From NCBI GenBank assembly GCA_002401855.1, contig NVUH01000001.1, positions 161,035 through 225,034 on the forward strand: a stretch of DNA of 64,000 nucleotides. The letters are read 5' to 3'. Made by a program: the position numbers and the translations under genes. The notes below the pieces were generated by a model. The model did not search any database and was not told the DNA's origin. It worked only from the letters and a program-made list of their open reading frames with translations. The DNA comes from Hyphomicrobiales bacterium (GTDB lineage Bacteria; Pseudomonadota; Alphaproteobacteria; Rhizobiales; OSC116). Below, one piece after another: positions 1-64,000 of the stretch. The stretch's first letter is position 1, and each line of letters starts with the position of its first letter.

Positions 1-448
1 GGCCTTGGTCGCCATATGGCAGCGCAAATATTTTGCAGCGCATATTCGCGCCCCATGCCACAATTTTAGCTTTTATAGAACTGTCATCTAGCGCCAGTTT
101 AAAATAAGCGCATTTGTTTATATTGCTTGGGTTGCGAACAAAACTTGCCACCTCATTACCCCAGTCATTGCTAAGCTGGCTATCGTCGTGCAAAAATAAC
201 AACCAGTCAGATTGGATGGCAAAAATTACCCCAATTTTGCACTGCATGCCGCGGCCTTTGGGTGTACTAACAAATGATGCGCCGGTTTCCTCAGCAATGT
301 CAGCGGTAATGTCAGTCGAGCCGCCATCGGCGAATATTACCTTTTTAATCAGCCCATCAGCCATTGGCGCAATCAAACAAGCCAAGGTTGGCATAATGCG
401 CGCAGCGCTATTTAAACTGGGGATGATCACGGTTATTTTAGATGTCAA
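1..448 (-). CDS. Family 2 glycosyltransferase, rSAM/selenodomain-associated type (3' part beyond window)
   Basis: Reading the minus strand from a TTG at 448 gives 149 residues that run off the window edge. They begin with the GT-A fold start (ITVIIPSLNSA), then FADGGSTDIT (nucleotide-sugar binding), KGRGMQCKIG, the metal-binding-like LLFLHDDSQL and LPYGDQG near the edge. The GRG, LFLHxD and LPYGDQG signature is that of the transferase 2 group often found beside rSAM/selenodomain proteins; the substrate is unknown. A TAA lies upstream in frame, so the start is one of two TTG codons. The 448 position has a GGTGAG just before it. The plus-strand reading frame over the same bases is a shadow. The family call is firm; the start is less so. 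Confidence 0.75.
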   Translation of the reverse strand, partial: MTSKITVIIPSLNSAARIMPTLACLIAPMADGLIKKVIFADGGSTDITADIAEETGASFVSTPKGRGMQCKIGVIFAIQSDWLLFLHDDSQLSNDWGNEVASFVRNPSNINKCAYFKLALDDSSIKAKIVAWGANMRCKIFALPYGDQG

Positions 449-477
449 AATCTCACCCCAACCCAATTAATTCATAA

Positions 478-880
478 ATAAATGTTAACTTTTCATTTAC
501 CATAAGTCGATAGTTTTCCCTATTTGTTCTATTTTGTTCTTGATTTGTTCATATCGTTAAGCTATAAATATTCTTGTCTTAAACATACACATATTAAAGA
601 TAAAACGCTAATAACAAAAAGGAGATACCGCACCAAATTCAATATAAATACTCAGATAATTATCTACTTAGCCGTACCTAGATCAGGATCTTACTCATTA
701 CCAATCCCTTCCTGATTTTATAATTATCCGTCCACTTACCAACCATTTATATTGAATAAGCCAGTTTTCTGGCTGAGCTTAAGTGTTGGGTGTTCGCATT
801 CAAAACCGTATACCCAACACTTGACCCAAACTCACTTACTACTCTACTCAGCTAGGTTGGCGCTTGCGCCAACCTTTTGG
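478..880 (+). other. AT-rich intergenic stretch with three strong hairpins, possible small RNA
   Basis: No convincing protein gene is seen between the glycosyltransferase and rnhB. Bases 478-720 are very AT-rich. Then come three stem-loops in 120 bases: AGCCAG/CTGGCT (759-764 with 769-774), a perfect 11-bp stem (781-791 with 812-822), and a 10-bp stem AGGTTGGCGC/GCGCCAACCT (854-863 with 866-875) followed by a T-run at 875-878. The last resembles a plus-strand intrinsic terminator just ahead of rnhB. It could close a short RNA, or simply insulate rnhB from upstream transcription. Confidence 0.4.
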
Positions 881-959
881 GGTTGCAAATATATTCCCCT
901 TTCCCGAAAAAAGACCCGAATATATTTGCAATTTCCAACCCTTAGTTTACCTTGCCTTC

Positions 960-1616
960 ATGCAGAAAATAATACCCAATTTTACAATTGATTTTTCATT
1001 CGAGCAAGGCTTGTGGCAGGAAGATTTATGCTTTGTCGCAGGGGTTGATGAAGCGGGTCGCGGGCCCTGGGCTGGCCCTGTGGTAGCCGCCGCTGCCATT
1101 TTTAAGCCCCATTATAAAGCCGATTTTTTATCTGGCTTGAATGATAGTAAAAAGTTATCGGCCAAAAAACGTGAGGCTTTATATATATATATACTGGAGC
1201 ATTGCGATTATGCGGTTGGCATGGCTTCGGTCGAAGAAATTGATGAGATTAATATATTGCAAGCCAGCATGTTGGCGATGAGCCGCGCCATTAATGACCT
1301 ACCAAATAAAGCGCAATATGTGCTTATTGACGGCAATAAAATCCCCGATCAGCTCAATATTCCTGCTGAAGCCATTATAAAAGGCGACGGCCGCTCTTAT
1401 AGCATTGCCGCGGCATCCATTGTCGCCAAAGTGACGCGCGATCGGCTGATGCAAAAATTACATGATGAATTTCCGCATTATGGGTGGAGCCGCAATGCGG
1501 GCTATGGCACAAAATTGCATCAAGAAGGCCTGTCTAAACATGGTGTAACCCAGCACCACCGCCGTTCTTTCAAACCCATTCAAAAAATAATTCTCGAAAT
1601 GAAACAAAACTATTAG
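960..1616 (+). CDS. rnhB: Ribonuclease HII
   Basis: Cleaves the RNA strand of RNA-DNA hybrids and removes single ribonucleotides from DNA. The 218-residue protein shows the family signature AGVDEAGRGPWAGPVV, with the catalytic Asp-Glu pair near residues 27-28, then LNDSKKLSAKKRE, YVLIDGNKIP (third acidic residue) and AAASIVAKVTRDRLM. The ATG at 960 gives a normal N-terminus. A longer upstream extension in the same frame would add about 32 unrelated residues, so I reject it. No clear Shine-Dalgarno sequence precedes the ATG. It is followed by ccrM on the same strand after 84 bases, the usual alphaproteobacterial neighbourhood. Confidence 0.93.
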   Translation: MQKIIPNFTIDFSFEQGLWQEDLCFVAGVDEAGRGPWAGPVVAAAAIFKPHYKADFLSGLNDSKKLSAKKREALYIYILEHCDYAVGMASVEEIDEINILQASMLAMSRAINDLPNKAQYVLIDGNKIPDQLNIPAEAIIKGDGRSYSIAAASIVAKVTRDRLMQKLHDEFPHYGWSRNAGYGTKLHQEGLSKHGVTQHHRRSFKPIQKIILEMKQNY

Positions 1617-3862
<2,246 letters not shown>

Positions 3863-3906
3863 CAAATAGCTATAGCTAACTATTTAGAGATTCGCTAAAA
3901 TAAATT

Positions 3907-4434
3907 ATGACCAAAGCACCAAAACCTAAAATTAGCTATAAACGTACCCATAAGGGGTTGCGCAATATCAGCCGTTTGGCGCAAGATATTGGCCGCACTA
4001 GCTTTAAGAAACAGGGGTTTAATGGCATTGAAATATTTAAACAATGGCCGTTTATTGTGGGTGACCATTTGAGCCAATATTGTGCACCTGAAAAAATTAG
4101 TTGGCCGCGCGGCCGAAGTGAGGTTGATAGTGACCAGCTTAATGGTGCAACACTGGTGATTAAATGTTTGGGGGCTTTTGCACTTGAGATTGAAAGCCAA
4201 GCGCCGATTATTTTGCAACGCGCCAACATTATGTTTGGCTATGCGGCTTTAGGTAAAATAAAACTAAAGCAAAGCCAAACCATTGATTTTGAAACGAAAT
4301 ATGTGGCAGAGCCAACTCCAATTGCTTCTAAAGAAGTTACCCAATCTACGCAAAATATTAAAAACACGGGATTGCGCGATGCGTTAAACGCCTTGGGAGC
4401 GCAAATTGAACATGGCCAGATGAAAAAAAAATAA
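3907..4434 (+). CDS. DUF721 / DciA-like protein
   Basis: A 175-residue protein with the DUF721 core: a basic N-terminus, then FKQWPFIVGDHLSQYCAPEKISWPRG, followed by a strand-rich stretch (ATLVIKCLGAFALEIESQAPIILQRANIMFGYAALGKIKL). DUF721 includes DciA, the ancestral loader or operator of the replicative helicase in bacteria lacking DnaC/DnaI. Whether this copy is a true DciA is inferred from the family. Located between mutY (divergent) and the DsbA gene, as in many alphaproteobacteria. The C-terminal 45 residues are low in conservation and probably disordered. Confidence 0.75.
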   Translation: MTKAPKPKISYKRTHKGLRNISRLAQDIGRTSFKKQGFNGIEIFKQWPFIVGDHLSQYCAPEKISWPRGRSEVDSDQLNGATLVIKCLGAFALEIESQAPIILQRANIMFGYAALGKIKLKQSQTIDFETKYVAEPTPIASKEVTQSTQNIKNTGLRDALNALGAQIEHGQMKKK

Positions 4435-4529
4435 TCAATTTATTTTGAGTAAATTATGATTGTGCTTGATTTTGCCACAATTGATTGCTTTGTTGTTGAT
4501 AAATAAAAGACTTGTAGGGAGTTATAGAA

Positions 4530-5153
4530 ATGAAATTAAAAAAATTACTAGGATTTGCGGCGTTTATCATTGGCATTACATTTGGTAGTGGTGCATTGGC
4601 TATAGACACCGGCCCGCTGTTTGAAAACATTAAAATTGAAGACCATGTGATGGGAAATGTTAATGCCAAAGTGACAATTGTTGAATATGCATCACTGACC
4701 TGCCCGCATTGTGCGAGTTTTCATGAAAATACTTTTAAGGAATTCAAAGTCAATTATATCGACACTGGCAAGGTGAAATTTATTTACCGTAACTTCCATT
4801 TAGACCAATTGGCCTTTGCGGGCGCTATGTTGGCTGAATGTGCGCCTGATGATCAATTCTTTCCAATTGTTGATGTGATTTTTACCAATCAACAAAAATG
4901 GATTAGAGCTGAGAAGCAATTCGCCGAAATGGTCAAAATGTTGAAATTGGTTGGTTATTCTGACGAAAAGGTCAATGAATGTTTTGCGCAGAAAGAGACC
5001 ATCTCAGATTTACTTGATGATAGAAAATATGCCACTGAAACATTAGATGTGAATTCAACGCCGACATTATTTATCAATGGTAAAAAACAGAATGGTGGCG
5101 ATACTGGCTATGAAGCGTTTAGCGCTACGGTTGATGCCTTATTGGCTGAGTGA
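4530..5153 (+). CDS. DsbA-family periplasmic thiol oxidoreductase
   Basis: Exported thioredoxin-fold protein that introduces or shuffles disulfides. The N-terminus (MKLKKLLGFAAFIIGITFGSGALA) is a Sec signal peptide cleaved after ALA. The mature part has VTIVEYASLTCPHCASFHE with a CPHC active site, an inserted helical domain, and the cis-proline loop VNSTPTLFING near residue 178. The length of 207 residues fits the alphaproteobacterial DsbA group next to DUF721. A GTAGGGA element stands ahead of the ATG. A strong terminator follows at 5175-5208, so the gene ends its transcription unit. Confidence 0.88.
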   Translation: MKLKKLLGFAAFIIGITFGSGALAIDTGPLFENIKIEDHVMGNVNAKVTIVEYASLTCPHCASFHENTFKEFKVNYIDTGKVKFIYRNFHLDQLAFAGAMLAECAPDDQFFPIVDVIFTNQQKWIRAEKQFAEMVKMLKLVGYSDEKVNECFAQKETISDLLDDRKYATETLDVNSTPTLFINGKKQNGGDTGYEAFSATVDALLAE

Positions 5154-5174
5154 TTATCTGCTTATTAAAATATA

Positions 5175-5208
5175 AAGCCGCCTTATTGATTTAAGGCGGC
5201 TTCTTGTT
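5175..5208 (+). terminator. Intrinsic terminator after the DsbA gene
   Basis: GCCGCCTTA (5177-5185) pairs with TAAGGCGGC (5192-5200), followed by a broken T-run (TTCTTGTTG). It lies between the convergent DsbA and aldo/keto reductase genes, and the A-run on its other side means it may work in both directions. Confidence 0.8.
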
Positions 5209-5224
5209 GCTTTATGGGTTGATT

Positions 5225-6214
5225 TTAACGCTCCCGCGGAGGTCCTTCTGCAGGGCGGTTTAAAACCGTTTCGATTTGTTGCATAATGTCATCAGGCAAC
5301 GGGCCGAATTCTAACGAAGCGGCATTTTCACTGGCCTGTTTTGCATTTTTAGCGCCTGGCAATGGCAAAATATTAGGTGCCTTTGCCAATAGCCAACATA
5401 ATGCGCCTTGTGCCAAACTTCTACCGCCAACACTGATTAAATCTCGTATCGCTTCGAGCTGATTTGCATATTCAACCGATGCCTGCCCACCGGTAAAATA
5501 ACCATCGCCAACGCCAGCGCTGTAGCGTACATCATCTGATTTTATGCTATATCCTGATGCAAATTTACCGGTGAGTACCCCCATCGCCAAAGGTGAGCGG
5601 ATCAATTGCACTATATCGTGCTTTTGGGCAACTTGGCTTAAGCTGGGTGCATCGAAAAACACATTCATCGCGTGTTGCACGGCGCTAAAGCCTGCGCGGC
5701 TTGCCACGGCATCTAATCGCTGTGGAAAGTCTGTACTCCAGCCAAATGAGCCAATTTGCCCACTTTCTCTTAATGTTTCGAGCGTATCAAATACGGTTTT
5801 GGCATGCTCAATTTCGAGTGTATTCAGATGCAGCAACATGATGTCAATCTGGTCACGTTTTAAACGTTTTAGACTTTGTTTTACTGTGTCGCGAATATAT
5901 TCTGGGTCAAATTCTGGACCGGTCATTTGTTTGGTTTTTTCATCAAAACCATGACCGAATTTAGAAATTATGATGGCATCATCGCGGTTGCCCAAAACCT
6001 CGCCCAATAATGTCTCGGAATGACCTACGCCGTAAACGGCTGATGTATCAAATATTCTCACTCCTGCTTCCCATGAGGCTTCAATGGCTTGTTTTGAATC
6101 CGCATCATTAGTGCCAGAATAGCCTACGGCCACGCCATCTCTCCAAAAGGGACCGCCTATCGCCCAACAGCCCATTGCCATTCTTGGGGCATTTTTAATT
6201 TTTTCGGTAATCAT
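5225..6214 (-). CDS. Aldo/keto reductase
   Basis: NAD(P)H-dependent oxidoreductase of the AKR superfamily, 329 residues, cytoplasmic. The catalytic tetrad is visible: Asp and Tyr in FDTSAVYG (near residue 56), Lys in IISKFG, and His in IMLLHLN. The C-terminal cofactor-binding region contains LPLPGAKNAKQASENA. The start MITEKIKN has AAAGGAAA eight bases upstream. The overall pattern is close to aldose or pyridoxal dehydrogenase-like AKRs, but the substrate cannot be read from the sequence. A single gene, convergent with the DsbA gene. Confidence 0.85.
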   Translation of the reverse strand: MITEKIKNAPRMAMGCWAIGGPFWRDGVAVGYSGTNDADSKQAIEASWEAGVRIFDTSAVYGVGHSETLLGEVLGNRDDAIIISKFGHGFDEKTKQMTGPEFDPEYIRDTVKQSLKRLKRDQIDIMLLHLNTLEIEHAKTVFDTLETLRESGQIGSFGWSTDFPQRLDAVASRAGFSAVQHAMNVFFDAPSLSQVAQKHDIVQLIRSPLAMGVLTGKFASGYSIKSDDVRYSAGVGDGYFTGGQASVEYANQLEAIRDLISVGGRSLAQGALCWLLAKAPNILPLPGAKNAKQASENAASLEFGPLPDDIMQQIETVLNRPAEGPPRER

Positions 6215-6497
6215 TATTATTTCCTTTCAAAATTAGTGAATGTAAATTTATATGTAAAAAAATAAATTATGAATAGTCAGATATTTTGAAAGCATTGTTT
6301 CATAAATGAAATGAAAATAAACAGGTTGTGGTTGCCTTTAGGTCGCTGGCGCAGTCATTCGCGAGGGCGGTGATTGTGTATACTCATTAAATTGCGCACA
6401 CTCATTAAACTGAGGCGGCTTTTAATGTTTTTGACACTTATTTATGTAAATATGATGGTGATTCTATTATTATTTCTATTTGAAGACAATTTCCACT

Positions 6498-7493
6498 ATG
6501 AATTTACGATTTTCCCGAAGTCAGAAGCTAAAAAAATATTTTCAGACCGCCTTGATTTCTAGCAGTTCGTTTTTGCTTACGGGTTGCCTTGACTTATTTG
6601 AGGCTGCCCACCCTAAGGCTACGGTTGGTGATGATGTTATGGTTGGTGACGGCCAAACGAATTATTTTGAAGGCTCTTTGGGCGCTGATTCAATGGATGG
6701 TAAAGAGGGAATTGATTATGTTGAATATGATGATTCCCCCGTTGCGGTTCAAGTGAGTTTTTTAACTGGCAGGGGCACTGGTGGCCATGCTGAAGGCGAT
6801 ACTTATACGAGCATTGAAGCTGTTTGGGGCTCTGCATTTGCGGATAATTTAACCGGTGGTGATGAAGACGAAATATTTATTGGATATGGCGGGGCTGATA
6901 CAATTAATGGTGGCGCTGGGACTGACACAATCGCATTTACAGGCTCGCCGGTGGGGGTGGAAGTTAGCCTGACAACGGGCGTGGGCATAGGGGGCGATGC
7001 CGACGGTGATGTATATACCAATATTGAAAATATAAAAGGCTCGGGTTTTGATGACATTCTCACTGGTGATGGCGAAGATAACAGAATTGACGGCGAAGAC
7101 GGTGATGATGTGGTTAATGCTGGCGGTGGCGATGACGTAATTTCTGGCGAGGGTGCTGATGTTATCTCTGGTGGTGCGGGAGTTGATACGCTGGTTTTAG
7201 ACTATGCTGTTTCTAGCGAACTTACAAATATTGAAATTTTAGTCGCCCAAAATGTAATAGAGATAAGTGCAAAAAACACTGAATTGACTGGCAGTTATTT
7301 TACTGGGCAAATTGCCTCTATTGAATTAATTTCAATATCTAAAGCTGGTTTTTTTGGCACATATTATGAAACCATTGACGTGAAAACCATTTGGAGTGTA
7401 TTAACCTCCACCGAAACTGACAAATTTATCACTGAAGCTGACTTTTTAAATTGGCTTGGTGATGATGCCGGTTACAATTATGACGGAATTTAG
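6498..7493 (+). CDS. RTX-repeat (haemolysin-type Ca-binding) lipoprotein
   Basis: A 331-residue acidic protein with two features rarely combined. The N-terminus has a basic stretch, a hydrophobic stretch and a lipobox, FLLTGC, about 30 residues from the ATG, suggesting lipid anchoring. The body (roughly 45-235) carries RTX-like nonapeptide repeats: SLGADSMDGKEGIDY, NLTGGDEDEIFIGYGGADTINGGAGTDTI, ILTGDGEDNRIDGEDGDDVVNAGGGDDVI. Two copies of a module TGxGxGGxAxGDxYTxIE surround them. The C-terminal 90 residues are unrecognised. Family knowledge says RTX repeats fold as a parallel beta-roll binding calcium and usually leave by type I secretion; no such exporter is adjacent. The ATG at 6498 is preferred over the TTG at 6480. 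Function unknown. Confidence 0.7.
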   Translation: MNLRFSRSQKLKKYFQTALISSSSFLLTGCLDLFEAAHPKATVGDDVMVGDGQTNYFEGSLGADSMDGKEGIDYVEYDDSPVAVQVSFLTGRGTGGHAEGDTYTSIEAVWGSAFADNLTGGDEDEIFIGYGGADTINGGAGTDTIAFTGSPVGVEVSLTTGVGIGGDADGDVYTNIENIKGSGFDDILTGDGEDNRIDGEDGDDVVNAGGGDDVISGEGADVISGGAGVDTLVLDYAVSSELTNIEILVAQNVIEISAKNTELTGSYFTGQIASIELISISKAGFFGTYYETIDVKTIWSVLTSTETDKFITEADFLNWLGDDAGYNYDGI

Positions 7494-7687
7494 TGAAAAT
7501 AAATCCGATCAACTTATATAGTTTTCCCTACTAAATGAGACCTTAGTGCCAAGTTTTAAGCCATTGCTTAACAAAGCCTTTAACAAGTGTGGGAATCATG
7601 GCAATAATAAGGCTCAAATGCTTGACAGTGATTGACGTCTTTTATATATTTCGGCCAACTTCTTTTGTTTTTTTAGAATTGAGACGG

Positions 7688-8026
7688 ATGACTGATCCTA
7701 AGACAGATAAGCTTAAAGAATTTGACGAAAAGCTTAAAGCGGCTAAAAAGCCAAAAGAAGTTAAGGAAAAAAGCCAAGAACATAAGGCGATGAGCAATGC
7801 ATATGGATATGCAACCGAATTGCTGGCTGGGTTTTTAATTGGCGCGGTTATGGGGTGGTCATTAGATAGTTGGTTGGAGACAAAACCATTATTTATGATT
7901 GTCTTTATATTTATAGGTGCGGGTGCTGGCATTTTTAATGTCATTAAATCATCCAAACGAGATTTTGAAGAACATCAAAAGGCTGAACAACAGGCCGCTG
8001 ATGAGAAAAAGAACAATAAAAATTAA
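7688..8026 (+). CDS. atpI: ATP synthase-associated protein I
   Basis: Small membrane protein at the head of the F0 operon that helps assemble the c-ring. The 112 residues start with a charged, lysine-rich segment (residues 1-38), then two transmembrane helices (AYGYATELLAGFLIGAVMGW and LFMIVFIFIGAGAGIFNVI), and a charged tail. The Gly-rich helices and position 31 bases ahead of atpB are diagnostic. The ATG at 7688 is chosen because the upstream same-frame extension encodes a non-homologous stretch. The first 190 bases after the RTX gene probably hold the operon promoter; I cannot pin it down. Confidence 0.85.
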   Translation: MTDPKTDKLKEFDEKLKAAKKPKEVKEKSQEHKAMSNAYGYATELLAGFLIGAVMGWSLDSWLETKPLFMIVFIFIGAGAGIFNVIKSSKRDFEEHQKAEQQAADEKKNNKN

Positions 8027-8056
8027 CGTTACGTTTTTTGATTAAAGGAAAAGCAA

Positions 8057-8794
8057 ATGGCAACCACTGAAGATCATGGCCCGATGCACCAGTTTGAGAT
8101 TATCCGCTATAAAGAAATTAGCATTGGTGGGTATGATATTTCTTTCACCAATTCTAGCATGATGATGGTGATTGCGGTTGTGGCGATTTTGCTATTTACG
8201 ATTTTGAGCATGCGTGGCCGCTCTATCATTCCTGGCCGTATGCAATCACTGGCCGAGCTATCTTATGAATTTATTGCGGGTATGATACGCGAGAATATCG
8301 GCACGGGTGGTTTGAAATTCTTCCCGTTCGTGTTTAGTTTGTTTATGTTTGTGTTGTTTTTGAACCTGATTGGTTTGGTGCCATATTCATTTACAGTGAC
8401 TAGCCACATTGCGGTTACATTTATTTTGGCGATGGCGGTGTTTTTGCTGGTGACTATATACGGCTTTATGAAGCATGGTTTGGGCTTTTTGAAATTATTT
8501 GCCCCTGCTGGTTTGCCAATATATATGTATCCAATTATCACCCCGATTGAGATTGTATCTTATTTAAGCCGCCCATTGAGTTTATCGGTGCGGTTATTTG
8601 CCAACATGTTGGCTGGTCATACGATGCTTAAAGTGTTTGCGGGTTTTGTGATTGCGCTTGGTTTCTTTGGCGTTGTGCCTTTATTGGTGATTGTATTGTT
8701 CACCGGGTTGGAATTATTAGTGGCGGTTTTGCAAGCTTATGTGTTTGCCATTCTGACTTGTATCTATTTGAATGATGCGGAAAATCTGCATTAG
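8057..8794 (+). CDS. atpB: F0F1 ATP synthase subunit a
   Basis: Integral membrane subunit that forms the proton half-channels against the c-ring. Of 245 residues, about six hydrophobic helices are visible. The essential arginine sits in [15 protein letters not shown] near residue 177, and the last helices contain [32 protein letters not shown] precedes the ATG. First structural gene of the operon atpI-atpB-atpE-atpF'-atpF; the F1 genes are not in this window, as is usual for alphaproteobacteria where F0 and F1 operons are separate. Confidence 0.95.
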
Positions 8795-8918
8795 TCATTT
8801 AATGAATTGAGGGCAACCTCATTATCTATTGAGGGCAACCTCAGTGAAAGAATTGGGAATATTCCCATAATATATTGGAGATAAACTCCAATGACATTTT
8901 ATCTTAAGGAGATAAATC
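8795..8918 (+). promoter_or_regulatory. Hairpin-rich atpB-atpE spacer (atpE leader)
   Basis: This 124-base spacer holds four consecutive stem-loops. Two are identical: TGAGG-GCAA-CCTCA with a GNRA tetraloop, at 8808-8821 and 8830-8843. The others are GGGA-ATAT-TCCC (8855-8866) and TTGGAG-ATAAA-CTCCAA (8875-8880 with 8886-8891). A strong AAGGAG site at 8904-8909 then precedes the atpE ATG. The c subunit is needed at about ten copies per complex, and in other bacteria the atpE leader boosts its translation or stabilises its mRNA segment. A similar role is inferred here. Confidence 0.55.
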
Positions 8919-9143
8919 ATGGAAGCAGACGCAGCAAAATATATCGGCGCGGGTATTGCGTGTTTGGCACTTTTGGGTGCTGGTATCGGTATCGGTAACA
9001 TTTTTGGTAGCTACCTTCAAGGTGCATTGCGTAACCCTTCAGCTGCTGCTGGCCAACAAACAAACCTACTATTAGGTTTTGCGTTGACAGAAGCCACTGG
9101 CCTATTTGGTTTGGTTATCGCGTTTATTATTCTTTTCTCATAA
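8919..9143 (+). CDS. atpE: F0F1 ATP synthase subunit c
   Basis: Rotor proteolipid of 74 residues, a two-helix hairpin. Helix 1 is glycine-rich (LGAGIGIGNIFG), the polar loop is RNPSAAAGQQTN, and helix 2 carries the ion-binding glutamate in GFALTEATGLFGL. The surrounding residues lack the usual sodium-binding pattern, so proton coupling is likely. A strong AAGGAG ribosome site stands nine bases before the ATG. The hairpin-rich leader upstream probably raises its expression relative to neighbours. Confidence 0.95.
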   Translation: MEADAAKYIGAGIACLALLGAGIGIGNIFGSYLQGALRNPSAAAGQQTNLLLGFALTEATGLFGLVIAFIILFS

Positions 9144-9274
9144 GATTTGAATGACGAATTCGCTGGTGGGGCGTTAGGCAATAGTGGGTTATCCCTGCGT
9201 TTAGCCCCCTCAGCAACTAACCTATTGTGATGGTTAAAAAATATTTCACAAAAGATTTTTTTAGGAGCAATCAT

Positions 9275-9760
9275 ATGCCTCAGTTAGATTTTTCGACTTA
9301 TTTGCCTCAGATTTTTTGGCTATTTGTTACATTTGGTGTGCTTTATATTGCCATGGCTAAAATTGCTTTGCCACGCATTGGCGAAGTGATCGAAGAAAGA
9401 CGTGACCGCATTGCAGCTGATTTAGACAAAGCTGAACGTTTGCGTGGTGAGACCGATGAAGCCATTGCCGCTTACGAAAAAGCCCTTGGTGATGCCCGTG
9501 CAAAAGCCCATGACATTGCACAGACCACCCGCGACAAGCTTAGCGTTAAAGCTGATGCGAGACGGAAAAAAGTTGAAGCCAAATTAGCCACTCAGATGGC
9601 AGAAGCTGAAGCTAAAATCGCCACTATGACTGACAATGCCATGGCTGAAGTGGGCGAAATTTCGACCGCAACTGTTGCAAGCTTAGTGAACGCATTGCTT
9701 GGTGAAGATGCAGACAAGAAAAAAATTAGCAAAGCTGTTAAAGCTCAGTTAAGCGCATAA
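9275..9760 (+). CDS. atpX: F0F1 ATP synthase subunit b'
   Basis: Second, divergent peripheral-stalk subunit found in alphaproteobacteria, cyanobacteria and plastids. The 161 residues have one N-terminal membrane helix (LPQIFWLFVTFGVLYIAMAKIAL) and a long charged, alanine-rich coiled coil (RRDRIAADLDKAERLRGETDEAIAAYE onward, broken here by family-typical heptads) that reaches toward F1. The ATG at 9275 with TTAGGAG upstream is preferred to a same-frame start at 9227, which would add a non-conserved extension. Immediately followed by atpF (11-base gap). Confidence 0.92.
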   Translation: MPQLDFSTYLPQIFWLFVTFGVLYIAMAKIALPRIGEVIEERRDRIAADLDKAERLRGETDEAIAAYEKALGDARAKAHDIAQTTRDKLSVKADARRKKVEAKLATQMAEAEAKIATMTDNAMAEVGEISTATVASLVNALLGEDADKKKISKAVKAQLSA

Positions 9761-9771
9761 AGGATATTAAT

Positions 9772-10257
9772 ATGTTACATGATCCTACATTTTGGGTTGC
9801 CGTTGGTATGGCTGGCTTTATTGCCATGTTGGTTTATTTGGGTGTGCCCAAATTGGCCGTTAAAGCTTTGGATGACCGTGCAGAGGCCATTAAAAATGAG
9901 CTAGAAACTGCTCGTAAGCTCAAAGAAGAAGCTCAGCATATGCTGGCTGAATATGAGCGCAAGCAACAAGCTGCGGTTGAAGAAGCGCAAAGCATTGTCG
10001 CCCAAGCCAAAGAAGAAGCAGAAGCTTTGGCAGCTGAGACAGAGAAGAAGCTTACAGAAACTATTGATCGGCGCACTAAAATGGCCGAAAATAAAATTTT
10101 GCAAGCTCAGCTACAAGCCCGTAAAAATGTGCAAGCTTATGCAGCTGACATTGCCGTTGCCGCCACGGAAGAAATTCTGGCTAATGATTTGAGCAAAGCC
10201 AAAGCTAATAGTTTGATTGACGACAGCATTGCATCGTTAAAACAACGTTTAAACTAA
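9772..10257 (+). CDS. atpF: F0F1 ATP synthase subunit b
   Basis: Peripheral-stalk subunit of 161 residues. A membrane helix (FWVAVGMAGFIAMLVYLGVP) is followed by a coiled coil beginning KALDDRAEAIKNELETARK and rich in Ala, Glu, Lys and Gln, then a C-terminal segment (ADIAVAATEEILANDL) that contacts F1 delta. Forms a heterodimeric stalk with the preceding b'. Last gene of the F0 operon; a clear intrinsic terminator follows 25 bases after the stop. Confidence 0.93.
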   Translation: MLHDPTFWVAVGMAGFIAMLVYLGVPKLAVKALDDRAEAIKNELETARKLKEEAQHMLAEYERKQQAAVEEAQSIVAQAKEEAEALAAETEKKLTETIDRRTKMAENKILQAQLQARKNVQAYAADIAVAATEEILANDLSKAKANSLIDDSIASLKQRLN

Positions 10258-10281
10258 GTTTTTGCTATATAGATTTTAAAA

Positions 10282-10311
10282 GCCCGATGGTTAATTCTAT
10301 CGGGTTTTTTT
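10282..10311 (+). terminator. Terminator of the F0 ATP synthase operon
   Basis: CCCGAT (10283-10288) pairs with ATCGGG (10299-10304), immediately followed by seven T residues. It sits right after atpF and marks the end of the operon. Confidence 0.9.
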
Positions 10312-10404
10312 GTTGCTTGCCAAGTATATCTTGTTTCCAATGGCTTGAATCCGAGTTTTAAACAATTACTTTCTCTGGTTATTTCATGACCATCGTAAAT
10401 TAGT

Positions 10405-10779
10405 TTATTGGTTTATTACCCAGTCTTTACGCCACTTCGGCGCGGGATAGTCATCTGGCCAATATTCGGTTTGCTTTGCTATCAACTGGGCTTTTATGAT
10501 GTGGAACGTTATGGCGCGGTGATTAACCTTATCATCACTGACTGACACATCACTCACCACCTTATTTCCTTCGCAAACCAAGCTGTTAACCTTGAATTGC
10601 CATCGGCCATTAACAGGGTAGTGGCTATTGATTTTGGCAAAATTATCGTGCCCAATGATTAGTTCGTTTGATTGTGGCCAATGGATTTGGCAATCCTCGG
10701 TTAGTGATTTGGCTGCTTGATAAAAATCATTGCCATTCATGACTTGCCAATAGGCTTGTACGATTTGTTTAGGGGTCAT
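10405..10779 (-). CDS. SnoaL-like / NTF2-fold protein
   Basis: A 124-residue cytoplasmic protein with the SnoaL/NTF2-like cone-fold pattern: an N-terminal helical pair (PKQIVQAYWQVMNGNDFYQAAKSLTEDCQIHWP) followed by beta strands (GRWQFKVNSLVCEGNKVVSDVSVSD, ITFHIIKAQLIAKQTEYWPDDY). The C-terminal TEYWPDDYPAPKWRKDW resembles stand-alone SnoaL-like proteins of unknown substrate. The ATG has an AAAAATG context with no clear ribosome site. Single gene, convergent with the ATP synthase operon. Confidence 0.65.
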   Translation of the reverse strand: MTPKQIVQAYWQVMNGNDFYQAAKSLTEDCQIHWPQSNELIIGHDNFAKINSHYPVNGRWQFKVNSLVCEGNKVVSDVSVSDDKVNHRAITFHIIKAQLIAKQTEYWPDDYPAPKWRKDWVINQ

Positions 10780-10886
10780 TTTTAATGCCTTATTGTGCCG
10801 TATATTGGGTTAATTTATATCAAATTTTTGAATTAGACGAGCGGCTATTTTAATGCAATATTTGGCTCATTTAATGTGGGTGTAAT

Positions 10887-11855
10887 ATGAAATTTGAAAC
10901 TCCATTTTTTGTAACTTTGGCCTGTGCATTCTCGTGGGGCATATTGACTGTATTGGGGCGGATATTATTGCTCGAATATCATTTTGCACCCGCGACTTTT
11001 ACCTTTATTCAAATGCTATCGGGCGGATTGGCGTTGGTGCTTATTGGGCGCAAACGATTTAGCAGCATTGGGCTTAGGCCGCTTAAACATTTTCATACTT
11101 GGGCATTTGGTGGGCTGCGGATTATTTCGGCGAGTTTTTATGTCGCCAGTTTGTTATATTTGAGCGCGGCGAATTTGGCATTTTTGGGCAACATTGCGAT
11201 TACGATGAGCGTGTTATATGTATGGTTGACGCTAAAACGGAAACCGAAACTAATTGAACTGCCTGGCCACATGGTCATTCTCGTTACGCTATATTTTATG
11301 ATAATGCAGTTTGATGGGCAGTTTAATAACCCTGCTGTGTGGTTGTTATTCACCTCTGAGGTTATCATCACCATTGCCATCACTATTGGCGAGCGCCACC
11401 CGATGAACCAGAATAATAATAGTGGCGATACGCTCTATTTAACTGGCATGATATTGTTGGCGAGTGCCACTATTTTGCTGATTTTATCTTATTTTACATT
11501 TTTATTGGAGGCGCAATTGCCGGCAGATTTTTACCCGCAAATTCGCAGCCAAATCTCGCGGTTTGCGCTGGAAGACATTCTTAACCCTTATGCATGGATG
11601 TTTGGGTTTTTAATGGGTGCGAGCTTTCGGGCGGCGGCGATTTATTATTCGTTACGGTCGGTTAAGCTAACTTCGAGCGAGTTTTATTTGGGTTCGATGG
11701 CGTTAATGCCGTACATAAATTTGGTGTTTGAATATGTGGCGATGAAATGGGGGTATTTGCCTGTGGTTGGGTTTAACCAAGCTGAGTTTCTACTTGGTAC
11801 AGCTGCCTGTGCGGCCTCGCTTTATATTATTTATTTTAAGCGTAGCAAAGATTGA
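10887..11855 (+). CDS. DMT/EamA-type membrane protein, first tandem copy
   Basis: A 322-residue protein with about ten hydrophobic helices and short loops, like drug/metabolite transporter (EamA) family permeases. It starts MKFETPFFVTLACAFSWGILTVLGRILLLEY. The conserved Gln-Met-Leu-Ser-Gly-Gly near residue 46 and the C-terminal ASSEFYLGSMA-like segment are shared with the next gene. The large central loop (GERHPMNQNNNSGDTLYLTG) is unusual for the family. Substrate unknown. Together with the following gene it is a tandem duplication; both begin with nearly the same first 20 bases. Confidence 0.6.
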   Translation: MKFETPFFVTLACAFSWGILTVLGRILLLEYHFAPATFTFIQMLSGGLALVLIGRKRFSSIGLRPLKHFHTWAFGGLRIISASFYVASLLYLSAANLAFLGNIAITMSVLYVWLTLKRKPKLIELPGHMVILVTLYFMIMQFDGQFNNPAVWLLFTSEVIITIAITIGERHPMNQNNNSGDTLYLTGMILLASATILLILSYFTFLLEAQLPADFYPQIRSQISRFALEDILNPYAWMFGFLMGASFRAAAIYYSLRSVKLTSSEFYLGSMALMPYINLVFEYVAMKWGYLPVVGFNQAEFLLGTAACAASLYIIYFKRSKD

Positions 11856-11947
11856 GTTGGCGGTTATTTTTGCCGAAAATATTGTATTGGTTTGACCTTT
11901 GCTATCATTCATATTATTGATAGTGATAATTATTATGAGTATATATT

Positions 11948-12913
11948 ATGAAATTTGAAACACCTTTATTTGTGATTATGATCTGTGTTTTGGCGTGGAG
12001 CCTCACTTCGGTTTTAGGGCGGATCATATTGCTTGAATATAATTTGGCACCTGCCACATTTACTTTTATTCAGATGCTATCGGGCGGCTTTGCGTTGGTA
12101 TTGTTAAACCCCAAGCGTATTAAAAGTATCGGGTTTGTGCCTCTGAAACAACTGCATACTTGGGGGTTTGGTAGTTTTCGGGTTATATCGGCTAGTTTTT
12201 ATTCGGGTAGCTTTTTATATTTAACCGCAACCAATACTGCCTTTTTGGGCGGTACGGCGATTAGCTTGAGTGTGATATTTGTTTGGCTTTTATTGGGGCG
12301 AAAGCCAAAATGGATAGAGTTGCCTGGACATATTGTATTGCTTATCAGTTGGTATTTTTTGGCTATGGAAATAGATGGGCAATTTTCGAACCCAGGTATT
12401 TGGTTGTTATTAGTGTCGCAGGTTTTTATTACATTTGCGATTATATTGGGGGAGACTCACCCGCTTAATCAAAATAACAATAGCGGCGATACGCTGTATC
12501 TTACGGGTATGCTGTTGGTGGCCAGTGCGGTTATTTTGCTGAGCTTATCTTATGCTGCATCATTGGTTGAAGCGCAATTGCCCGCTGATTATTACCCCAT
12601 ATTGCGGGGTCATATTGCGGGGTTTGTGCTGCGGGATATGTTTAACCCTTATGCGTGGATATGTGGATTTTTGACGGGTGCGAGCTTTCGGGCTGCGGCG
12701 ATTTATTATTCGCTACGGGCGGTGAAATTGGCCAGTAGCGAATTTTATTTGGGCAGTATGGCGATGATGCCATTTGTGAATATGGGGCTTGAGGCCATCG
12801 CGACTAGGCTGGGGTATTTGCCTTATATGGCGCTTGAGCCTAAGCTGATTATGTATGGCATCATATTGAGTGCAGCATCATTTTATATTAGCTTTTTTAA
12901 ACGCGGCAAATGA
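11948..12913 (+). CDS. DMT/EamA-type membrane protein, second tandem copy
   Basis: Paralogue of the preceding gene (321 residues), aligned over its whole length without large gaps: the same start MKFETP, the same FTFIQMLSGG, LNQNNNSGDTLYLTGM and SFRAAAIYYSLRAVKLASSEFYLGSMA-type segments. About ten membrane helices. Divergence is spread through loops, so both copies are probably functional. The 92-base spacer may carry its own promoter. It ends directly against the convergent bdhA gene with no intergenic base. Confidence 0.6.
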   Translation: MKFETPLFVIMICVLAWSLTSVLGRIILLEYNLAPATFTFIQMLSGGFALVLLNPKRIKSIGFVPLKQLHTWGFGSFRVISASFYSGSFLYLTATNTAFLGGTAISLSVIFVWLLLGRKPKWIELPGHIVLLISWYFLAMEIDGQFSNPGIWLLLVSQVFITFAIILGETHPLNQNNNSGDTLYLTGMLLVASAVILLSLSYAASLVEAQLPADYYPILRGHIAGFVLRDMFNPYAWICGFLTGASFRAAAIYYSLRAVKLASSEFYLGSMAMMPFVNMGLEAIATRLGYLPYMALEPKLIMYGIILSAASFYISFFKRGK

Positions 12914-13693
12914 TTATTGGGCTGTCCAGCCGCCATCTACTGGTAGGCTGATACCGGTCATTTGGCTGGCGGCATCGGAGCATAAGAAAAGTGCGAGTTG
13001 GCCGAGATGTTCGGTTTGTACAAAGGTTTTGGAGGGTTGTTTTTCGCCTAATAATGCTTCTATTGCGGCTTCTTGGCTGCCCAGGGTTTTGGCTCGTTCA
13101 TCAATTTGGGCTTGGATGAGTGGGGTTAGGGTGAAGCCTGGGCAGATTGAATTGACGGTAATGCCCTGCTCGGCGGTTTCTAACGCCACAGTTTTGGTGA
13201 GGCCGACAATGCCGTGTTTGGCCGCCACATAGGCTGATTTGTTAACCGAAGCGACCAAGCCATGCACTGATGCGACATTGATGATGCGCCCCCAATTATT
13301 GGCGCGCATTTTGGCCAAGCAAAGCCGTGTGGTGTGGAAAGCCGATGTGAGGTTGATGGCGATGATGTCATCCCATTTTTGGGTGGGGAAATTTTCTATC
13401 GGGACGACATGTTGAATGCCTGCATTATTGATAAGGATATCGACACCGCCAAATTGTTGCTCTGCATCGGCTATCATCTGCTCAATTTCGGTGACTTTGA
13501 GCATGTTGGCGCTGCTATAAACCACCCTGCCCGTGCCTAATGAATCTATGGTTGAAATGGCGGTTTTAATATCCGCTTCGCTGCCGAAGCCATTTAGAAT
13601 TACGTTGGCATTTTGCTTGGCTAGTTCAACTGCGATGCCGAGGCCGATGCCTGATGTTGAACCAGTTATGAGGGCGGTTTTGTTTTTTAACAT
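12914..13693 (-). CDS. bdhA: 3-hydroxybutyrate dehydrogenase (SDR)
   Basis: Short-chain dehydrogenase, 259 residues, expected to interconvert D-3-hydroxybutyrate and acetoacetate with NAD. Visible: cofactor motif TGSTSGIGLGIA, INNAGIQHV, catalytic Ser in INVASVHGLVAS, and Tyr-Lys in SAYVAAKHGIVG. The segments FTLTPLIQAQI and SKTFVQTEHLGQLALFLCSD, and the ending MTGISLPVDGGWTAQ, match BdhA closely. Suggests use of polyhydroxybutyrate or ketone bodies. Stops flush against the convergent membrane-protein gene. Confidence 0.88.
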   Translation of the reverse strand: MLKNKTALITGSTSGIGLGIAVELAKQNANVILNGFGSEADIKTAISTIDSLGTGRVVYSSANMLKVTEIEQMIADAEQQFGGVDILINNAGIQHVVPIENFPTQKWDDIIAINLTSAFHTTRLCLAKMRANNWGRIINVASVHGLVASVNKSAYVAAKHGIVGLTKTVALETAEQGITVNSICPGFTLTPLIQAQIDERAKTLGSQEAAIEALLGEKQPSKTFVQTEHLGQLALFLCSDAASQMTGISLPVDGGWTAQ

Positions 13694-13772
13694 TTTAAAT
13701 TTCCTTATACTTCATATAAGCTTAACAAAGTTTAGATAAAAATAAATAGTAAACCATACTTATGAGGCTAAA

Positions 13773-14210
13773 ATGGACATTAAAACCATCGCCGTGGTGG
13801 CACATGATTCAAAAAAACAAGTGCTGCTTGATTGGATGGAGGAACATTATGCGCTATTAAAAGGCCATAAATTCATCGCCACTGGCACAACGGGTAGTTT
13901 GGTGAAGCAAAAATTTACTGATATTGATATCGATATTAAGTTATCTGGCCCATTGGGCGGAGACCAACAAGTGGGGGCGCTGATCTCGACAGGTAAGGTG
14001 GATGTACTGATATTCTTTACCGACCCGATGACCGCTATGCCACATGATGTTGATGTGAAAGCGCTGACGCGGCTGGCCGTGGTTTACAATATCCCGACGG
14101 CTTGTAACCGCTCTTCTGCCGATTTTTTGGTCACTAGCCCATTTTTTGTTGCCAATTATCGCATTAACGATAATGACTATAGCCAGTATTTAGATCGATT
14201 TGAAAAGTAA
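13773..14210 (+). CDS. mgsA: Methylglyoxal synthase
   Basis: Converts dihydroxyacetone phosphate to methylglyoxal and phosphate, a bypass of lower glycolysis. The 145 residues contain IAVVAHDSKKQ, FIATGTTG (phosphate binding), LSGPLGGDQQVGA with the catalytic Asp, VLIFFTDPMTAMPHDVD, and NIPTACNRSSADF near the end. The length is normal. Transcribed away from bdhA. A GCCGA/TCGGC hairpin (14214-14229) follows the stop but lacks an immediate T-run, so read-through into the structured region downstream is possible. Confidence 0.93.
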   Translation: MDIKTIAVVAHDSKKQVLLDWMEEHYALLKGHKFIATGTTGSLVKQKFTDIDIDIKLSGPLGGDQQVGALISTGKVDVLIFFTDPMTAMPHDVDVKALTRLAVVYNIPTACNRSSADFLVTSPFFVANYRINDNDYSQYLDRFEK

Positions 14211-14229
14211 TAAGCCGAATTTTATCGGC

Positions 14230-14593
14230 GTCAATATTTTACACCCATGTTTTTTTCATTGATTTTATTTGCATTCATACCTAAGTAAATATGATGGTTG
14301 CTGGCGAATACTTAATTTCACTCACGCTATTTGGCGTTTGTATTGCTGATAGATATTGCAAATCAATTCAGATGAAAGCACTTTCAGTTGATACAATAAG
14401 GCGATGGTTTTGTTGCGCAAAACTGGTTAATATATTTTGTTTAATCGACTAAATTTGGCGGATTTTGGGCACTTATTGTTGCCGAATTTCGGGGTTTTTT
14501 GATGTCTATGAGCGTATAAATTGAGGGGTGAATTTGGGTCGTTTCCAGTCATTTTTATAGCGTGGTTAAGGGCTTAGCGGGGCGTGTAGATTT
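14230..14593 (+). other. Gene-free stretch with hairpins and a terminator-like end
   Basis: No plausible ORF. Structures seen: TGAAA-GCAC-TTTCA around 14373-14386, a 6-bp stem GTTTTG/CAAAAC around 14405-14422, and CCGA-ATT-TCGG at 14482-14492 followed by GG and six T (14495-14500), which looks like a weak plus-strand terminator. This could end either read-through from mgsA or a small RNA lying between about 14330 and 14500. Confidence 0.3.
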
Positions 14594-15020
14594 ATCAGAT
14601 TGCTTATTTACAAGTCTGCTGCTAGTTTAATTTAAGAATGTTTCATCTGATTCAATCTGGGGCCTAGTAACCTCGAAGGTAAGTGGGGTATCGCCAAATC
14701 GATACATCATCTCGAGTTAGGATCGGGGTGGTGGCGCTATGTTCAAGCTCTTCAATGTCTAGCGACGTTGCTTTGAGCTAAAATCGTCATGGCTGACTTA
14801 CTTCAGTTTACTAACACCCCGATCACCAGAGATTCTGGTGATCGATTTTGACTCGGTTTTGGGCACCAGAGATTCTGGTGATCGATTCTGACTCGGTTTT
14901 GGGCACCAGAGATTCTGGTGATCGATTCTGACTCGATTCAAGGCACCAGAGGTTTTGGTGTTGAATTATTTATTGGATTAAGACCAGAAATTCTGGTGAT
15001 TGATCTTGGCTGGTTTTGGG
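14594..15020 (+). ncRNA. Structured locus 1: conserved leader domain plus tandem hairpin array
   Basis: No ORF. The element starts with ATCAGATTGCTTATTT, which is repeated at the start of locus 2. The leader holds a hairpin GTATCG/CGATAC (14688-14693 with 14700-14705), then a long-range 10-bp helix GATCGGGGTG (14721-14730) with CACCCCGATC (14815-14824). It encloses GGTGGCGCTATG and a small CTGA/TCAG hairpin. The closing strand runs directly into an array of five hairpins with period about 40 bases (14824-15020). All main features recur in locus 2 although spacer sequences differ, which argues for selection on RNA structure. I do not recognise it as any RNA family I know. Confidence 0.6.
14824..15020 (+). 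repeat. Tandem array 1: 40-bp units with CACCAGA/TCTGGTG hairpins
   Basis: Units at 14824, 14864 and 14904 are nearly identical 40-mers: CACCAGA-GAT-TCTGGTG, then a linker ATCGATTCTGACTCGG and TTTTGGG. Units 4 (14944) and 5 (about 14983) are diverged, yet keep the stem. Unit 4 is CACCAGA/TTTGGTG, where a G-U wobble replaces G-C; this keeps pairing only if the plus strand is the RNA. Units 1-3 contain nine GANTC sites within 14831-14939. There are no variable spacers, so this is not a CRISPR array. Confidence 0.85.
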
Positions 15021-15121
15021 AAAATAGGCAGCAATAACCTATATTATTTCTTTCATACAGTGAGGTTTTATAATCTATTCGTCGAATTATGTTGGCTTTA
15101 AACACCAGCGTGATGGGGGAA

Positions 15122-15157
15122 GCAGTAAAAGGTTGTTTTACCACGGCCTTTTACTGC
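15122..15157 (+). other. 11-bp perfect stem-loop between the two structured loci
   Basis: GCAGTAAAAGG (15122-15132) pairs perfectly with CCTTTTACTGC (15147-15157) around a 14-base loop. There is no T-run directly after it, so it is not a standard terminator. It separates locus 1 from locus 2. Confidence 0.45.
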
Positions 15158-15251
15158 AATCCATAAACAAAATAGAACTTTTTTAGGTAACCACAAATAA
15201 AATTGATGTATATTTAAGGCTATTTAAACTAAGCTTTCCAATATATAATTA

Positions 15252-15640
15252 ATCAGATTGCTTATTTGTAAAGCACCTGTTAGCTTTCTTATAAATTGAT
15301 TCATTTGAATCAAATTGGAGCTTAGTAACTCTCAAGGCTAGTGGCTATATCGCCATTCGATATATCATCTCGAACTACGATCGGGGTGGTGGCGCTATGT
15401 ACAAGCATAAGTTCGCTTAGGCTAAAAACGTCATGGCTGACTAGCTTCAGTTTACTACACCCCGATCACCAGTTTTTATACTGGTGATCTTTTACCGCCT
15501 ATTTTGGGGCACCAGTTTTTATACTGGTGATCTTTTACCGCCTATTTTGGGGCACCAGTTTTTATACTGGTGATCTTTTACTGCCTATTTTGGGGCACAA
15601 GTTTTTATACTGGTGATCTTTTACTGCGGCAATATGCGTA
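15252..15640 (+). ncRNA. Structured locus 2: paralogue of locus 1
   Basis: Starts with the same 16 bases as locus 1 and follows the same order: hairpin ATATCG/CGATAT (15347-15352 with 15358-15363; its outer pair is A-T where locus 1 has G-C), long-range helix GATCGGGGTG (15379-15388) with CACCCCGATC (15458-15467), an identical GGTGGCGCTATGT box, the CTGA/TCAG hairpin, then a hairpin array. A TATAAT sits at 15244-15249, a few bases ahead of the conserved start, although no good -35 is visible. The array ends about 75 bases before the CMD gene, so locus 2 could also be read as that gene's leader. Confidence 0.6.
15467..15627 (+). repeat. Tandem array 2: 43-bp units with CACCAGT/ACTGGTG hairpins
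   Basis: Units at 15467, 15510 and 15553 are 43 bases and differ at one position. A partial fourth unit starts at 15596, with one stem mismatch. Each is CACCAGT-TTTTAT-ACTGGTG followed by ATCTTTTACCGCCTA and TTTTGGGG. Compared with array 1, the last stem pair is T-A instead of A-T, while the six pairs CACCAG/CTGGTG and the TTTTGGG tail are kept. Within an array the units are almost identical, but between arrays loop and linker differ throughout. Confidence 0.85.
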
Positions 15641-15703
15641 ATTGCTAATGTTAAAAACTGTCATATCCTGTAGGTGTAAATCACTTAAATATGGGAGTTA
15701 GAC

Positions 15704-16048
15704 ATGAGCAAAAATTACGTAGAAATTACCGATAGAATTAGCAGAAATGTTAACACAATCGCCGAGTTACAACCTGATGTGATGAAGAATTTTTCGGCCA
15801 TGGCAGCGGCTGCAACAGCAGATGGGGTGTTGGATTTAAAGACCAAGGAATTGATCGCGTTGGCGATTGGCATTACCCAACATTGTGATGGTTGTATTGG
15901 TTATCATATTAAAACCTTGGTGGGTTTGGGCGCGACGAAAGAAGAAGTGGCTGAAACATTATCGACATGCATATATATGGGTGGTGGCCCTGCGCTGATG
16001 TATGCGGCCGATGCCATGCAGGCATATGACCAATTTAGCCCGCAATAG
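15704..16048 (+). CDS. Carboxymuconolactone decarboxylase / AhpD-like protein
   Basis: A 114-residue protein of the CMD family with the AhpD-type redox motif: HCDGCIGYHIKTLVGLGATKEEVAETL, where Cys-X-X-Cys and the following His form the peroxidase-like site. The N-terminal half (FSAMAAAATADGVLDLKTKELIALAIGI) is typical of small CMD proteins. Such proteins act as small alkylhydroperoxidase-like thiol reductants, usually as oligomers; the physiological partner is unknown. A GGGAG ribosome site stands nine bases before the ATG. It lies directly downstream of structured locus 2. Confidence 0.85.
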   Translation: MSKNYVEITDRISRNVNTIAELQPDVMKNFSAMAAAATADGVLDLKTKELIALAIGITQHCDGCIGYHIKTLVGLGATKEEVAETLSTCIYMGGGPALMYAADAMQAYDQFSPQ

Positions 16049-16572
16049 CTGGTGAGCCCGCTTGGTTTGAACCGCTTGTGGTTTGAACCAAGCGATGCTG
16101 GCAATGAGACCGAGATATTACGCGCAGTTTATTGTCACTCGGTGCGCGCTATAATTTCTACAAATCACTCAAAACTTAAAGTATGCCCCTCACATCTAAA
16201 CAACGTGCCATGCAGTGAGCGAGAGTGCTATAAATAATAGGTTTTAACTTTTGATACAGTAACAGAGTGTTAGCACTCCTGCCAACACTCTGGAAATCTC
16301 ATTTATACGTTCGCTACGCTCTCTGTTAGCACTTGCGTGCGCAATCCCAAACAAGTTGGGCTTGCTAGCTGGCCGCGCGTTAGATGGCAGCGGCTTCGAA
16401 CGGCCGCACTCGCGCTCGCGGGATGGCACGTTGTTTGGATGTTAGGGGTAGACGGGAATTTGGGGTTTGTTGTTTGGTGGGGTGATGTTGGGTGGTTGTG
16501 GTTTGGGTGGTTGTGGTTTGGGTGGTTGTGGTTTGGGTGTGTTGTGGTTTGGGTGTGTTGTGGGGGATGCGG
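16049..16572. repeat. Repeat-rich spacer: palindromic repeat remnant and GT minisatellite
   Basis: No gene is seen here. A 9-bp stem CAGAGTGTT/AACACTCTG (16263-16271 with 16284-16292) is followed by CGTTCGCTACGCTCTCTG and TTGCGTGCGC, which match pieces of the dispersed repeats at 46.9, 52.6 and 63.6 kb. Further on, 16487-16562 is a minisatellite of about five units of GTTTGGGTGGTTGTG (15-16 bases). Open frames across this stretch have repeat-driven composition and are not genes. Confidence 0.7.
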
Positions 16573-16573
16573 C

Positions 16574-16617
16574 GTAAAAAAACCATCTTCACTCGTCCCC
16601 CGAGGAGTGAAGATGGT
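16574..16617 (-). terminator. Terminator of the glycine cleavage operon
   Basis: A perfect 13-bp stem (16582-16594 with 16605-16617) is followed, reading the minus strand, by seven T residues. It lies 40 bases beyond the gcvPB stop, the end of gcvT-gcvH-gcvPA-gcvPB. Confidence 0.92.
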
Positions 16618-16656
16618 CGCAACCGAGTGAGCCCTCCCACTCAGTATTCTTATTTT

Positions 16657-18297
16657 TTATTCTGCGGCCTCGGCTTGGGGTTGTGGTTTTTGCCACTTTA
16701 ATATTGGCTTGCGGGCTGCAAGGGTTTCATCTAGTCGCTTCATCGGGGCGTGGAACGGGGCGCCTAGGAAGCGGTTAGTCTGTTTATTCTTAGCGCTTAG
16801 GGCCAAATCGCGCATTGTGGCGATGAAAAGATCTAGGCTGGCTTTACTTTCCGATTCTGTCGGTTCAATTAGCATAGCACCATGCACGACTAAAGGGAAA
16901 TACATTGTCATCGGGTGGAAACCTTCGTCTATCATAGCTTTGGCAAAGTCTAGTGTAGTAATGCCTGTGTCTTTTAGGAAATCATCTGTAAACAAAGCTT
17001 CGTGCATGGCGGGGCGTTTGAAGCCTGCTGATTGTTCCTCGAAGGCTGGGGTCATGACGTCTTTTAATTTTGCTTTAATGTAGTTGGCGTTGAGGACGGC
17101 GTCTTCGGCGGCCTGTTTAATGCCATCTTGGCCGTGGCTTAGGATATAGGCTAAGGCTCTTGTGTTCATGCCCATTTGGCCGTGGAATGCGGTCATACGG
17201 CCGAAGGAGGCGGTGTTTTCTGTGTGTTCGACTAATGTGACGCGATCGCCTTGGCGTTTGACGAAGGGGACGGGGGCGAATTTGGCTAAGGCCTCGCTTA
17301 GGACGACTGGGCCAGCGCCTGGGCCACCGCCGCCGTGGGGAGTGGAAAAAGTTTTGTGCAGATTGATGTGCATGGCATCGACGCCTAGGTCGCCTGGTTT
17401 GGCGCGTCCCATGATGGCGTTGAAATTTGCGCCATCGCAGTAGAAAAATGCGCCAGCATCGTGGACGGCATCGGCGATTTCCATAATATCGCGCTCAAAC
17501 AGGCCGCAGGTGTTGGGGTTGGTGAGCATGATGGCGGCGATTTCGTCATTTAGGGCGGCTTTGATGTCTTTTGGGTCGACTGTGCCATCGTCTCTTGTTT
17601 TGATGGTGACGACTTGGTAGCCGACGAAAACGGCGGTGGCGGGATTGGTGCCGTGGGCTGATTCGGGGATGAGGACTTTGGTGCGTTTTTTGGTTTCGCT
17701 GCCTTGTTCGTATCTGGCTCTTAGGGCGGCTTCTATGGCCATCATGCCGCAAAGTTCGCCATGGGCGCCGGCTTTGGGGCTCATGGCTACGGCTGCCATG
17801 CCGGTTAGTTTCATCAGCCATTCGGCTAGGGTTTCGATGACTTCGATTGCGCCTGTTACGGTTTGTTGGGGTTGCAATGGGTGGACATCGGCTAGGCCTG
17901 GGAGGCGGGCGATTTTTTCGTTGATGCGGGGGTTGTGTTTCATGGTGCAGGAGCCGAGGGGGTACATGGCCATATCGATGGCGAAGTTTTTTTGACTTAG
18001 GCGGACATAATGGCGCATGGTTTCGGGTTCTGACAGGCCGTAAAGGCCGATTTCTGTGGTGCGATCGAGGCCGCCTAGGCGGTTGGTTTTGATGTCGCGC
18101 GGGGTGGCGATGTCGACACCTGTTTGGCCGATTGAGCCGACTTCGTAAAGCAGTGGCTCGTTGATTTGTAAGGCTTTATTACCTGTGAAGGTGGGGTGCT
18201 TGCTAGCGGACTCTATCTGCTCGCTCGCGGACTCGGCTTGGTTTGGGGCGGAGGGGCGGCCGACATTATTCATTTTATTTGTTGTTTTTTCGTTCAT
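16657..18297 (-). CDS. gcvPB: Glycine dehydrogenase (decarboxylating) subunit 2
   Basis: Second half of the split P protein, which decarboxylates glycine and loads aminomethyl onto lipoylated GcvH using PLP. The PLP lysine is in INLHKTFSTPHGGGGPG near residue 293. Other landmarks are MYPLGSCTMKHNPRINE, LLIPESAHGTNPATA-like VLIPESAHGTNPATA, and MYFPLVVHGAMLIEPTESES. The protein has 546 residues, about 40 longer than many homologues because of a Ser/Ala/Glu-rich N-terminal extension (residues 1-40). Its ATG overlaps the gcvPA stop by four bases, implying translational coupling and equal subunit amounts. Confidence 0.95.
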   Translation of the reverse strand: MNEKTTNKMNNVGRPSAPNQAESASEQIESASKHPTFTGNKALQINEPLLYEVGSIGQTGVDIATPRDIKTNRLGGLDRTTEIGLYGLSEPETMRHYVRLSQKNFAIDMAMYPLGSCTMKHNPRINEKIARLPGLADVHPLQPQQTVTGAIEVIETLAEWLMKLTGMAAVAMSPKAGAHGELCGMMAIEAALRARYEQGSETKKRTKVLIPESAHGTNPATAVFVGYQVVTIKTRDDGTVDPKDIKAALNDEIAAIMLTNPNTCGLFERDIMEIADAVHDAGAFFYCDGANFNAIMGRAKPGDLGVDAMHINLHKTFSTPHGGGGPGAGPVVLSEALAKFAPVPFVKRQGDRVTLVEHTENTASFGRMTAFHGQMGMNTRALAYILSHGQDGIKQAAEDAVLNANYIKAKLKDVMTPAFEEQSAGFKRPAMHEALFTDDFLKDTGITTLDFAKAMIDEGFHPMTMYFPLVVHGAMLIEPTESESKASLDLFIATMRDLALSAKNKQTNRFLGAPFHAPMKRLDETLAARKPILKWQKPQPQAEAAE

Positions 18298-19664
18298 GCC
18301 ATGGCTCCTTTTAATGCGGTTTCTAGTAAGTCGAAATCTTCATCTGTATTGGTTTCGGTGACGGCTATTATGAGTAGATTGTCGTTATCGCCGTGGGGTA
18401 GTAGGCGGGAGACTGGCAGGCCTGCTAGGATGTTTTGGGCGGCCAGAGCGTTGACGATGTCATTGGCGTTATGGCCGTTGAGGCGGATGGTGAATTCGTT
18501 GAAAAAGCTGGTGGTGAGGACATCGATATTGTTGATTTTTGCTAGGCGTTCGGCTAGGGCTACGGCGCCGTTGTGGGATGACATGGCCATTTTGCGCAGG
18601 CCGACTTCGCCCAGCAATGCCATGTGGATGGTGAAAGCTAGGGTGCAGAGGCCTGCATTGGTGCAGATGTTGGAGGTGGCTTTTTCGCGCCTGATATGTT
18701 GTTCGCGGGTTGACATGGTGAGTACGAAGCCGCGTTTGCCATCGGCATCTACGGTTTGCCCGCATACCCTGCCCGGCATTTGGCGCAGGAGTTTTTTGGT
18801 GGTGGCGAAGAGGCCAACATAAGGCCCGCCGAAGTTGAGGCCGACGCCGATGGATTGGCCTTCGCCAACCACAATGTCTGCGCCCATTGTGCCGGGGGCT
18901 TTGACTGCTCCTAGGGATACGATTTCGGTGACTACGACTATGAGTAAGGCTTTTACGGCGTGGACGGCATCTGCCAATGCGGTGAAATCGGATAGTTCGC
19001 CGAAGAAGTTGGGGGTTTGGACGACCACACAGGAGGTTTCTGTGTCTAGCTGCGCGATGATTTTCTCTATTTCGGCTTTGCCTAGGGCTTGGGGGGTGGC
19101 GGGGAGTTTTACAACTTGTTTGGAGCCGAAATCTGATAGGTTTTCGATGACCTCGATATATTGTGGATGTACGCCGCCTGAGACGATGGCTTTTTTGCGT
19201 TTGGTGGCGCGGTGAGCCATTAGGACGGCCTCACCTGTGCCTGTTGAGCCATCATACATGGAGGCGTTGGCGATTTCCATATCGTATAATTGGGCGACTT
19301 GGGTTTGGAATTCGAACAGGGTTTGCAGGGTGCCTTGTGAAATTTCTGGTTGGTATGGGGTGTAGGCGGTTAGGAATTCTGAGCGCTGGATGAGGTGATC
19401 TACCGTGGCGGGGACGTGGTGGCGGTAGGCGCCGCCGCCGATGAAGAAAGCTGCACCACTGGCGGCTAGGTTTTTGTCTGATTGTTTGCGAAAATAGCGA
19501 TCTACCTCTAGCTCGGTGGCGTGGTTGGGCAGGCCGAAGCCGTCTTTTATGCGGACGGATTGGGGGATTTCGGCGAATAGGTCATCGATGCTATTTACGC
19601 CGATGGCGGCGAGCATGGTTTCGCGGTCTTGTGGAGAATGTGGCAGGTAGCGCATGGTCGGCAT
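18294..19664 (-). CDS. gcvPA: Glycine dehydrogenase (decarboxylating) subunit 1
   Basis: First half of the two-subunit P protein, 456 residues. Typical start MRYLPHSPQDRETMLAAIG, then FIGGGAYRHHVPATVDHLI, the substrate-site segment FLTAYTPYQPEISQGTLQ, SMYDGSTGTGEAVLMA, and EGQSIGVGLNFGGPYVGLFA. It has no PLP lysine, as expected; that is in gcvPB. Follows gcvH by 18 bases and overlaps gcvPB by four. Confidence 0.95.
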   Translation of the reverse strand: MPTMRYLPHSPQDRETMLAAIGVNSIDDLFAEIPQSVRIKDGFGLPNHATELEVDRYFRKQSDKNLAASGAAFFIGGGAYRHHVPATVDHLIQRSEFLTAYTPYQPEISQGTLQTLFEFQTQVAQLYDMEIANASMYDGSTGTGEAVLMAHRATKRKKAIVSGGVHPQYIEVIENLSDFGSKQVVKLPATPQALGKAEIEKIIAQLDTETSCVVVQTPNFFGELSDFTALADAVHAVKALLIVVVTEIVSLGAVKAPGTMGADIVVGEGQSIGVGLNFGGPYVGLFATTKKLLRQMPGRVCGQTVDADGKRGFVLTMSTREQHIRREKATSNICTNAGLCTLAFTIHMALLGEVGLRKMAMSSHNGAVALAERLAKINNIDVLTTSFFNEFTIRLNGHNANDIVNALAAQNILAGLPVSRLLPHGDNDNLLIIAVTETNTDEDFDLLETALKGAMA

Positions 19665-19682
19665 CTCTTATTTGGGTGATTG

Positions 19683-20051
19683 TTACTCGGCGATAAAAGC
19701 GGTGTAGGCGGCTTCATCCATGAGGCCTTCGACATCTGACGGGTTGGTGATTTTGATTTTAATGAACCAGCCTACTGTTTCGGCGCCTTCGTTGACGGTT
19801 TGGGGGGCGTCTTCTAGGACTGAATTGACCTCTACCACTTCGCCAGCGACTGCGGTGTAGACCTCGGAGGCGGCTTTTACTGATTCTACGACGGCAATTT
19901 CATCGCCTTTTTCGCAAATTTTGCCAACTTCTGGGAGTTCGACGAATACCACATCACCCAATTGATCTTGGGCGTGGTTGGAGACGCCGATGGTGGCGAT
20001 GTCGCCATCGATGAAGGCATATTCGTGATCTTCTGTGTAATGTTTTGACAT
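19683..20051 (-). CDS. gcvH: Glycine cleavage system H protein
   Basis: Lipoyl carrier that shuttles the aminomethyl group between P, T and L proteins. 122 residues: MSKHYTEDHEYAFIDGDIATIGVS, then the lipoylation site in AVVESVKAASEVY (Lys near residue 60), ending MDEAAYTAFIAE. The ATG at 20051 is chosen; the same frame stays open upstream into gcvT, but that part is out of register with any H protein. Eleven bases after gcvT. Confidence 0.95.
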   Translation of the reverse strand: MSKHYTEDHEYAFIDGDIATIGVSNHAQDQLGDVVFVELPEVGKICEKGDEIAVVESVKAASEVYTAVAGEVVEVNSVLEDAPQTVNEGAETVGWFIKIKITNPSDVEGLMDEAAYTAFIAE

Positions 20052-20062
20052 GGGGATCCCTT

Positions 20063-21196
20063 TTATGATTTTGGTTTGTAATAATTTTGCGGCACAAATG
20101 GCATTTTGGCGACTTTGGCGGGGCGGGCTTTGCCGCGCACCATTAGATCGACCTCGGTTCCAATGTCGGCAAACTCTGTGGCGACATAGCCCATGGCGAT
20201 CGGGCCGCCGAAGGTGGGGCCGAAGCCGCCTGAGGTGATCTCGCCGATTTTGTTGCCTGATTTGCTGTAAATTTCGGTATGTTCGCGGGCGGGGGCGCGG
20301 CCCTCGGGCAATATGCCGACGCGTTTGCGAAAGGCGCCATTGGTGAGTTGTTGTTGTATTATGTTGGCGCCCGGGAAGCCGCCATCTTCGCGGCGGCGTT
20401 TGCCGATTGCCCACATGAGGCCAGCCTCAACGGGGGTGGTTGATGTGTCGATGTCGTGGCCGTAGAGGCAGAGGCCAACCTCTAGGCGTAGGCTATCGCG
20501 TGCACCGAGGCCGATGGCTTCGACTTCTTCGTGCGCTAGTAGCATTTTTGCGAATTCTATGGCTTGTTGGTTGGCGATGGAGATTTCGTAGCCATCTTCG
20601 CCTGTATAGCCGCAGCGGCTGACGACTAAATTCATATCATTAAATTTAGTGTGAATGAGGCTCATGAACGGCATGGTGGCAACATCTGGCAGATGGCGTG
20701 CCAAAACTTCGGCGGCTTTTGGGCCTTGTAGGGCGATTAAAGCGCGGTCGAGGATTTCTAAGGTGGCTTGGCCAGCTAGTTTTTGACTGATATGTTCGAA
20801 ATCGGCATGTTTGCAGCCTGCGTTGACAACTAGGAATAAGCACTCGAAACCATCGGCGTTATTGGATAGACGGGTGATCATTAAATCATCTAAAATGCCG
20901 CCATCTTCGGCCATTAGCAGGCTGTAGCGCATTTGCCCATCTCTAAGGCTGATCAAGAGGCCCGGCACTAGGGTTTCGAACAATTCGGCAATGTTGGTGG
21001 TTTTATCGGTGGCAGTGAGGATGGCTTGACCCATGTGGGAGACATCAAACAGGCCTGCATTTTGGCGGGTGTGATTATGCTCGCCCAATACGCCAAGCGG
21101 ATATTGCACTGGCATATCATAGCCAGCGAAAGGCACAATTTTTGCACCTAATTCAACATGTAGATCGTGTAACGCAGTTTTTAAATTATCGCTCAT
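20063..21196 (-). CDS. gcvT: Glycine cleavage system T protein (aminomethyltransferase)
   Basis: Transfers the methylene unit from GcvH to tetrahydrofolate and releases ammonia. Landmarks over 377 residues: KIVPFAGYDMPVQYPLGVL, NAGLFDVSHMGQAIL, LITRLSNN-type region (LDDLMITRLSNN), CGYTGEDGYEIS, LGARDSLRLEVGLCLYGHDID, and the C-terminal GEITSGGFGPTFGGPIAMGYV. The second of two adjacent ATG codons is preferred because AGGGG lies five bases before it. First gene of the operon, immediately downstream of the glycine riboswitch. Confidence 0.95.
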   Translation of the reverse strand: MSDNLKTALHDLHVELGAKIVPFAGYDMPVQYPLGVLGEHNHTRQNAGLFDVSHMGQAILTATDKTTNIAELFETLVPGLLISLRDGQMRYSLLMAEDGGILDDLMITRLSNNADGFECLFLVVNAGCKHADFEHISQKLAGQATLEILDRALIALQGPKAAEVLARHLPDVATMPFMSLIHTKFNDMNLVVSRCGYTGEDGYEISIANQQAIEFAKMLLAHEEVEAIGLGARDSLRLEVGLCLYGHDIDTSTTPVEAGLMWAIGKRRREDGGFPGANIIQQQLTNGAFRKRVGILPEGRAPAREHTEIYSKSGNKIGEITSGGFGPTFGGPIAMGYVATEFADIGTEVDLMVRGKARPAKVAKMPFVPQNYYKPKS

Positions 21197-21270
21197 CATT
21201 ACCCCTCAAGTGGACGGAATTTTGGCTCCGTCTATATTACAGACTCGTGCAATCTCAGAATTTGAGATCT

Positions 21271-21488
21271 GCCCCCTCTGTCCATAACCTGAGAGATTTG
21301 CCCATCCTATTCAAAAAATAGTATGAGTTTGCGCCCTTCGGTGGATAATAACTTTTAAGTATAAAGCCTTATCGCTCTCCAGAGTGTCATCAAACTGCGG
21401 TCCGTTTGCCTGAGAGTTTCCGGGGTGGTTGCTCCTTCGGCGTTTGACAGCTTACCATTTGCATGGTTTGGGAATCAAAACTCTCCCG
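21271..21488 (-). ncRNA. Tandem glycine riboswitch
   Basis: Reading the minus strand there are two glycine aptamers in series. Aptamer 1 (about 21488-21398) has CGGGAGAG, CGCCGAAGGAGCAA, CCCCGGAAACTCTCAGGCAAA and GGACCGC. Aptamer 2 (about 21382-21271) has CTGGAGAGCG, CACCGAAGGGCGCAAAC, ATCTCTCAGG and GGACAGAGGGGGC. Two hairpins lie between it and gcvT: ATCTCA/TGAGAT (21252-21268) and GACGGA/TCCGTC (21213-21232), the likely expression platform. In this family glycine binding usually turns gcv expression on. Confidence 0.95.
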
Positions 21489-21581
21489 CAGTCGTCACTT
21501 GTATTTGGGATAATATAGCCAAGCAAAATTATATGTCAATTAGAGTTTTGACCTAATCTATACTTGCTTGGCTATTTGTTT

Positions 21582-22421
21582 TTAGCGTGACATCAAAACT
21601 GGCAATGTCATATTTTTGAGCGTATGCAGCGTGGCGCCACCAAAAACCAGCTCGCGCAGCCGTGAATGACCATAAGCGCCCATAACCAAAAGGTCGGAGC
21701 CATTGATGTCGGCTTCGTGGATAAGCGTTTGGCCAACTGATTTTTTACCACTTTGAATGGACGCAGTTGTCACATTTAACCCATAGTGAGAAAAGGCTTC
21801 GGCAATTTCGGCGCCCGGTAGATTGTTATTTTCTTGTTTTGCATCGACCCAAACAAACCGCACTTCGCCATCTTTGGCCATTAGTGGCACGGCATCAAAG
21901 GCAGCGCGCGAAGCCTCGGCGCTTAAATTCCAACCAACACTGACACTGTTGCCAATCTGCTCAAAAACTTTACCACGTGGCAAGATTACCACTGGGCGGC
22001 CGACAGACAAAACAACTTTATCTACGAAATCATTTTCGACATTGCAATTTTGATCACTAATCACTTGCGGAATGACGACTAAATCGGCGGTACGTGCTTG
22101 TTTGATAAACGCTTCGGCAATTTCGGAATTGACGGAATTTACCACTCGTGTTTTGCCCAATATGCCGTAAGATTTTAACGATTTGGTGAATTTTTTTACC
22201 ATATCGCTGGCTATTTCGCGGTTTCTTTGGCGCTCATCATCTTGCAATTCTTGCATCATAACCTCGGAGCCATGAATGCTGACATTGATGTGAAAAAATG
22301 GAATGACATAGACCCCGATTAAATGCGCATCATGCCGTGCAGCTAGAGCACAGGCGCTTTTTAAAGTGTGGTCAAGGTTTTCGGTGTCGTTAAGGTTGAT
22401 TAAAATATTTTTGGGTGACAT
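21582..22421 (-). CDS. Universal stress protein with two Usp domains
   Basis: A 279-residue cytoplasmic protein made of two UspA folds. Domain 1 is roughly residues 1-145 (KNILINLNDTENLDHTLKSACALAARHDAHLIGVYV); domain 2 ends with SDLLVMGAYGHSRLRELVFGGATLHTLKNMTLPVLMSR. The latter carries the nucleotide-binding motif G-X2-G-X9-G-[ST] in GAYGHSRLRELVFGGAT. Domain 1 has lost a clear version of this motif. Divergent from ispH, facing away from the gcv operon. The stimulus is unknown. Confidence 0.85.
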   Translation of the reverse strand: MSPKNILINLNDTENLDHTLKSACALAARHDAHLIGVYVIPFFHINVSIHGSEVMMQELQDDERQRNREIASDMVKKFTKSLKSYGILGKTRVVNSVNSEIAEAFIKQARTADLVVIPQVISDQNCNVENDFVDKVVLSVGRPVVILPRGKVFEQIGNSVSVGWNLSAEASRAAFDAVPLMAKDGEVRFVWVDAKQENNNLPGAEIAEAFSHYGLNVTTASIQSGKKSVGQTLIHEADINGSDLLVMGAYGHSRLRELVFGGATLHTLKNMTLPVLMSR

Positions 22422-22643
22422 GATGTTTCTCCTCGATAATTTAAGTTGTTCTTAACTAAATTAAACCTAATAATGTGTAGGTGGATTGATGTATGTCAAA
22501 TTTAGTATGCGACAAAACGTATCGGTTGTTATGTTTGCAAGCTCCACTTGTGGCCAAACCAAGCGTCATGCTGGCGCTTAAGCTTCTTGACCACACTATG
22601 GTTAACTGTTATTTACTTGGCAGAGCTATCGAATGGAAAAAAT

Positions 22644-23621
22644 ATGGAAAAAAGGCCTCTAAAAGTTGTGATGTGTGAACCACTTGGTTTTTGTGCTGGG
22701 GTTGACCGCGCCATACAAATCGTTGAAAAATCACTCGAAAAATTTGGCGCGCCGGTTTATGTGCGGCATGAAATTGTGCATAATAAATTTGTGGTCGAAA
22801 GCCTTAAAAATAAAGGCGCTATATTTGTAAAAGAATTGGATGAAATTCCTGACACCGATGCACCGGTTATTTTCTCAGCCCATGGCGTGCCCGCATCGGT
22901 ACCAGCTGAAGCCACCAGACGCAATATGTTTCAGCTTGATGCCACCTGCCCACTGGTGACTAAAGTGCATTTTGAAGCCAAACGGCATTTTAAAAAAAAC
23001 CTTGAAACCATCTTAATTGGCCATGCTGGCCACCCCGAAGTTTTGGGCACAATGGGGCAATTACCCGACGGTGCTGTGTTGTTGGTTGAAACCATTGAGG
23101 ATGTTGAAAACCTAGTGGTGGATGACCCTGATCAATTGGCTTATATGTCGCAAACCACCTTATCGGTTGATGACACACAGCATATGATTGATGCGCTTAA
23201 AGCGCGGTTTCCTAATATTCATGGCCCTGGCAAGGATGACGTTTGTTACGCCACCACCAACCGCCAAGAAGCGGTGAAAGCCATTGTTGGACAAATTGAC
23301 AGCCTGATTGTGGTGGGTGCACCGCATAGCAGTAACTCGCGCCGTTTGGTGGAGATTGCTGACCGTGAAGGCTGTAAATCATCGGCTTTGGTGGAACGCG
23401 CCGCTGAAATTGATTGGGCGATGTTTGACGGGGTGAATGTGATGGGTTTGACCGCTGGTGCCTCTGCCCCTGATGTGTTGATTGAAGAGATTGTTGATGC
23501 CATGCGGGCGCGGTTTGAAGTGACCATTGAAACGGTGATTACCGCCAAAGAAACCATTACTTTTAACCTGCCCAAAGAGCTGCGTGAACCTAGAATTCGC
23601 AAAGCACCGTTAAGCGCATAA
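22644..23621 (+). CDS. ispH: 4-hydroxy-3-methylbut-2-enyl diphosphate reductase
   Basis: Last enzyme of the non-mevalonate isoprenoid pathway, an iron-sulfur protein. The three cluster cysteines are visible in [23 protein letters not shown] and [16 protein letters not shown]-like SSNSRRLVE binds the diphosphate. The 325-residue length is normal with the ATG at 22644; the same-frame upstream extension to 22548 is not conserved. Heads the run ispH-thrB-rnhA, which is a conserved alphaproteobacterial order. Confidence 0.95.
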
Positions 23622-23655
23622 TCATTTAACATTATCATTTAATAGGGGCCGTTTG

Positions 23656-24630
23656 ATGGCTGTATATACCGATGTGAGCGATGATGCGCTCGAAGAATTT
23701 CTACGCCTATATAATGTCGGGCAATTATTGTGGTGTAAGGGCATTGCTGAAGGGGTGGAAAATACTAATTATATTTTGGCCACCGACAAAGGCCAATTTA
23801 TCCTGACACTTTATGAAGCGCGGGTTGATGAGAATGATCTGCCATTCTTTTTAGGTTTGATGAACCATTTGGCCGAAAATGGCTTAGAAACTGCCAAGCC
23901 GATCATGCAAAATAACGGGCTGCTTTTTAGCCAATTATGTGGAAAACCCGCTGCGCTTATTGAATTTTTGGATGGAATGGCGATCAAAGCGCCGAGCCAT
24001 CAAAACCTGTTTCAATTGGGTGTAGCCAGCGCGCAATTTCATTTAAAAGCAAAGAGTTTTAACATTAAGCGTAAGAATGGTTTGAGCCTTAAAGATTGGC
24101 GGCCACTGCTTAAAAGTTGCGGTGGCGACATAGACAAAGTTGCACCTGATGTTGATGGTGGATTGCAGAATTTTTTATCCCTAGAACTTGATTTTTTGGA
24201 GAAAAATTGGCCGCAAGAATTGCCGAATGGGGTGATACATGCTGATCTTTTTCCTGACAATGTATTTTTTATGCATGGTGAATTATCGGGCATTATTGAT
24301 TTTTATTTCGCCTGTAACGAGGTTTATGCCTATGAATTGGCAATTGTGATTAACGCTTGGTGTTTTGAGAAAAATGGTGAGCTGAATTTAACCAAAAGCC
24401 GGGCATTTTTTAAAGGTTATCAAAGCGTACGTAAACTTGAGCAGGCTGAGCTTGAAGCCATACCGATTTTATGCCGTGGGGCTGCCATACGGTTTTTGCT
24501 GACGCGGCTTTATGATTGGATTAATGTACCAGAAGATGCGTTGGTCATCCCTAAAAAACCTGATGAATATATCCGCAATTTGGGTTTTCATCAAAGAATT
24601 GTTGATTATAAGGAATATGGAATTGAGTGA
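23656..24630 (+). CDS. thrB: Homoserine kinase (type II, APH-fold)
   Basis: Phosphorylates homoserine in threonine synthesis; product feeds ThrC, encoded here at 34-35 kb. This is the aminoglycoside-phosphotransferase-like form, not the GHMP form. Seen over 324 residues: [33 protein letters not shown], the catalytic loop [15 protein letters not shown] and [10 protein letters not shown] (metal-binding Asp). The ATG at 23656 with AGGGG upstream is preferred to the TTG before it. Its 3' end overlaps rnhA by 14 bases. Confidence 0.92.
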
Positions 24631-25087
24631 AAAGCATGCCAATAAAGTGGTGATTTATACCGATGGCGCTTGCTCGGGCAACCCTGGGCCTGGGGGTTGG
24701 GGGGTGTGGATGTCGTATAACGGCAAAGACCGCGAGATGAGCGGGTTTGATGCTGACACCACCAATAACCGCATGGAATTGAGAGCCACGATTGAAGCCT
24801 TGAATGTGCTGAAACGATCGTGTGACATTGTTTTATATACTGACAGTGTTTATGTGAAAGATGGCATTAATAAATGGATGATCGGCTGGAAGGCGCGCAA
24901 TTGGCGTACTGCGGCCAAAAAACCAGTTAAGAATGTTGAACTTTGGAAGGCTTTGGATGAAGCCACGCAAAGGCATAATATTGATTGGCGCTGGGTGAAA
25001 GGCCATGCGGGTAATGTTGGCAATGAAAAAGCTGACCTGCTTGCAACAGGCGCGATTGAACAGGCGCGGGCGGCCGGGCGTGTTTAG
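24617..25087 (+). CDS. rnhA: Ribonuclease HI
   Basis: Degrades RNA in RNA-DNA hybrids. The 156 residues carry the catalytic carboxylates in [18 protein letters not shown] (Asp), [13 protein letters not shown] (Glu), [12 protein letters not shown] (Asp) and GNEKADLLA (Asp), plus the handle region [19 protein letters not shown]. The ATG at 24617 follows AAGGA and lies inside the end of thrB, so translation is probably coupled. Convergent with the broken MFS gene, which ends two bases later. Confidence 0.95.
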
Positions 25088-25088
25088 T

Positions 25089-26240
25089 TTAGGCATTCTC
25101 TCGTGGTGCCAGTGATTTTGCAAAATATATGGCAATGAATGGTAACGGCAAAAACACCGCCCATGCATAGCGTAGACTTAACCAAGATGCAAAAAAGCCA
25201 AACACTGGAGGCGCTATGAAAGCGATCAGTGTTTGGAGCATCGAAAATGCAGCAACGCTTTCAGCAGAAGGCCGATCGCCCCAACGCGCCACTGCTGAAA
25301 TTGATTGCGGAACGGCGGTGCTGATGCCCAAGCCAATTAACGAAAACCCTATGAGGGCAAAAATGGCGGTTTGTGAAGCTACAACGAAAAGCAACCCGAC
25401 TAAAACCACGACTGTCAACACCCGCGCCACAATAACTTGACCATATTTAGAGATCCAAGTATCGGCCATGAAACGGCCTAAAGCTTGCATCGACACCATT
25501 GCGGGCAGTGCGATGGCGGCATGCCAATTAAGCGCGCCCAAGCCATCACGCAAATAGATAACGCCCCAATTTCTGATGCTGCCCTCAAGCCAAAATGCGG
25601 TGAAGGCAAATGCCACGACCAGAAATGTAGCTTTATTGGGCAGGTTTATGGGTTTTTTCTTGCTGTTGGCATCGTTGTTGGCACCTGTGTTGCGCGGTGC
25701 AGAAGGCTTTAAACCGCCAACCAGAATAATGCTGCTAACAACAATTAAAACAAACAATAAGAAGAAATGTACCGATGGAGATATTCCAAGCCAAATCGCT
25801 CCAACCCCCAATAGTGAGGCGGTTAAAAAACCTAAGCCCCAACTGCCGTGACATTTGTTCAGCATGCGTTTATCAGTTGCAAATTCGATGCGGTCGGCCT
25901 CTACATTCATGGTGACGTTACCCGCGGAAAGCGTTGCACCAAAACAAAAAAATGTGATAAGCAGCACCAATTTACCATCGGAAAAACTTCCGAGAAATGG
26001 AATCAAGGCGAACATTGGGAAGAAAACAAAAATGGTTGTTCGCGTGCCATTGGCTTCAATCAACCGCGAAATAAGCAGCGAACTAATCAGCACCCCAAAG
26101 GGGATTGCCATTTAAATAAGCCCAAAATCGCTGGGGCTGAGGTGCAAATGCTTCTGAATTTCCGGCAAACGTGAAAACATGCTACCGATGGTGGAAGCAT
26201 GCATGCTGAAAATTAGCATGATTCGAGTTTGAATATTCAT
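25089..26240 (-). pseudogene. MFS transporter interrupted by an in-frame stop codon
   Basis: From an ATG at 26240 the frame reads MNIQTRIMLIFSMHASTIGS, then FSRLPEIQKHLHLSPSDFGLI, a TAA at 26112-26114, and continues in the same frame as MAIPFGVLISSLLISRL through another 339 residues to 25089. Without the stop it would be a 383-residue major facilitator protein; LPxIxxxLxLS-x-xxFG is the usual first-loop pattern of the DHA/FucP-like groups. The rest is intact, with about eleven hydrophobic helices. Either a recent nonsense mutation, a sequencing error, or translation restarting at the ATG just after the stop, which would lack helix 1. Substrate unknown. Confidence 0.75.
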
Positions 26241-26271
26241 TAGCGCCCCCACTTAAATGATCACTCAGTTT

Positions 26272-27249
26272 TTAATCAAGGCTCGCAAGAGCGCCAATCA
26301 ATGCTGGATATTTATGGGTGATGATGTTGGTGGCGACATTGCGGGTTAAATCAGCCATGCGGCCCTTTTTCTCGAATATTTTGCGAAAATCGCTTTTTAA
26401 AAAGAAAGGTAGGATTTTGGGAATGATGCCGCCTGCAATATAGACCCCACCAAAAGCTGAAAAATGCAAACAATGATCGCCCGCTGTGCGGCCCAGAATG
26501 TTGCAAAATAAGTTGAGGCTTTCGACTGCCAATTCATCTTCATTATCTAAGGCCAATTTTGAAATTTGACTGGGGGTTAAATCATTAATGGCTGTGCCAT
26601 CGATTTTGGCCAAGGTGTCATAAATGGTTTTAATGCCAACGCCTGAGATGAGCCGCTCGACCGACACACGATAATATTGCTTGCGCAGCACCCGCACCAA
26701 TTGGAACTCTCGCTCGGTATTGGGGCTATAGGTGGAATGGCCGGCTTCGCTTGGGATGGGATGCCAATGGGTGTATACGCTGCCATCAGTCGTTGGAATG
26801 TCACATGGAATGAGTGCTGCCATGCCCATGCCAGTGCCTGGGCCGATGACCAATTTATTGGCATTTTCGGCAACTTTACCGCCGCCAACTTGGATTAAAT
26901 CATCCTCAGTCATATGCGGCAAACAATAAGCAAGTGCGGTGAAATCATTGATGATGTTGAGGCGTTTAAAACCGAATTTTTGTTTATATTCGGTTTGTGA
27001 AAAACCAAAATCAACATTGGTTAACTCGATCTGATCGCCCTTAATGGGGCCGGCTACGGCGATGGCAGCATTTGTTACACTGCCGGCTTTGGATAGATCA
27101 AGAATGTCGAGATATTTGGATATAATTTGATCGAGATTTTCAAAATCTTTGTTTTCAAAATATTGAATGTGCAATAATTCTGACTTGGCACCCTCTGCTA
27201 GGGCTAAGCGGGTATTTGTGCCACCAATGTCACCTAAAATTGCATACAT
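26272..27249 (-). CDS. glk: Glucokinase
   Basis: Phosphorylates glucose at C6. The 325-residue, non-ROK bacterial form: ATP-phosphate loop GDIGGTNTRLALAEG at the N-terminus, substrate region VDFGFSQTEYKQKFG and NIINDFTALAYCLP with the catalytic Asp, VIGPGTGMGMAAL, and HWHPIPSEAGHSTYSP. The C-terminal GGVYIAGGIIPKILPFF closes the ATP site. Its product is the substrate of Pgi encoded at 53-54 kb. Monocistronic by spacing (98 bases to the next gene). Confidence 0.93.
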   Translation of the reverse strand: MYAILGDIGGTNTRLALAEGAKSELLHIQYFENKDFENLDQIISKYLDILDLSKAGSVTNAAIAVAGPIKGDQIELTNVDFGFSQTEYKQKFGFKRLNIINDFTALAYCLPHMTEDDLIQVGGGKVAENANKLVIGPGTGMGMAALIPCDIPTTDGSVYTHWHPIPSEAGHSTYSPNTEREFQLVRVLRKQYYRVSVERLISGVGIKTIYDTLAKIDGTAINDLTPSQISKLALDNEDELAVESLNLFCNILGRTAGDHCLHFSAFGGVYIAGGIIPKILPFFLKSDFRKIFEKKGRMADLTRNVATNIITHKYPALIGALASLD

Positions 27250-27347
27250 AAAACACCCATTCCCTCAAGCCATGTCAACTAGTCGACAAATAAACTAATT
27301 GAATAGATTGTCTATCAAAATTTGGGTTTTTTTGCAATTGGTAGTGG

Positions 27348-28157
27348 CTATTTTGCCTGCATTTTGGTGTGGAAATATCCGTTTGGGGTGGCGTAATGAA
27401 TCGTTAAAGCCAATTTTTTATCGGCATTTTTAACGGCCATGCCGTGTAAATTATAGGTCTTTTGATTTAAATCAGTGGCAGAATGTTGATAAAATCTATG
27501 CTGATTATCGGTGATGAATAGATCTTGATTCAGCGCTGTTTTGAGGTTTAAGACCAATTGCTGAGAGGTGCTTAGAGCCGCTGATTTGATGACGCTATTT
27601 TGCGGTTTAATTTCTTGCGAGACCTGCCGGCTAAACGCGCCGAATTTTAAAGCCGACATGGTTTTGCCCAAGTTTCCTCCGTCTAAGCTAAGCTTAAACT
27701 GGGCATGTTCGGGCAGACAAATCTGATCGCACACCGCGTAATCAAATGCCAAATCAAGCTCGGTATTTTGTGAAGCTTGGCTTCGATCAACATTGATAAA
27801 TAATACCACTCTATCTTTATAACCCCATGTTTCACCGTACTTATCTATATATTTATGTGGCCATGGAAATGATATTTTTGCGCTGTTTCGCACAATGTTT
27901 TCGCCCATTATATCGGCCAAGGGTGGCACCCCTGTGCTGCCTGGAGACATCCAATAGGTTTTATAATTTTCGATGATGTTAATTTCAACCGCGAGGCTGA
28001 TATTTTGATTTGTGGCTTGCAAAATATGCGCGCGCGCTTGGCTATAATCGGTTTTATGCCAGGCACTCATCAGCCTATTTTCGGCCAAAACCGCGGGGGC
28101 CAATGACAGGGCGGCCAGCAAAATTGTGGTAAATATTTTTTTGAATTTATATGGCAT
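27348..28157 (-). CDS. Periplasmic DsbD N-terminal-domain protein
   Basis: A 269-residue exported protein: signal peptide (MPYKFKKIFTTILLAALSLAPAVLA), then the DsbD alpha-like immunoglobulin fold. Landmarks are INIIENYKTYWMSPGSTGVPP, ISFPWPHKYIDKYGETWGYKDRVVLFINV, and the redox pair in FDYAVCDQICLPEHAQF (Cys-X3-Cys). It lacks the membrane and thioredoxin domains of full DsbD. Such stand-alone forms are common in alphaproteobacteria and are thought to pass electrons to periplasmic thiol proteins. Divergent from yqgE. Confidence 0.82.
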   Translation of the reverse strand: MPYKFKKIFTTILLAALSLAPAVLAENRLMSAWHKTDYSQARAHILQATNQNISLAVEINIIENYKTYWMSPGSTGVPPLADIMGENIVRNSAKISFPWPHKYIDKYGETWGYKDRVVLFINVDRSQASQNTELDLAFDYAVCDQICLPEHAQFKLSLDGGNLGKTMSALKFGAFSRQVSQEIKPQNSVIKSAALSTSQQLVLNLKTALNQDLFITDNQHRFYQHSATDLNQKTYNLHGMAVKNADKKLALTIHYATPNGYFHTKMQAK

Positions 28158-28274
28158 AAAATTTACTGACTTTGACCTATAATAAAATAATTAGCGGAAT
28201 GAGTTGATTTTTGACTGTGTTTAGCAATATTATATTTTGAATGAACATGATAATCAAACTTTCGTGAGGCAAGA

Positions 28275-28907
28275 GTGGACTTAACCAACAAGTTGCTGAT
28301 CGCGCTGCCAAATATTGGCGACCCAAGGTTTCATAGGGCTGTGATATATATTTGCTCGCATAATGAAAATGGCTGTCTTGGGCTGCGTGTCAACGCCCCT
28401 TCCCAAGATCTCAATGTTGGTGACATGCTGCTTCATTTAAATCTACCCGAATTTGACATTGAAAAACTTAAAAATGATGATGATTATGCTACGAAAATTG
28501 GCAATTCTGCCTTGAAAATGCCGCCATACTTGTTCGACATTCCGGTTTTGGATGGTGGGCCTGTCGAGCATAATCGAGGGTTTATTTTACATTCCAAAGA
28601 ATATAAAATAAACCAACAGACGGTTGAAATTTCTGAAACCATTAGCATGACTTCAAGCACTGATATATTATCGGACATTTCTTTAGGGCGTGGCCCACAA
28701 CAAATTTGTTTTGCCATTGGCTATGTCGGGTGGCAAGCTGGACAGTTGGAGCGAGAAATTACCGAAAATGGCTGGCTGGTTGTGGATGTTGATGATGACA
28801 TTGTGTTTAGCCATGAATTTGATCAAAAATACGAAATGAGCATGCAATTACTCGGTATTAAGCCTGATAAATATTCATCGATAAGCGACAATGTCGGCCA
28901 TGCCTAA
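28275..28907 (+). CDS. YqgE/AlgH family protein
   Basis: A 210-residue DUF179 protein; start is GTG. Typical landmarks: LTNKLLIALPNIGDPRFHRAVIYICSHNENGCLGLRVN, VLDGGPVEHNRGFILHS, SLGRGPQQICFAIGYVGWQAGQLEREI and NGWLVVDVDDDIVF. The family is widespread, probably cytoplasmic, and of unresolved function (once linked to alginate regulation). About 40 residues after residue 45 (LNVGDMLLHLNLPEFDIEKL) are more divergent, as usual. Confidence 0.9.
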   Translation: MDLTNKLLIALPNIGDPRFHRAVIYICSHNENGCLGLRVNAPSQDLNVGDMLLHLNLPEFDIEKLKNDDDYATKIGNSALKMPPYLFDIPVLDGGPVEHNRGFILHSKEYKINQQTVEISETISMTSSTDILSDISLGRGPQQICFAIGYVGWQAGQLEREITENGWLVVDVDDDIVFSHEFDQKYEMSMQLLGIKPDKYSSISDNVGHA

Positions 28908-28918
28908 TGTTTGTAATA

Positions 28919-31897
28919 TTAGTTAAAATTGGAAGATAGAAAATCGAGCGCTTCATTGGCTGACATGGGTTCGCCAAAGCGATAACCTTGCACCCATTCG
29001 CAGCCTAAATCTATCAACTCGCGAGCCTGCTCGTCTTTTTCGACCCCTTCGGCCACCACTTTTAAGCCTAGATCACGTGCCAGATTGATGATGGTTTTTA
29101 GGATGATTGGCCGTGTTTCGCCAAAATTTTCTCCATGAATGAAGGATTGGTCAATTTTAATGACATCAAATGGGAATTGATGCAGATAAGATAAGGACGA
29201 GTAGCCCGTGCCAAAATCATCGATCGCTAAGCCGGTGCCAATGTCTTTGAGCCGTTTGAGAATTTGGCCCGCAAGTTCTGGGTTTTGCATCACCAATGAT
29301 TCAGTAATTTCTAATTTTAATGTCTCATTGGCGATATTAAAGCGGGTTAAAACATCTTGCACTTGCTCGACCAATTGCGGTTGAAATAGTTGCAAGCTAG
29401 ACATGTTAACCGATACAAATACCGGCTGGCTGAATGTACGCTGCCAAATGTTCAGCTGTTTGGCGGCCTCGACCAAGGCAAATTGCCCCAATGCATGTAT
29501 ATGGCCGGTTTCTTCGGCCAATTGAATGAAATCGCTAGGCAAAATATTGCCATCGGTTGGATGATGCCAACGGATCAACGCTTCAAAGCCGACGGGTTGC
29601 ATGTTTTCGAGCGCGATAATTGGTTGATATAACATCTCAAATTCATTACGCGTTATGGCTTGGCGCAAATCATTCTCGCGGGTGAAACGATCACCAACAC
29701 TGCCTGCTAACTCATCAGAATATAGCACAATGGCATCTTTATCCATTTGTTTGGCGCTGCCCAAAGCCAGCTCAGCTTGGTGCAAAAACTCATCGGGATT
29801 TTCGTTGCCTTTTTCGGCTAAGACAATACCCACGCTGGAGTTTAAAACAATTTCGCGGTCATCAATATTGATGGGTTCAGAAATAATTTTACGCATTTTT
29901 TCGCCAAAATTAATCACGAAATTAACGTCACTATATTCGGTTAAAATTACGGCAAACTGATCGGCTGACATGCGCGCAACCGTATTGGGAGAAATTATAA
30001 ACTTCTCTAACCGTCTGGCGATCATCATTAAAATGCTATCGCCAGTGGCGATGCCAACATTGTCATTCAACGCTTTGAAACGATCTATATCAATTAACAA
30101 TATAGCTGGCATGATGTTGTTTTTATCTTCACTACGCAAAATAGCTCGTTTGAGCCGATCGATGAATAATGAGCGGTTGGGCAAACCAGTTAAGCTATCG
30201 TGTACGGCGTCTTGCAGCAATCTATCTTCGGAATTTTTGCGCAATGTCACTTCATTTAATGTGCCGACAAATCCAGTTAAATAGCCTTCATCATCGGTCA
30301 AGGCTGCAGCGCGCAATTCGAACCATAAAAAGTCGCCACTGACGTCGCGTAATCTTATATCTTGGTCAATGCGCGAATTGCCTTCTTCTAGAATCACTGA
30401 AAATGCATTTTCGAGTTTTGGCAGGTCGCGTGAATGTAAATATGTCAGCCATTCGCTGACAACGCAGCTCATCGTGCCATATTCATAACGCAACGCCTCG
30501 TCTAGATCGGCACCACATTTAATCACACCTTCGAGTAAATCCCATTCCCACAAAACTTGCCCACTGCCTGCAATGGCAATATTTGATATGTCATTATGTG
30601 CTTCATCTTGTACGGCTTTTACATCACTTGACTGAGATGTGGACATTGAATTTGCGGTTTGCATGACCACCGATTGTGGCATATTGGTTACATAATTTTC
30701 GGTACTTTTTTGAGTGAAATATTGCAACAAAGCAATGAAACACATTAATAAAAACAGCAAATAGGTGGCGCCAACCAATAAATTTAGATAAAGCGTATCG
30801 GTGCTAATTGCCACATAGGCTTGGGCAATGGCCCATATTGAAAACATCAACCAGATGGGAAATAGGGTTTGTGCGGTGCTGAATTTGTGGGTTGGCCAAT
30901 GGCGAATGATTAGCCAAAAACCGAAAGCCATAACCAGTAAAGCATTAAGCCGTGCGATGCCTGCCGCGAGAGAAGGCGAGATGAATGCCAAAACAAGACC
31001 GATAGCCGCAATGGCAACTGGTGCCATTATGATCATTTCAATACGTTTTAAGCGGTAACTTTTGTTAAAAAAGATAAATATCAACAACAAGGGCAAGCTG
31101 GACATTGCGACCTCGGCAAGGGAGCGCAGCAATGCCAAAATATATGAATTTTCGGGTAATATTACGGTTAAAAAACCAAATTCTTGTAAGCTATAGGTTA
31201 GGGCTGCCCAACTGGTGAGCCCCGCAATGATGAATATGATATCGCGTTTTACAATGAAAAGGCTGGAAATAAAAATGGCCAATAGACCCAGAATACCGAC
31301 AATAATGCCTTGATAAAATGGCAAATAGCTCTGATGGTTTTCATAAGCATCAACATCCCATAGGCTTAGACGTGTGGGCAAACTTTCGGCCACGCGCGCC
31401 ACAAAGGTGATGGTTTTTTCGGGTGGTAAATCGATTAAAAACACATCGCTGCCGTTGATTTGCTGCAAACTGGGCTTTAAACCTGATGATGCGTATAACT
31501 GGCTGATGCGTTTACCGCTTAATATCGGCATGAGCAGGCCATCATTGCCACCACCAAAATGCGGCGCGATGAGCAGGCGCTGAATGGGTTGCTTGCTCGG
31601 GTTGGTGAGTGCAAAACTTAGCCATTGCGGGCTGGTGTCATCACCACTTAAAATGGTTACAAATTGATTTTCACCCACTTCTCGGCGCAAAACTTCAACA
31701 CTGATACTCGGTGCAGCATCATGAAAAGTTAAATTTTCGGTTATGCTTAGATGCCGCGCATCGGGGTAGATGATGATATTTTCTGCGGCAAAAACCGAGC
31801 TATGAAGGGTGAATATAATTGTACAGATTATCGCAAATACGCGGCAGATCACCTTGGTGATACCAACTGAATATTTTGCCCGATATTCTAAATTCAT
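28919..31897 (-). CDS. 7TM-sensor PAS-GGDEF-EAL protein, probable c-di-GMP phosphodiesterase
   Basis: A 992-residue inner-membrane protein. Order: signal peptide (to about 38), a periplasmic beta-rich 7TMR-DISM extracellular region (40-190), seven hydrophobic helices (about 195-395), a PAS-like domain (450-560), GGDEF (560-720) and EAL (730-985). The EAL domain looks active: VGFEALIRWHHP, VNMSSLQL, KLEITESLVM, IDDFGTGYSSLSYL, IKIDQSFI, VAEGVE. The GGDEF site is degenerate: ARMSADQFAVIL replaces RxGGDEF, though DSLTGLPNR and LLIDIDRFKALND are kept. It therefore probably degrades c-di-GMP, with the GGDEF part as regulator. The periplasmic domain may bind carbohydrate or small ligands. Stands alone, convergent with yqgE. 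Confidence 0.88.
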   Translation of the reverse strand: MNLEYRAKYSVGITKVICRVFAIICTIIFTLHSSVFAAENIIIYPDARHLSITENLTFHDAAPSISVEVLRREVGENQFVTILSGDDTSPQWLSFALTNPSKQPIQRLLIAPHFGGGNDGLLMPILSGKRISQLYASSGLKPSLQQINGSDVFLIDLPPEKTITFVARVAESLPTRLSLWDVDAYENHQSYLPFYQGIIVGILGLLAIFISSLFIVKRDIIFIIAGLTSWAALTYSLQEFGFLTVILPENSYILALLRSLAEVAMSSLPLLLIFIFFNKSYRLKRIEMIIMAPVAIAAIGLVLAFISPSLAAGIARLNALLVMAFGFWLIIRHWPTHKFSTAQTLFPIWLMFSIWAIAQAYVAISTDTLYLNLLVGATYLLFLLMCFIALLQYFTQKSTENYVTNMPQSVVMQTANSMSTSQSSDVKAVQDEAHNDISNIAIAGSGQVLWEWDLLEGVIKCGADLDEALRYEYGTMSCVVSEWLTYLHSRDLPKLENAFSVILEEGNSRIDQDIRLRDVSGDFLWFELRAAALTDDEGYLTGFVGTLNEVTLRKNSEDRLLQDAVHDSLTGLPNRSLFIDRLKRAILRSEDKNNIMPAILLIDIDRFKALNDNVGIATGDSILMMIARRLEKFIISPNTVARMSADQFAVILTEYSDVNFVINFGEKMRKIISEPINIDDREIVLNSSVGIVLAEKGNENPDEFLHQAELALGSAKQMDKDAIVLYSDELAGSVGDRFTRENDLRQAITRNEFEMLYQPIIALENMQPVGFEALIRWHHPTDGNILPSDFIQLAEETGHIHALGQFALVEAAKQLNIWQRTFSQPVFVSVNMSSLQLFQPQLVEQVQDVLTRFNIANETLKLEITESLVMQNPELAGQILKRLKDIGTGLAIDDFGTGYSSLSYLHQFPFDVIKIDQSFIHGENFGETRPIILKTIINLARDLGLKVVAEGVEKDEQARELIDLGCEWVQGYRFGEPMSANEALDFLSSNFN

Positions 31898-32105
31898 TAA
31901 ATTTCCTAGTGAGCATTGTTAAAGTTCGCCTTTAAAATGCTTCCGCCTGTATTCACGCCATCTAGATCTTATCGATATTGCCTTATATCTCTAAGATTCT
32001 TTTGTTTTGCCCGTCCATTAATCTTTCTAACAATTGAAAATATTCAAAGCAATGTTTTTATGAAATTAACTGACTAACTGTGACTAAATATAGTTTATTA
32101 TAAGA

Positions 32106-32678
32106 TTATGGTGCAATCTTGGCAAATAATACATGATCCTGCCATTTTCCATTGATTTTTAAATAACGCTTCGCTTCGCCTTCACGGACGAATCCATTTT
32201 TTTCTAGAACTTTGATTGAAGCATGATTATCGCGCAGAGTTGCCGCCTGAACGCGATTGAATTTCCATTTGTCAAATGAATGAGCGGTGATGATGGCGAC
32301 TGCTTCGCTCATAAAGCCTTGGCCATTATCGGCCTTGGCCAACCAATAGCCCAAGGCACAACATTGAAACACGCCGCGCTGGACATTATTCATATTGATG
32401 CCGCCAATGAGGCTGCCATCTGATTTTTTAAAAATGAAAAAAGCATATTTGATGTCCAAACTGGCATCATGCTTGTCATTACGCACGCGTGCGTTATATT
32501 GCGGTCGGCTCAGCGCATTTTGGCCCCAAATTGGCTCATAGGGTTGCAAAAAATCGTAGTTATTTTTACGCACTTCATACCAATTTGCATAGTCGGATTT
32601 TTGTGCCATGCGCAGATAGATGTTTTTGCCGATAAGCGGTTGTTTGGCTAAACTTAAAAATTTGTTTTCGAAAAACAC
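32106..32678 (-). CDS. GNAT acetyltransferase, RimJ type
   Basis: A 190-residue GNAT-fold enzyme of the ribosomal-protein-alanine N-acetyltransferase group. Seen: LIGKNIYLRMAQKSDYANWYEVR, GSLIGGINMNNVQRG, the acetyl-CoA site region AVIITAHSFDKWKFNRVQAATLRDNHASIKVLEKNGFVREGEAKRYL (broken by normal loops), and LFAKIAP. It starts at GTG three bases after the stop of the upstream M16 gene, so it is the last gene of the SURF1-thrC-M16-rimJ run. The acetylated substrate is not readable. Confidence 0.85.
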   Translation of the reverse strand: MFFENKFLSLAKQPLIGKNIYLRMAQKSDYANWYEVRKNNYDFLQPYEPIWGQNALSRPQYNARVRNDKHDASLDIKYAFFIFKKSDGSLIGGINMNNVQRGVFQCCALGYWLAKADNGQGFMSEAVAIITAHSFDKWKFNRVQAATLRDNHASIKVLEKNGFVREGEAKRYLKINGKWQDHVLFAKIAP

Positions 32679-32681
32679 GCC

Positions 32682-33974
32682 TTAGCCCCCAACCTGAACA
32701 GTGATGTGAGGTTTTAAATCGCTGACTTGCAGGCTATTGGGTGGTGTATTTTGTGCTTGGTGGAGCAAAAATAAATCTTTGGCGACACGTTTTAAATCAT
32801 CCAGAGTGACGGCTTCTAAGCGGGTGATGATGTCATCAATTTTAATTAGGTTTTTGTAGAAAATGCTTTGTCTGGCAATTTGCTCACTGCGTGAAACGGG
32901 GCTTTCTAGACTCATCATTTGCCCCGCTTTAATTTGAGCGCAGGCGCGGGTTAATTCGATGGGGGAAATGTCGGCCAATAAGGTTAGCAATTCGCTGTAA
33001 ATCAGCTGTTTTACCAAGGCGATGTTATCGCCATTGGTGGCGGCATAGATGAAAATTAGGCCCGTATCATTAAAGCCCCAACTGCCTGAATATATGCTGT
33101 AGCACAGGCCTTTTTGCTCGCGAATATTTTGGAACAGACGTGATGACATGCCGCCACCAAAAAGTTGCGATAATATCTGTTGGGCGAAGAAATCGAGATG
33201 GTTGAAATGTAGGGATTCGAAGCCTAGAACGAGATAGCTTTGTTCTAGAGCTTTTTCGATTTTGACATTATCGGGGGTGAATTTTGCGATGGGTAATGAG
33301 GCGGGTTTTTGCGCGGGCATGGTGCCGAAATATTTTTGCGCCAATTGCAGCACTTGGCTGTGACTGGCACCGCCTGCTACGGCGATGGTCATATTTTCTG
33401 GCACATAATGTTTGGCTAGGAAGCCTGATAACTGGTCTTGGGTTAATGCCATGACTGACTTGGGTGTGCCTAGGATGGAACGGCCAATGGCTTGTTCGGC
33501 ATAGGCATTCTCGATCATTTTATCGTAAAGCACATCGTCGGCATCATCATCTGTGGCGGCGATTTCTTGCAGGATGACTTGCTTTTCTTTGTCCATTTCT
33601 TCGGTTTCGAATAATGGATTGAGCAGGATGTCGGCCAATATTTCTATGCCTAAAGCCAAGTCATCTTTGAGCAATCTGAAATAATAGCTGGTCACTTCGA
33701 TGCCTGTTGCGGCGTTCATATCGCCGCCGACATTTTCGATTTGCTCGACAATTTGTTTGGCGGTGCGGTTTTTGGTGCCTTTAAACGCCATATGTTCTAA
33801 GAAATGCGCCACGCCATGTTCGGCAAGCTGTTCATTGCGAGAGCCGGCTTTGATCCACGCGCCAACCGCAATGGATTGTAGCGGCATTTGGTGGGTGACA
33901 ATGGTGAGGCCATTATCTAAGCGTGTTGAATGTACGCCTGGTTCGATTTCTACGGTTTGGTTTGTTTGGTTCAA
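32682..33974 (-). CDS. M16 family zinc peptidase (processing-peptidase-like)
   Basis: A 430-residue soluble metallopeptidase related to mitochondrial processing peptidase beta. The zinc site is HFLEHMAFKG (HxxEH) near residue 57, with the distal Glu in the EIAATDDDADDVLYDKM region. The C-terminal half has the paired M16 domain with QLFGGGMSSRLFQNIREQKGLCYSI. The only plausible start is a TTG at 33974, directly abutting the thrC stop (TGATTG), which suggests translational coupling. The position after thrC is common across alphaproteobacteria. Confidence 0.9.
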   Translation of the reverse strand: MNQTNQTVEIEPGVHSTRLDNGLTIVTHQMPLQSIAVGAWIKAGSRNEQLAEHGVAHFLEHMAFKGTKNRTAKQIVEQIENVGGDMNAATGIEVTSYYFRLLKDDLALGIEILADILLNPLFETEEMDKEKQVILQEIAATDDDADDVLYDKMIENAYAEQAIGRSILGTPKSVMALTQDQLSGFLAKHYVPENMTIAVAGGASHSQVLQLAQKYFGTMPAQKPASLPIAKFTPDNVKIEKALEQSYLVLGFESLHFNHLDFFAQQILSQLFGGGMSSRLFQNIREQKGLCYSIYSGSWGFNDTGLIFIYAATNGDNIALVKQLIYSELLTLLADISPIELTRACAQIKAGQMMSLESPVSRSEQIARQSIFYKNLIKIDDIITRLEAVTLDDLKRVAKDLFLLHQAQNTPPNSLQVSDLKPHITVQVGG

Positions 33975-35372
33975 TCAGTTCACCACGCGGCTGTTGGTTT
34001 TAATATATTGCATAATTTTATCGGCTTCATTATCCAATATATCGTATTTTTCTGTACGTTCAAACAGATCTGACAAATGGGCTGGTAATGGCGGATGGAT
34101 ACCCGTTGCGGCCTTGACGGCATCAGGGAATTTTGCGGGGTGAGCGGTTGACAGGATGACCATTGGGTTATCGCTCAAATGATTTTGCGCCACGCTTAGT
34201 GCCACTGCGGTGTGTGGGTCGATGAGTTTTGCGCTGTCGCTCAACGCTGTTTTCATAATTGATGAAACGGCGTTTTCATCGGCACGGCCTGCGGCAAAAC
34301 TTTGGTTGATATTGGCTAAGGTTTTGGCAGGAATTTCGAATTGATCGGATTGTTTTAGGCTGGCCATCATGTGATTGACTTGATGGCTATCGCGGCCTGA
34401 GGCTTCGAATAGGAGGCGTTCGAAATTTGATGAAATTTGGATGTCCATGCTGGGGCTGGTGGTGGCGATGACTTTATGCATGTCATATTTGCCGGTTTTT
34501 AAGGCGCGTTGTAGAATGTCGTTTTCGTTGGTGGCGACGATTAATTTGCCCATTGGCAGACCCATTTTTTTAGCGACATAAGCGGCAAAAATATCGCCGA
34601 AATTGCCGGTTGGGACGGTGAAATCGCAGGTTTTATCTGGCCCGCCGAGACTTAAACTAGCGGTTACATAATAGACCACTTGCGCCATGATGCGTGCCCA
34701 ATTGATACTGTTGACGCCTGAAAGTGCCACTTGATCGCGGAAATTTTCGTTGTTGAACATGGCTTTGACTTGATTTTGGCAATCATCAAAATTGCCTTTA
34801 ATGGCGATGTTGAACACGTTGGCGCTGCCTGAGGTGGTCATTTGTTTGCGTTGGACTTGGCTGACGCGTTCATCGGGATGCAGCACGAATAGGTCTATGC
34901 GGTCGCAAGTCATAAAGGCTTCTACCGCCGCGCCGCCTGTGTCGCCTGATGTCGCGCAAACTATGGTGGAGCGGAGGCCACGTTTGGTTAAGGCTCTGTC
35001 CATTAATTTGGCGATGAGTTGCATGGCGACATCTTTAAAGGCGATGGTCGGGCCGTGATATAATTCTAGCAGCCATTGGTTGACATCTAATTGGGTGAGC
35101 GGGGTGACGGCTTTGTGGGAGAAGCTGGCATAAGCGGCTTCGATCATGTCTTTAAGTTCGGCTCTGGGGATGCAATCGCCAACGAAGGGGCTGATGACGG
35201 CTAGGGCGACTTCGGTATAGGGTTTGCCGACTAAGCTGCGCCATTCATCTTGGCTTAGGGTTGGCCATGTTTCGGGGACATATAGGCCACCATCGGGCGC
35301 GAGGCCGCGTAGCATGACGTCTTCGAAATTTAATTTATCGTTATTGCCGCGGGTTGAGATGAATAGAGTCAT
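33975..35372 (-). CDS. thrC: Threonine synthase
   Basis: PLP enzyme converting O-phosphohomoserine to threonine. The 465 residues start MTLFISTRGNNDKLNFEDVMLRGLAPDGGLYVP; the PLP lysine is in HGPTIAFKDVAMQL near residue 113, then CATSGDTGGAAVEAF, VPTGNFGDIFAAYVAKKMGLP, and STAHPAKFPDAV. Length fits the long (yeast/E. coli) class. Its ATG overlaps the SURF1 stop by four bases. Confidence 0.95.
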   Translation of the reverse strand: MTLFISTRGNNDKLNFEDVMLRGLAPDGGLYVPETWPTLSQDEWRSLVGKPYTEVALAVISPFVGDCIPRAELKDMIEAAYASFSHKAVTPLTQLDVNQWLLELYHGPTIAFKDVAMQLIAKLMDRALTKRGLRSTIVCATSGDTGGAAVEAFMTCDRIDLFVLHPDERVSQVQRKQMTTSGSANVFNIAIKGNFDDCQNQVKAMFNNENFRDQVALSGVNSINWARIMAQVVYYVTASLSLGGPDKTCDFTVPTGNFGDIFAAYVAKKMGLPMGKLIVATNENDILQRALKTGKYDMHKVIATTSPSMDIQISSNFERLLFEASGRDSHQVNHMMASLKQSDQFEIPAKTLANINQSFAAGRADENAVSSIMKTALSDSAKLIDPHTAVALSVAQNHLSDNPMVILSTAHPAKFPDAVKAATGIHPPLPAHLSDLFERTEKYDILDNEADKIMQYIKTNSRVVN

Positions 35373-36136
35373 GATGAAGTCTCATTATTTTGAGGTTTGT
35401 TTTTGTTCAGATAAAGCCGGCCGTTATAGACATGCATATAGGCGTAAACGATGAGCAGGCCTGCTGCCATGGCGAACCAAGTGATGAGGTAGCTGAGGTG
35501 ATTGACGGCGCTTTTGATTTCTATTTTGGTTGGCTTGGGGAAGTCTTGCTGGTTATTTTCGGTGGCTGAAATGTAGAAGGTTTGGGCATTTGGCAAGCTG
35601 AGCTTAGCGTTCATTGCGGCTATATCGCGCCAGAACCAGACTTGTTTTGTGGGGTCGTTATCGGGCATGAAGCTGCCTGGGTTTTCGGCTAATTTAATGT
35701 TGCCGTTTATGGATGTGACGCCTGTTGGTAGTTGATTGTAGGTTTCGGGCGCGTTGTAATTGTCTTCGGTGATGAAGCCGCGCTCGATCATAATTTGCTT
35801 TACTGTATCGCCTGCTTGGTATTCGAACGGGTTGAAAACGTAGAAGCCGTAGAGGATGACGCGGGCGGATTTTTTATATTGACCGCGGACTAGAATCTGC
35901 TGATCGGGTATATATTGGCCGGTGATTTTAACGGGGCGGTATTTGAAATCTTCGGCGGTGCCTTGGCTTAGTAACTCGGTTAAAGATAATGGTTCTAGCT
36001 TTGCTGACGCTGTTATATCGGCATTGAGTTGTTGCTTCCATTGATAGCGCTGCACTTGCCAAACACCCAATGTGATGAGCGCGGCAAAGACTAGAATGGA
36101 AAAAAATGTCAGCCATGGATAGGGTTTAAAAGTCAT
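35369..36136 (-). CDS. SURF1-family cytochrome oxidase assembly protein
   Basis: Membrane protein that helps insert heme a into cytochrome aa3 oxidase. The 255 residues have an N-terminal helix (WLTFFSILVFAALITLGVWQVQRYQWK, family motif GxWQxxRxxWK), a periplasmic domain with RPVKITGQYIPDQQILV and LIERGFI-like MIERGFI, and a C-terminal helix (YLITWFAMAAGLLIVYAYMHV). ATG 36136 is preferred over the TTG six bases earlier. It normally follows ctaE directly; here the MerR cassette stands between. Confidence 0.9.
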   Translation of the reverse strand: MTFKPYPWLTFFSILVFAALITLGVWQVQRYQWKQQLNADITASAKLEPLSLTELLSQGTAEDFKYRPVKITGQYIPDQQILVRGQYKKSARVILYGFYVFNPFEYQAGDTVKQIMIERGFITEDNYNAPETYNQLPTGVTSINGNIKLAENPGSFMPDNDPTKQVWFWRDIAAMNAKLSLPNAQTFYISATENNQQDFPKPTKIEIKSAVNHLSYLITWFAMAAGLLIVYAYMHVYNGRLYLNKNKPQNNETSS

Positions 36137-36160
36137 ATGCAAGACCTAACACATGCGTTT

Positions 36161-36187
36161 AAAAAAGGCGACCCGAAGATCGCCTTT
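36161..36187. terminator. Terminator hairpin, left copy of a 27-bp direct repeat
   Basis: GGCGA-CCCGAAGA-TCGCC flanked by an A-run and T-run, able to work on both strands. The 27 bases here are identical to 37456-37482. It lies after the stop of the CCPF protein gene (minus strand) and just before SURF1. Confidence 0.85.
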
Positions 36188-36213
36188 GGCTAAAATACTT
36201 CACAATCTAATTA

Positions 36214-36624
36214 TCATGCTGAGCATAGGCAAATATTACGATCTTGAGTGGATTGTTGTTCGGTATTTTGCTGCTGCATCATGGTGATGACTTTTGCCTG
36301 TTTGCCAACAAGTTGGGTGATGTCACATTCTAAGTAGGCTTTTATGTCTTGGGCGGCGCTGAACTGTAACCAGACATCTAGGCCGCCTGCTGGCTGGATT
36401 ATTTCGTGTTGAATGAACGGGCAGCACAGTCGATCGAGCGCGATGAGTTTGGCGATGTGGGTGAATTGTTGCTCATCGACATTTTTGAAGTGGAAGCCGT
36501 AGCCTGTGGGTAGGGCTTTTACTTTTGCAACCGTGTTGAATAATTTACGAAATTCAGTGGTTAGCCATTGGCGTTGATCGTTGGTTAGGGCGTTAAGATC
36601 GCATGTAATTGGTAATTCTGACAT
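36214..36624 (-). CDS. Small soluble protein with CCPF motif, likely MerR target
   Basis: 136 residues, no signal peptide or membrane helix. Helical N-terminal half (LTNDQRQWLTTEFRKLFNTVAKVKAL), then IALDRLCCPFIQHEI with adjacent cysteines, a short beta region (LDVWLQFSAAQDIKAYL), a Gln-rich tail and a C-terminal CLCSA. I recall small proteins with an E/DxxCCPF motif beside metal-responsive regulators, but cannot name a family with confidence. The promoter is a MerR-type operator shared with merR, so thiol-based metal binding or transfer is the natural guess. Confidence 0.5.
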   Translation of the reverse strand: MSELPITCDLNALTNDQRQWLTTEFRKLFNTVAKVKALPTGYGFHFKNVDEQQFTHIAKLIALDRLCCPFIQHEIIQPAGGLDVWLQFSAAQDIKAYLECDITQLVGKQAKVITMMQQQNTEQQSTQDRNICLCSA

Positions 36625-36665
36625 TTTATCTCCTGTTTAAAGTGGCTTGTGCTGTGGGGAGTTTT

Positions 36666-36697
36666 AATCTACAGTCTGGACTTAAGTCTAGAGTCAA
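36666..36697 (-). promoter_or_regulatory. MerR-type promoter/operator between the CCPF gene and merR
   Basis: Reading the minus strand: -35 TTGACT (36697-36692), a 20-base spacer, -10 TAGATT (36671-36666). The over-long spacer contains the near-perfect dyad CTAGACTTAAGTCCAG (36691-36676). An extended 19-20 bp spacer with a central dyad is the hallmark of promoters remodelled by MerR-family activators. It fires toward the CCPF gene; merR starts 17 bases beyond the -35. Confidence 0.8.
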
Positions 36698-36714
36698 GCG
36701 GAAACGGGGGGGAA

Positions 36715-37098
36715 ATGAAAATTGGTGAATTGGCGGTTAAAGCTGCGGTGTCTATTGATACAATTCGGTTTTATGAGCGGCGTGGGTTACTGCCTGAGCC
36801 TGAGCGTTTGGCTTCGGGGTATCGGGTTTATTCTGGCGCGATTGTGAACCGCATCATTATGATAAAATCTCTGAAGGCGCTGGGTTTTAATTTGGATGAG
36901 ATTATTCAGAATCTTAATGATTTAGACGCGGGTGAACTGAATTGCGAGAGCGGCGAAGTGCGGATGGAGATTGTATTGCAGCGCGTGGCGGACAAAATTA
37001 GTGAGCTGAGCGCTGTTAAGAATGACATTGAAGCTGCGTTGGCGGAATGCCGTGCTGGCAATTGCCGATTTAACGATAGAATAAACATGTGTGGATGA
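36715..37098 (+). CDS. MerR-family metal-responsive regulator
   Basis: 127 residues. The N-terminal winged helix ([38 protein letters not shown]) is classic MerR, followed by the dimerisation helix. Cysteines at about 77, 112, 117 and 126 lie where MerR/ZntR-type sensors bind metal (the dimer-helix Cys plus a C-terminal loop ECRAGNC). This points to a thiophilic or divalent metal such as mercury, lead, cadmium or zinc; the exact metal is not decidable here. ATG at 36715 behind a GGGGGG ribosome site. Overlaps ynfA by four bases. Confidence 0.88.
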
Positions 37099-37439
37099 TT
37101 ATGTTATCACCGAGCCTTACATTATTGATTTATGCCCTCGCCGCTGCTGCTGAAATTGCGGGGTGTTTTGCTTTTTGGATGTGGTTGCGGCAAGGGCATT
37201 CTATATTGTGGGCGGCTGTCGGCATATTGGCATTGGTTTTATTTGCCTATTTGTTGACTTTGGTGACGAGCGATTTTGCGGGTCGGGCTTATGCGGCGTA
37301 TGGCGGGATTTACATTGTTGCATCGCTAGCATGGATGTGGATGGTTGAAGGCCAACGGCCAGACCAGTGGGATATAATTGGCAGTGGGTTGGCAATTGTT
37401 GCCACGTTGATTATATTATTTGCGCCCAGACAATTGTAA
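37095..37439 (+). CDS. YnfA/UPF0060 family membrane protein
   Basis: 114-residue inner-membrane protein with four helices: [57 protein letters not shown] and [18 protein letters not shown]. WMWxEGxRPDxWDxIGxxxxxxGxxII is the family pattern. It is distantly related to small multidrug-resistance exporters and often found beside metal resistance genes. The ATG at 37095 overlaps the merR stop (ATGA), so the two are co-translated. Confidence 0.9.
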
Positions 37440-37455
37440 TTAGCAATCGTAAAAG

Positions 37456-37484
37456 AAAAAAGGCGACCCGAAGATCGCCTTTTT
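37456..37484. terminator. Terminator of ctaE, right copy of a 27-bp direct repeat
   Basis: Same A-run, GGCGA, eight-base loop, TCGCC, T-run hairpin as at 36161-36187. It lies between the convergent ynfA and ctaE and can serve both. Together the two copies bracket the CCPF-merR-ynfA cassette. Confidence 0.88.
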
Positions 37485-37506
37485 AAAATTTGTAATCTAT
37501 TTAAAT

Positions 37507-38355
37507 TTAATGTGCTTCGGCTGGCATGGTGGCTGGATCGCCTGCGCCCAATACGTAGATGAAGATGAAGAGGAAAATCCAAATCACATCGACGAAATGC
37601 CAATACCATGCAGCGGCTTCGAAACCAAAATGATGATCGGGTTTGAAATGGCCTTTTATGGTACGGATAAGAATAACAAATAAGAATATTGTACCAATGA
37701 TTACATGGAAACCATGAAAGCCTGTGGCTAGATAGAATGTTGATGGATATAGACCATCTGCAATGCCGAATGCGGCATGGCTATATTCGATGGCTTGTAG
37801 AATTGTGAATAACACACCCAGAATAACCGCGGCAGATAGGCCAGCAATGACGGTTTTGCGCTCATTATGAATGAGTGCATGATGCGCCCAAGTGACTGCG
37901 AAACCTGATAGCAACAGAACCAGAGTGTTGATGAATGGCAGATCCCACGGGTCGAATGTGCGCACTGACAATGGAGGCCATTGACCGCCAGTATATTCAA
38001 CACGTAATTCTTGAATCAATTCGTTGGGGAATAACGCCGCATCGAAATAAGCCCAGAACCAAGCCACGAAGAACATAACCTCTGACAAGAGGAACATGAA
38101 CATGCCATAGCGAAAATGCAATTGCACAACGGGTGTATGATGGCCTTGGGTTTCGCCCTCGTCGGTGATGTCTGACCACCAGAAAAAAGACAGGATGCAA
38201 ACGACGACCAAGGCAATGATTGGAAATAATCCTGAACCCATCTCATGCATAAAGAATATAAAGGTTGCCGCCATAGCAAACACGCCCCAAGCGGTCAATA
38301 TTGGCCACGGGCTTGGATTTACCAAATGATAGTCATGGTTCTTTTCGTCAGACAT
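37507..38355 (-). CDS. ctaE: Cytochrome c oxidase subunit III
   Basis: 282-residue membrane subunit of aa3 oxidase with seven helices. Landmarks: YHLVNPSPWPILTAWGVFAMAA, the second-helix region GMFMFLLSEVMFFVAWFWAYFDAALFP, WAHHALIHNERK, LYPSTFYLATGFHGFHVIIGT and the final WYWHFVDVIWIFLFIFIYV. All are well conserved. Last gene of the ctaCDB-coxF-ctaG-ctaE operon, followed by the 37456-37484 terminator. Confidence 0.95.
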   Translation of the reverse strand: MSDEKNHDYHLVNPSPWPILTAWGVFAMAATFIFFMHEMGSGLFPIIALVVVCILSFFWWSDITDEGETQGHHTPVVQLHFRYGMFMFLLSEVMFFVAWFWAYFDAALFPNELIQELRVEYTGGQWPPLSVRTFDPWDLPFINTLVLLLSGFAVTWAHHALIHNERKTVIAGLSAAVILGVLFTILQAIEYSHAAFGIADGLYPSTFYLATGFHGFHVIIGTIFLFVILIRTIKGHFKPDHHFGFEAAAWYWHFVDVIWIFLFIFIYVLGAGDPATMPAEAH

Positions 38356-38408
38356 AGTGCCTCTCTCCTCAATTGGCGCGTGGTTTGCGCCTTTATTTCT
38401 ATATTGGC

Positions 38409-38963
38409 TTAATCTTCTACTGGATAAAAAGTATAAGACAATGTGATTATATTTACATGTTCCAAATCTGGGTCGGTGGCATAATCAGGATCTATAAAAA
38501 ACTCTACGGGCATATCGACAGTTTGATGGGCATTTAACATTTGCTCGGTGAAGCAAAAACACTCAATTTTGTTAAAATATGCACCTGCTGATGCAGGTGA
38601 TACGTTGAAAATTGCGCTGCCTTTAATGTCTTTATTGGCGAAATTAGTGGCATTATAGAAGATTAATTGGCTCTCGCCGATTTTAACTTCAACCTCACGT
38701 TGGACGGGTTTGAAATCCCATGGCAGGTCATCTGCGACATTGGCATCAAATTGCACTCTTACGGTGCGTGCCAATATAATGTCTGAGCCTGTATCTGCCC
38801 GTTGTGTGGTGCCACCAAAACCTGTGACTTGGCAAAATGCCTCGTATAATGGAACCGCAGCATAGGCCATACCGACCATGAGTGCCACAAATAGTGCCAA
38901 AAATACCGCTGTTTTCGCAGTTTTTATTTCCTGTTTATGATGTCCTTCCTCAATTTGAGCCAT
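38409..38963 (-). CDS. ctaG: Cytochrome oxidase copper-assembly protein (Cox11/CtaG)
   Basis: Delivers copper to the CuB site of subunit I. The 184 residues have one N-terminal helix (TAVFLALFVALMVGMAYAAVPLYEAFCQVTGFGG, with conserved YxxFCxxTGxGG) and a periplasmic domain with the copper-binding FNKIECFCFTEQ (CxC) near residue 133. PVEFFIDPDYATDPDLEHVNIITLSYTF is the usual ending. Sixteen bases separate it from the upstream small gene. Confidence 0.95.
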   Translation of the reverse strand: MAQIEEGHHKQEIKTAKTAVFLALFVALMVGMAYAAVPLYEAFCQVTGFGGTTQRADTGSDIILARTVRVQFDANVADDLPWDFKPVQREVEVKIGESQLIFYNATNFANKDIKGSAIFNVSPASAGAYFNKIECFCFTEQMLNAHQTVDMPVEFFIDPDYATDPDLEHVNIITLSYTFYPVED

Positions 38964-38978
38964 TATTTATTTTACTTG

Positions 38979-39155
38979 TTAAAATGTACGATCTGCCACA
39001 TTGGCGCCTAAACGAATGATGGTGGCGGCAAAAAAGATAACTGCCAGTGCGCCTAAGACCAAGCCAATGGCTAGGTTACGGCGTTTGATGACTTTTTTCT
39101 GCGCTTCGGTTTGCACCACAGCATCTAGTTCGAAATTCGGGTGTTCAGTTGACAT
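38979..39155 (-). CDS. Small membrane protein of the oxidase operon (CoxF-like)
   Basis: 58 residues: a polar N-terminus (MSTEHPNFELDAVVQTEAQKK), basic VIKRRN, and one helix (LAIGLVLGALAVIFFAATIIRLG). Small single-helix proteins at this place between ctaB and ctaG are regular in alphaproteobacteria and called CoxF or analogous; their exact role is not settled. The start ATG overlaps the ctaB stop (TAATG), so translation is coupled. Confidence 0.75.
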   Translation of the reverse strand: MSTEHPNFELDAVVQTEAQKKVIKRRNLAIGLVLGALAVIFFAATIIRLGANVADRTF

Positions 39156-40111
39156 TATACCCATCCGGTTAAATTGAGTTTAAATAAAATGCCAAAACTA
39201 TGTTCGGCCAATAGCAGCGTGAATAACAGCATTAGATATAGCAATGAAAATGCGAACATGTTTTTGGCGGCTTTGATGGCTGCGGCGCCTGTGTCATTTT
39301 TATAAACCAGGTGGGCGAAATAGATGAAGCCGAGGCCTAAGACTAAGGCTGTGCCGCCGTAGAGCATGCCTGCATAGCCGAACAAAGTTGGTAATGTGCC
39401 GCAGAGCGCCACTATATAGGTGTAGATGAGGATTTGTTTGCGGGTTTCTGGCTCGCCTTTGACGCTGGGCAACATGGGAATGTTGGCTTTTTCATAATCG
39501 CGTTTGATGTAGAGGTTAAGCGCCCAAAAATGCGGGGGGGTCCACATGAAGATGATGAGGAATAATAATATGCTTTCGAGCGTGATGTTGCCTGTGACAC
39601 AGGCATAACCAATCATTGGTGGGAAAGCGCCAGACGCGCCGCCGATGACGATGTTAAGCGGCGTGCGGGGTTTGAGCCACATGGTGTAAATGACCACATA
39701 GTAGAAAATGGTGAAGGCTAAAAAGCCTGAGGCAAACCAGTTGACCAACATGCCAAGCATGGTGACGGAGCCGACGGCCAAAATGAGGCCGAAAGTGAGG
39801 GCTTGATCGGGTGTGATGCGGCCTGAGGGGATGGGGCGGTTTTGGGTACGGGTCATCAGAGCGTCTAACTTATGCTCATACCACATGTTTAAACAACCCG
39901 CAGCGCCGGCTGAAATGGCGATGCATAGGATGGAGATGAACGCAGTGAATGGATGAATGTTGCCTGGGGCAACCACCATACCGACAAAGGCGGTGAACAC
40001 CACCAAGCGCATGACGCTTGGCTTTAACAATTCCCAAAAATCTTGGACATCTGCTAAGTTTTCACCTGCATAGTCGGTTGATTGATTGTTGTTGATATTC
40101 ATATCACTCAT
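39155..40111 (-). CDS. ctaB: Protoheme IX farnesyltransferase (heme O synthase)
   Basis: UbiA-family membrane prenyltransferase that makes heme O, the precursor of heme a. Among 318 residues with about nine helices, the first Asp-rich site is NMWYEHKLDALMTRTQNRPIPSGRI, and other landmarks are GGASGAFPPMIGYACVTG and FMWTPPHFWALNLYIKRDYEKANIPMLP. Lies directly downstream of ctaD (29 bases) in the oxidase operon. Confidence 0.95.
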   Translation of the reverse strand: MSDMNINNNQSTDYAGENLADVQDFWELLKPSVMRLVVFTAFVGMVVAPGNIHPFTAFISILCIAISAGAAGCLNMWYEHKLDALMTRTQNRPIPSGRITPDQALTFGLILAVGSVTMLGMLVNWFASGFLAFTIFYYVVIYTMWLKPRTPLNIVIGGASGAFPPMIGYACVTGNITLESILLFLIIFMWTPPHFWALNLYIKRDYEKANIPMLPSVKGEPETRKQILIYTYIVALCGTLPTLFGYAGMLYGGTALVLGLGFIYFAHLVYKNDTGAAAIKAAKNMFAFSLLYLMLLFTLLLAEHSFGILFKLNLTGWV

Positions 40112-40140
40112 TACGAAATCTCTATCACTAATTTGTTTGA

Positions 40141-42695
<2,555 letters not shown>

Positions 42696-42784
42696 GTCAA
42701 AACCCGTGGTGGAGTTTCCCTTAATTTTATTTTAAAGCGTGCCATTTATTGCGTTTTATTTTCGACACACAAACTTGTTATAGT

Positions 42785-42798
42785 TTGACTTAAGTCAA
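42785..42798. promoter_or_regulatory. FNR/FixK-type box upstream of ctaC
   Basis: TTGACTTAAGTCAA, a perfect palindrome of the form TTGAY-N4-RTCAA recognised by FNR/FixK/NnrR-class regulators. Its centre is about 96 bases upstream of the ctaC ATG. Confidence 0.65.
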
Positions 42799-42922
42799 TA
42801 ACTCAATTGTTTACATAATTCAACAAATTAAAACCATTACAAACTAAGGAAAAACCATTTCATTGAATAACTCATATCAGAGGCCTATTTTTCGATGCCA
42901 AACAAGGGATATCTAGTGGTTG

Positions 42923-42936
42923 TTGATATATATCAA
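42923..42936. promoter_or_regulatory. Second FNR/FixK-type box in the ctaC-ialB spacer
   Basis: TTGATATATATCAA matches the FNR consensus TTGAT-N4-ATCAA exactly. It is near the middle of the spacer, about 205 bases before the ialB ATG and 230 before ctaC, so it could serve either unit. Confidence 0.65.
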
Positions 42937-43134
42937 AACTATATAAACCTGTGCAGCACAGTGAGAGAATCACCTATAAAGCCATACTATGAGTAGACCA
43001 TAAAATCACCTTTGCAGATAGCCGAAATTTGCTTAAATTGACGCAAATTATAATAATCACTATTCATCTATAAAATTTAAGTTATATTAAAATGAAATAA
43101 TTTACTGGCAATTTGAGCTAAGGGTGTCATTTAA

Positions 43135-43725
43135 ATGATGGACAAATTGATAGACAATAAGACCTTTCGGTTTCTGGCATGGTTAAGTTTGAGTTTACTC
43201 ATAATATTGTGGATTATCAGCCCTGCACACGCCGCCACGGAGCAAAATAAAAAATTTGGCAGTTGGCTGATGCATTGCTCGGAGATTGAAACGCCGCAAA
43301 ATGCCAGTGCAAACAGTACAGAAGTGCCAACTCAAGAAGTTTGTGCGTTGTTTCAAAGCGTCGCGGCTGAAAACAGACCACGTTTTGGCTTGACTGTGTT
43401 GATTTCAAAAGATGATGGTAGTGGCACAATCACCCCACAAAATGATAAACAAAATGCGGCCTTGATAAAAATTCTGGTGCCACTTGGTGTGCTCCTTCCC
43501 ACGGGAGTGGGAATGGATATTGATGGTGAAAATTTAGGCCTTACGGGGTTTTTACGTTGTTTACCAAATGGTTGCACTGCTGTTGCTACCTTATCTAACG
43601 AATCATTAGCGCGGCTGAAAAGCGCGACAACTGCTTCTTTTACAGTATTTTTAACTCCAGAAGACGGTTTGGCTATTCCGATTCGGTTGAACGGATTGGC
43701 TGAGGGTTTTGATGCCCTCGACTAA
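43135..43725 (+). CDS. Invasion-associated locus B (IalB) family protein
   Basis: A 196-residue exported protein. An N-terminal hydrophobic segment (FLAWLSLSLLIILWIISPAHA) with AHA cleavage site is followed by NKKFGSWLMHCSEIETP, VCALFQSVAAENRPRFGLTVLISK, LVPLGVLLPTGVGMDIDGENLGLTGFLRCLPNGCTAVATL and PIRLNGLAEGFDALD. The four cysteines of the family are present. The family is named from Bartonella but widely conserved in free-living alphaproteobacteria; its role in the periplasm is unclear. Overlaps the MATE gene by 14 bases. Confidence 0.85.
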   Translation: MMDKLIDNKTFRFLAWLSLSLLIILWIISPAHAATEQNKKFGSWLMHCSEIETPQNASANSTEVPTQEVCALFQSVAAENRPRFGLTVLISKDDGSGTITPQNDKQNAALIKILVPLGVLLPTGVGMDIDGENLGLTGFLRCLPNGCTAVATLSNESLARLKSATTASFTVFLTPEDGLAIPIRLNGLAEGFDALD

Positions 43726-45112
43726 AAGAGCGAAAGCAAAAGTTGAAGCCAAATTTGTAACTGGCTCGATAATGCGGCACGTGATTGTGTTGTCTAGCAC
43801 CGCATCCATCGGTTTGGTATCGCTGTTTGCTGTTGACCTGATTGATTTTTATTTTCTATCCTTGCTCCATGTGCAGGCCATCACCGCTTCTTTGGCTTTT
43901 GCTGCGGCGATTATGTTTTTTAACATGAGTTTTTCGATCGGTTTATCCATTGCTATGTCGGCGACGGTGGCCAGAGCGTTGGGTGCTAAACAAGATATGC
44001 AGGCGCGGCATTTGGCGTTAAATAACCTGGTGGTTTCGGTGAGTTTTACCGCTATCATTGCGTTGCCGACTTGGATATTTAGAATCGAATTACTGCAAGC
44101 CATTGGTGCGGCAGGAGCAAGCCTTGACTATGCCGAGCGTTATTTACGGATTATTTTACCCAGCCTGCCGTTATTATCGATCGCCATGTCGGGTGGTGGA
44201 TTGGTGCGGGTGATGGGGGCGCCCAAATTATCGATGTTTGCCATGTTGTCTGGCTCGGTTGTCAATTTGATTCTAGACCCGATATTGATTTTTTATTTTG
44301 ATATGGGCATTGAAGGCGCGGCTTGGGCTTCGGTCGCGGCGCGGGTTGCGATTAGTTTATCGGTGCTTTACATCATCTATTTTATGCATGATTTTTCGGT
44401 CGGTTTTGCTTATTCGAAATTCAAAGCCCAATTGCCGATTATATTTGCCATCGCCCTGCCCGCCATGGCAACCCAGCTAGCAACCCCCGTTGCCAATGCT
44501 TTTATGACTTGGGAAATGTCGCATTATAGTGAAAGTTATATGGCGGGTTGGTCATTTGCGGGGCGTGCGACGCCTGTGGTTTTTGGGGTGATATTTGCTT
44601 TATCTGGTGCGATTGGGGCGATTTATGGACAAAATTTTGGCGCTCGAAAATTCGACCGGGTGAAACGCACCCTGACGGACAGCGCGCTGTTTGTATTGAT
44701 ATATTGCTTGGTGGCGTGGATGGTGTTTTATTTGGCTATCGATTATGTTTTGGCGTCATTCCATATTGTTGGTGATGCCGAAGCGTTTATGCAATTTGTG
44801 GCCATTTGGATTGGCCCGACATTTGTTTTTTACGGCATGTTATTTGTGGCCAATGCGGCGTTTAATAATTTGGGCTATCCGTTAATTTCGACCGCGTTTA
44901 ACTTTGGCAAAGCTACATTAGGCACTATACCTTTTGTTATGTATGGCTCGTATATTATGGGGGCAGAAGGCATATTTATTGGCAATGGGTTGGGCAATGT
45001 GATTTTTGGCGTCGGGGCTTTATTGACCTGCCTTTATATCATTAATAAATTGGCCAATATGCGCGATGGGAAAGGCCCCGAAGAGGGCTTTAGAAATCGT
45101 CATAAAAAATAA
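43712..45112 (+). CDS. MATE-family efflux transporter
   Basis: A 466-residue inner-membrane protein with about twelve helices in two similar halves, of the NorM/MATE kind that exports cationic drugs or metabolites with Na or proton antiport. Seen: VTGSIMRHVIVLSSTASIGLVSLFAVDLIDFYFLSLL, MGAPKLSMFAMLSGSVVNLILDPILIFYFDMGIEGAAWA, and ALSGAIGAIYGQNFGARKFDRVKRTL. The ATG at 43712 lies inside the end of ialB, so the two are probably co-translated. Substrate unknown. Confidence 0.88.
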   Translation: MPSTKRAKAKVEAKFVTGSIMRHVIVLSSTASIGLVSLFAVDLIDFYFLSLLHVQAITASLAFAAAIMFFNMSFSIGLSIAMSATVARALGAKQDMQARHLALNNLVVSVSFTAIIALPTWIFRIELLQAIGAAGASLDYAERYLRIILPSLPLLSIAMSGGGLVRVMGAPKLSMFAMLSGSVVNLILDPILIFYFDMGIEGAAWASVAARVAISLSVLYIIYFMHDFSVGFAYSKFKAQLPIIFAIALPAMATQLATPVANAFMTWEMSHYSESYMAGWSFAGRATPVVFGVIFALSGAIGAIYGQNFGARKFDRVKRTLTDSALFVLIYCLVAWMVFYLAIDYVLASFHIVGDAEAFMQFVAIWIGPTFVFYGMLFVANAAFNNLGYPLISTAFNFGKATLGTIPFVMYGSYIMGAEGIFIGNGLGNVIFGVGALLTCLYIINKLANMRDGKGPEEGFRNRHKK

Positions 45113-45149
45113 TGACCCAAAGCTGTGCGCGGTGATGTGCTTTGGGTCA
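45113..45149. terminator. Long hairpin between convergent MATE and DUF1127 genes
   Basis: TGACCCAAAG (45113-45122) pairs perfectly with CTTTGGGTCA (45140-45149). No T-run adjoins it, so termination ability is uncertain; it begins within the stop region of the MATE gene. Confidence 0.5.
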
Positions 45150-45185
45150 ATCCATATGTAACCATCTGTATATAACCATATATAT

Positions 45186-45452
45186 TTATAACCATAATTT
45201 GCCGTATTGATGGCTAGTTAGATGCCGATCATTCGACCGTGGCCGATTATTCATATCTGGCTCTATCATGCCCATATCGCGCTTTAAGTGATCAGACAAA
45301 TGATCGATAGAGTGGCTATGACTAGACTTATTTAGCCAGATGAATTTTTTAAAAAACTTAAGAATCATGGATTCGGGCTTTCTTATTTTAAATTTTATTT
45401 GTGGCCGTAGATGAGACCGTAGGGTTTGGTTTTTAATGGTAGCTATTTGCAT
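45186..45452 (-). CDS. DUF1127-like small protein
   Basis: 88 residues, basic. The part HLSDHLKRDMGMIEPDM resembles the DUF1127 (YjiS-like) helix pattern LxDxxLRDIGL. ATG 45452 has AAAGGAG seven bases upstream, clearly better than the same-frame start 66 bases earlier. In Rhizobiales, DUF1127 genes are targets of a LysR regulator (VtlR/LsrB type) together with small RNAs; here a LysR gene is divergent 460 bases away. DUF1127 proteins can bind RNA; that role is inference here. Confidence 0.6.
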   Translation of the reverse strand: MQIATIKNQTLRSHLRPQIKFKIRKPESMILKFFKKFIWLNKSSHSHSIDHLSDHLKRDMGMIEPDMNNRPRSNDRHLTSHQYGKLWL

Positions 45453-45595
45453 AGACACTCCTTTCTTGACGCGAAAACGCCAGTGATGATGCGCAGAATT
45501 TAAAAAATTCGGGCGCAAAAGGTTTTGAAAATTTTGGTTTTCAGAGATTAGGGGGTGTCAAACATTGAGGGTGACGGTCTAAAATTTAGACGGAG

Positions 45596-45682
45596 TCAGG
45601 AGGTCAGTGTTTGTCGATATGCCAAGCGTGACGCTAACACTTGGAAAACAACCCCGGAGGTTTTAAAATAAATTTTCGTCAT
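45596..45682 (-). CDS. Candidate 28-codon small ORF
   Basis: ATG with GGAGG six bases upstream, then 28 codons reading MTKIYFKTSGVVF, QVLASRLAYRQTLTS and TGA. The frame is embedded in structure: an imperfect stem pairs 45648-45663 with 45684-45703 over the ribosome site, CCAAG/CTTGG lies inside the ORF, and a perfect 16-bp palindrome (GTCTAAAATTTTAGAC, 45577-45592) follows it. It may be a real micro-protein, a leader peptide, or part of a small RNA ahead of the DUF1127 gene. Confidence 0.35.
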   Translation of the reverse strand: MTKIYFKTSGVVFQVLASRLAYRQTLTS

Positions 45683-45914
45683 AGAAATCCTCCATGGTTG
45701 TTAAATTGCACAATATTAACTTGTGTGTGGCTTGTATAAAAGCCTTTTACTTTGGTTACAAGTCAATATTTGTGATATTTGCTTAAATTATTTTGATGTT
45801 TACTTTATCCACTCAAATAAATTTAATTCACTCGCAGGTGATTGACTGTTTCTTGAAATGAATGCAAGTTGTGATTAGTCCAATAATATTGATGTTTTGT
45901 AAAGGGGTATCGAA

Positions 45915-46811
45915 ATGGCACAAATTTTAGACATGGATAATCTGGCCACATTTTTAGCAATTGCTGAATCTGGCAGTTTTACAGCAGCTTCGCGCGAAGT
46001 TTTTAAAACTCAGAGTGCGGTTTCCATGCAAATGAAACGTTTAGAAGAAACCATTGGCAAAAAATTATTTTATAAAGAAGGCCGTGTTAACCGGCTGACA
46101 CGCGATGGCGATATATTGCTTAATTTTGCGCGGCGCATCATCAGGTTGAATAATGAAGCCTTGTTGACCATCACCCAGCCTGAAATATCTGGCCTTGTGC
46201 GGTTGGGCATTGGGGATGATTATGCCGAACGTTATCTGCCTGAAATTTTGGCGCGGTTTTCATATTCCAACCCCAATGTGGAAGTGGCGATTGTATGTGA
46301 CGATAGTGAATATGTGGCCAAACAATTGCAAAAAGGCGATTTGGATTTGGCGGTTGGCACGGGCGCATTGTTTAGAGAAAATGGCGAATTGTTAAAACGT
46401 GAGCGTTTGGTGTGGGCGACAAGCTCGACCCATAGTGCGCAATTGCAAGATGTATTGCCATTGGCAACCTGCGGTGAAGATTGCTGCTGGAGCAACCAAG
46501 CGATTAGAACTCTGAAGCAAATGGGCCGGCCTTATCGGGTGGCTTATCAGGCGCGCAACCATGCGGTGATTGCCTCGACGGTGATTGCTGGGTTGGCTGT
46601 TACGGCTATTGCTGAAAGCGGTTTACGCCCTGGCATGCGGACATTGGGCCCTGATGAAGGCTTTGCTGAATTGGGTACGAGCGATATTTTGTTGCTGAAA
46701 CCGATGACGCCACTGTCGTCTGCTGCGGAAATATTGAGCCAACATATTTGTGATAGTTTGGCGACTTTGGGAACGAATGGGTTGCGGAATTTTAGTGAAG
46801 CTGCTGAATGA
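45915..46811 (+). CDS. LysR-family transcriptional regulator
   Basis: 298 residues: an N-terminal winged helix (LATFLAIAESGSFTAASREVFKTQSAVSMQMKRLEETIGKKLFYK) and a periplasmic-binding-protein-like effector domain from LVRLGIGDDYAERYLPEILARF to the end. The LGxxDDYxxxxLPxIL pattern is shared with alphaproteobacterial LysR regulators such as LsrB/VtlR. Effector unknown. AAAGGGGTATCGAA precedes the ATG. The divergent spacer with a DUF1127 gene on the other side fits the LsrB/VtlR arrangement. Confidence 0.85.
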   Translation: MAQILDMDNLATFLAIAESGSFTAASREVFKTQSAVSMQMKRLEETIGKKLFYKEGRVNRLTRDGDILLNFARRIIRLNNEALLTITQPEISGLVRLGIGDDYAERYLPEILARFSYSNPNVEVAIVCDDSEYVAKQLQKGDLDLAVGTGALFRENGELLKRERLVWATSSTHSAQLQDVLPLATCGEDCCWSNQAIRTLKQMGRPYRVAYQARNHAVIASTVIAGLAVTAIAESGLRPGMRTLGPDEGFAELGTSDILLLKPMTPLSSAAEILSQHICDSLATLGTNGLRNFSEAAE

Positions 46812-46917
46812 TTTTGCTGGCTGATTTGTATTTGGCTTAAGTGGGCGCTTGCACCTGCCAGAGCATTAGCTACTAGCTAGTTGTCTTTTTGTAGTTTATA
46901 GCGGGGAGGCATCCTGC

Positions 46918-47195
46918 CTATGCTCTGGAAGTTTGCATTTTTGCTTGGCACTGCGTGCGTTCGCTCCGCTCTCTAGCTAAGCCACTCGGCCGCTGATCGG
47001 ATGTGGATTCGGCACCCCAATTGACCTCATTAAGCTGAGTTAGCTGGAGTTTGGTGAAACTCTGCATTTCGGTGCCAAATTGTTATTCATTGTGCGTTGC
47101 TTGGGAAAAGAGTCCGAAGCCTTTAGGCTGAGGCAAGCGCGACTGCGCGTCGCCGTTAGGCGTGGCAAGAGAGCGGAGCGAACGCCCGCAGGGGC
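46918..47195 (+). repeat. Palindrome-rich dispersed repeat, copy R1
   Basis: Starts GCTCTGGAAGTTTGCATTTT, includes GCTTGGCACTGCGTGCG and CTAGCTAAGCCACTC, and ends in the reverse complement of a module shared with 63.6 kb (CCGAAGCCTTTAGGCTGAGG, CGCCGTTAGGCG). It has an internal 17-bp perfect inverted repeat (46957-46973 with 47169-47185). R2 at 52.6-52.95 kb is a collinear copy in the opposite orientation. No ORF inside; the whole 46812-47219 spacer holds no gene. Confidence 0.8.
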
Positions 47196-47219
47196 TGAAG
47201 CGAGCCGAAAGGCGAGTGA

Positions 47220-48599
47220 CTAATATGAATATTCTTTGAAAATTCTTGTGATGTCGCCTGCCCATTCGCCGTGATATTTTTCTAATAAAACATCTGCATT
47301 GGTGCGGCCTGATTCGGCGATTTCGGCGATATTGTCGATGAATTGGGCTTCGTTGTCGCCATTGCTGTCTTTTAGGTTGCGGGCGGTTAGGCCTTGGTGG
47401 GAGATTTTTATCATTTGTTTGGCGATGTCTTGGGTTGTGCCATTTCTGAATGGGGTTTTGAGTGCGGTTCTGGGGACTGCGTTGCGCAATTCTAGCATTT
47501 CTTCGGTGGTCCAGTCTTTGATGAGATCGTAGGCGGCATCTAGTGCTGTGTCATCATAAAGCAAACCGACCCATAGGGCTGGTAGAGCGCATAGATTTTG
47601 CCAGCTGCCTGCATCGGCGCCGCGCATTTCTAGGAATTGTTTCATCCGAACTTCGGGGAACAGTGTGGTTAGGTGGCTTTCCCAATCGTCTAGAGTTGGT
47701 TTTTCGCCGGGGAGGCATTTGAGTTTGCCGTCGAGGAAATCTTTGAAGCTTTCGCCTGTGGCGTTGATATATTTGCCATCGCGATAGACAAAATACATGG
47801 GCACATTTAATGCGTGATCGACATAGCTTTCAAAGCCTGCGCCCTCATCGAACATGAAGGGTAGCATGCCTGTGCGGCTATTGTCGGTATCCTTCCACAC
47901 TTCGGAGCGATAGCTTAAAAAGCCATTTGGCTTGCCGTCGGTGAAGGGTGAATTGGCGAAAAGTGCGGTGGCGATTGGTTGTAGAGCCAAGCTGACACGT
48001 AGTTTTTTAAGCATATCGGCTTCTGATGCGAAATCTAAATTCACTTGCACTGTGGCTGAGCGGAACATCATCTCGCGGCCCAAAGAGCCGACCTTTTGCA
48101 TATATGCGCGCATGATTTTATAGCGGCCTTTGGGCATAATCGGCACGTCTTCTAATTTCCATGTCGGGGCAAAACCAAGGCCGATAAAGCCAAGACATTG
48201 TTCATCACTGACCGCGCGAATTTGGCGCAGATGGGCATGAACCTCGCGGCAAGTTTCGTGTATGGTGCTTAATGGCGCGCCCGAAAGCTCGAACTGGCCA
48301 CCTGGTTCTAGGGTGATTGAACCTAATACATCGGTGCTATTGTCTAATCTTGGGGCTTTGAGGCCAATCAATACACCGTCTTCAACCATAGGTTGCCAAT
48401 CAAAATCATCGCGCAGGCCTTCCATAAGCCGCTTGATTCCGCATCTGCCGTCATATGGCAGTGGGTTTAATTTATCGAAACAATAACCAAATTTTTCGTG
48501 CTCGGTACCGATGCGCCATTTTTCCTTTGGCTTGCAGCCTCTGGATAGGCCGTTGATAAGATCTTGCTTATTTTCGATGAGCGGTGAGAAATTTGCCAT
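47220..48599 (-). CDS. gshA: Glutamate-cysteine ligase
   Basis: First enzyme of glutathione synthesis, of the plant/alphaproteobacterial class (459 residues). Landmarks: RIGTEHEKFGYCFDKLNPLPYDG, SITLEPGGQFELSGAPLSTIHETCREVHAHL, LGFIGLGFAPTWKLEDVPIMPKGRYKIM, TVQVNLDFASEADMLKKLR, and MRGADAGSWQNLCALPALWVGLLYDD. The disulfide-regulatory cysteines of plant GshA are not obvious. Transcribed away from rsmE in tandem orientation, with a repeat element R1 immediately beyond its stop. Confidence 0.93.
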   Translation of the reverse strand: MANFSPLIENKQDLINGLSRGCKPKEKWRIGTEHEKFGYCFDKLNPLPYDGRCGIKRLMEGLRDDFDWQPMVEDGVLIGLKAPRLDNSTDVLGSITLEPGGQFELSGAPLSTIHETCREVHAHLRQIRAVSDEQCLGFIGLGFAPTWKLEDVPIMPKGRYKIMRAYMQKVGSLGREMMFRSATVQVNLDFASEADMLKKLRVSLALQPIATALFANSPFTDGKPNGFLSYRSEVWKDTDNSRTGMLPFMFDEGAGFESYVDHALNVPMYFVYRDGKYINATGESFKDFLDGKLKCLPGEKPTLDDWESHLTTLFPEVRMKQFLEMRGADAGSWQNLCALPALWVGLLYDDTALDAAYDLIKDWTTEEMLELRNAVPRTALKTPFRNGTTQDIAKQMIKISHQGLTARNLKDSNGDNEAQFIDNIAEIAESGRTNADVLLEKYHGEWAGDITRIFKEYSY

Positions 48600-48724
48600 T
48601 GGTTTTGGAACCTTGTTATTTTAGTCATTCATTATATAAGCTATAATGGGTAGATGTTAAGCCCCTAAATGATGGAAATTATCAAATTATTTTGATTGAT
48701 TTTTTACATAAATTTTAGGTGAAA

Positions 48725-49474
48725 TCACCAATCGCCAATAGTGGCTTGTACCAAGGTTAAGGCGGCAATGGCGGCTGTATCGGCGCGCATAATGCGTGGG
48801 CCGAGCGAAATGGTTGTCACTTGTTCTAACGCTAGTAATGCTTGGCGTTCATCGTCGCTAAAGCCGCCTTCTGGGCCGACCAGCACACAGATTTTTTGTC
48901 CCGCTAAAGCAGCAATTAAGCTGATGGGAGAGGCTGTAGGGGCTGCCTCATCGCAGAATATAATTTGATGTGTTTTAGAAAATTGCGCCAAGAAATTATC
49001 GAATTTAAGCGGCGCGGCCACTTGTGGCACGCTGAGCATGGTGCATTGTTCGGCAGCTTCGACGGCATTGGCGGCTAGTTTTTGCAAGTTGATTTTGTGA
49101 TTGTCGGTATAGTCGGTCAGCACGGGTTGCAGTAAGCTTGCCCCCAGCTCGGTGGCTTTTTGAATCATATAATCCAACCGCCCTTTTTTAAGCGGGGCAA
49201 ACGCATATAATAGCTCAGGCTGGGTGGGTTGTAGTTTGGTTTGCAGCATGGGTTTGAGACAGATGCGTTTTTTGGTTTCATAAACCAAACTGGCGCGCCA
49301 TTCGCCATGTTGGCCATTAAAAATCATCATATCATCACCATCAACCAAGCGCATGACATTGCGGACATAATGCCATTGATCTTGATCGAGTGGCAGCAAA
49401 ACCTGTGCTTCAATCGCTTGGGTGACATAAAGCCGTGGTAATTTATGATTCTGTTTGGGGGTTTTTGTGCTCAT
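48725..49474 (-). CDS. rsmE: 16S rRNA m3U1498 methyltransferase
   Basis: SPOUT-fold methyltransferase modifying U1498 of 16S rRNA. 249 residues: N-terminal PUA-like domain (QVLLPLDQDQWHYVRNVMRLVDGDDMMIFNG), KGRLDYMIQKATELGASLLQPVLTDY, and the knot KICVLVGPEGGFSDDERQAL, SLGPRIMRADTAAIAALTLVQ that binds S-adenosylmethionine. Upstream of gshA with a 125-base gap, same strand; the pair rsmE-gshA is widespread in alphaproteobacteria. Confidence 0.93.
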   Translation of the reverse strand: MSTKTPKQNHKLPRLYVTQAIEAQVLLPLDQDQWHYVRNVMRLVDGDDMMIFNGQHGEWRASLVYETKKRICLKPMLQTKLQPTQPELLYAFAPLKKGRLDYMIQKATELGASLLQPVLTDYTDNHKINLQKLAANAVEAAEQCTMLSVPQVAAPLKFDNFLAQFSKTHQIIFCDEAAPTASPISLIAALAGQKICVLVGPEGGFSDDERQALLALEQVTTISLGPRIMRADTAAIAALTLVQATIGDW

Positions 49475-49500
49475 TAATAATTTATGCCGTAAATTAAAAA

Positions 49501-49527
49501 AAAAGGAAAGCCTAAGCTTTCCTTTTT
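49501..49527 (-). terminator. Terminator of the soluble chemoreceptor gene
   Basis: GGAAAGC-CTAA-GCTTTCC hairpin (49505-49522) flanked by long A- and T-runs. Reading the minus strand, it is followed by nine T residues, ending transcription of the gene at 49553-50200. Confidence 0.9.
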
Positions 49528-49552
49528 GGAGGGAATTTGAGGTTTGGTAAAA

Positions 49553-50200
49553 TTACGCTGCGACTGATTCGTTTTGTTTGCTGTGGTCTAAAATAGCGAC
49601 CACACCCTTATCAACATCGCTGGTTTTTGCCACAATATTTTGTATTGATGAGCCCATATTGTTAATGGCATCTTGCACACTATCAATCACATTGCCGATG
49701 GTGTCGGTGCTTTGTTGCACGGTGTGTGCAGTTTTAACAGTAGATGAGCCGTGTTCGATTAACACTTTGGTTTGATCTGACAATTCGGTTAGGGTTTTTT
49801 CAATCTCGCCGGTGGCGGCTGATGTTTGGTTGGCTAGGGCTTTCACTTCGCTGGCGACAACCGCAAAGCCTTTGCCAGCTTCGCCAGCACGTGCGGCTTC
49901 GATGGTGGCATTTAGTGCCAAAAGGTTGGTTTGTTTGGCGATGTCATCAATGGTAGATGCTACTTTACCGACATTATCGAGGCTTTTTTGCAGGTTCTTT
50001 AGCTGCTGTTCAATTTGCGTGACGGCATCTACCAAATTGCTAATCTCGTTCACCGCACTCTCCAAGCTATTGCGTGAATTATTTGTATCGCTTAGGGTAT
50101 TTTCGCCGATTTGTTGCACATCTTGAGCCGATGTGGAGATTTCGTCCGCAGCTTTTTTAACGTCCGTTGCAAGGTTGATGATCGAATCAGAAATGCTCAT
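49553..50200 (-). CDS. Soluble methyl-accepting chemotaxis-like signalling protein
   Basis: 215 residues, almost entirely a coiled-coil MCP signalling module. The hairpin tip [42 protein letters not shown] (here with the conserved Glu-Ala-Ala-Arg-Ala-Gly-Glu) is intact and contacts CheA/CheW. There is no membrane helix, HAMP or sensor domain, so it is cytoplasmic and either takes input from another protein or acts in a non-chemotaxis role. Monocistronic with its own terminator. cheY and cheZ are at 62-63.5 kb; no cheA or cheW is in the window. Confidence 0.85.
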
Positions 50201-50376
50201 ATTATGTCTTCCGTGTAAAAATATAACTTAGTGGATAAATGGCTTGTATACTTATTGGTAAATTGCAGGATTATGGTTACCAAAAGGTTAATAAACTCAA
50301 CCGAAGTCGAATATTGCTGCTCTTTTGTTGTAAAAAATGTCAGCCATCTATAAGTTGTCTAATATAACACTGCCAA

Positions 50377-51390
50377 ATGCCACACATGCCGATGAAATGG
50401 CCGATTGGAGATGAATTGCAGCCCAAAAATACGATAAGTGACGATAAAGTGGCCGATGCCCATGCCCAAAATTGGAGCGACAAATGGTTGCCAGCCAAGG
50501 CTAAACCCTATACGCGCCTGATGCGGCTTGACCGCCCGGTGGGTGTGTGGCTGTTGTTATGGCCATGTTTTTGGGGGCAAATTTTGGCGTTAACTGAGGT
50601 TGAGATAAATGGCGGGCTGTATAGCGTTACATTTTGGGCGCAGGTGAAATATGTGATTTTGTGTTTTACCGGCGCGATCATCATGCGCGGTGCGGGCTGT
50701 GTTTATAATGATTTGGTCGATTATAAATATGACATGCAAGTTGAGCGTACCAAAAGCCGCCCCCTGCCCGCGGGTGATGTATCTACTGGCCAAGCCAAAA
50801 AATTCTTATTCTTTTTGTTGCTGGCTGGGTTTTTGGTGTTGATTCAATTTAACTGGTTTACCATTTTTGTCGGCGCGGCTTCGCTGATTTTGGTGGCGAT
50901 ATACCCATGGATGAAGCGTTTCACTTATTGGCCGCAGGCGTTTTTAGGCTTAACATTTAACTGGGGGGCCTTGGTTGGGTTTGGCGCGGTGAACGGTTAT
51001 TTATCTGACGCTGCTTTGCTACTTTATGCAGCGGGATTTTTTTGGACGATTGGTTATGACACTATATATGCGCATCAAGATAAAGACGATGACATGATGG
51101 TTGGGCTTAAATCGACGGCTATACTATTTGGTAACAGAACTAAATTATGGTTGGCAGCTCTTTATGCATTGTTTGTCACCTGCCTGACGATAAGTGGGTT
51201 ATTGGCTGGGTTTGGTTTGGTGTTTTTGGGGTTAATGCCCTTGCTTATTGCGCAACTTATCTGGCAAATATATAAATTGGATTTAGATGATGGTGATCTG
51301 TGTTTGAAGTTATTTCAATCTAACATCATGTTTGGTGGCGCGGTGACATTGGTGTTTTTAATCTGCTATCTGCTGATCGGTATTGTTTGA
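50377..51390 (+). CDS. ubiA: 4-hydroxybenzoate polyprenyltransferase
   Basis: Membrane prenyltransferase of ubiquinone synthesis. 337 residues, about eight helices after a hydrophilic N-terminus of 40 residues longer than usual. The two Asp-rich sites are CVYNDLVDYKYDMQVERTKSRPLP and DTIYAHQDKDDDMMVGLKSTAILFG. PYTRLMRLDRPVGVWLLLWPCFWG is the family start, so the true start may be one of several downstream ATGs (50386, 50392). Followed closely by the inositol-phosphatase-family gene. Confidence 0.92.
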   Translation: MPHMPMKWPIGDELQPKNTISDDKVADAHAQNWSDKWLPAKAKPYTRLMRLDRPVGVWLLLWPCFWGQILALTEVEINGGLYSVTFWAQVKYVILCFTGAIIMRGAGCVYNDLVDYKYDMQVERTKSRPLPAGDVSTGQAKKFLFFLLLAGFLVLIQFNWFTIFVGAASLILVAIYPWMKRFTYWPQAFLGLTFNWGALVGFGAVNGYLSDAALLLYAAGFFWTIGYDTIYAHQDKDDDMMVGLKSTAILFGNRTKLWLAALYALFVTCLTISGLLAGFGLVFLGLMPLLIAQLIWQIYKLDLDDGDLCLKLFQSNIMFGGAVTLVFLICYLLIGIV

Positions 51391-51391
51391 T

Positions 51392-52240
51392 ATGGCGATA
51401 GAAACTGACATTTTAAGCCCCGTACAACTTACAGATTTACATGATATTGTGCGCGAGGCTGGCCAAATTGGGTTGAGCTATTTTGGCAAGAATATTAAAA
51501 ACTGGCAAAAGCCAGATGACACACCGATTACCGAGGCTGACCTTGCGGTTAATGATTTTTTGGACGTGCGATTAAAAGCCCTGATGCCTGAATTTGGCTG
51601 GTTATCTGAAGAGACTGTCGATAATCTTGAGCGCCAAAACTGTGAATATATTTGGGTGGTTGACCCAATTGATGGTACCAAGGCGTTTATTAAAGGCTTG
51701 GCCGAATGGGTGGTATCGGTGGCAATTGTGAAAAACAATCGGCCGATATTGGGTTTGATTTATGACCCGATTGCGCAAATATTATATTATGCCCAGCACG
51801 GGCATGGTGCCTATATTATTAATGACGAAAAACAACGGGTTAAAATACAACCGAGTGATAAAGACAATGTGCATGAGGCCAATATATTGGCTTATAAATT
51901 TCATTTTGACCGGATGACCACCCGCTCAGATTATATTTGGCCAAACATGCAATATCAAATTGTGAATAGTATGGCGATGCGCGTGGCTTTGGTGGCGTGC
52001 GGTGAATTTGACGCGATGGTGAGTTTTACCGTTAAAGGCGAATGGGACATCGCGGCGGCTGACATTATTATCCATGAAGCGGGCGGTATGATTACCGATG
52101 GGTTGGGACAAATGTTGGTTTACAACAAAGTCGAGCCTAGCTTGCCGCACATGGTGGCGGCGGGGGCGAAATTGCACCCTAATATCATTGAACATACGGC
52201 TAATTTCAATTTTCCTATTGATAATATCTTTAATCGATAG
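51392..52240 (+). CDS. Inositol-monophosphatase family protein, CysQ-like
   Basis: 282-residue soluble metal-dependent phosphatase. Sites: DTPITEADLAVNDFL, LSEETVDN (Glu), the signature WVVDPIDGTKAFIKGL, and EWDIAAADIIIHEAGGMITDG. The order fits CysQ (3'(2'),5'-bisphosphate nucleotidase), which recycles PAP from sulfate assimilation, but inositol-1-phosphatase or histidinol-phosphatase cannot be excluded. ATG 51392 is one base after the ubiA stop. Confidence 0.85.
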   Translation: MAIETDILSPVQLTDLHDIVREAGQIGLSYFGKNIKNWQKPDDTPITEADLAVNDFLDVRLKALMPEFGWLSEETVDNLERQNCEYIWVVDPIDGTKAFIKGLAEWVVSVAIVKNNRPILGLIYDPIAQILYYAQHGHGAYIINDEKQRVKIQPSDKDNVHEANILAYKFHFDRMTTRSDYIWPNMQYQIVNSMAMRVALVACGEFDAMVSFTVKGEWDIAAADIIIHEAGGMITDGLGQMLVYNKVEPSLPHMVAAGAKLHPNIIEHTANFNFPIDNIFNR

Positions 52241-52333
52241 GTTAAGGGATTTGCTGGCTATTGCCTTTTGATTAGAATTTGTTAAATTAAAACAAGTATT
52301 TTATTAAACTAGGACAACAAAGCGGAGATTAAA

Positions 52334-52579
52334 ATGGCAGGCACACAAAAATTACATATGGTGGCAGGCGGTGAGCTTGAAGATTTAAAAACAATTACAT
52401 TTCGTAATTTAGATGATCTGGATATTGTTGGCATTTACCCCAATTATGAAGAAGCGGTTGCGGCTTGGCGTACCAAGGCTCAAAGCACGGTTGATAATGC
52501 ACATATGCGTTATTTCGTGTTTAACTTGCATAAGCTTATTGATCTTGACATTGATGTTGAAAGTGATGAGCGGATATAG
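52334..52579 (+). CDS. DUF4170 protein
   Basis: 81-residue soluble protein of the alphaproteobacterial DUF4170 family: QKLHMVAGGELEDLKTITFRNLDDLDIVGIYPNYEEAVAAWRTKAQSTVDNAHMRYFVFNLHKL. No known activity. It regularly lies downstream of a CysQ-like gene. A GGAG site is nine bases ahead of the ATG. The repeat element R2 begins 20 bases after its stop. Confidence 0.88.
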   Translation: MAGTQKLHMVAGGELEDLKTITFRNLDDLDIVGIYPNYEEAVAAWRTKAQSTVDNAHMRYFVFNLHKLIDLDIDVESDERI

Positions 52580-52595
52580 GGAAGTATGCTGCCTA

Positions 52596-52953
52596 AGCTC
52601 TGGAAGTTTGCATTTTTTCGTTCGGCTTAAGCCTCTCTTTTTCGCCCACCTGTCGGTGGGCTAGTGGCACTAGCGTGCGCTCGCTCCGCTCTCTTGCCGC
52701 GCCTAACGGCGACGCGCGGTCGCGCTTGCCTCAGCCTAAAGGCTTCGGACCTCTTTCCCACGATAAGCACAAGGCTGCAAATTCAGAATTTGTTGAACGC
52801 ACCGAAGTGCGGAGTTTCGGCAAACTCGAGCTAACTTAGCATAATGAGGTTAGGTTGGGTGGTGAGTTCACGTCCCACCAGCGGCTGAGTGGCTTAGCTA
52901 GAGAGCGGAGCGAGCGCACGCAGTGCCAAGCAAAAAACTTCTTCCAGAGCATC
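52596..52953 (-). repeat. Palindrome-rich dispersed repeat, copy R2 (inverted relative to R1)
   Basis: Both ends carry the inverted terminal motif GCTCTGGAAG/CTTCCAGAGC. Inside is a 21-bp perfect inverted repeat (52673-52693 with 52901-52921), extended by GGCAC/GTGCC outward. Reverse-complemented, R2 aligns collinearly with R1 (GCTTGGCACTGCGTGCG, CTAGCTAAGCCACTC, CGCACTTCGGTGCG-like, CCGAAGCCTTTAGGCTGAGG). No ORF. The 52580-52966 spacer holds only this element. Confidence 0.8.
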
Positions 52954-52966
52954 AACAGTAAGCCTG

Positions 52967-54241
52967 CTACAACTCGGCGATATACTCGCGGGTGAGATTT
53001 TTGCTTTGTTCGACGGCGGGTTGGTCGAAGGCGTTAACCTCTAACAAGGCGGCGGCGGCGATGGTTTCGCACATGAAATGCATTAATAATGCGCCCATGG
53101 TGGCGGCGTCTAGGGTTTTTAGGGTTATGAAACGCACTGGGATGGCTTTGTCGGCCAAGGTTGCTGCCGTTGCGCGTTGTTGGGCGGTGACGATGTCGCC
53201 AATGGTGCGGCCTGCTATGTAATCAAATTGATCGCCCATAAAGATATCGGGTTTTAGCATGTTGCCTTGGCCAGATTGGTCTTTGGTGATGAAGGTGACG
53301 TATTTGTTTTTGGGGCCATCTAAGAATAATTGTTGTTGGCTGTGTTGGTCAACGGGGCCGATGGATGAGATGGGGGTGATGCCTTTGCCGTCTTTGCCGA
53401 GGCTTTCGGCCCAAAGCTGCACATACCATGAGGTGAAGAGCTTTAGCTGATCCATGTAAGCCCAGAGGACGTTTTCACAATGGCCTGTTTGGTCGAAATA
53501 CACGCTATAGGCGGCGCCTTCGGCGGCATATTTTGGGTTGTCGATGACTGATTTTGCGCCTAATTTGATTTGTTCTAGATCTATATCAAACAAGGCGGCT
53601 ACGAATAGGCCGACATTTGATAATACTGAAAAACGCCCGCCAATGCCTTCATGATGATCAAGAATTGGCATGTTGTATTTTTCGGCCAATTGGCGGATTG
53701 GGTTGGGTTTTTGTTTGTGTGGTTCGGTGATGATGACCGCGGTTTTTGAGAGATTATCAGCGCCGTTATGGGTGATTGACCAATCTAGATAAACGCTGGC
53801 CAAGGCCACTGTTTCGAGCGTTGTGCCTGATTTGGAGATGATCACCACGCCTGTGGTTTTAGGGTTTAAGCCATCTAATAAATTGCTTAGGCTTAGGGCG
53901 TCTAGATTATCTAAAAAATGAATGTTGAAGGGTTTTGTTGCGTCAGACCCGACACAGCCATAGCCTGCCAATTGTACCAAGGCTTGCGCGCCTAGGCTTG
54001 AGCCGCCGCAGCCAATATGCACAATGTCGGTGAGGCCTGTTTTGAATTTTTGGGCTAGTTTATTCAACTCGTCAATGTCTGACATATCGGTCGCGACGTC
54101 GAAAAATGGCATTTCAGTAAATTTAACTTCTAGAGCTTTTTGGGCTTTGTTAGTTAAAATGCCAAGCCTGCCTTGGTCAATATCGAGTTTATCTTCACTT
54201 AAGATATGCGCTTCATATAGATTCATTGCAGGGGCTTTCAT
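52967..54241 (-). CDS. pgi: Glucose-6-phosphate isomerase
   Basis: Interconverts glucose-6-phosphate and fructose-6-phosphate. 424 residues, the shorter alphaproteobacterial form. Seen: IVHIGCGGSSLGAQALVQL (phosphate loop), VVIISKSGTTLETVALASVYL, GGRFSVLSNVGLFVAALFDID (catalytic Arg/Glu region), QLWAESLGKDGKGITPISSIGPVDQHSQQQLFLDGP. ATG 54241 follows the upstream M16 stop by one base; a longer frame to 54268 would overlap it. ATG 54226 is possible. Repeat R2 lies just past the stop. Confidence 0.93.
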   Translation of the reverse strand: MKAPAMNLYEAHILSEDKLDIDQGRLGILTNKAQKALEVKFTEMPFFDVATDMSDIDELNKLAQKFKTGLTDIVHIGCGGSSLGAQALVQLAGYGCVGSDATKPFNIHFLDNLDALSLSNLLDGLNPKTTGVVIISKSGTTLETVALASVYLDWSITHNGADNLSKTAVIITEPHKQKPNPIRQLAEKYNMPILDHHEGIGGRFSVLSNVGLFVAALFDIDLEQIKLGAKSVIDNPKYAAEGAAYSVYFDQTGHCENVLWAYMDQLKLFTSWYVQLWAESLGKDGKGITPISSIGPVDQHSQQQLFLDGPKNKYVTFITKDQSGQGNMLKPDIFMGDQFDYIAGRTIGDIVTAQQRATAATLADKAIPVRFITLKTLDAATMGALLMHFMCETIAAAALLEVNAFDQPAVEQSKNLTREYIAEL

Positions 54242-54242
54242 T

Positions 54243-55496
54243 TTAATCAGTTTCGTTCGGACCAACAATCACTTGTGCCATATTTTCAACATCAAGCAAG
54301 CCTGCTGCCATGCGTGCAACACCTTGTTTTGTTACCTTATTGACCAGACTATTCCGCTGGTCGATAAAATCAATGCCAAAGTTAAAATATTGCATCGATA
54401 ATAGCTGGTGGGCAATTTTGCTGCCCGTATCAAAGCGCAATGGGTAAGCACCTGTTAGATAGGTTTTGGCATTTTCTAGCTCTTCATCGGTCACGCCGCT
54501 TTCGTGCATTTTGGCAATTTCTTGACGCAGAATTTTAACCGTTTCGGCCATTTTATCTGCCGATGTGGCGGCGCTGCCAGTGATGAGTGAGCCATGTTTT
54601 AAAGGCATTAATGAGGTGTGAATGCCGTAGGTTAGGCCACGTTTTTCGCGTATTTCTTCCATCAGGCGGGAGGAAAAGCCGCCTCCACCTAGGATATGAT
54701 TGAGTACCAAGACCGTCATAAAATCTGGGTCATCTTGCGCGATGGAGGGCAGCGCAAAATTAACCACGGCTTGTGGCACGTCTACATAATGAGTTTCGGT
54801 TTTGCCAATGCCTGCAAAACCAGCCTCAGCAATGGTGGCTACATTGTCTTTGCCGACTTTGCGGCCGGCAAAAATGCGCATCACTAATTGTTCGGCTTCG
54901 GCCTCTGTTACATCGCCAACAATTACCAAATATGGGTGAGCGGCGTTAAAATTTTGTTTGGTGGTGGCTTGCAAATCGGCTTGGGTGATGGTGGCGATGG
55001 TTTGTTCGCTGCCTTTGACTAGGTTGCCGTAGACATGGTTACCGAAAGCCAGCTTCATCAATTTTTTGGCGGCAATGTCTGTGGGGCTGGTGCTGGCGCT
55101 GCGAATGGAAGCAACCACTTGAGCTTTGACCCGCTCACACGCCTCTTCGGCAAATGTGGGGGCGAACATGGCCATATTGAGCAAATCGGCGGCGCGCTCT
55201 TTATGCTTGGTGAGCATTTTTATTGAGCCGTTTATAATGTCGCGGGTGGCCGAGAAATATAAATGCGTGGCGGTTTCATCTAGAGCTTTATGAAATTCTT
55301 GATCATCTAGATCACCCGCGCCTTCATCGAGCAAGGCAGCCATTAAATAGGCTAGGCCATGCTGATCGCCATCTAATGATGCGCCGCCAATGAAGGCAAA
55401 TTCTATATTAATGATGGGCAATCTATGATCTTCGACCAGCCAAATGTCTAGATCGGTAGTGCCTTTTTGGCTGAGGCTTATTTTTTTAATGTCCAT
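54243..55496 (-). CDS. M16 peptidase-like protein, catalytically inactive subunit
   Basis: 417 residues with the M16 fold (INIEFAFIGGASLDGDQHGLAYLMAALLDEGAGDLDD; FSSRLMEEIREKRGLTYGIHTSL; GAYPLRFDTGSKIAHQLL). The zinc motif HxxEH is replaced by HGLAYLMAALL, so it cannot bind zinc, like the alpha subunit of mitochondrial processing peptidase. Start overlaps the stop of the active subunit gene (TAATG). Expected to form a heterodimer with the next protein. Confidence 0.9.
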   Translation of the reverse strand: MDIKKISLSQKGTTDLDIWLVEDHRLPIINIEFAFIGGASLDGDQHGLAYLMAALLDEGAGDLDDQEFHKALDETATHLYFSATRDIINGSIKMLTKHKERAADLLNMAMFAPTFAEEACERVKAQVVASIRSASTSPTDIAAKKLMKLAFGNHVYGNLVKGSEQTIATITQADLQATTKQNFNAAHPYLVIVGDVTEAEAEQLVMRIFAGRKVGKDNVATIAEAGFAGIGKTETHYVDVPQAVVNFALPSIAQDDPDFMTVLVLNHILGGGGFSSRLMEEIREKRGLTYGIHTSLMPLKHGSLITGSAATSADKMAETVKILRQEIAKMHESGVTDEELENAKTYLTGAYPLRFDTGSKIAHQLLSMQYFNFGIDFIDQRNSLVNKVTKQGVARMAAGLLDVENMAQVIVGPNETD

Positions 55497-56827
55497 TATT
55501 TGACCGCCTCATCTGGCGCGTCGCGCGTACCGGTTAAATGTTGTTCACTGCCCATAAGCTGGCCAGTGACTGAGGCGTTTTCATCGATATATTTTTCTAA
55601 CACGTCTAATATCTGATGTTTTTGCAGCGATTCAATGCGCTGCGGCCAATCTAAAATATCTTCTAGGCTCATATCGCAGCTTAAGCCTGCGCCAATCATC
55701 CGTGCCATTGAGGTTTGGTTATCACGGGCATAAAGGCTTTCTGCGACCATTAGGTTTTTCGCCCGTTCAAACGCGCGGTCTGAAGGGCCGTTTTTAATGA
55801 AAGTTTGTACGCTGTCATCGACTAATTCGGCCATGTGAGCCAAACCGTAAGGTTCACGCGGGATGGTGTAAAGACCCAAAGGGGCGTAATCCATTGCCAC
55901 GCTATTATACCAGCCACCAGCGGCCACTGCGGCTTGTTTTTCGACCACCAGATCGACATATAAATGCGAGGTTGAACCGCCAGCGAGCAGTAGAACTGCT
56001 AATTGCAAGGCTTCTGCTTGGTTTTCTTGTTGGGCATTGGCGACGCGAGCTGATGGCACTAGATATTGTTTAATCCATTGCGGTTGCTCGACCCTCTCAT
56101 CAAACATATCGACTTTTCTGGGGCACATATGCGGTGGCTCGAGCACGCGTTTGCGGGGCTGGATGTTTTGCGCGGGAATGTCACCATAATGTTTTTGGGC
56201 TAATTTTAGCACTTGCTCGGGTGTTACATCGCCTGCCACCACCAAGGTTGCGTTGTCGGGCGCATAATGTTTTTTGTAAAAGGCTAAAGCGTCATGACGA
56301 TTTAGCTCGGCTATTTCATGATCCCAACCAATGATGGGGATGCCATAAGGATGGGCTAGAAACAAAGCAGAGGTCATTTGCTCGAAATGAATGGCATCGG
56401 GTTTATTGTCGGTGCGTTGTTTGCGTTCTTCGCGCACCACATCGCGCTCGGGCAATAATACTTCATCTGATAGAGTTAGACCTGTCATGCGGTCGGCCTC
56501 TAATTCCATAGCCAGCTCTAAGCGATCGGCGGCTAAGCGTTCGTAATAGCAGGTGTAATCTTGCCCGGTAAATGCGTTATCTTGGCCGCCATTTTTGGCG
56601 ATGATTTTGCTATGCTCGCCGGGAGCGAGTTTAGAGGTGCCTTTAAACATGAGATGTTCGAGAAAATGCGCAATGCCTGATTTGCCTGGCACTTCGTCGG
56701 CAGCGCCGACTTTATACCATAGCATATGGGTGATGACAGGCGCACGGTGATCTTCGATCACCACCACATCTAACCCATTTTCTAGAGAAAAACAGCTGAT
56801 GCCGTTTTTCATTTTTTCAATTTTCAT
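55496..56827 (-). CDS. M16 family zinc peptidase, active subunit
   Basis: 443 residues. The zinc-binding HxxEH is in GIAHFLEHLMFKGTS near residue 54, with the distal Glu in DVVREERKQRTDNKPDAIHFE. The C-terminal domain holds VLLLAGGSTSHLYVDLVVEKQ. No clear signal peptide, in contrast to many gram-negative PqqL-like members; location uncertain. Pairs with the inactive subunit encoded downstream, an arrangement conserved in alphaproteobacteria between lspA and pgi. Confidence 0.9.
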   Translation of the reverse strand: MKIEKMKNGISCFSLENGLDVVVIEDHRAPVITHMLWYKVGAADEVPGKSGIAHFLEHLMFKGTSKLAPGEHSKIIAKNGGQDNAFTGQDYTCYYERLAADRLELAMELEADRMTGLTLSDEVLLPERDVVREERKQRTDNKPDAIHFEQMTSALFLAHPYGIPIIGWDHEIAELNRHDALAFYKKHYAPDNATLVVAGDVTPEQVLKLAQKHYGDIPAQNIQPRKRVLEPPHMCPRKVDMFDERVEQPQWIKQYLVPSARVANAQQENQAEALQLAVLLLAGGSTSHLYVDLVVEKQAAVAAGGWYNSVAMDYAPLGLYTIPREPYGLAHMAELVDDSVQTFIKNGPSDRAFERAKNLMVAESLYARDNQTSMARMIGAGLSCDMSLEDILDWPQRIESLQKHQILDVLEKYIDENASVTGQLMGSEQHLTGTRDAPDEAVK

Positions 56828-56874
56828 ATTTTTACTTTTTTGGACACTGGCTTTTGCAAGCCGGCATCTGATGG

Positions 56875-57465
56875 TTATTTAACCGTGATGAAATATTCAC
56901 CGCAAGTGAATTTATCGCCAACCAATTTACAGGTTTGGGGGGCATCTTCGGAAATCTGTTTGGCAGTGGCCAATGGGTTTGACAATTTACCAGCGCGCAT
57001 GTCGGAGCGGAAGGTGAATAGATCGACAAATTTATAAGCCAAGGACGAGACTTTGGCTGCGGCAACAATGGGTTTTGCCGCTACGATGGGTTTTGCCACT
57101 ACTTTGGGAGTGATTGGGGTTTGGGTCACTTTTGGCACAGTGATTTTAGGTACAACTACTTTGGGCGGCACTATTGTCGGTGCAATTATTTTTGGGGCCA
57201 CAATTATCGGTGCGATTATTGCGGGCGGGGTGGCAACGGCGTTGACCAAAGGAACCGTGTTAAGCGAAACCCCTTCTGGGATTGGCAAATTACCATTGTT
57301 AGCACTTCGTAGCGGATCATTCACTTCGATATTTTGGGCATCAATGCCCTCGTTGCTAATGCCCAATAACTCACTAAAACCGCCAACAGACCCACATGAG
57401 GTGAGTGCCATTGATGCGGCTAAAACCAAAGCTGTTTTAGATAATTTATCAAAACTTAATTTCAT
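56875..57465 (-). CDS. Lipoprotein with Pro/Val/Ile-rich low-complexity region
   Basis: 196 residues. Signal and lipobox ASMALTSCGS, so a lipid-anchored envelope protein. A DPLRSANNGNLPIPEGVSL segment resembles the alphaproteobacterial lipoproteins found between lspA and the M16 genes (sometimes DUF3035). The middle (residues about 85-140) is a low-complexity run of Pro-Lys-Ile/Val-Val/Ile repeats such as APKIIAPTIVPPKVVVPK. The C-terminus (CKLVGDKFTCGEYFITVK) has two cysteines. ATG 57465 is chosen over the TTG at 57480. Possible outer-membrane or cell-wall spacer; unproven. Confidence 0.65.
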   Translation of the reverse strand: MKLSFDKLSKTALVLAASMALTSCGSVGGFSELLGISNEGIDAQNIEVNDPLRSANNGNLPIPEGVSLNTVPLVNAVATPPAIIAPIIVAPKIIAPTIVPPKVVVPKITVPKVTQTPITPKVVAKPIVAAKPIVAAAKVSSLAYKFVDLFTFRSDMRAGKLSNPLATAKQISEDAPQTCKLVGDKFTCGEYFITVK

Positions 57466-57524
57466 ATTTTTAAACCCCAAACCTATTCATGGATACTAGT
57501 ATATATAGATGATTGTTAGAGATT

Positions 57525-58043
57525 TCAATCCTCTTTAATGTCAGTTCGCGACAAAAAGAATACATCTATTAGTAATAAAACCACACCGAAGGTCATTGCG
57601 ACATCGGCAATGTTAAAAACATACCATGTGTAATCGCCAAATTTGGGCTGAAAAACATCGACCACGCCTTGACGAAATACCCGATCATAGCCATTGCCTA
57701 GCGCTGTGCCCACAAAGAATGACATATAAATAACGCTCATTTTTTCTTTTGTGCGCAAGATGATGAAAATCAGGCCGAGCATTACTAAACCTGTGACTGA
57801 AGCAAGAATGAGACTGCCATAGCCTGATTGTTGGAACAGGCCATAAGAAATGCCTTTATTCCACACCAGAACCAAATTCATAAACGGCAGCCATTCGACC
57901 ACGCCTTTGTCGGCAATGTGATAAATTTCGAGCATATAATATTTGTGATATTGGTCGGCAATGAACCAAAAACCTGCAATGAGGATGAGCCACATCAGAC
58001 GTTGTTTGAAAACCAAACCGGCTTGTGTATTTTCATCTGACAT
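57525..58043 (-). CDS. lspA: Lipoprotein signal peptidase
   Basis: Inner-membrane aspartyl protease that cleaves signal peptides of prolipoproteins such as the neighbour gene and the RTX protein. 172 residues, four helices. The catalytic Asp residues are in ALGNGYDRVFRQGVVDVF and VFNIADVAMTFG. MNLVLVWNKGISYGLFQ is the family start of the second segment. Located between ileS and the lipoprotein gene, a classic ileS-lspA pair. Confidence 0.95.
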   Translation of the reverse strand: MSDENTQAGLVFKQRLMWLILIAGFWFIADQYHKYYMLEIYHIADKGVVEWLPFMNLVLVWNKGISYGLFQQSGYGSLILASVTGLVMLGLIFIILRTKEKMSVIYMSFFVGTALGNGYDRVFRQGVVDVFQPKFGDYTWYVFNIADVAMTFGVVLLLIDVFFLSRTDIKED

Positions 58044-58078
58044 GGTTCTATCCCTTTATCAGTAATTATTGTCGTCGA

Positions 58079-60937
58079 TTATTGTGTGGCATCGAAAAGC
58101 CGAACCGCAGCTGCGTCACGGGCTGATAGATCGGGATATTGGGCATCAGAGCCGACATCTGGCAAAATCTTCCAACTGCGCATGCATTTTTTACCCACGG
58201 CCATTTTGTGCACTACACTGACACCGCTGACATCTGGTAGGGTGAAGCCGTCACTGATGGTTTCGCCCAATTTTAGCACCGCTTGGCTGGTGATGAAAAT
58301 ATCGGCAAAATCGCTGTCATTCATGCCGTCAAACAGAGTTAAATACTGATCATTGCTGATGTAGATTTCGGGTGCTGATTCTAGGCTTGAGCCGATGCGT
58401 TTTTCGCGGCGTTCGATTTCGAGTGCGCCTGTGACCACTTTGCGGACTTCGCGGATTTTGCCCCATTTATCAGCCAAAGCGTCATCGCACCATTTATCTT
58501 TCATGGTTGGGAAGAGGTGTAAATGCACGCTGTCATTTAAATCTGGGAAACGAGTTTGCCAGACTTCTTCCATAGTGAAGGCTAAGATTGGTGCGAGCCA
58601 TGCTGTAATGGCATGGAAAACATGATCCATAACTGTGCGGGCGGCACGGCGGTTGATACTGTCTGGCGCATCGCAATAAAGCGAGTCTTTGCGGATGTCG
58701 AAATAGAAGGCTGATAGATCAAAGGCGCAGAAATTAAGCACTTGTTGGCTGACGGTTTTGAAGTCATATTCCAAATAAGCGGCGCGGACTTGTTTGTCTA
58801 GCGCGTGAAGGCGGTCAAGAATATAGCGTTCGAGCTCGGGCATTTCGGCGAAGTCTAGGCGTTCGGCTTCGTTAAAATCACTGATGTTGCCGAGTAGAAA
58901 ACGCATGGTGTTGCGCAATTTACGGTAGCTATCCATGGTGGTTTTGATGGCTTCATCGCCTAATTTTGTATTGTCGGTATAATCGGTTGAGCCAACCCAT
59001 AGACGCAGAATATCAGCACCTTGGGTGTTGGCCATTTTTACGGGGTCCATGCCGTTGCCTAAGGATTTAGACATTTTTTTGCCGTTTTTGTCATTAACAA
59101 AACCATGAGTTAATACAGCTTTATAAGGGGCTGCGCCGCGTGTGCCGATGCCGTTCATTAGCGATGATTGGAACCAACCGCGATGTTGATCAGTGCCTTC
59201 TAAGTATAGATCTGCTGGCCAGAGGTGGTCGGCGCGGGCTTCTAAAACAAAGGCATGGGTTGAGCCAGAATCGAACCACACGTCTAGAATATCGGACACC
59301 ATGTCATAATCGTCGGCATCATATTTAGTTGAATCTAGGAAATAGGCGGCATCTTTGGCGAACCAAATGTCGGCGCCATGTTTATCGAACTCATCGGCGA
59401 TGAACGTGTTTAGTTCGTCATCGCGCAATAATTCACCGGTTTTTTTGTGGGTGAAGCAGCAAAGTGGCACGCCCCATGCGCGTTGACGCGAGATCACCCA
59501 ATCTGGGCGGCCTTCGACCATGGCACGGATGCGGTTTTTGCTGATGGCTGGAAACCATTCGACATCATTATCGATGGCGTTTAAGGCTTTTTTGCGCAAA
59601 TCATTGGTGTCCATCGAGATGAACCATTGTGGTGTGTTGCGGAAGATGATCGGGGCTTTTGAACGCCATGAATGCGGGTAGCTGTGGCGGGTGCTGCCTT
59701 TGGCAACCATAGCGCCAACCTCGATAAGTTGTTTGATCACCGCGCCATTGGCTGCACCGAACTTGCCTTTATCGTCAATCACTTGTAGGCCTGCGAACAG
59801 AGGTACATGGTCAAAATATTTGCCATCTGCACCGACTGTTTGCGGGATTTCTAACTTTTCACGCACGCCGATTTCGTAATCGTCTGCGCCATGGCCTGGG
59901 GCGGTGTGAACGAAGCCTGTGCCGGCTTCATTGGTGACATGATCGCCATCAAATAATGGCACGTCAAATTCATATTTCATACCGCGCAATGGATGGGCGC
60001 ATTTGGTGCCAGCCAATTGTTCGGAGGTTAGATCGGTGATTTTTGTGAGGGTGATGCCTTTGGCGGCTTGCGCCACCTCTTCGGCTAAATCTTCGGCCAG
60101 AACCAATTTATCGCCGACTTGGGCTAGGTTGCCTTCGTTAACCTCAGTCACTTCATATACAGCATAATTGATTTTTGAAGAATAGCAGATGGCGCGGTTG
60201 GCGGGGATGGTCCACGGGGTTGTGGTCCAGATAACCACCGAAGCGCCAGCTAGTGCATGATCGCCTGAGATGACTGGGAATTTAACCCAAATGGTGGGTG
60301 ATTTATGATCGTGATATTCAATCTCGGCTTCGGCCAATGAGGTTTTTTCGACCACTGACCACATGACGGGTTTGGAGCCTTGATAGAGGCCGCCATTCAT
60401 CACATATTTCATAAACTCGCGGGCGATTTGCGCTTCGGCGGCATAATTCATGGTTAGATATGGGTTGTCCCATTCGCCATTAATGCCTAGGCGTTTGAAT
60501 TCATCGCGCTGAACGTTAACCCAACCTTCGGCAAATGTGCGGCATTCTTGGCGAAACTCGACCAGATCGACATCGTCTTTATCGAGGCCTTTGGCGCGGT
60601 ATTTTTCTTCGATTTTCCATTCGATTGGCAAGCCGTGGCAATCCCAACCTGGGACGTATAGTGCGTCTTTGCCCATCATTTGTTGGCTGCGGGTGATGAT
60701 GTCTTTTAGCATTTTATTTTGAGCATGGCCTGCATGCAAATTTCCGTTGGCATAAGGAGGGCCATCATGCAGAATATATTTAGTGCGGCCTTTGGCGGCG
60801 GCGCGTAATTTTTTATATAGGTCTAAATTCGCCCAATGTTCCAGATGTTTAGGTTCGGCTTTGGCCAAGCCTGCTCGCATTGGAAAACTTGTTTTAGGAA
60901 GTGATAATGTGTCTTTATAATCTCTAGTTTCGCTCAT
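58079..60937 (-). CDS. ileS: Isoleucyl-tRNA synthetase
   Basis: Class I synthetase, 952 residues. The HIGH motif appears as PPYANGNLHAGHAQNK, KMSKS as NGKKMSKSLGNGMDP. The editing domain (VIWTTTPWTIPANRA, HTAPGHGADDYE) is present. The C-terminal end is shorter than E. coli and has no obvious zinc finger, as in many alphaproteobacteria. Upstream of lspA on the same strand with 35 bases between. Confidence 0.97.
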   Translation of the reverse strand: MSETRDYKDTLSLPKTSFPMRAGLAKAEPKHLEHWANLDLYKKLRAAAKGRTKYILHDGPPYANGNLHAGHAQNKMLKDIITRSQQMMGKDALYVPGWDCHGLPIEWKIEEKYRAKGLDKDDVDLVEFRQECRTFAEGWVNVQRDEFKRLGINGEWDNPYLTMNYAAEAQIAREFMKYVMNGGLYQGSKPVMWSVVEKTSLAEAEIEYHDHKSPTIWVKFPVISGDHALAGASVVIWTTTPWTIPANRAICYSSKINYAVYEVTEVNEGNLAQVGDKLVLAEDLAEEVAQAAKGITLTKITDLTSEQLAGTKCAHPLRGMKYEFDVPLFDGDHVTNEAGTGFVHTAPGHGADDYEIGVREKLEIPQTVGADGKYFDHVPLFAGLQVIDDKGKFGAANGAVIKQLIEVGAMVAKGSTRHSYPHSWRSKAPIIFRNTPQWFISMDTNDLRKKALNAIDNDVEWFPAISKNRIRAMVEGRPDWVISRQRAWGVPLCCFTHKKTGELLRDDELNTFIADEFDKHGADIWFAKDAAYFLDSTKYDADDYDMVSDILDVWFDSGSTHAFVLEARADHLWPADLYLEGTDQHRGWFQSSLMNGIGTRGAAPYKAVLTHGFVNDKNGKKMSKSLGNGMDPVKMANTQGADILRLWVGSTDYTDNTKLGDEAIKTTMDSYRKLRNTMRFLLGNISDFNEAERLDFAEMPELERYILDRLHALDKQVRAAYLEYDFKTVSQQVLNFCAFDLSAFYFDIRKDSLYCDAPDSINRRAARTVMDHVFHAITAWLAPILAFTMEEVWQTRFPDLNDSVHLHLFPTMKDKWCDDALADKWGKIREVRKVVTGALEIERREKRIGSSLESAPEIYISNDQYLTLFDGMNDSDFADIFITSQAVLKLGETISDGFTLPDVSGVSVVHKMAVGKKCMRSWKILPDVGSDAQYPDLSARDAAAVRLFDATQ

Positions 60938-61174
60938 TTTTAGCTCTTTTTGCTGGGCGGGGCTTACTTGCGCCTCTCGCCTTTGATCTTAATGGGTTAT
61001 CTTCTCATATCCCGACCTTTACGCACTTAAATAATCACGCAAAAATCGGGCTGATAATTCGTATGAGGCAGGTGCTAAAAATTTGCTTCATCTTTAATAT
61101 TTTATGATTTAAAACCAACATGTTTGACCTATTCTGTATAACTATCTGCTTTATGGCCTGAAACCGTGCAAAAA

Positions 61175-62161
61175 TCAAACAAGTTTCTGGATTTGGCGGG
61201 GCTTCGCACCATTTTCGGCGAAATATTGCTTAACTTTTGTCACATCATCGTTAATGGCGGCAATCAAGGCATCTAAACCATCGAGCTTTTCATCGGCGCG
61301 AATGAATTTATGCAAATAAACCTTAACGTCTTGGCCGTAAATATCTTGGTCAAAATCAAATATAAAAGTTTCCATTTTGGTGCCGATGCCATTTACGGTT
61401 GGCCGTGTGCCATAACTTGCAGCGCCGCTATAGGCTTTGCCATCAACAATGATGGTGGCGGCATAAGAGCCGTGTCTTAACTCACAATCAGCGCGCATGG
61501 CAATGTTGGCCGTGGGGAAACCAATGGTGCGGCCTAGCTGTTTGCCTTTTTCGACCACGCCATTGACATACCAATCATGACCCAATAAATCACTCGCCAG
61601 CTCAATCTTACCCTGCTCTAAAGCACGGCGAATGCGGCTGGAGGAGACAATTTTATCTTGGGTGGTAATTTTGCTCAGCACGTTCACACCAAAACCGTAT
61701 TTTTCGCCCATCTGTTGTAGAAACTCAGCATCGCCTTGACGGGCTTTGCCAAAACAAAAATCCTCGCCGACAATGACGTGGGAAATATTGAGCATATTTA
61801 CCAATATTTTTTGCACAAATTCCTCAGCCGTCAGACCTGCCAGTTGTTTGCAAAATTCTAATATCACCAACAGATCAATGCCAAGGCTGGCAAATAACTC
61901 AGCACGCACAATGTTATCTGTTAGACGAAAAAACTGGCCATCTGGGTTGAAAAAAGCTCGTGGGTGCGGCGAAAAGGTGAGAGCACCAATGGGTATATTG
62001 CCATTTTTTTGAGCGATTTTTTGGGCATGGTTTAATATATATTGATGGCCTTTATGTACACCATCAAAATTGCCGATAGCCAGAATAGCGCCGTGTTTGC
62101 GGGGTGGCAATATATGTGTGCCATTGATAATTTGCGCAGCATTGGCATTAAATTGATACAT
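61175..62161 (-). CDS. ribF: Bifunctional riboflavin kinase / FAD synthetase
   Basis: Makes FMN and FAD from riboflavin. 328 residues. The N-terminal adenylyltransferase domain has AILAIGNFDGVHKGHQYIL and FSPHPRAFF, ISHVIVGEDFCFGKARQG, and SSSRIRRALEQG; the C-terminal kinase domain has LGRTIGFPTANIAM and SYGTRPTVNG. ATG 62161 is preferred over the GTG two codons earlier. Order ribF-ileS-lspA on the minus strand is a conserved bacterial group. Confidence 0.95.
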   Translation of the reverse strand: MYQFNANAAQIINGTHILPPRKHGAILAIGNFDGVHKGHQYILNHAQKIAQKNGNIPIGALTFSPHPRAFFNPDGQFFRLTDNIVRAELFASLGIDLLVILEFCKQLAGLTAEEFVQKILVNMLNISHVIVGEDFCFGKARQGDAEFLQQMGEKYGFGVNVLSKITTQDKIVSSSRIRRALEQGKIELASDLLGHDWYVNGVVEKGKQLGRTIGFPTANIAMRADCELRHGSYAATIIVDGKAYSGAASYGTRPTVNGIGTKMETFIFDFDQDIYGQDVKVYLHKFIRADEKLDGLDALIAAINDDVTKVKQYFAENGAKPRQIQKLV

Positions 62162-62403
62162 AAACACTTCTATATTTTCACTTAATTTGCGGCCAAAATA
62201 ACCGAATTAAAAACAGTTTTACAGAATAATTCTAAATAAATCTAACCAAATTATATTTGTTAACCTTATTTTTATGTCCTTAGTCGAATATGCATTTTAG
62301 ACAGGGCGGACCTCCCCATACTTTGGTTCATGCTATTTGGTTTAAATGTGTATCGTTTGATATGTCGGGGCGTACAAACAAATTAATTCTTGGAGCGAAG
62401 TGG

Positions 62404-62790
62404 ATGGCTTTAAATCTAGCGATGGAAGTTCTTGTTGTAGACGACTATAAAACTATGATCAGAATTATCAGAAACCTATTGAAACAACTGGGTTTTGAAA
62501 ATATTGACGACGCAGCAGATGGCGCAGAAGCGTTGGGCAAGCTGAAAGAAAAGAGCTATGGCTTGATTATTTCAGATTGGAACATGGAGCCTATGACAGG
62601 CTACGAATTGCTTAAAGAAGTGCGTGGCGATGATGTGTTATCAAAAACACCTTTCATTATGGTGACTGCTGAATCAAAAACCGAAAATGTGATTGCCGCT
62701 AAAAAAGCTGGCGTGAATAATTACATTGTGAAACCATTTAACGCCGCGACATTGAAATCCAAAATTAACGCAGTATTTGGTGAAGCTTAA
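62404..62790 (+). CDS. cheY: Chemotaxis response regulator CheY
   Basis: 128-residue single-domain receiver. Acidic pocket DD in VLVVDDYKT, phospho-acceptor Asp in LIISDWNMEP, Thr in IMVTAES, and Lys in YIVKPFNAATL. SDWNMEPMTG and NNYIVKPF are CheY-like rather than general receiver. TTGGAG lies twelve bases ahead of the ATG. Followed after 107 bases by cheZ, the usual cheYZ pair, so it controls the flagellar motor. Confidence 0.9.
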   Translation: MALNLAMEVLVVDDYKTMIRIIRNLLKQLGFENIDDAADGAEALGKLKEKSYGLIISDWNMEPMTGYELLKEVRGDDVLSKTPFIMVTAESKTENVIAAKKAGVNNYIVKPFNAATLKSKINAVFGEA

Positions 62791-62897
62791 ATTTGCTCGC
62801 ATCAGGCTTGAGGGGAGGCTCTATGCACATTAGGTTTAAAGCCAACAGCATATTTGCTATTTATATCAGCATATTTGCGATTTAAAAGAGGCAGAAC

Positions 62898-63542
62898 ATG
62901 AAGTTTAACAGTGCACTTTCGAAGCATTCGGATGAAATCCTCGCTCTATTAAAAAATGCGAGAGATAAAGATATTCAGCTTAATGATGTTATGTCTATGG
63001 CTGAAATTATGATGAATAGCATGCATGCTTTTTTTAAGAGCATGGATGTTGCCGTTTATAAAGAAATGCGTGACATTGCGACCTATATTGAAAAGGCCAA
63101 AGGCGATATTTCTAACTTGCAAGCCAATAAATTAAAAGGCGAACATATTCCTGTAGCCGGTAGGGAATTGGATGAAGTTGTAGCCGCCACCGAGCGCGCG
63201 ACTGACACAATTATGGAAAATGCCGAAAACATTATGGCTACTGACCCAACCGATCATGCCGCGTATCAAACTGCGGTTAATGAAGGGCTGATGAATATTT
63301 TTGAAGCTTGTAGCTTTCAAGACATTACTGGCCAACGCATCAACAAAGTGGTCGGCACGCTGAAACATATTGAAGAGCGGGTTTCTAAATTCGCATCCGC
63401 AACTGGTGTCGAAGATACTGATTATGAGATATCTGATGAAGAAGCGGCGCGTTTGAAACGCCAAAAAGACCTTATTTTGCATGGTCCGCAAAATGCTGAT
63501 GAGGCTACGGCACAAGACGATATCGACGCGATGTTTGATTAA
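62898..63542 (+). CDS. cheZ: Protein phosphatase CheZ
   Basis: Dephosphorylates CheY-P. 214 residues, mainly helical. The active-site helix is ACSFQDITGQRINKVVGTLKHIEER, with the conserved Gln-Asp-x-Thr-Gly-Gln and following Lys. The acidic C-terminus (DEATAQDDIDAMFD) resembles the CheY-binding tail. Ends in a terminator at 63574. CheZ is patchy in alphaproteobacteria, so its presence narrows the lineage somewhat. Confidence 0.88.
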   Translation: MKFNSALSKHSDEILALLKNARDKDIQLNDVMSMAEIMMNSMHAFFKSMDVAVYKEMRDIATYIEKAKGDISNLQANKLKGEHIPVAGRELDEVVAATERATDTIMENAENIMATDPTDHAAYQTAVNEGLMNIFEACSFQDITGQRINKVVGTLKHIEERVSKFASATGVEDTDYEISDEEAARLKRQKDLILHGPQNADEATAQDDIDAMFD

Positions 63543-63573
63543 AAATTCTGAATGAAAATCTAGATAGATTAAA

Positions 63574-63599
63574 AGCGGAACCTTGGTTCGGCTTTTTTT
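63574..63599 (+). terminator. Terminator of cheY-cheZ
   Basis: AGC-G-GAACC / GGTTC-G-GCT stem (63574-63592) with one internal G-G mismatch, followed by seven T. Located 31 bases after the cheZ stop. Confidence 0.85.
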
Positions 63600-63610
63600 C
63601 GTTTGGGTTT

Positions 63611-63826
63611 GCTCTCTGTTGGCCACTGCGTGTGCGATACTCCGTATCGCTGGCTGCGCCTAACGGCGACGGCCGGTCGGCCTTGCCTCAGCCTGCGGCT
63701 TCTTTTTTCGTTCGCTTTGCTCTCTGTTGGCCACTGCGTGCGCGATACTCCGTATCGCTGGCTGCGCCTAACGGCGACGGCCGGTCGGCCTTGCCTCAGC
63801 CTGCGGCTTCGGACTCTTTTTCCATT
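63611..63826 (+). repeat. Two tandem units of a 108-bp palindromic intergenic repeat
   Basis: Units begin at 63611 and 63719. Each has GCTCTCTGTTGGCCACTGCG, a GCGATAC-TCC-GTATCGC hairpin, GCGCCTAACGGCGACGG, GGCCGGTCGGCC and CTTGCCTCAGCCTGCGGCTT. The CCTAACGGCGACG...CTTGCCTCAGCCT part also occurs in R1 (reverse) and R2 (forward). Open frames across it are repeat artefacts. Confidence 0.85.
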
Positions 63827-63880
63827 TAAATGTTGATTTATTGCGGGTGCTTACATCCGCGGTGCCAAGAATAAGTGTAC

Positions 63881-64000
63881 TTAGGCTAATTGTGCGATGT
63901 AATATTTAACTTTGACGCCTCTGAGTTTAATGCGCTCTTTTATGAATGTCATGAATTCGGGGGAGAAGACGTTCATGTTGCCCTCGACATAAGCTTGTTC
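63881..64000 (-). CDS. C-terminal end of an unrecognised protein
   Basis: Only the last 39 codons are inside the window: EQAYVEGNMNVFSPEFM, TFIKERIKLRGVKVKYYIAQLA, then TAA at 63881-63883. Codon use looks like coding sequence and the frame is open to the edge. I do not recognise the family. Confidence 0.5.
   Translation of the reverse strand, partial: EQAYVEGNMNVFSPEFMTFIKERIKLRGVKVKYYIAQLA

Follow-up and report, generated by a model that had tools for sequence, protein, structure and literature searches.

Two sRNA-Xcc1-related RNA loci with cores complementary to their own leaders in a Hyphomicrobiales genome

In phage P1, the sequence record gives the order promoters, a1, b1, C4, a2, b2, icd and ant1, and the covariance model of C4 (RF01695) consists of a closing stem, two hairpins and a linker. 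Excerpts of one account describe RNase P processing at the 5′ end of the P1 stem of C4, partial occlusion of ribosome-binding sites by a b′ loop and specificity conferred by an a′ loop (PMC5320573). The CI RNA of P4 pairs with seqA and seqC, which leads to termination (PMC4825925, in excerpt). sRNA-Xcc1 (RF02221) has so far been studied in Xanthomonas and Xylella as an RNA that acts in trans and is linked to virulence; an extract of one study gives 212 predicted targets for its Xylella homologues (PMC12189769), and an extract of another leaves its relation to the adjoining symE gene open (PMC12444791). In the literature naming sRNA-Xcc1, the spelling ‘antirepressor’ was not found (that spelling only), and ‘C4 antisense RNA’ is named in one paper. 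Rfam assigns RF02221 to no clan and places C4, c4-2 and c4-a1b1 in CL00128.

Here we describe two paralogous loci, copies A and B, in a 64,000-nucleotide stretch of a Hyphomicrobiales genome (contig NVUH01000001.1; hereafter the window). Both lie in a gene-free stretch, with no ORF of at least 70 aa between 14210 and 15704, and follow one plan (Table 1): a common 16-base start ATCAGATTGCTTATTT at 14594 and 15252, a long-range helix GATCGGGGTG/CACCCCGATC (helix P1), a GGTGGCGCTATGT box and tandem 3′ hairpins, five in copy A and four in copy B. The absence of genes and every element of this plan had been pointed out in a sequence-only reading of the window, and all are found. Neither stretch is equalled in folding by any of its 100 dinucleotide shuffles (z = –7.66 and –4.94).

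Table 1. Positions of the features discussed (window coordinates unless a locus handle is given)
Feature	Position	Strand	Basis or detail
Copy A putative promoter-like start	14600..14628	+	TTGCTT, 17 nt, TAGTTT; conserved block, genus alignment
Copy A 5′ dyad, hairpin or operator	14636..14657	+	helix 1: both-side changes in 5/9 pairs, 15 sequences
Copy A leader target	14659..14684	+	antisense to core of same locus; covariation
Copy A a1, in leader-target hairpin	14665-14670	+	TAGTAA
Copy A b1, in leader-target linker	14677-14684	+	AGGTAAGT
Copy A hairpin between target and core	14688..14705	+	no T-run; helix 3: both-side changes in 3/6 pairs
Copy A sRNA-Xcc1-like core, 104 nt	14721..14824	+	fold; antisense covariation; model R1 match
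Copy A core, P1	14721-14730/14815-14824	+	
Copy A core, P2	14731-14736/14785-14790	+	
Copy A core, last hairpin	14793-14806	+	b′ 14796-14803; a′ in linker 14808-14813
Copy A array, five terminator-like hairpins	14824..14998	+	at 14824, 14864, 14904, 14944, 14982
Copy B putative promoter-like start	15258..15286	+	same conserved block as copy A
Copy B 5′ dyad	15294..15315	+	helix 1
Copy B leader target	15317..15342	+	a1 15323-15328 (TAGTAA); b1 AGGCTAGT 15335-15342
Copy B hairpin between target and core	15347..15363	+	helix 3
Copy B sRNA-Xcc1-like core, 89 nt	15379..15467	+	RF02221 match; fold; antisense covariation
Copy B core, P1	15379-15388/15458-15467	+	
Copy B core, last hairpin	15437-15450	+	b′ 15440-15447; a′ 15452-15457
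Copy B array, four terminator-like hairpins	15467..15615	+	at 15467, 15510, 15553, 15596
CMD-family gene after copy B, neighbour	15704..16048	+	Pfam PF02627
Small ORFs after single-hairpin copies	L004 1654-1923; L018 5491-5778; L021 4226-4504; L024 5032-5298		
Further small ORFs after single-hairpin copies	L020 3954-4175; L022 4533-4772; L023 3986-4207		
Dispersed repeat	16188-16446; L004 1175-1350 and 1966-2088		

Among 61 genomes searched at the DNA level, the six of the genus all have copies, whereas copies were found in 0 of the 55 others; the own genome carries a third copy at another place, and the genus set comprises 13 copies from the six genomes. Over 15 related sequences, 92.1% of the cells of the fold are paired and 15 of the 43 fold pairs have changed on both sides, against a shuffle mean of 7.5 and a value reached by 0 of 500 shuffles; these pairs, like the a1/a′ and b1/b′ pairs treated below, were picked after the sequences had been viewed. 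Further pair types in the fold were not above shuffles in the same 15 sequences (120 of 500). The reading of the loci as a structured RNA is supported, its stems covarying among related genomes.

The proposal that this RNA matches no known family is not. With cmscan, copy B gave a full-length match to RF02221 (1-87/87, 35.3 bits, E 0.00039) below the gathering threshold of 53 bits, and six other genus copies gave full-length sub-threshold matches of 32.5-49.5 bits. The threshold was reached by no genus copy (best 49.5), a match was reported for none of the remaining six of the 13, copy A (searched up to E 5) included, and a search with stricter filters left the own genome without a match. The consensus fold of RF02221, made up of helix P1, an inner helix and the last hairpin, is thus covered at full length in seven of the 13 genus copies. 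A covariance-model search had been suggested in the earlier reading; our model R1, built from 15 sequences and with rough E-values, matches the core of copy A and, among 397 genomes of the order, gives matches in 51, of which 45 lie outside the genus. A pattern search gave 31 matches, among which L099 and L117 were read beyond the genus and many others may be chance. RF02221 itself matched 57 of 398 sampled Pseudomonadota genomes, 39 of them above the cut-off, and 0 of 14 controls. Judged by sequence and predicted fold, the core is a divergent relative of sRNA-Xcc1, and a new RNA class without relatives is rejected on the strength of the matches in genus copies. The window core has the P1, inner helix and last hairpin of sRNA-Xcc1, and canonical loci also have the antisense leader target described next; the window loci differ in that their hairpin before the core lacks a T-run, that neither an antirepressor nor a SymE gene accompanies them, that no second target was detected, that they carry tandem 3′ hairpins and that they score below gathering.

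Each core carries bases that mirror its own leader. The loop of the last hairpin (b′) and the linker before the 3′ arm of helix P1 (a′) are antisense to b1 and a1 in the leader of the same locus, and in canonical loci the last hairpin and linker of the core are likewise mirrored in antisense by an upstream hairpin and linker. Over the 15 sequences, 93.7% of the cells of a1/a′ and b1/b′ are paired, and 10 of the 14 pairs show both-side changes (38 cells). Their covariation is 0.522 against a shuffle mean of 0.154 (0 of 500 shuffles), with slid versions at or below 0.095, a comparison that favours these pairs because they were chosen after the sequences had been seen. In an alignment-free swap test, the own leader was the best partner in 11 of 13 genus copies, 15 of 19 loci from other Hyphomicrobiales and 27 of 46 canonical or viral loci (0 of 20000 permutations in each case). 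Same-sense swap controls in the genus and canonical sets were not significant (18361 and 4111 of 20000), and for the upstream target a version of the test based on energies points the same way (0 of 10000 each). The single-locus signal varies, 22 of the 46 canonical loci lying above the 99th percentile of swaps. The canonical loci are 30 among the matches listed from the 57 RF02221-matching genomes; an exact pattern found 19 viral-contig stretches, and the 49 canonical and viral loci minus three duplicates form the set of 46. The further Hyphomicrobiales set holds 24 loci among the matches listed from the 45 R1-matching genomes outside the genus, 19 of which have distinct antisense segments. 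Searched as an exact composite pattern, the a1-b1 target of either copy has a single occurrence in the own genome, the leader of that copy (zero mismatches allowed; backward control patterns gave 7 and 1 matches).

Since each copy carries bases complementary to its own leader, repression of its own transcript is likely, and we consider it probable that the window holds two sRNA-Xcc1-related units acting as antisense self-repressors of the C4/P4 CI type. Among the options floated in the sequence-only reading, an antisense role is therefore supported, but the antisense bases lie in the core and not in the array. The leader transcript would be driven by the promoter-like start, to which a sigma-70 promoter scan gives no support (4 found against 4.8 expected, none at the starts of copy A or B). 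The core would be released as a stable RNA, perhaps through cleavage by RNase P, which has been reported for C4, and would then pair in trans with a1/b1 of the next transcript, shifting that transcript towards termination. Covariation of a1/a′ and b1/b′ cannot separate pairing in trans from pairing in cis, and the same bases might belong to a cis-acting attenuator only, in which a1/b1 pair with a′/b′ within one transcript and compete with helix P1 and the terminator that shares its bases. A terminator-like hairpin does directly follow helix P1 and share bases with it; in copy A this hairpin (CGATCACCAG/CTGGTGATCG) uses the end of P1, including its GATC. We nevertheless regard an attenuator of this kind as unlikely, given that sRNA-Xcc1 appears as an RNA of ~100 nt on Northern blots, with mapped ends and a length of 88 nt (PMC2996969, in excerpt), and that C4 and P4 CI act as separate RNAs (PMC5320573; PMC4825925; both in excerpt).

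Antisense self-repression is also what the comparison with C4 of phages P1 and P7 (RF01695; c4-a1b1, RF03163) and with P4 CI suggests. The window loci share with C4 the order of promoter-like start, a1, b1 and RNA, and a core with a closing stem and hairpins, b′ in the last loop and a′ in a linker; canonical sRNA-Xcc1 units share the layout annotated for C4 of phage P1. Unlike C4, the window loci have no icd or ant genes and no detected a2/b2, and the C4 covariance model finds nothing in 14500-15720 (up to E 5). As with P4 CI, the window RNA is complementary to its own upstream site, and canonical units are complementary to a downstream site as well (PMC4825925, in excerpt); the difference is that the second site was not detected in the genus, P4 being compared by description and not by sequence. 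In phage P1, isrK (RF01394) matches a1/b1 and the terminator-like hairpin, the equivalent part of the leader, at 35.1 bits (gathering 50); neither the window stretch nor any of 20 sRNA-Xcc1 or viral loci gave an isrK match. By analogy, we read the window element as working like a C4/CI RNA and, the C4 model being unmatched, claim no membership of the C4 family.

Most canonical loci are ordered as target, terminator-like hairpin, RNA and second target near the next start codon. A terminator-like hairpin lies between target and core in 36 of the 46 canonical and viral loci; in the genus, the hairpin preceding the core is followed by no T-run. A ribosome-binding-like site and ATG are found 20-75 nt past the core in 41 of the 46, and in 37 of these 41 no more than 14 nt separate the end of the best antisense match from the start codon, a placement without a control of its own. 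The downstream second target of canonical loci is supported by the swap test (0 of 20000), with 10 of 46 above the 99th percentile. It is weak in other Hyphomicrobiales (637 and 192 of 20000), and over the next start in the genus it is not seen: the own combination is best in 0 of 13, and 19868 of 20000 permutations reach the value (16851 with the P1 arm included). We scanned 39 of the 49 downstream ORFs, ten being omitted as duplicates or doubtful frames (L071, L073, L075, L082, L086, L125, L132, L133, L136 and L137). The 39 proteins gave Bro-N 9, pRha 6, P22_AR_N 1, KilA-N 1, SymE 2, HTH_38 3 and Rap1a 1; several of the PHROGs families that downstream proteins match bear an antirepressor name, and some phage records with a related stretch annotate an antirepressor there, others having no annotation. 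The same core segments of canonical units also match the start of the gene that follows, in many cases an antirepressor, and would hold that gene silent.

More speculatively, and with somewhat less than even confidence, we propose that sRNA-Xcc1 is an unrecognised lineage of C4-type immunity RNAs across phages and mobile elements of Pseudomonadota, silencing antirepressor and SymE genes through its own leader and their starts, and that the window holds a cargo-free chromosomal pair, orthogonal and self-targeting, whose variable terminator array may serve as a read-through dial. Locus-specific covariation points directly at targets, namely the leader of the RNA itself and, for canonical units, the start of the gene that follows, so that a function of sRNA-Xcc1 in phage immunity or toxin control becomes testable. 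Two sRNA-Xcc1 units lie directly before SymE-family genes (L061 1624-1836, by Pfam match; L081 1265-1462, by our own reading), the antisense match ending 9 nt and 3 nt, respectively, before the start codon. A SymE-type unit partially matched five plasmid records, with 0 annotated features under the matches. In L075 (24-1193), 20 CRISPR-DR4 repeat matches precede a canonical unit by ~300 bp, on the same strand.

The 3′ arrays consist of 40-nt units in copy A, where the first three hairpins are nearly identical and the last two diverged, and of 43-nt units in copy B, 96-99% alike. Elsewhere in the genus the hairpin is mostly single: 10 of the 13 copies (six genomes) have one terminal hairpin and 3 of 13 have more than one, copy A of genome G005 having three and a degenerate fourth. 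The pattern used for counting missed the single hairpin of three copies and double-counted single hairpins in the own copy A and in that of G005. The shared plan proposed in the sequence-only reading therefore stands for the fold of core and leader but not for the tandem array. A scan for terminators on both strands of 14200-15720 gave 8 sites against 1.6 expected, five of them on array hairpins. The tandem hairpins are predicted transcription terminators that probably multiplied recently; with one hairpin in most genus copies, we read an array as a single terminator-like hairpin multiplied. The near-identical hairpins of the window, five in one array and four in the other, could also suggest that the array is itself the working part, whether as sponge, antisense multimer or guide-like RNA. 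Such a role is highly improbable, since the array is not conserved: most genus copies do with one hairpin, and linkers, alike inside one array, differ between the own copy A and that of G005. With more than one hairpin in so few copies, a scaffold presenting many copies of a loop no longer describes the family, and the sponge, multimer and guide readings lose their basis and are rejected. The tail of array A (15021-15034, AAAATAGGCAGCAA) is 86-93% complementary to linkers of array B (15492-15505, 15535-15548 and 15578-15591), which may be chance, as the tail in G005 differs. In type III toxin-antitoxin systems a tandem-repeat RNA precedes a toxin gene; this candidate was rejected because of the rarity of the array in the genus and because the gene after copy B belongs to the CMD family. 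For a possible integron gene cassette, which would have attC sites and an integron integrase, no integrase match over the cut-off was found in the own genome, and weak matches also occurred in 14 of 14 controls.

The position of copies A and B behind an MGS-domain gene is conserved in three species, in two of which, including G002, the CMD-family gene follows copy B; G001 and G003 have CMD relatives of ~65% identity on other contigs. The own copy A is 83% identical to that of G002 and 95% identical to that of G005, and the antisense pairs are kept while the leaders drift. No cargo gene was found after copy A or B (ORF list; Pfam on the gene after B), nor an antirepressor operon downstream of either. 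Small ORFs of 73-95 aa follow other copies of the genus, in the place where phage P1 has icd. Pfam gave 0 matches in five of these ORFs tested, PHROGs gave two weak matches to families of unknown function, and six proteins found with one alignment are unnamed or hypothetical, some being the query's own. These facts bear on whether copies A and B are relics, that is, the decayed remnant of a mobile unit that lost its cargo and is kept by chance, its repeats growing without use. The missing cargo gene fits such an origin, as do the small ORFs after other copies and the four copies that lie between copies of a dispersed repeat; a place held in three species and antisense pairs retained despite leader drift speak against it, and we think it quite improbable. 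As self-repressing units, the window copies may have lost their cargo and would each function alone, as antisense RNAs distinct from one another, with the tandem terminators as insulation; the window then shows a unit of the sRNA-Xcc1/C4-like kind persisting without cargo.

Several smaller features of the neighbourhood were noted. In single-hairpin copies, the small proteins, of two kinds, start ~26-45 nt beyond the region of the terminal hairpin. A dispersed repeat of ~170 nt, matched 49 times in the own genome and often arranged in inverted pairs ~100 bp apart, brackets four RNA-plus-small-ORF copies of the genus (L004, L018, L021 and L024). Downstream of the CMD gene, short G/T-rich tandem repeats of the GGGTGGTTGTGGTTT type were seen by eye at ~16489-16563 of the window. 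Finally, a glycine riboswitch (RF00504, 69 bits) lies on the minus strand of the window at 21388-21498, upstream of a same-strand ORF (20063-21199) whose product we take to resemble the glycine cleavage T protein.
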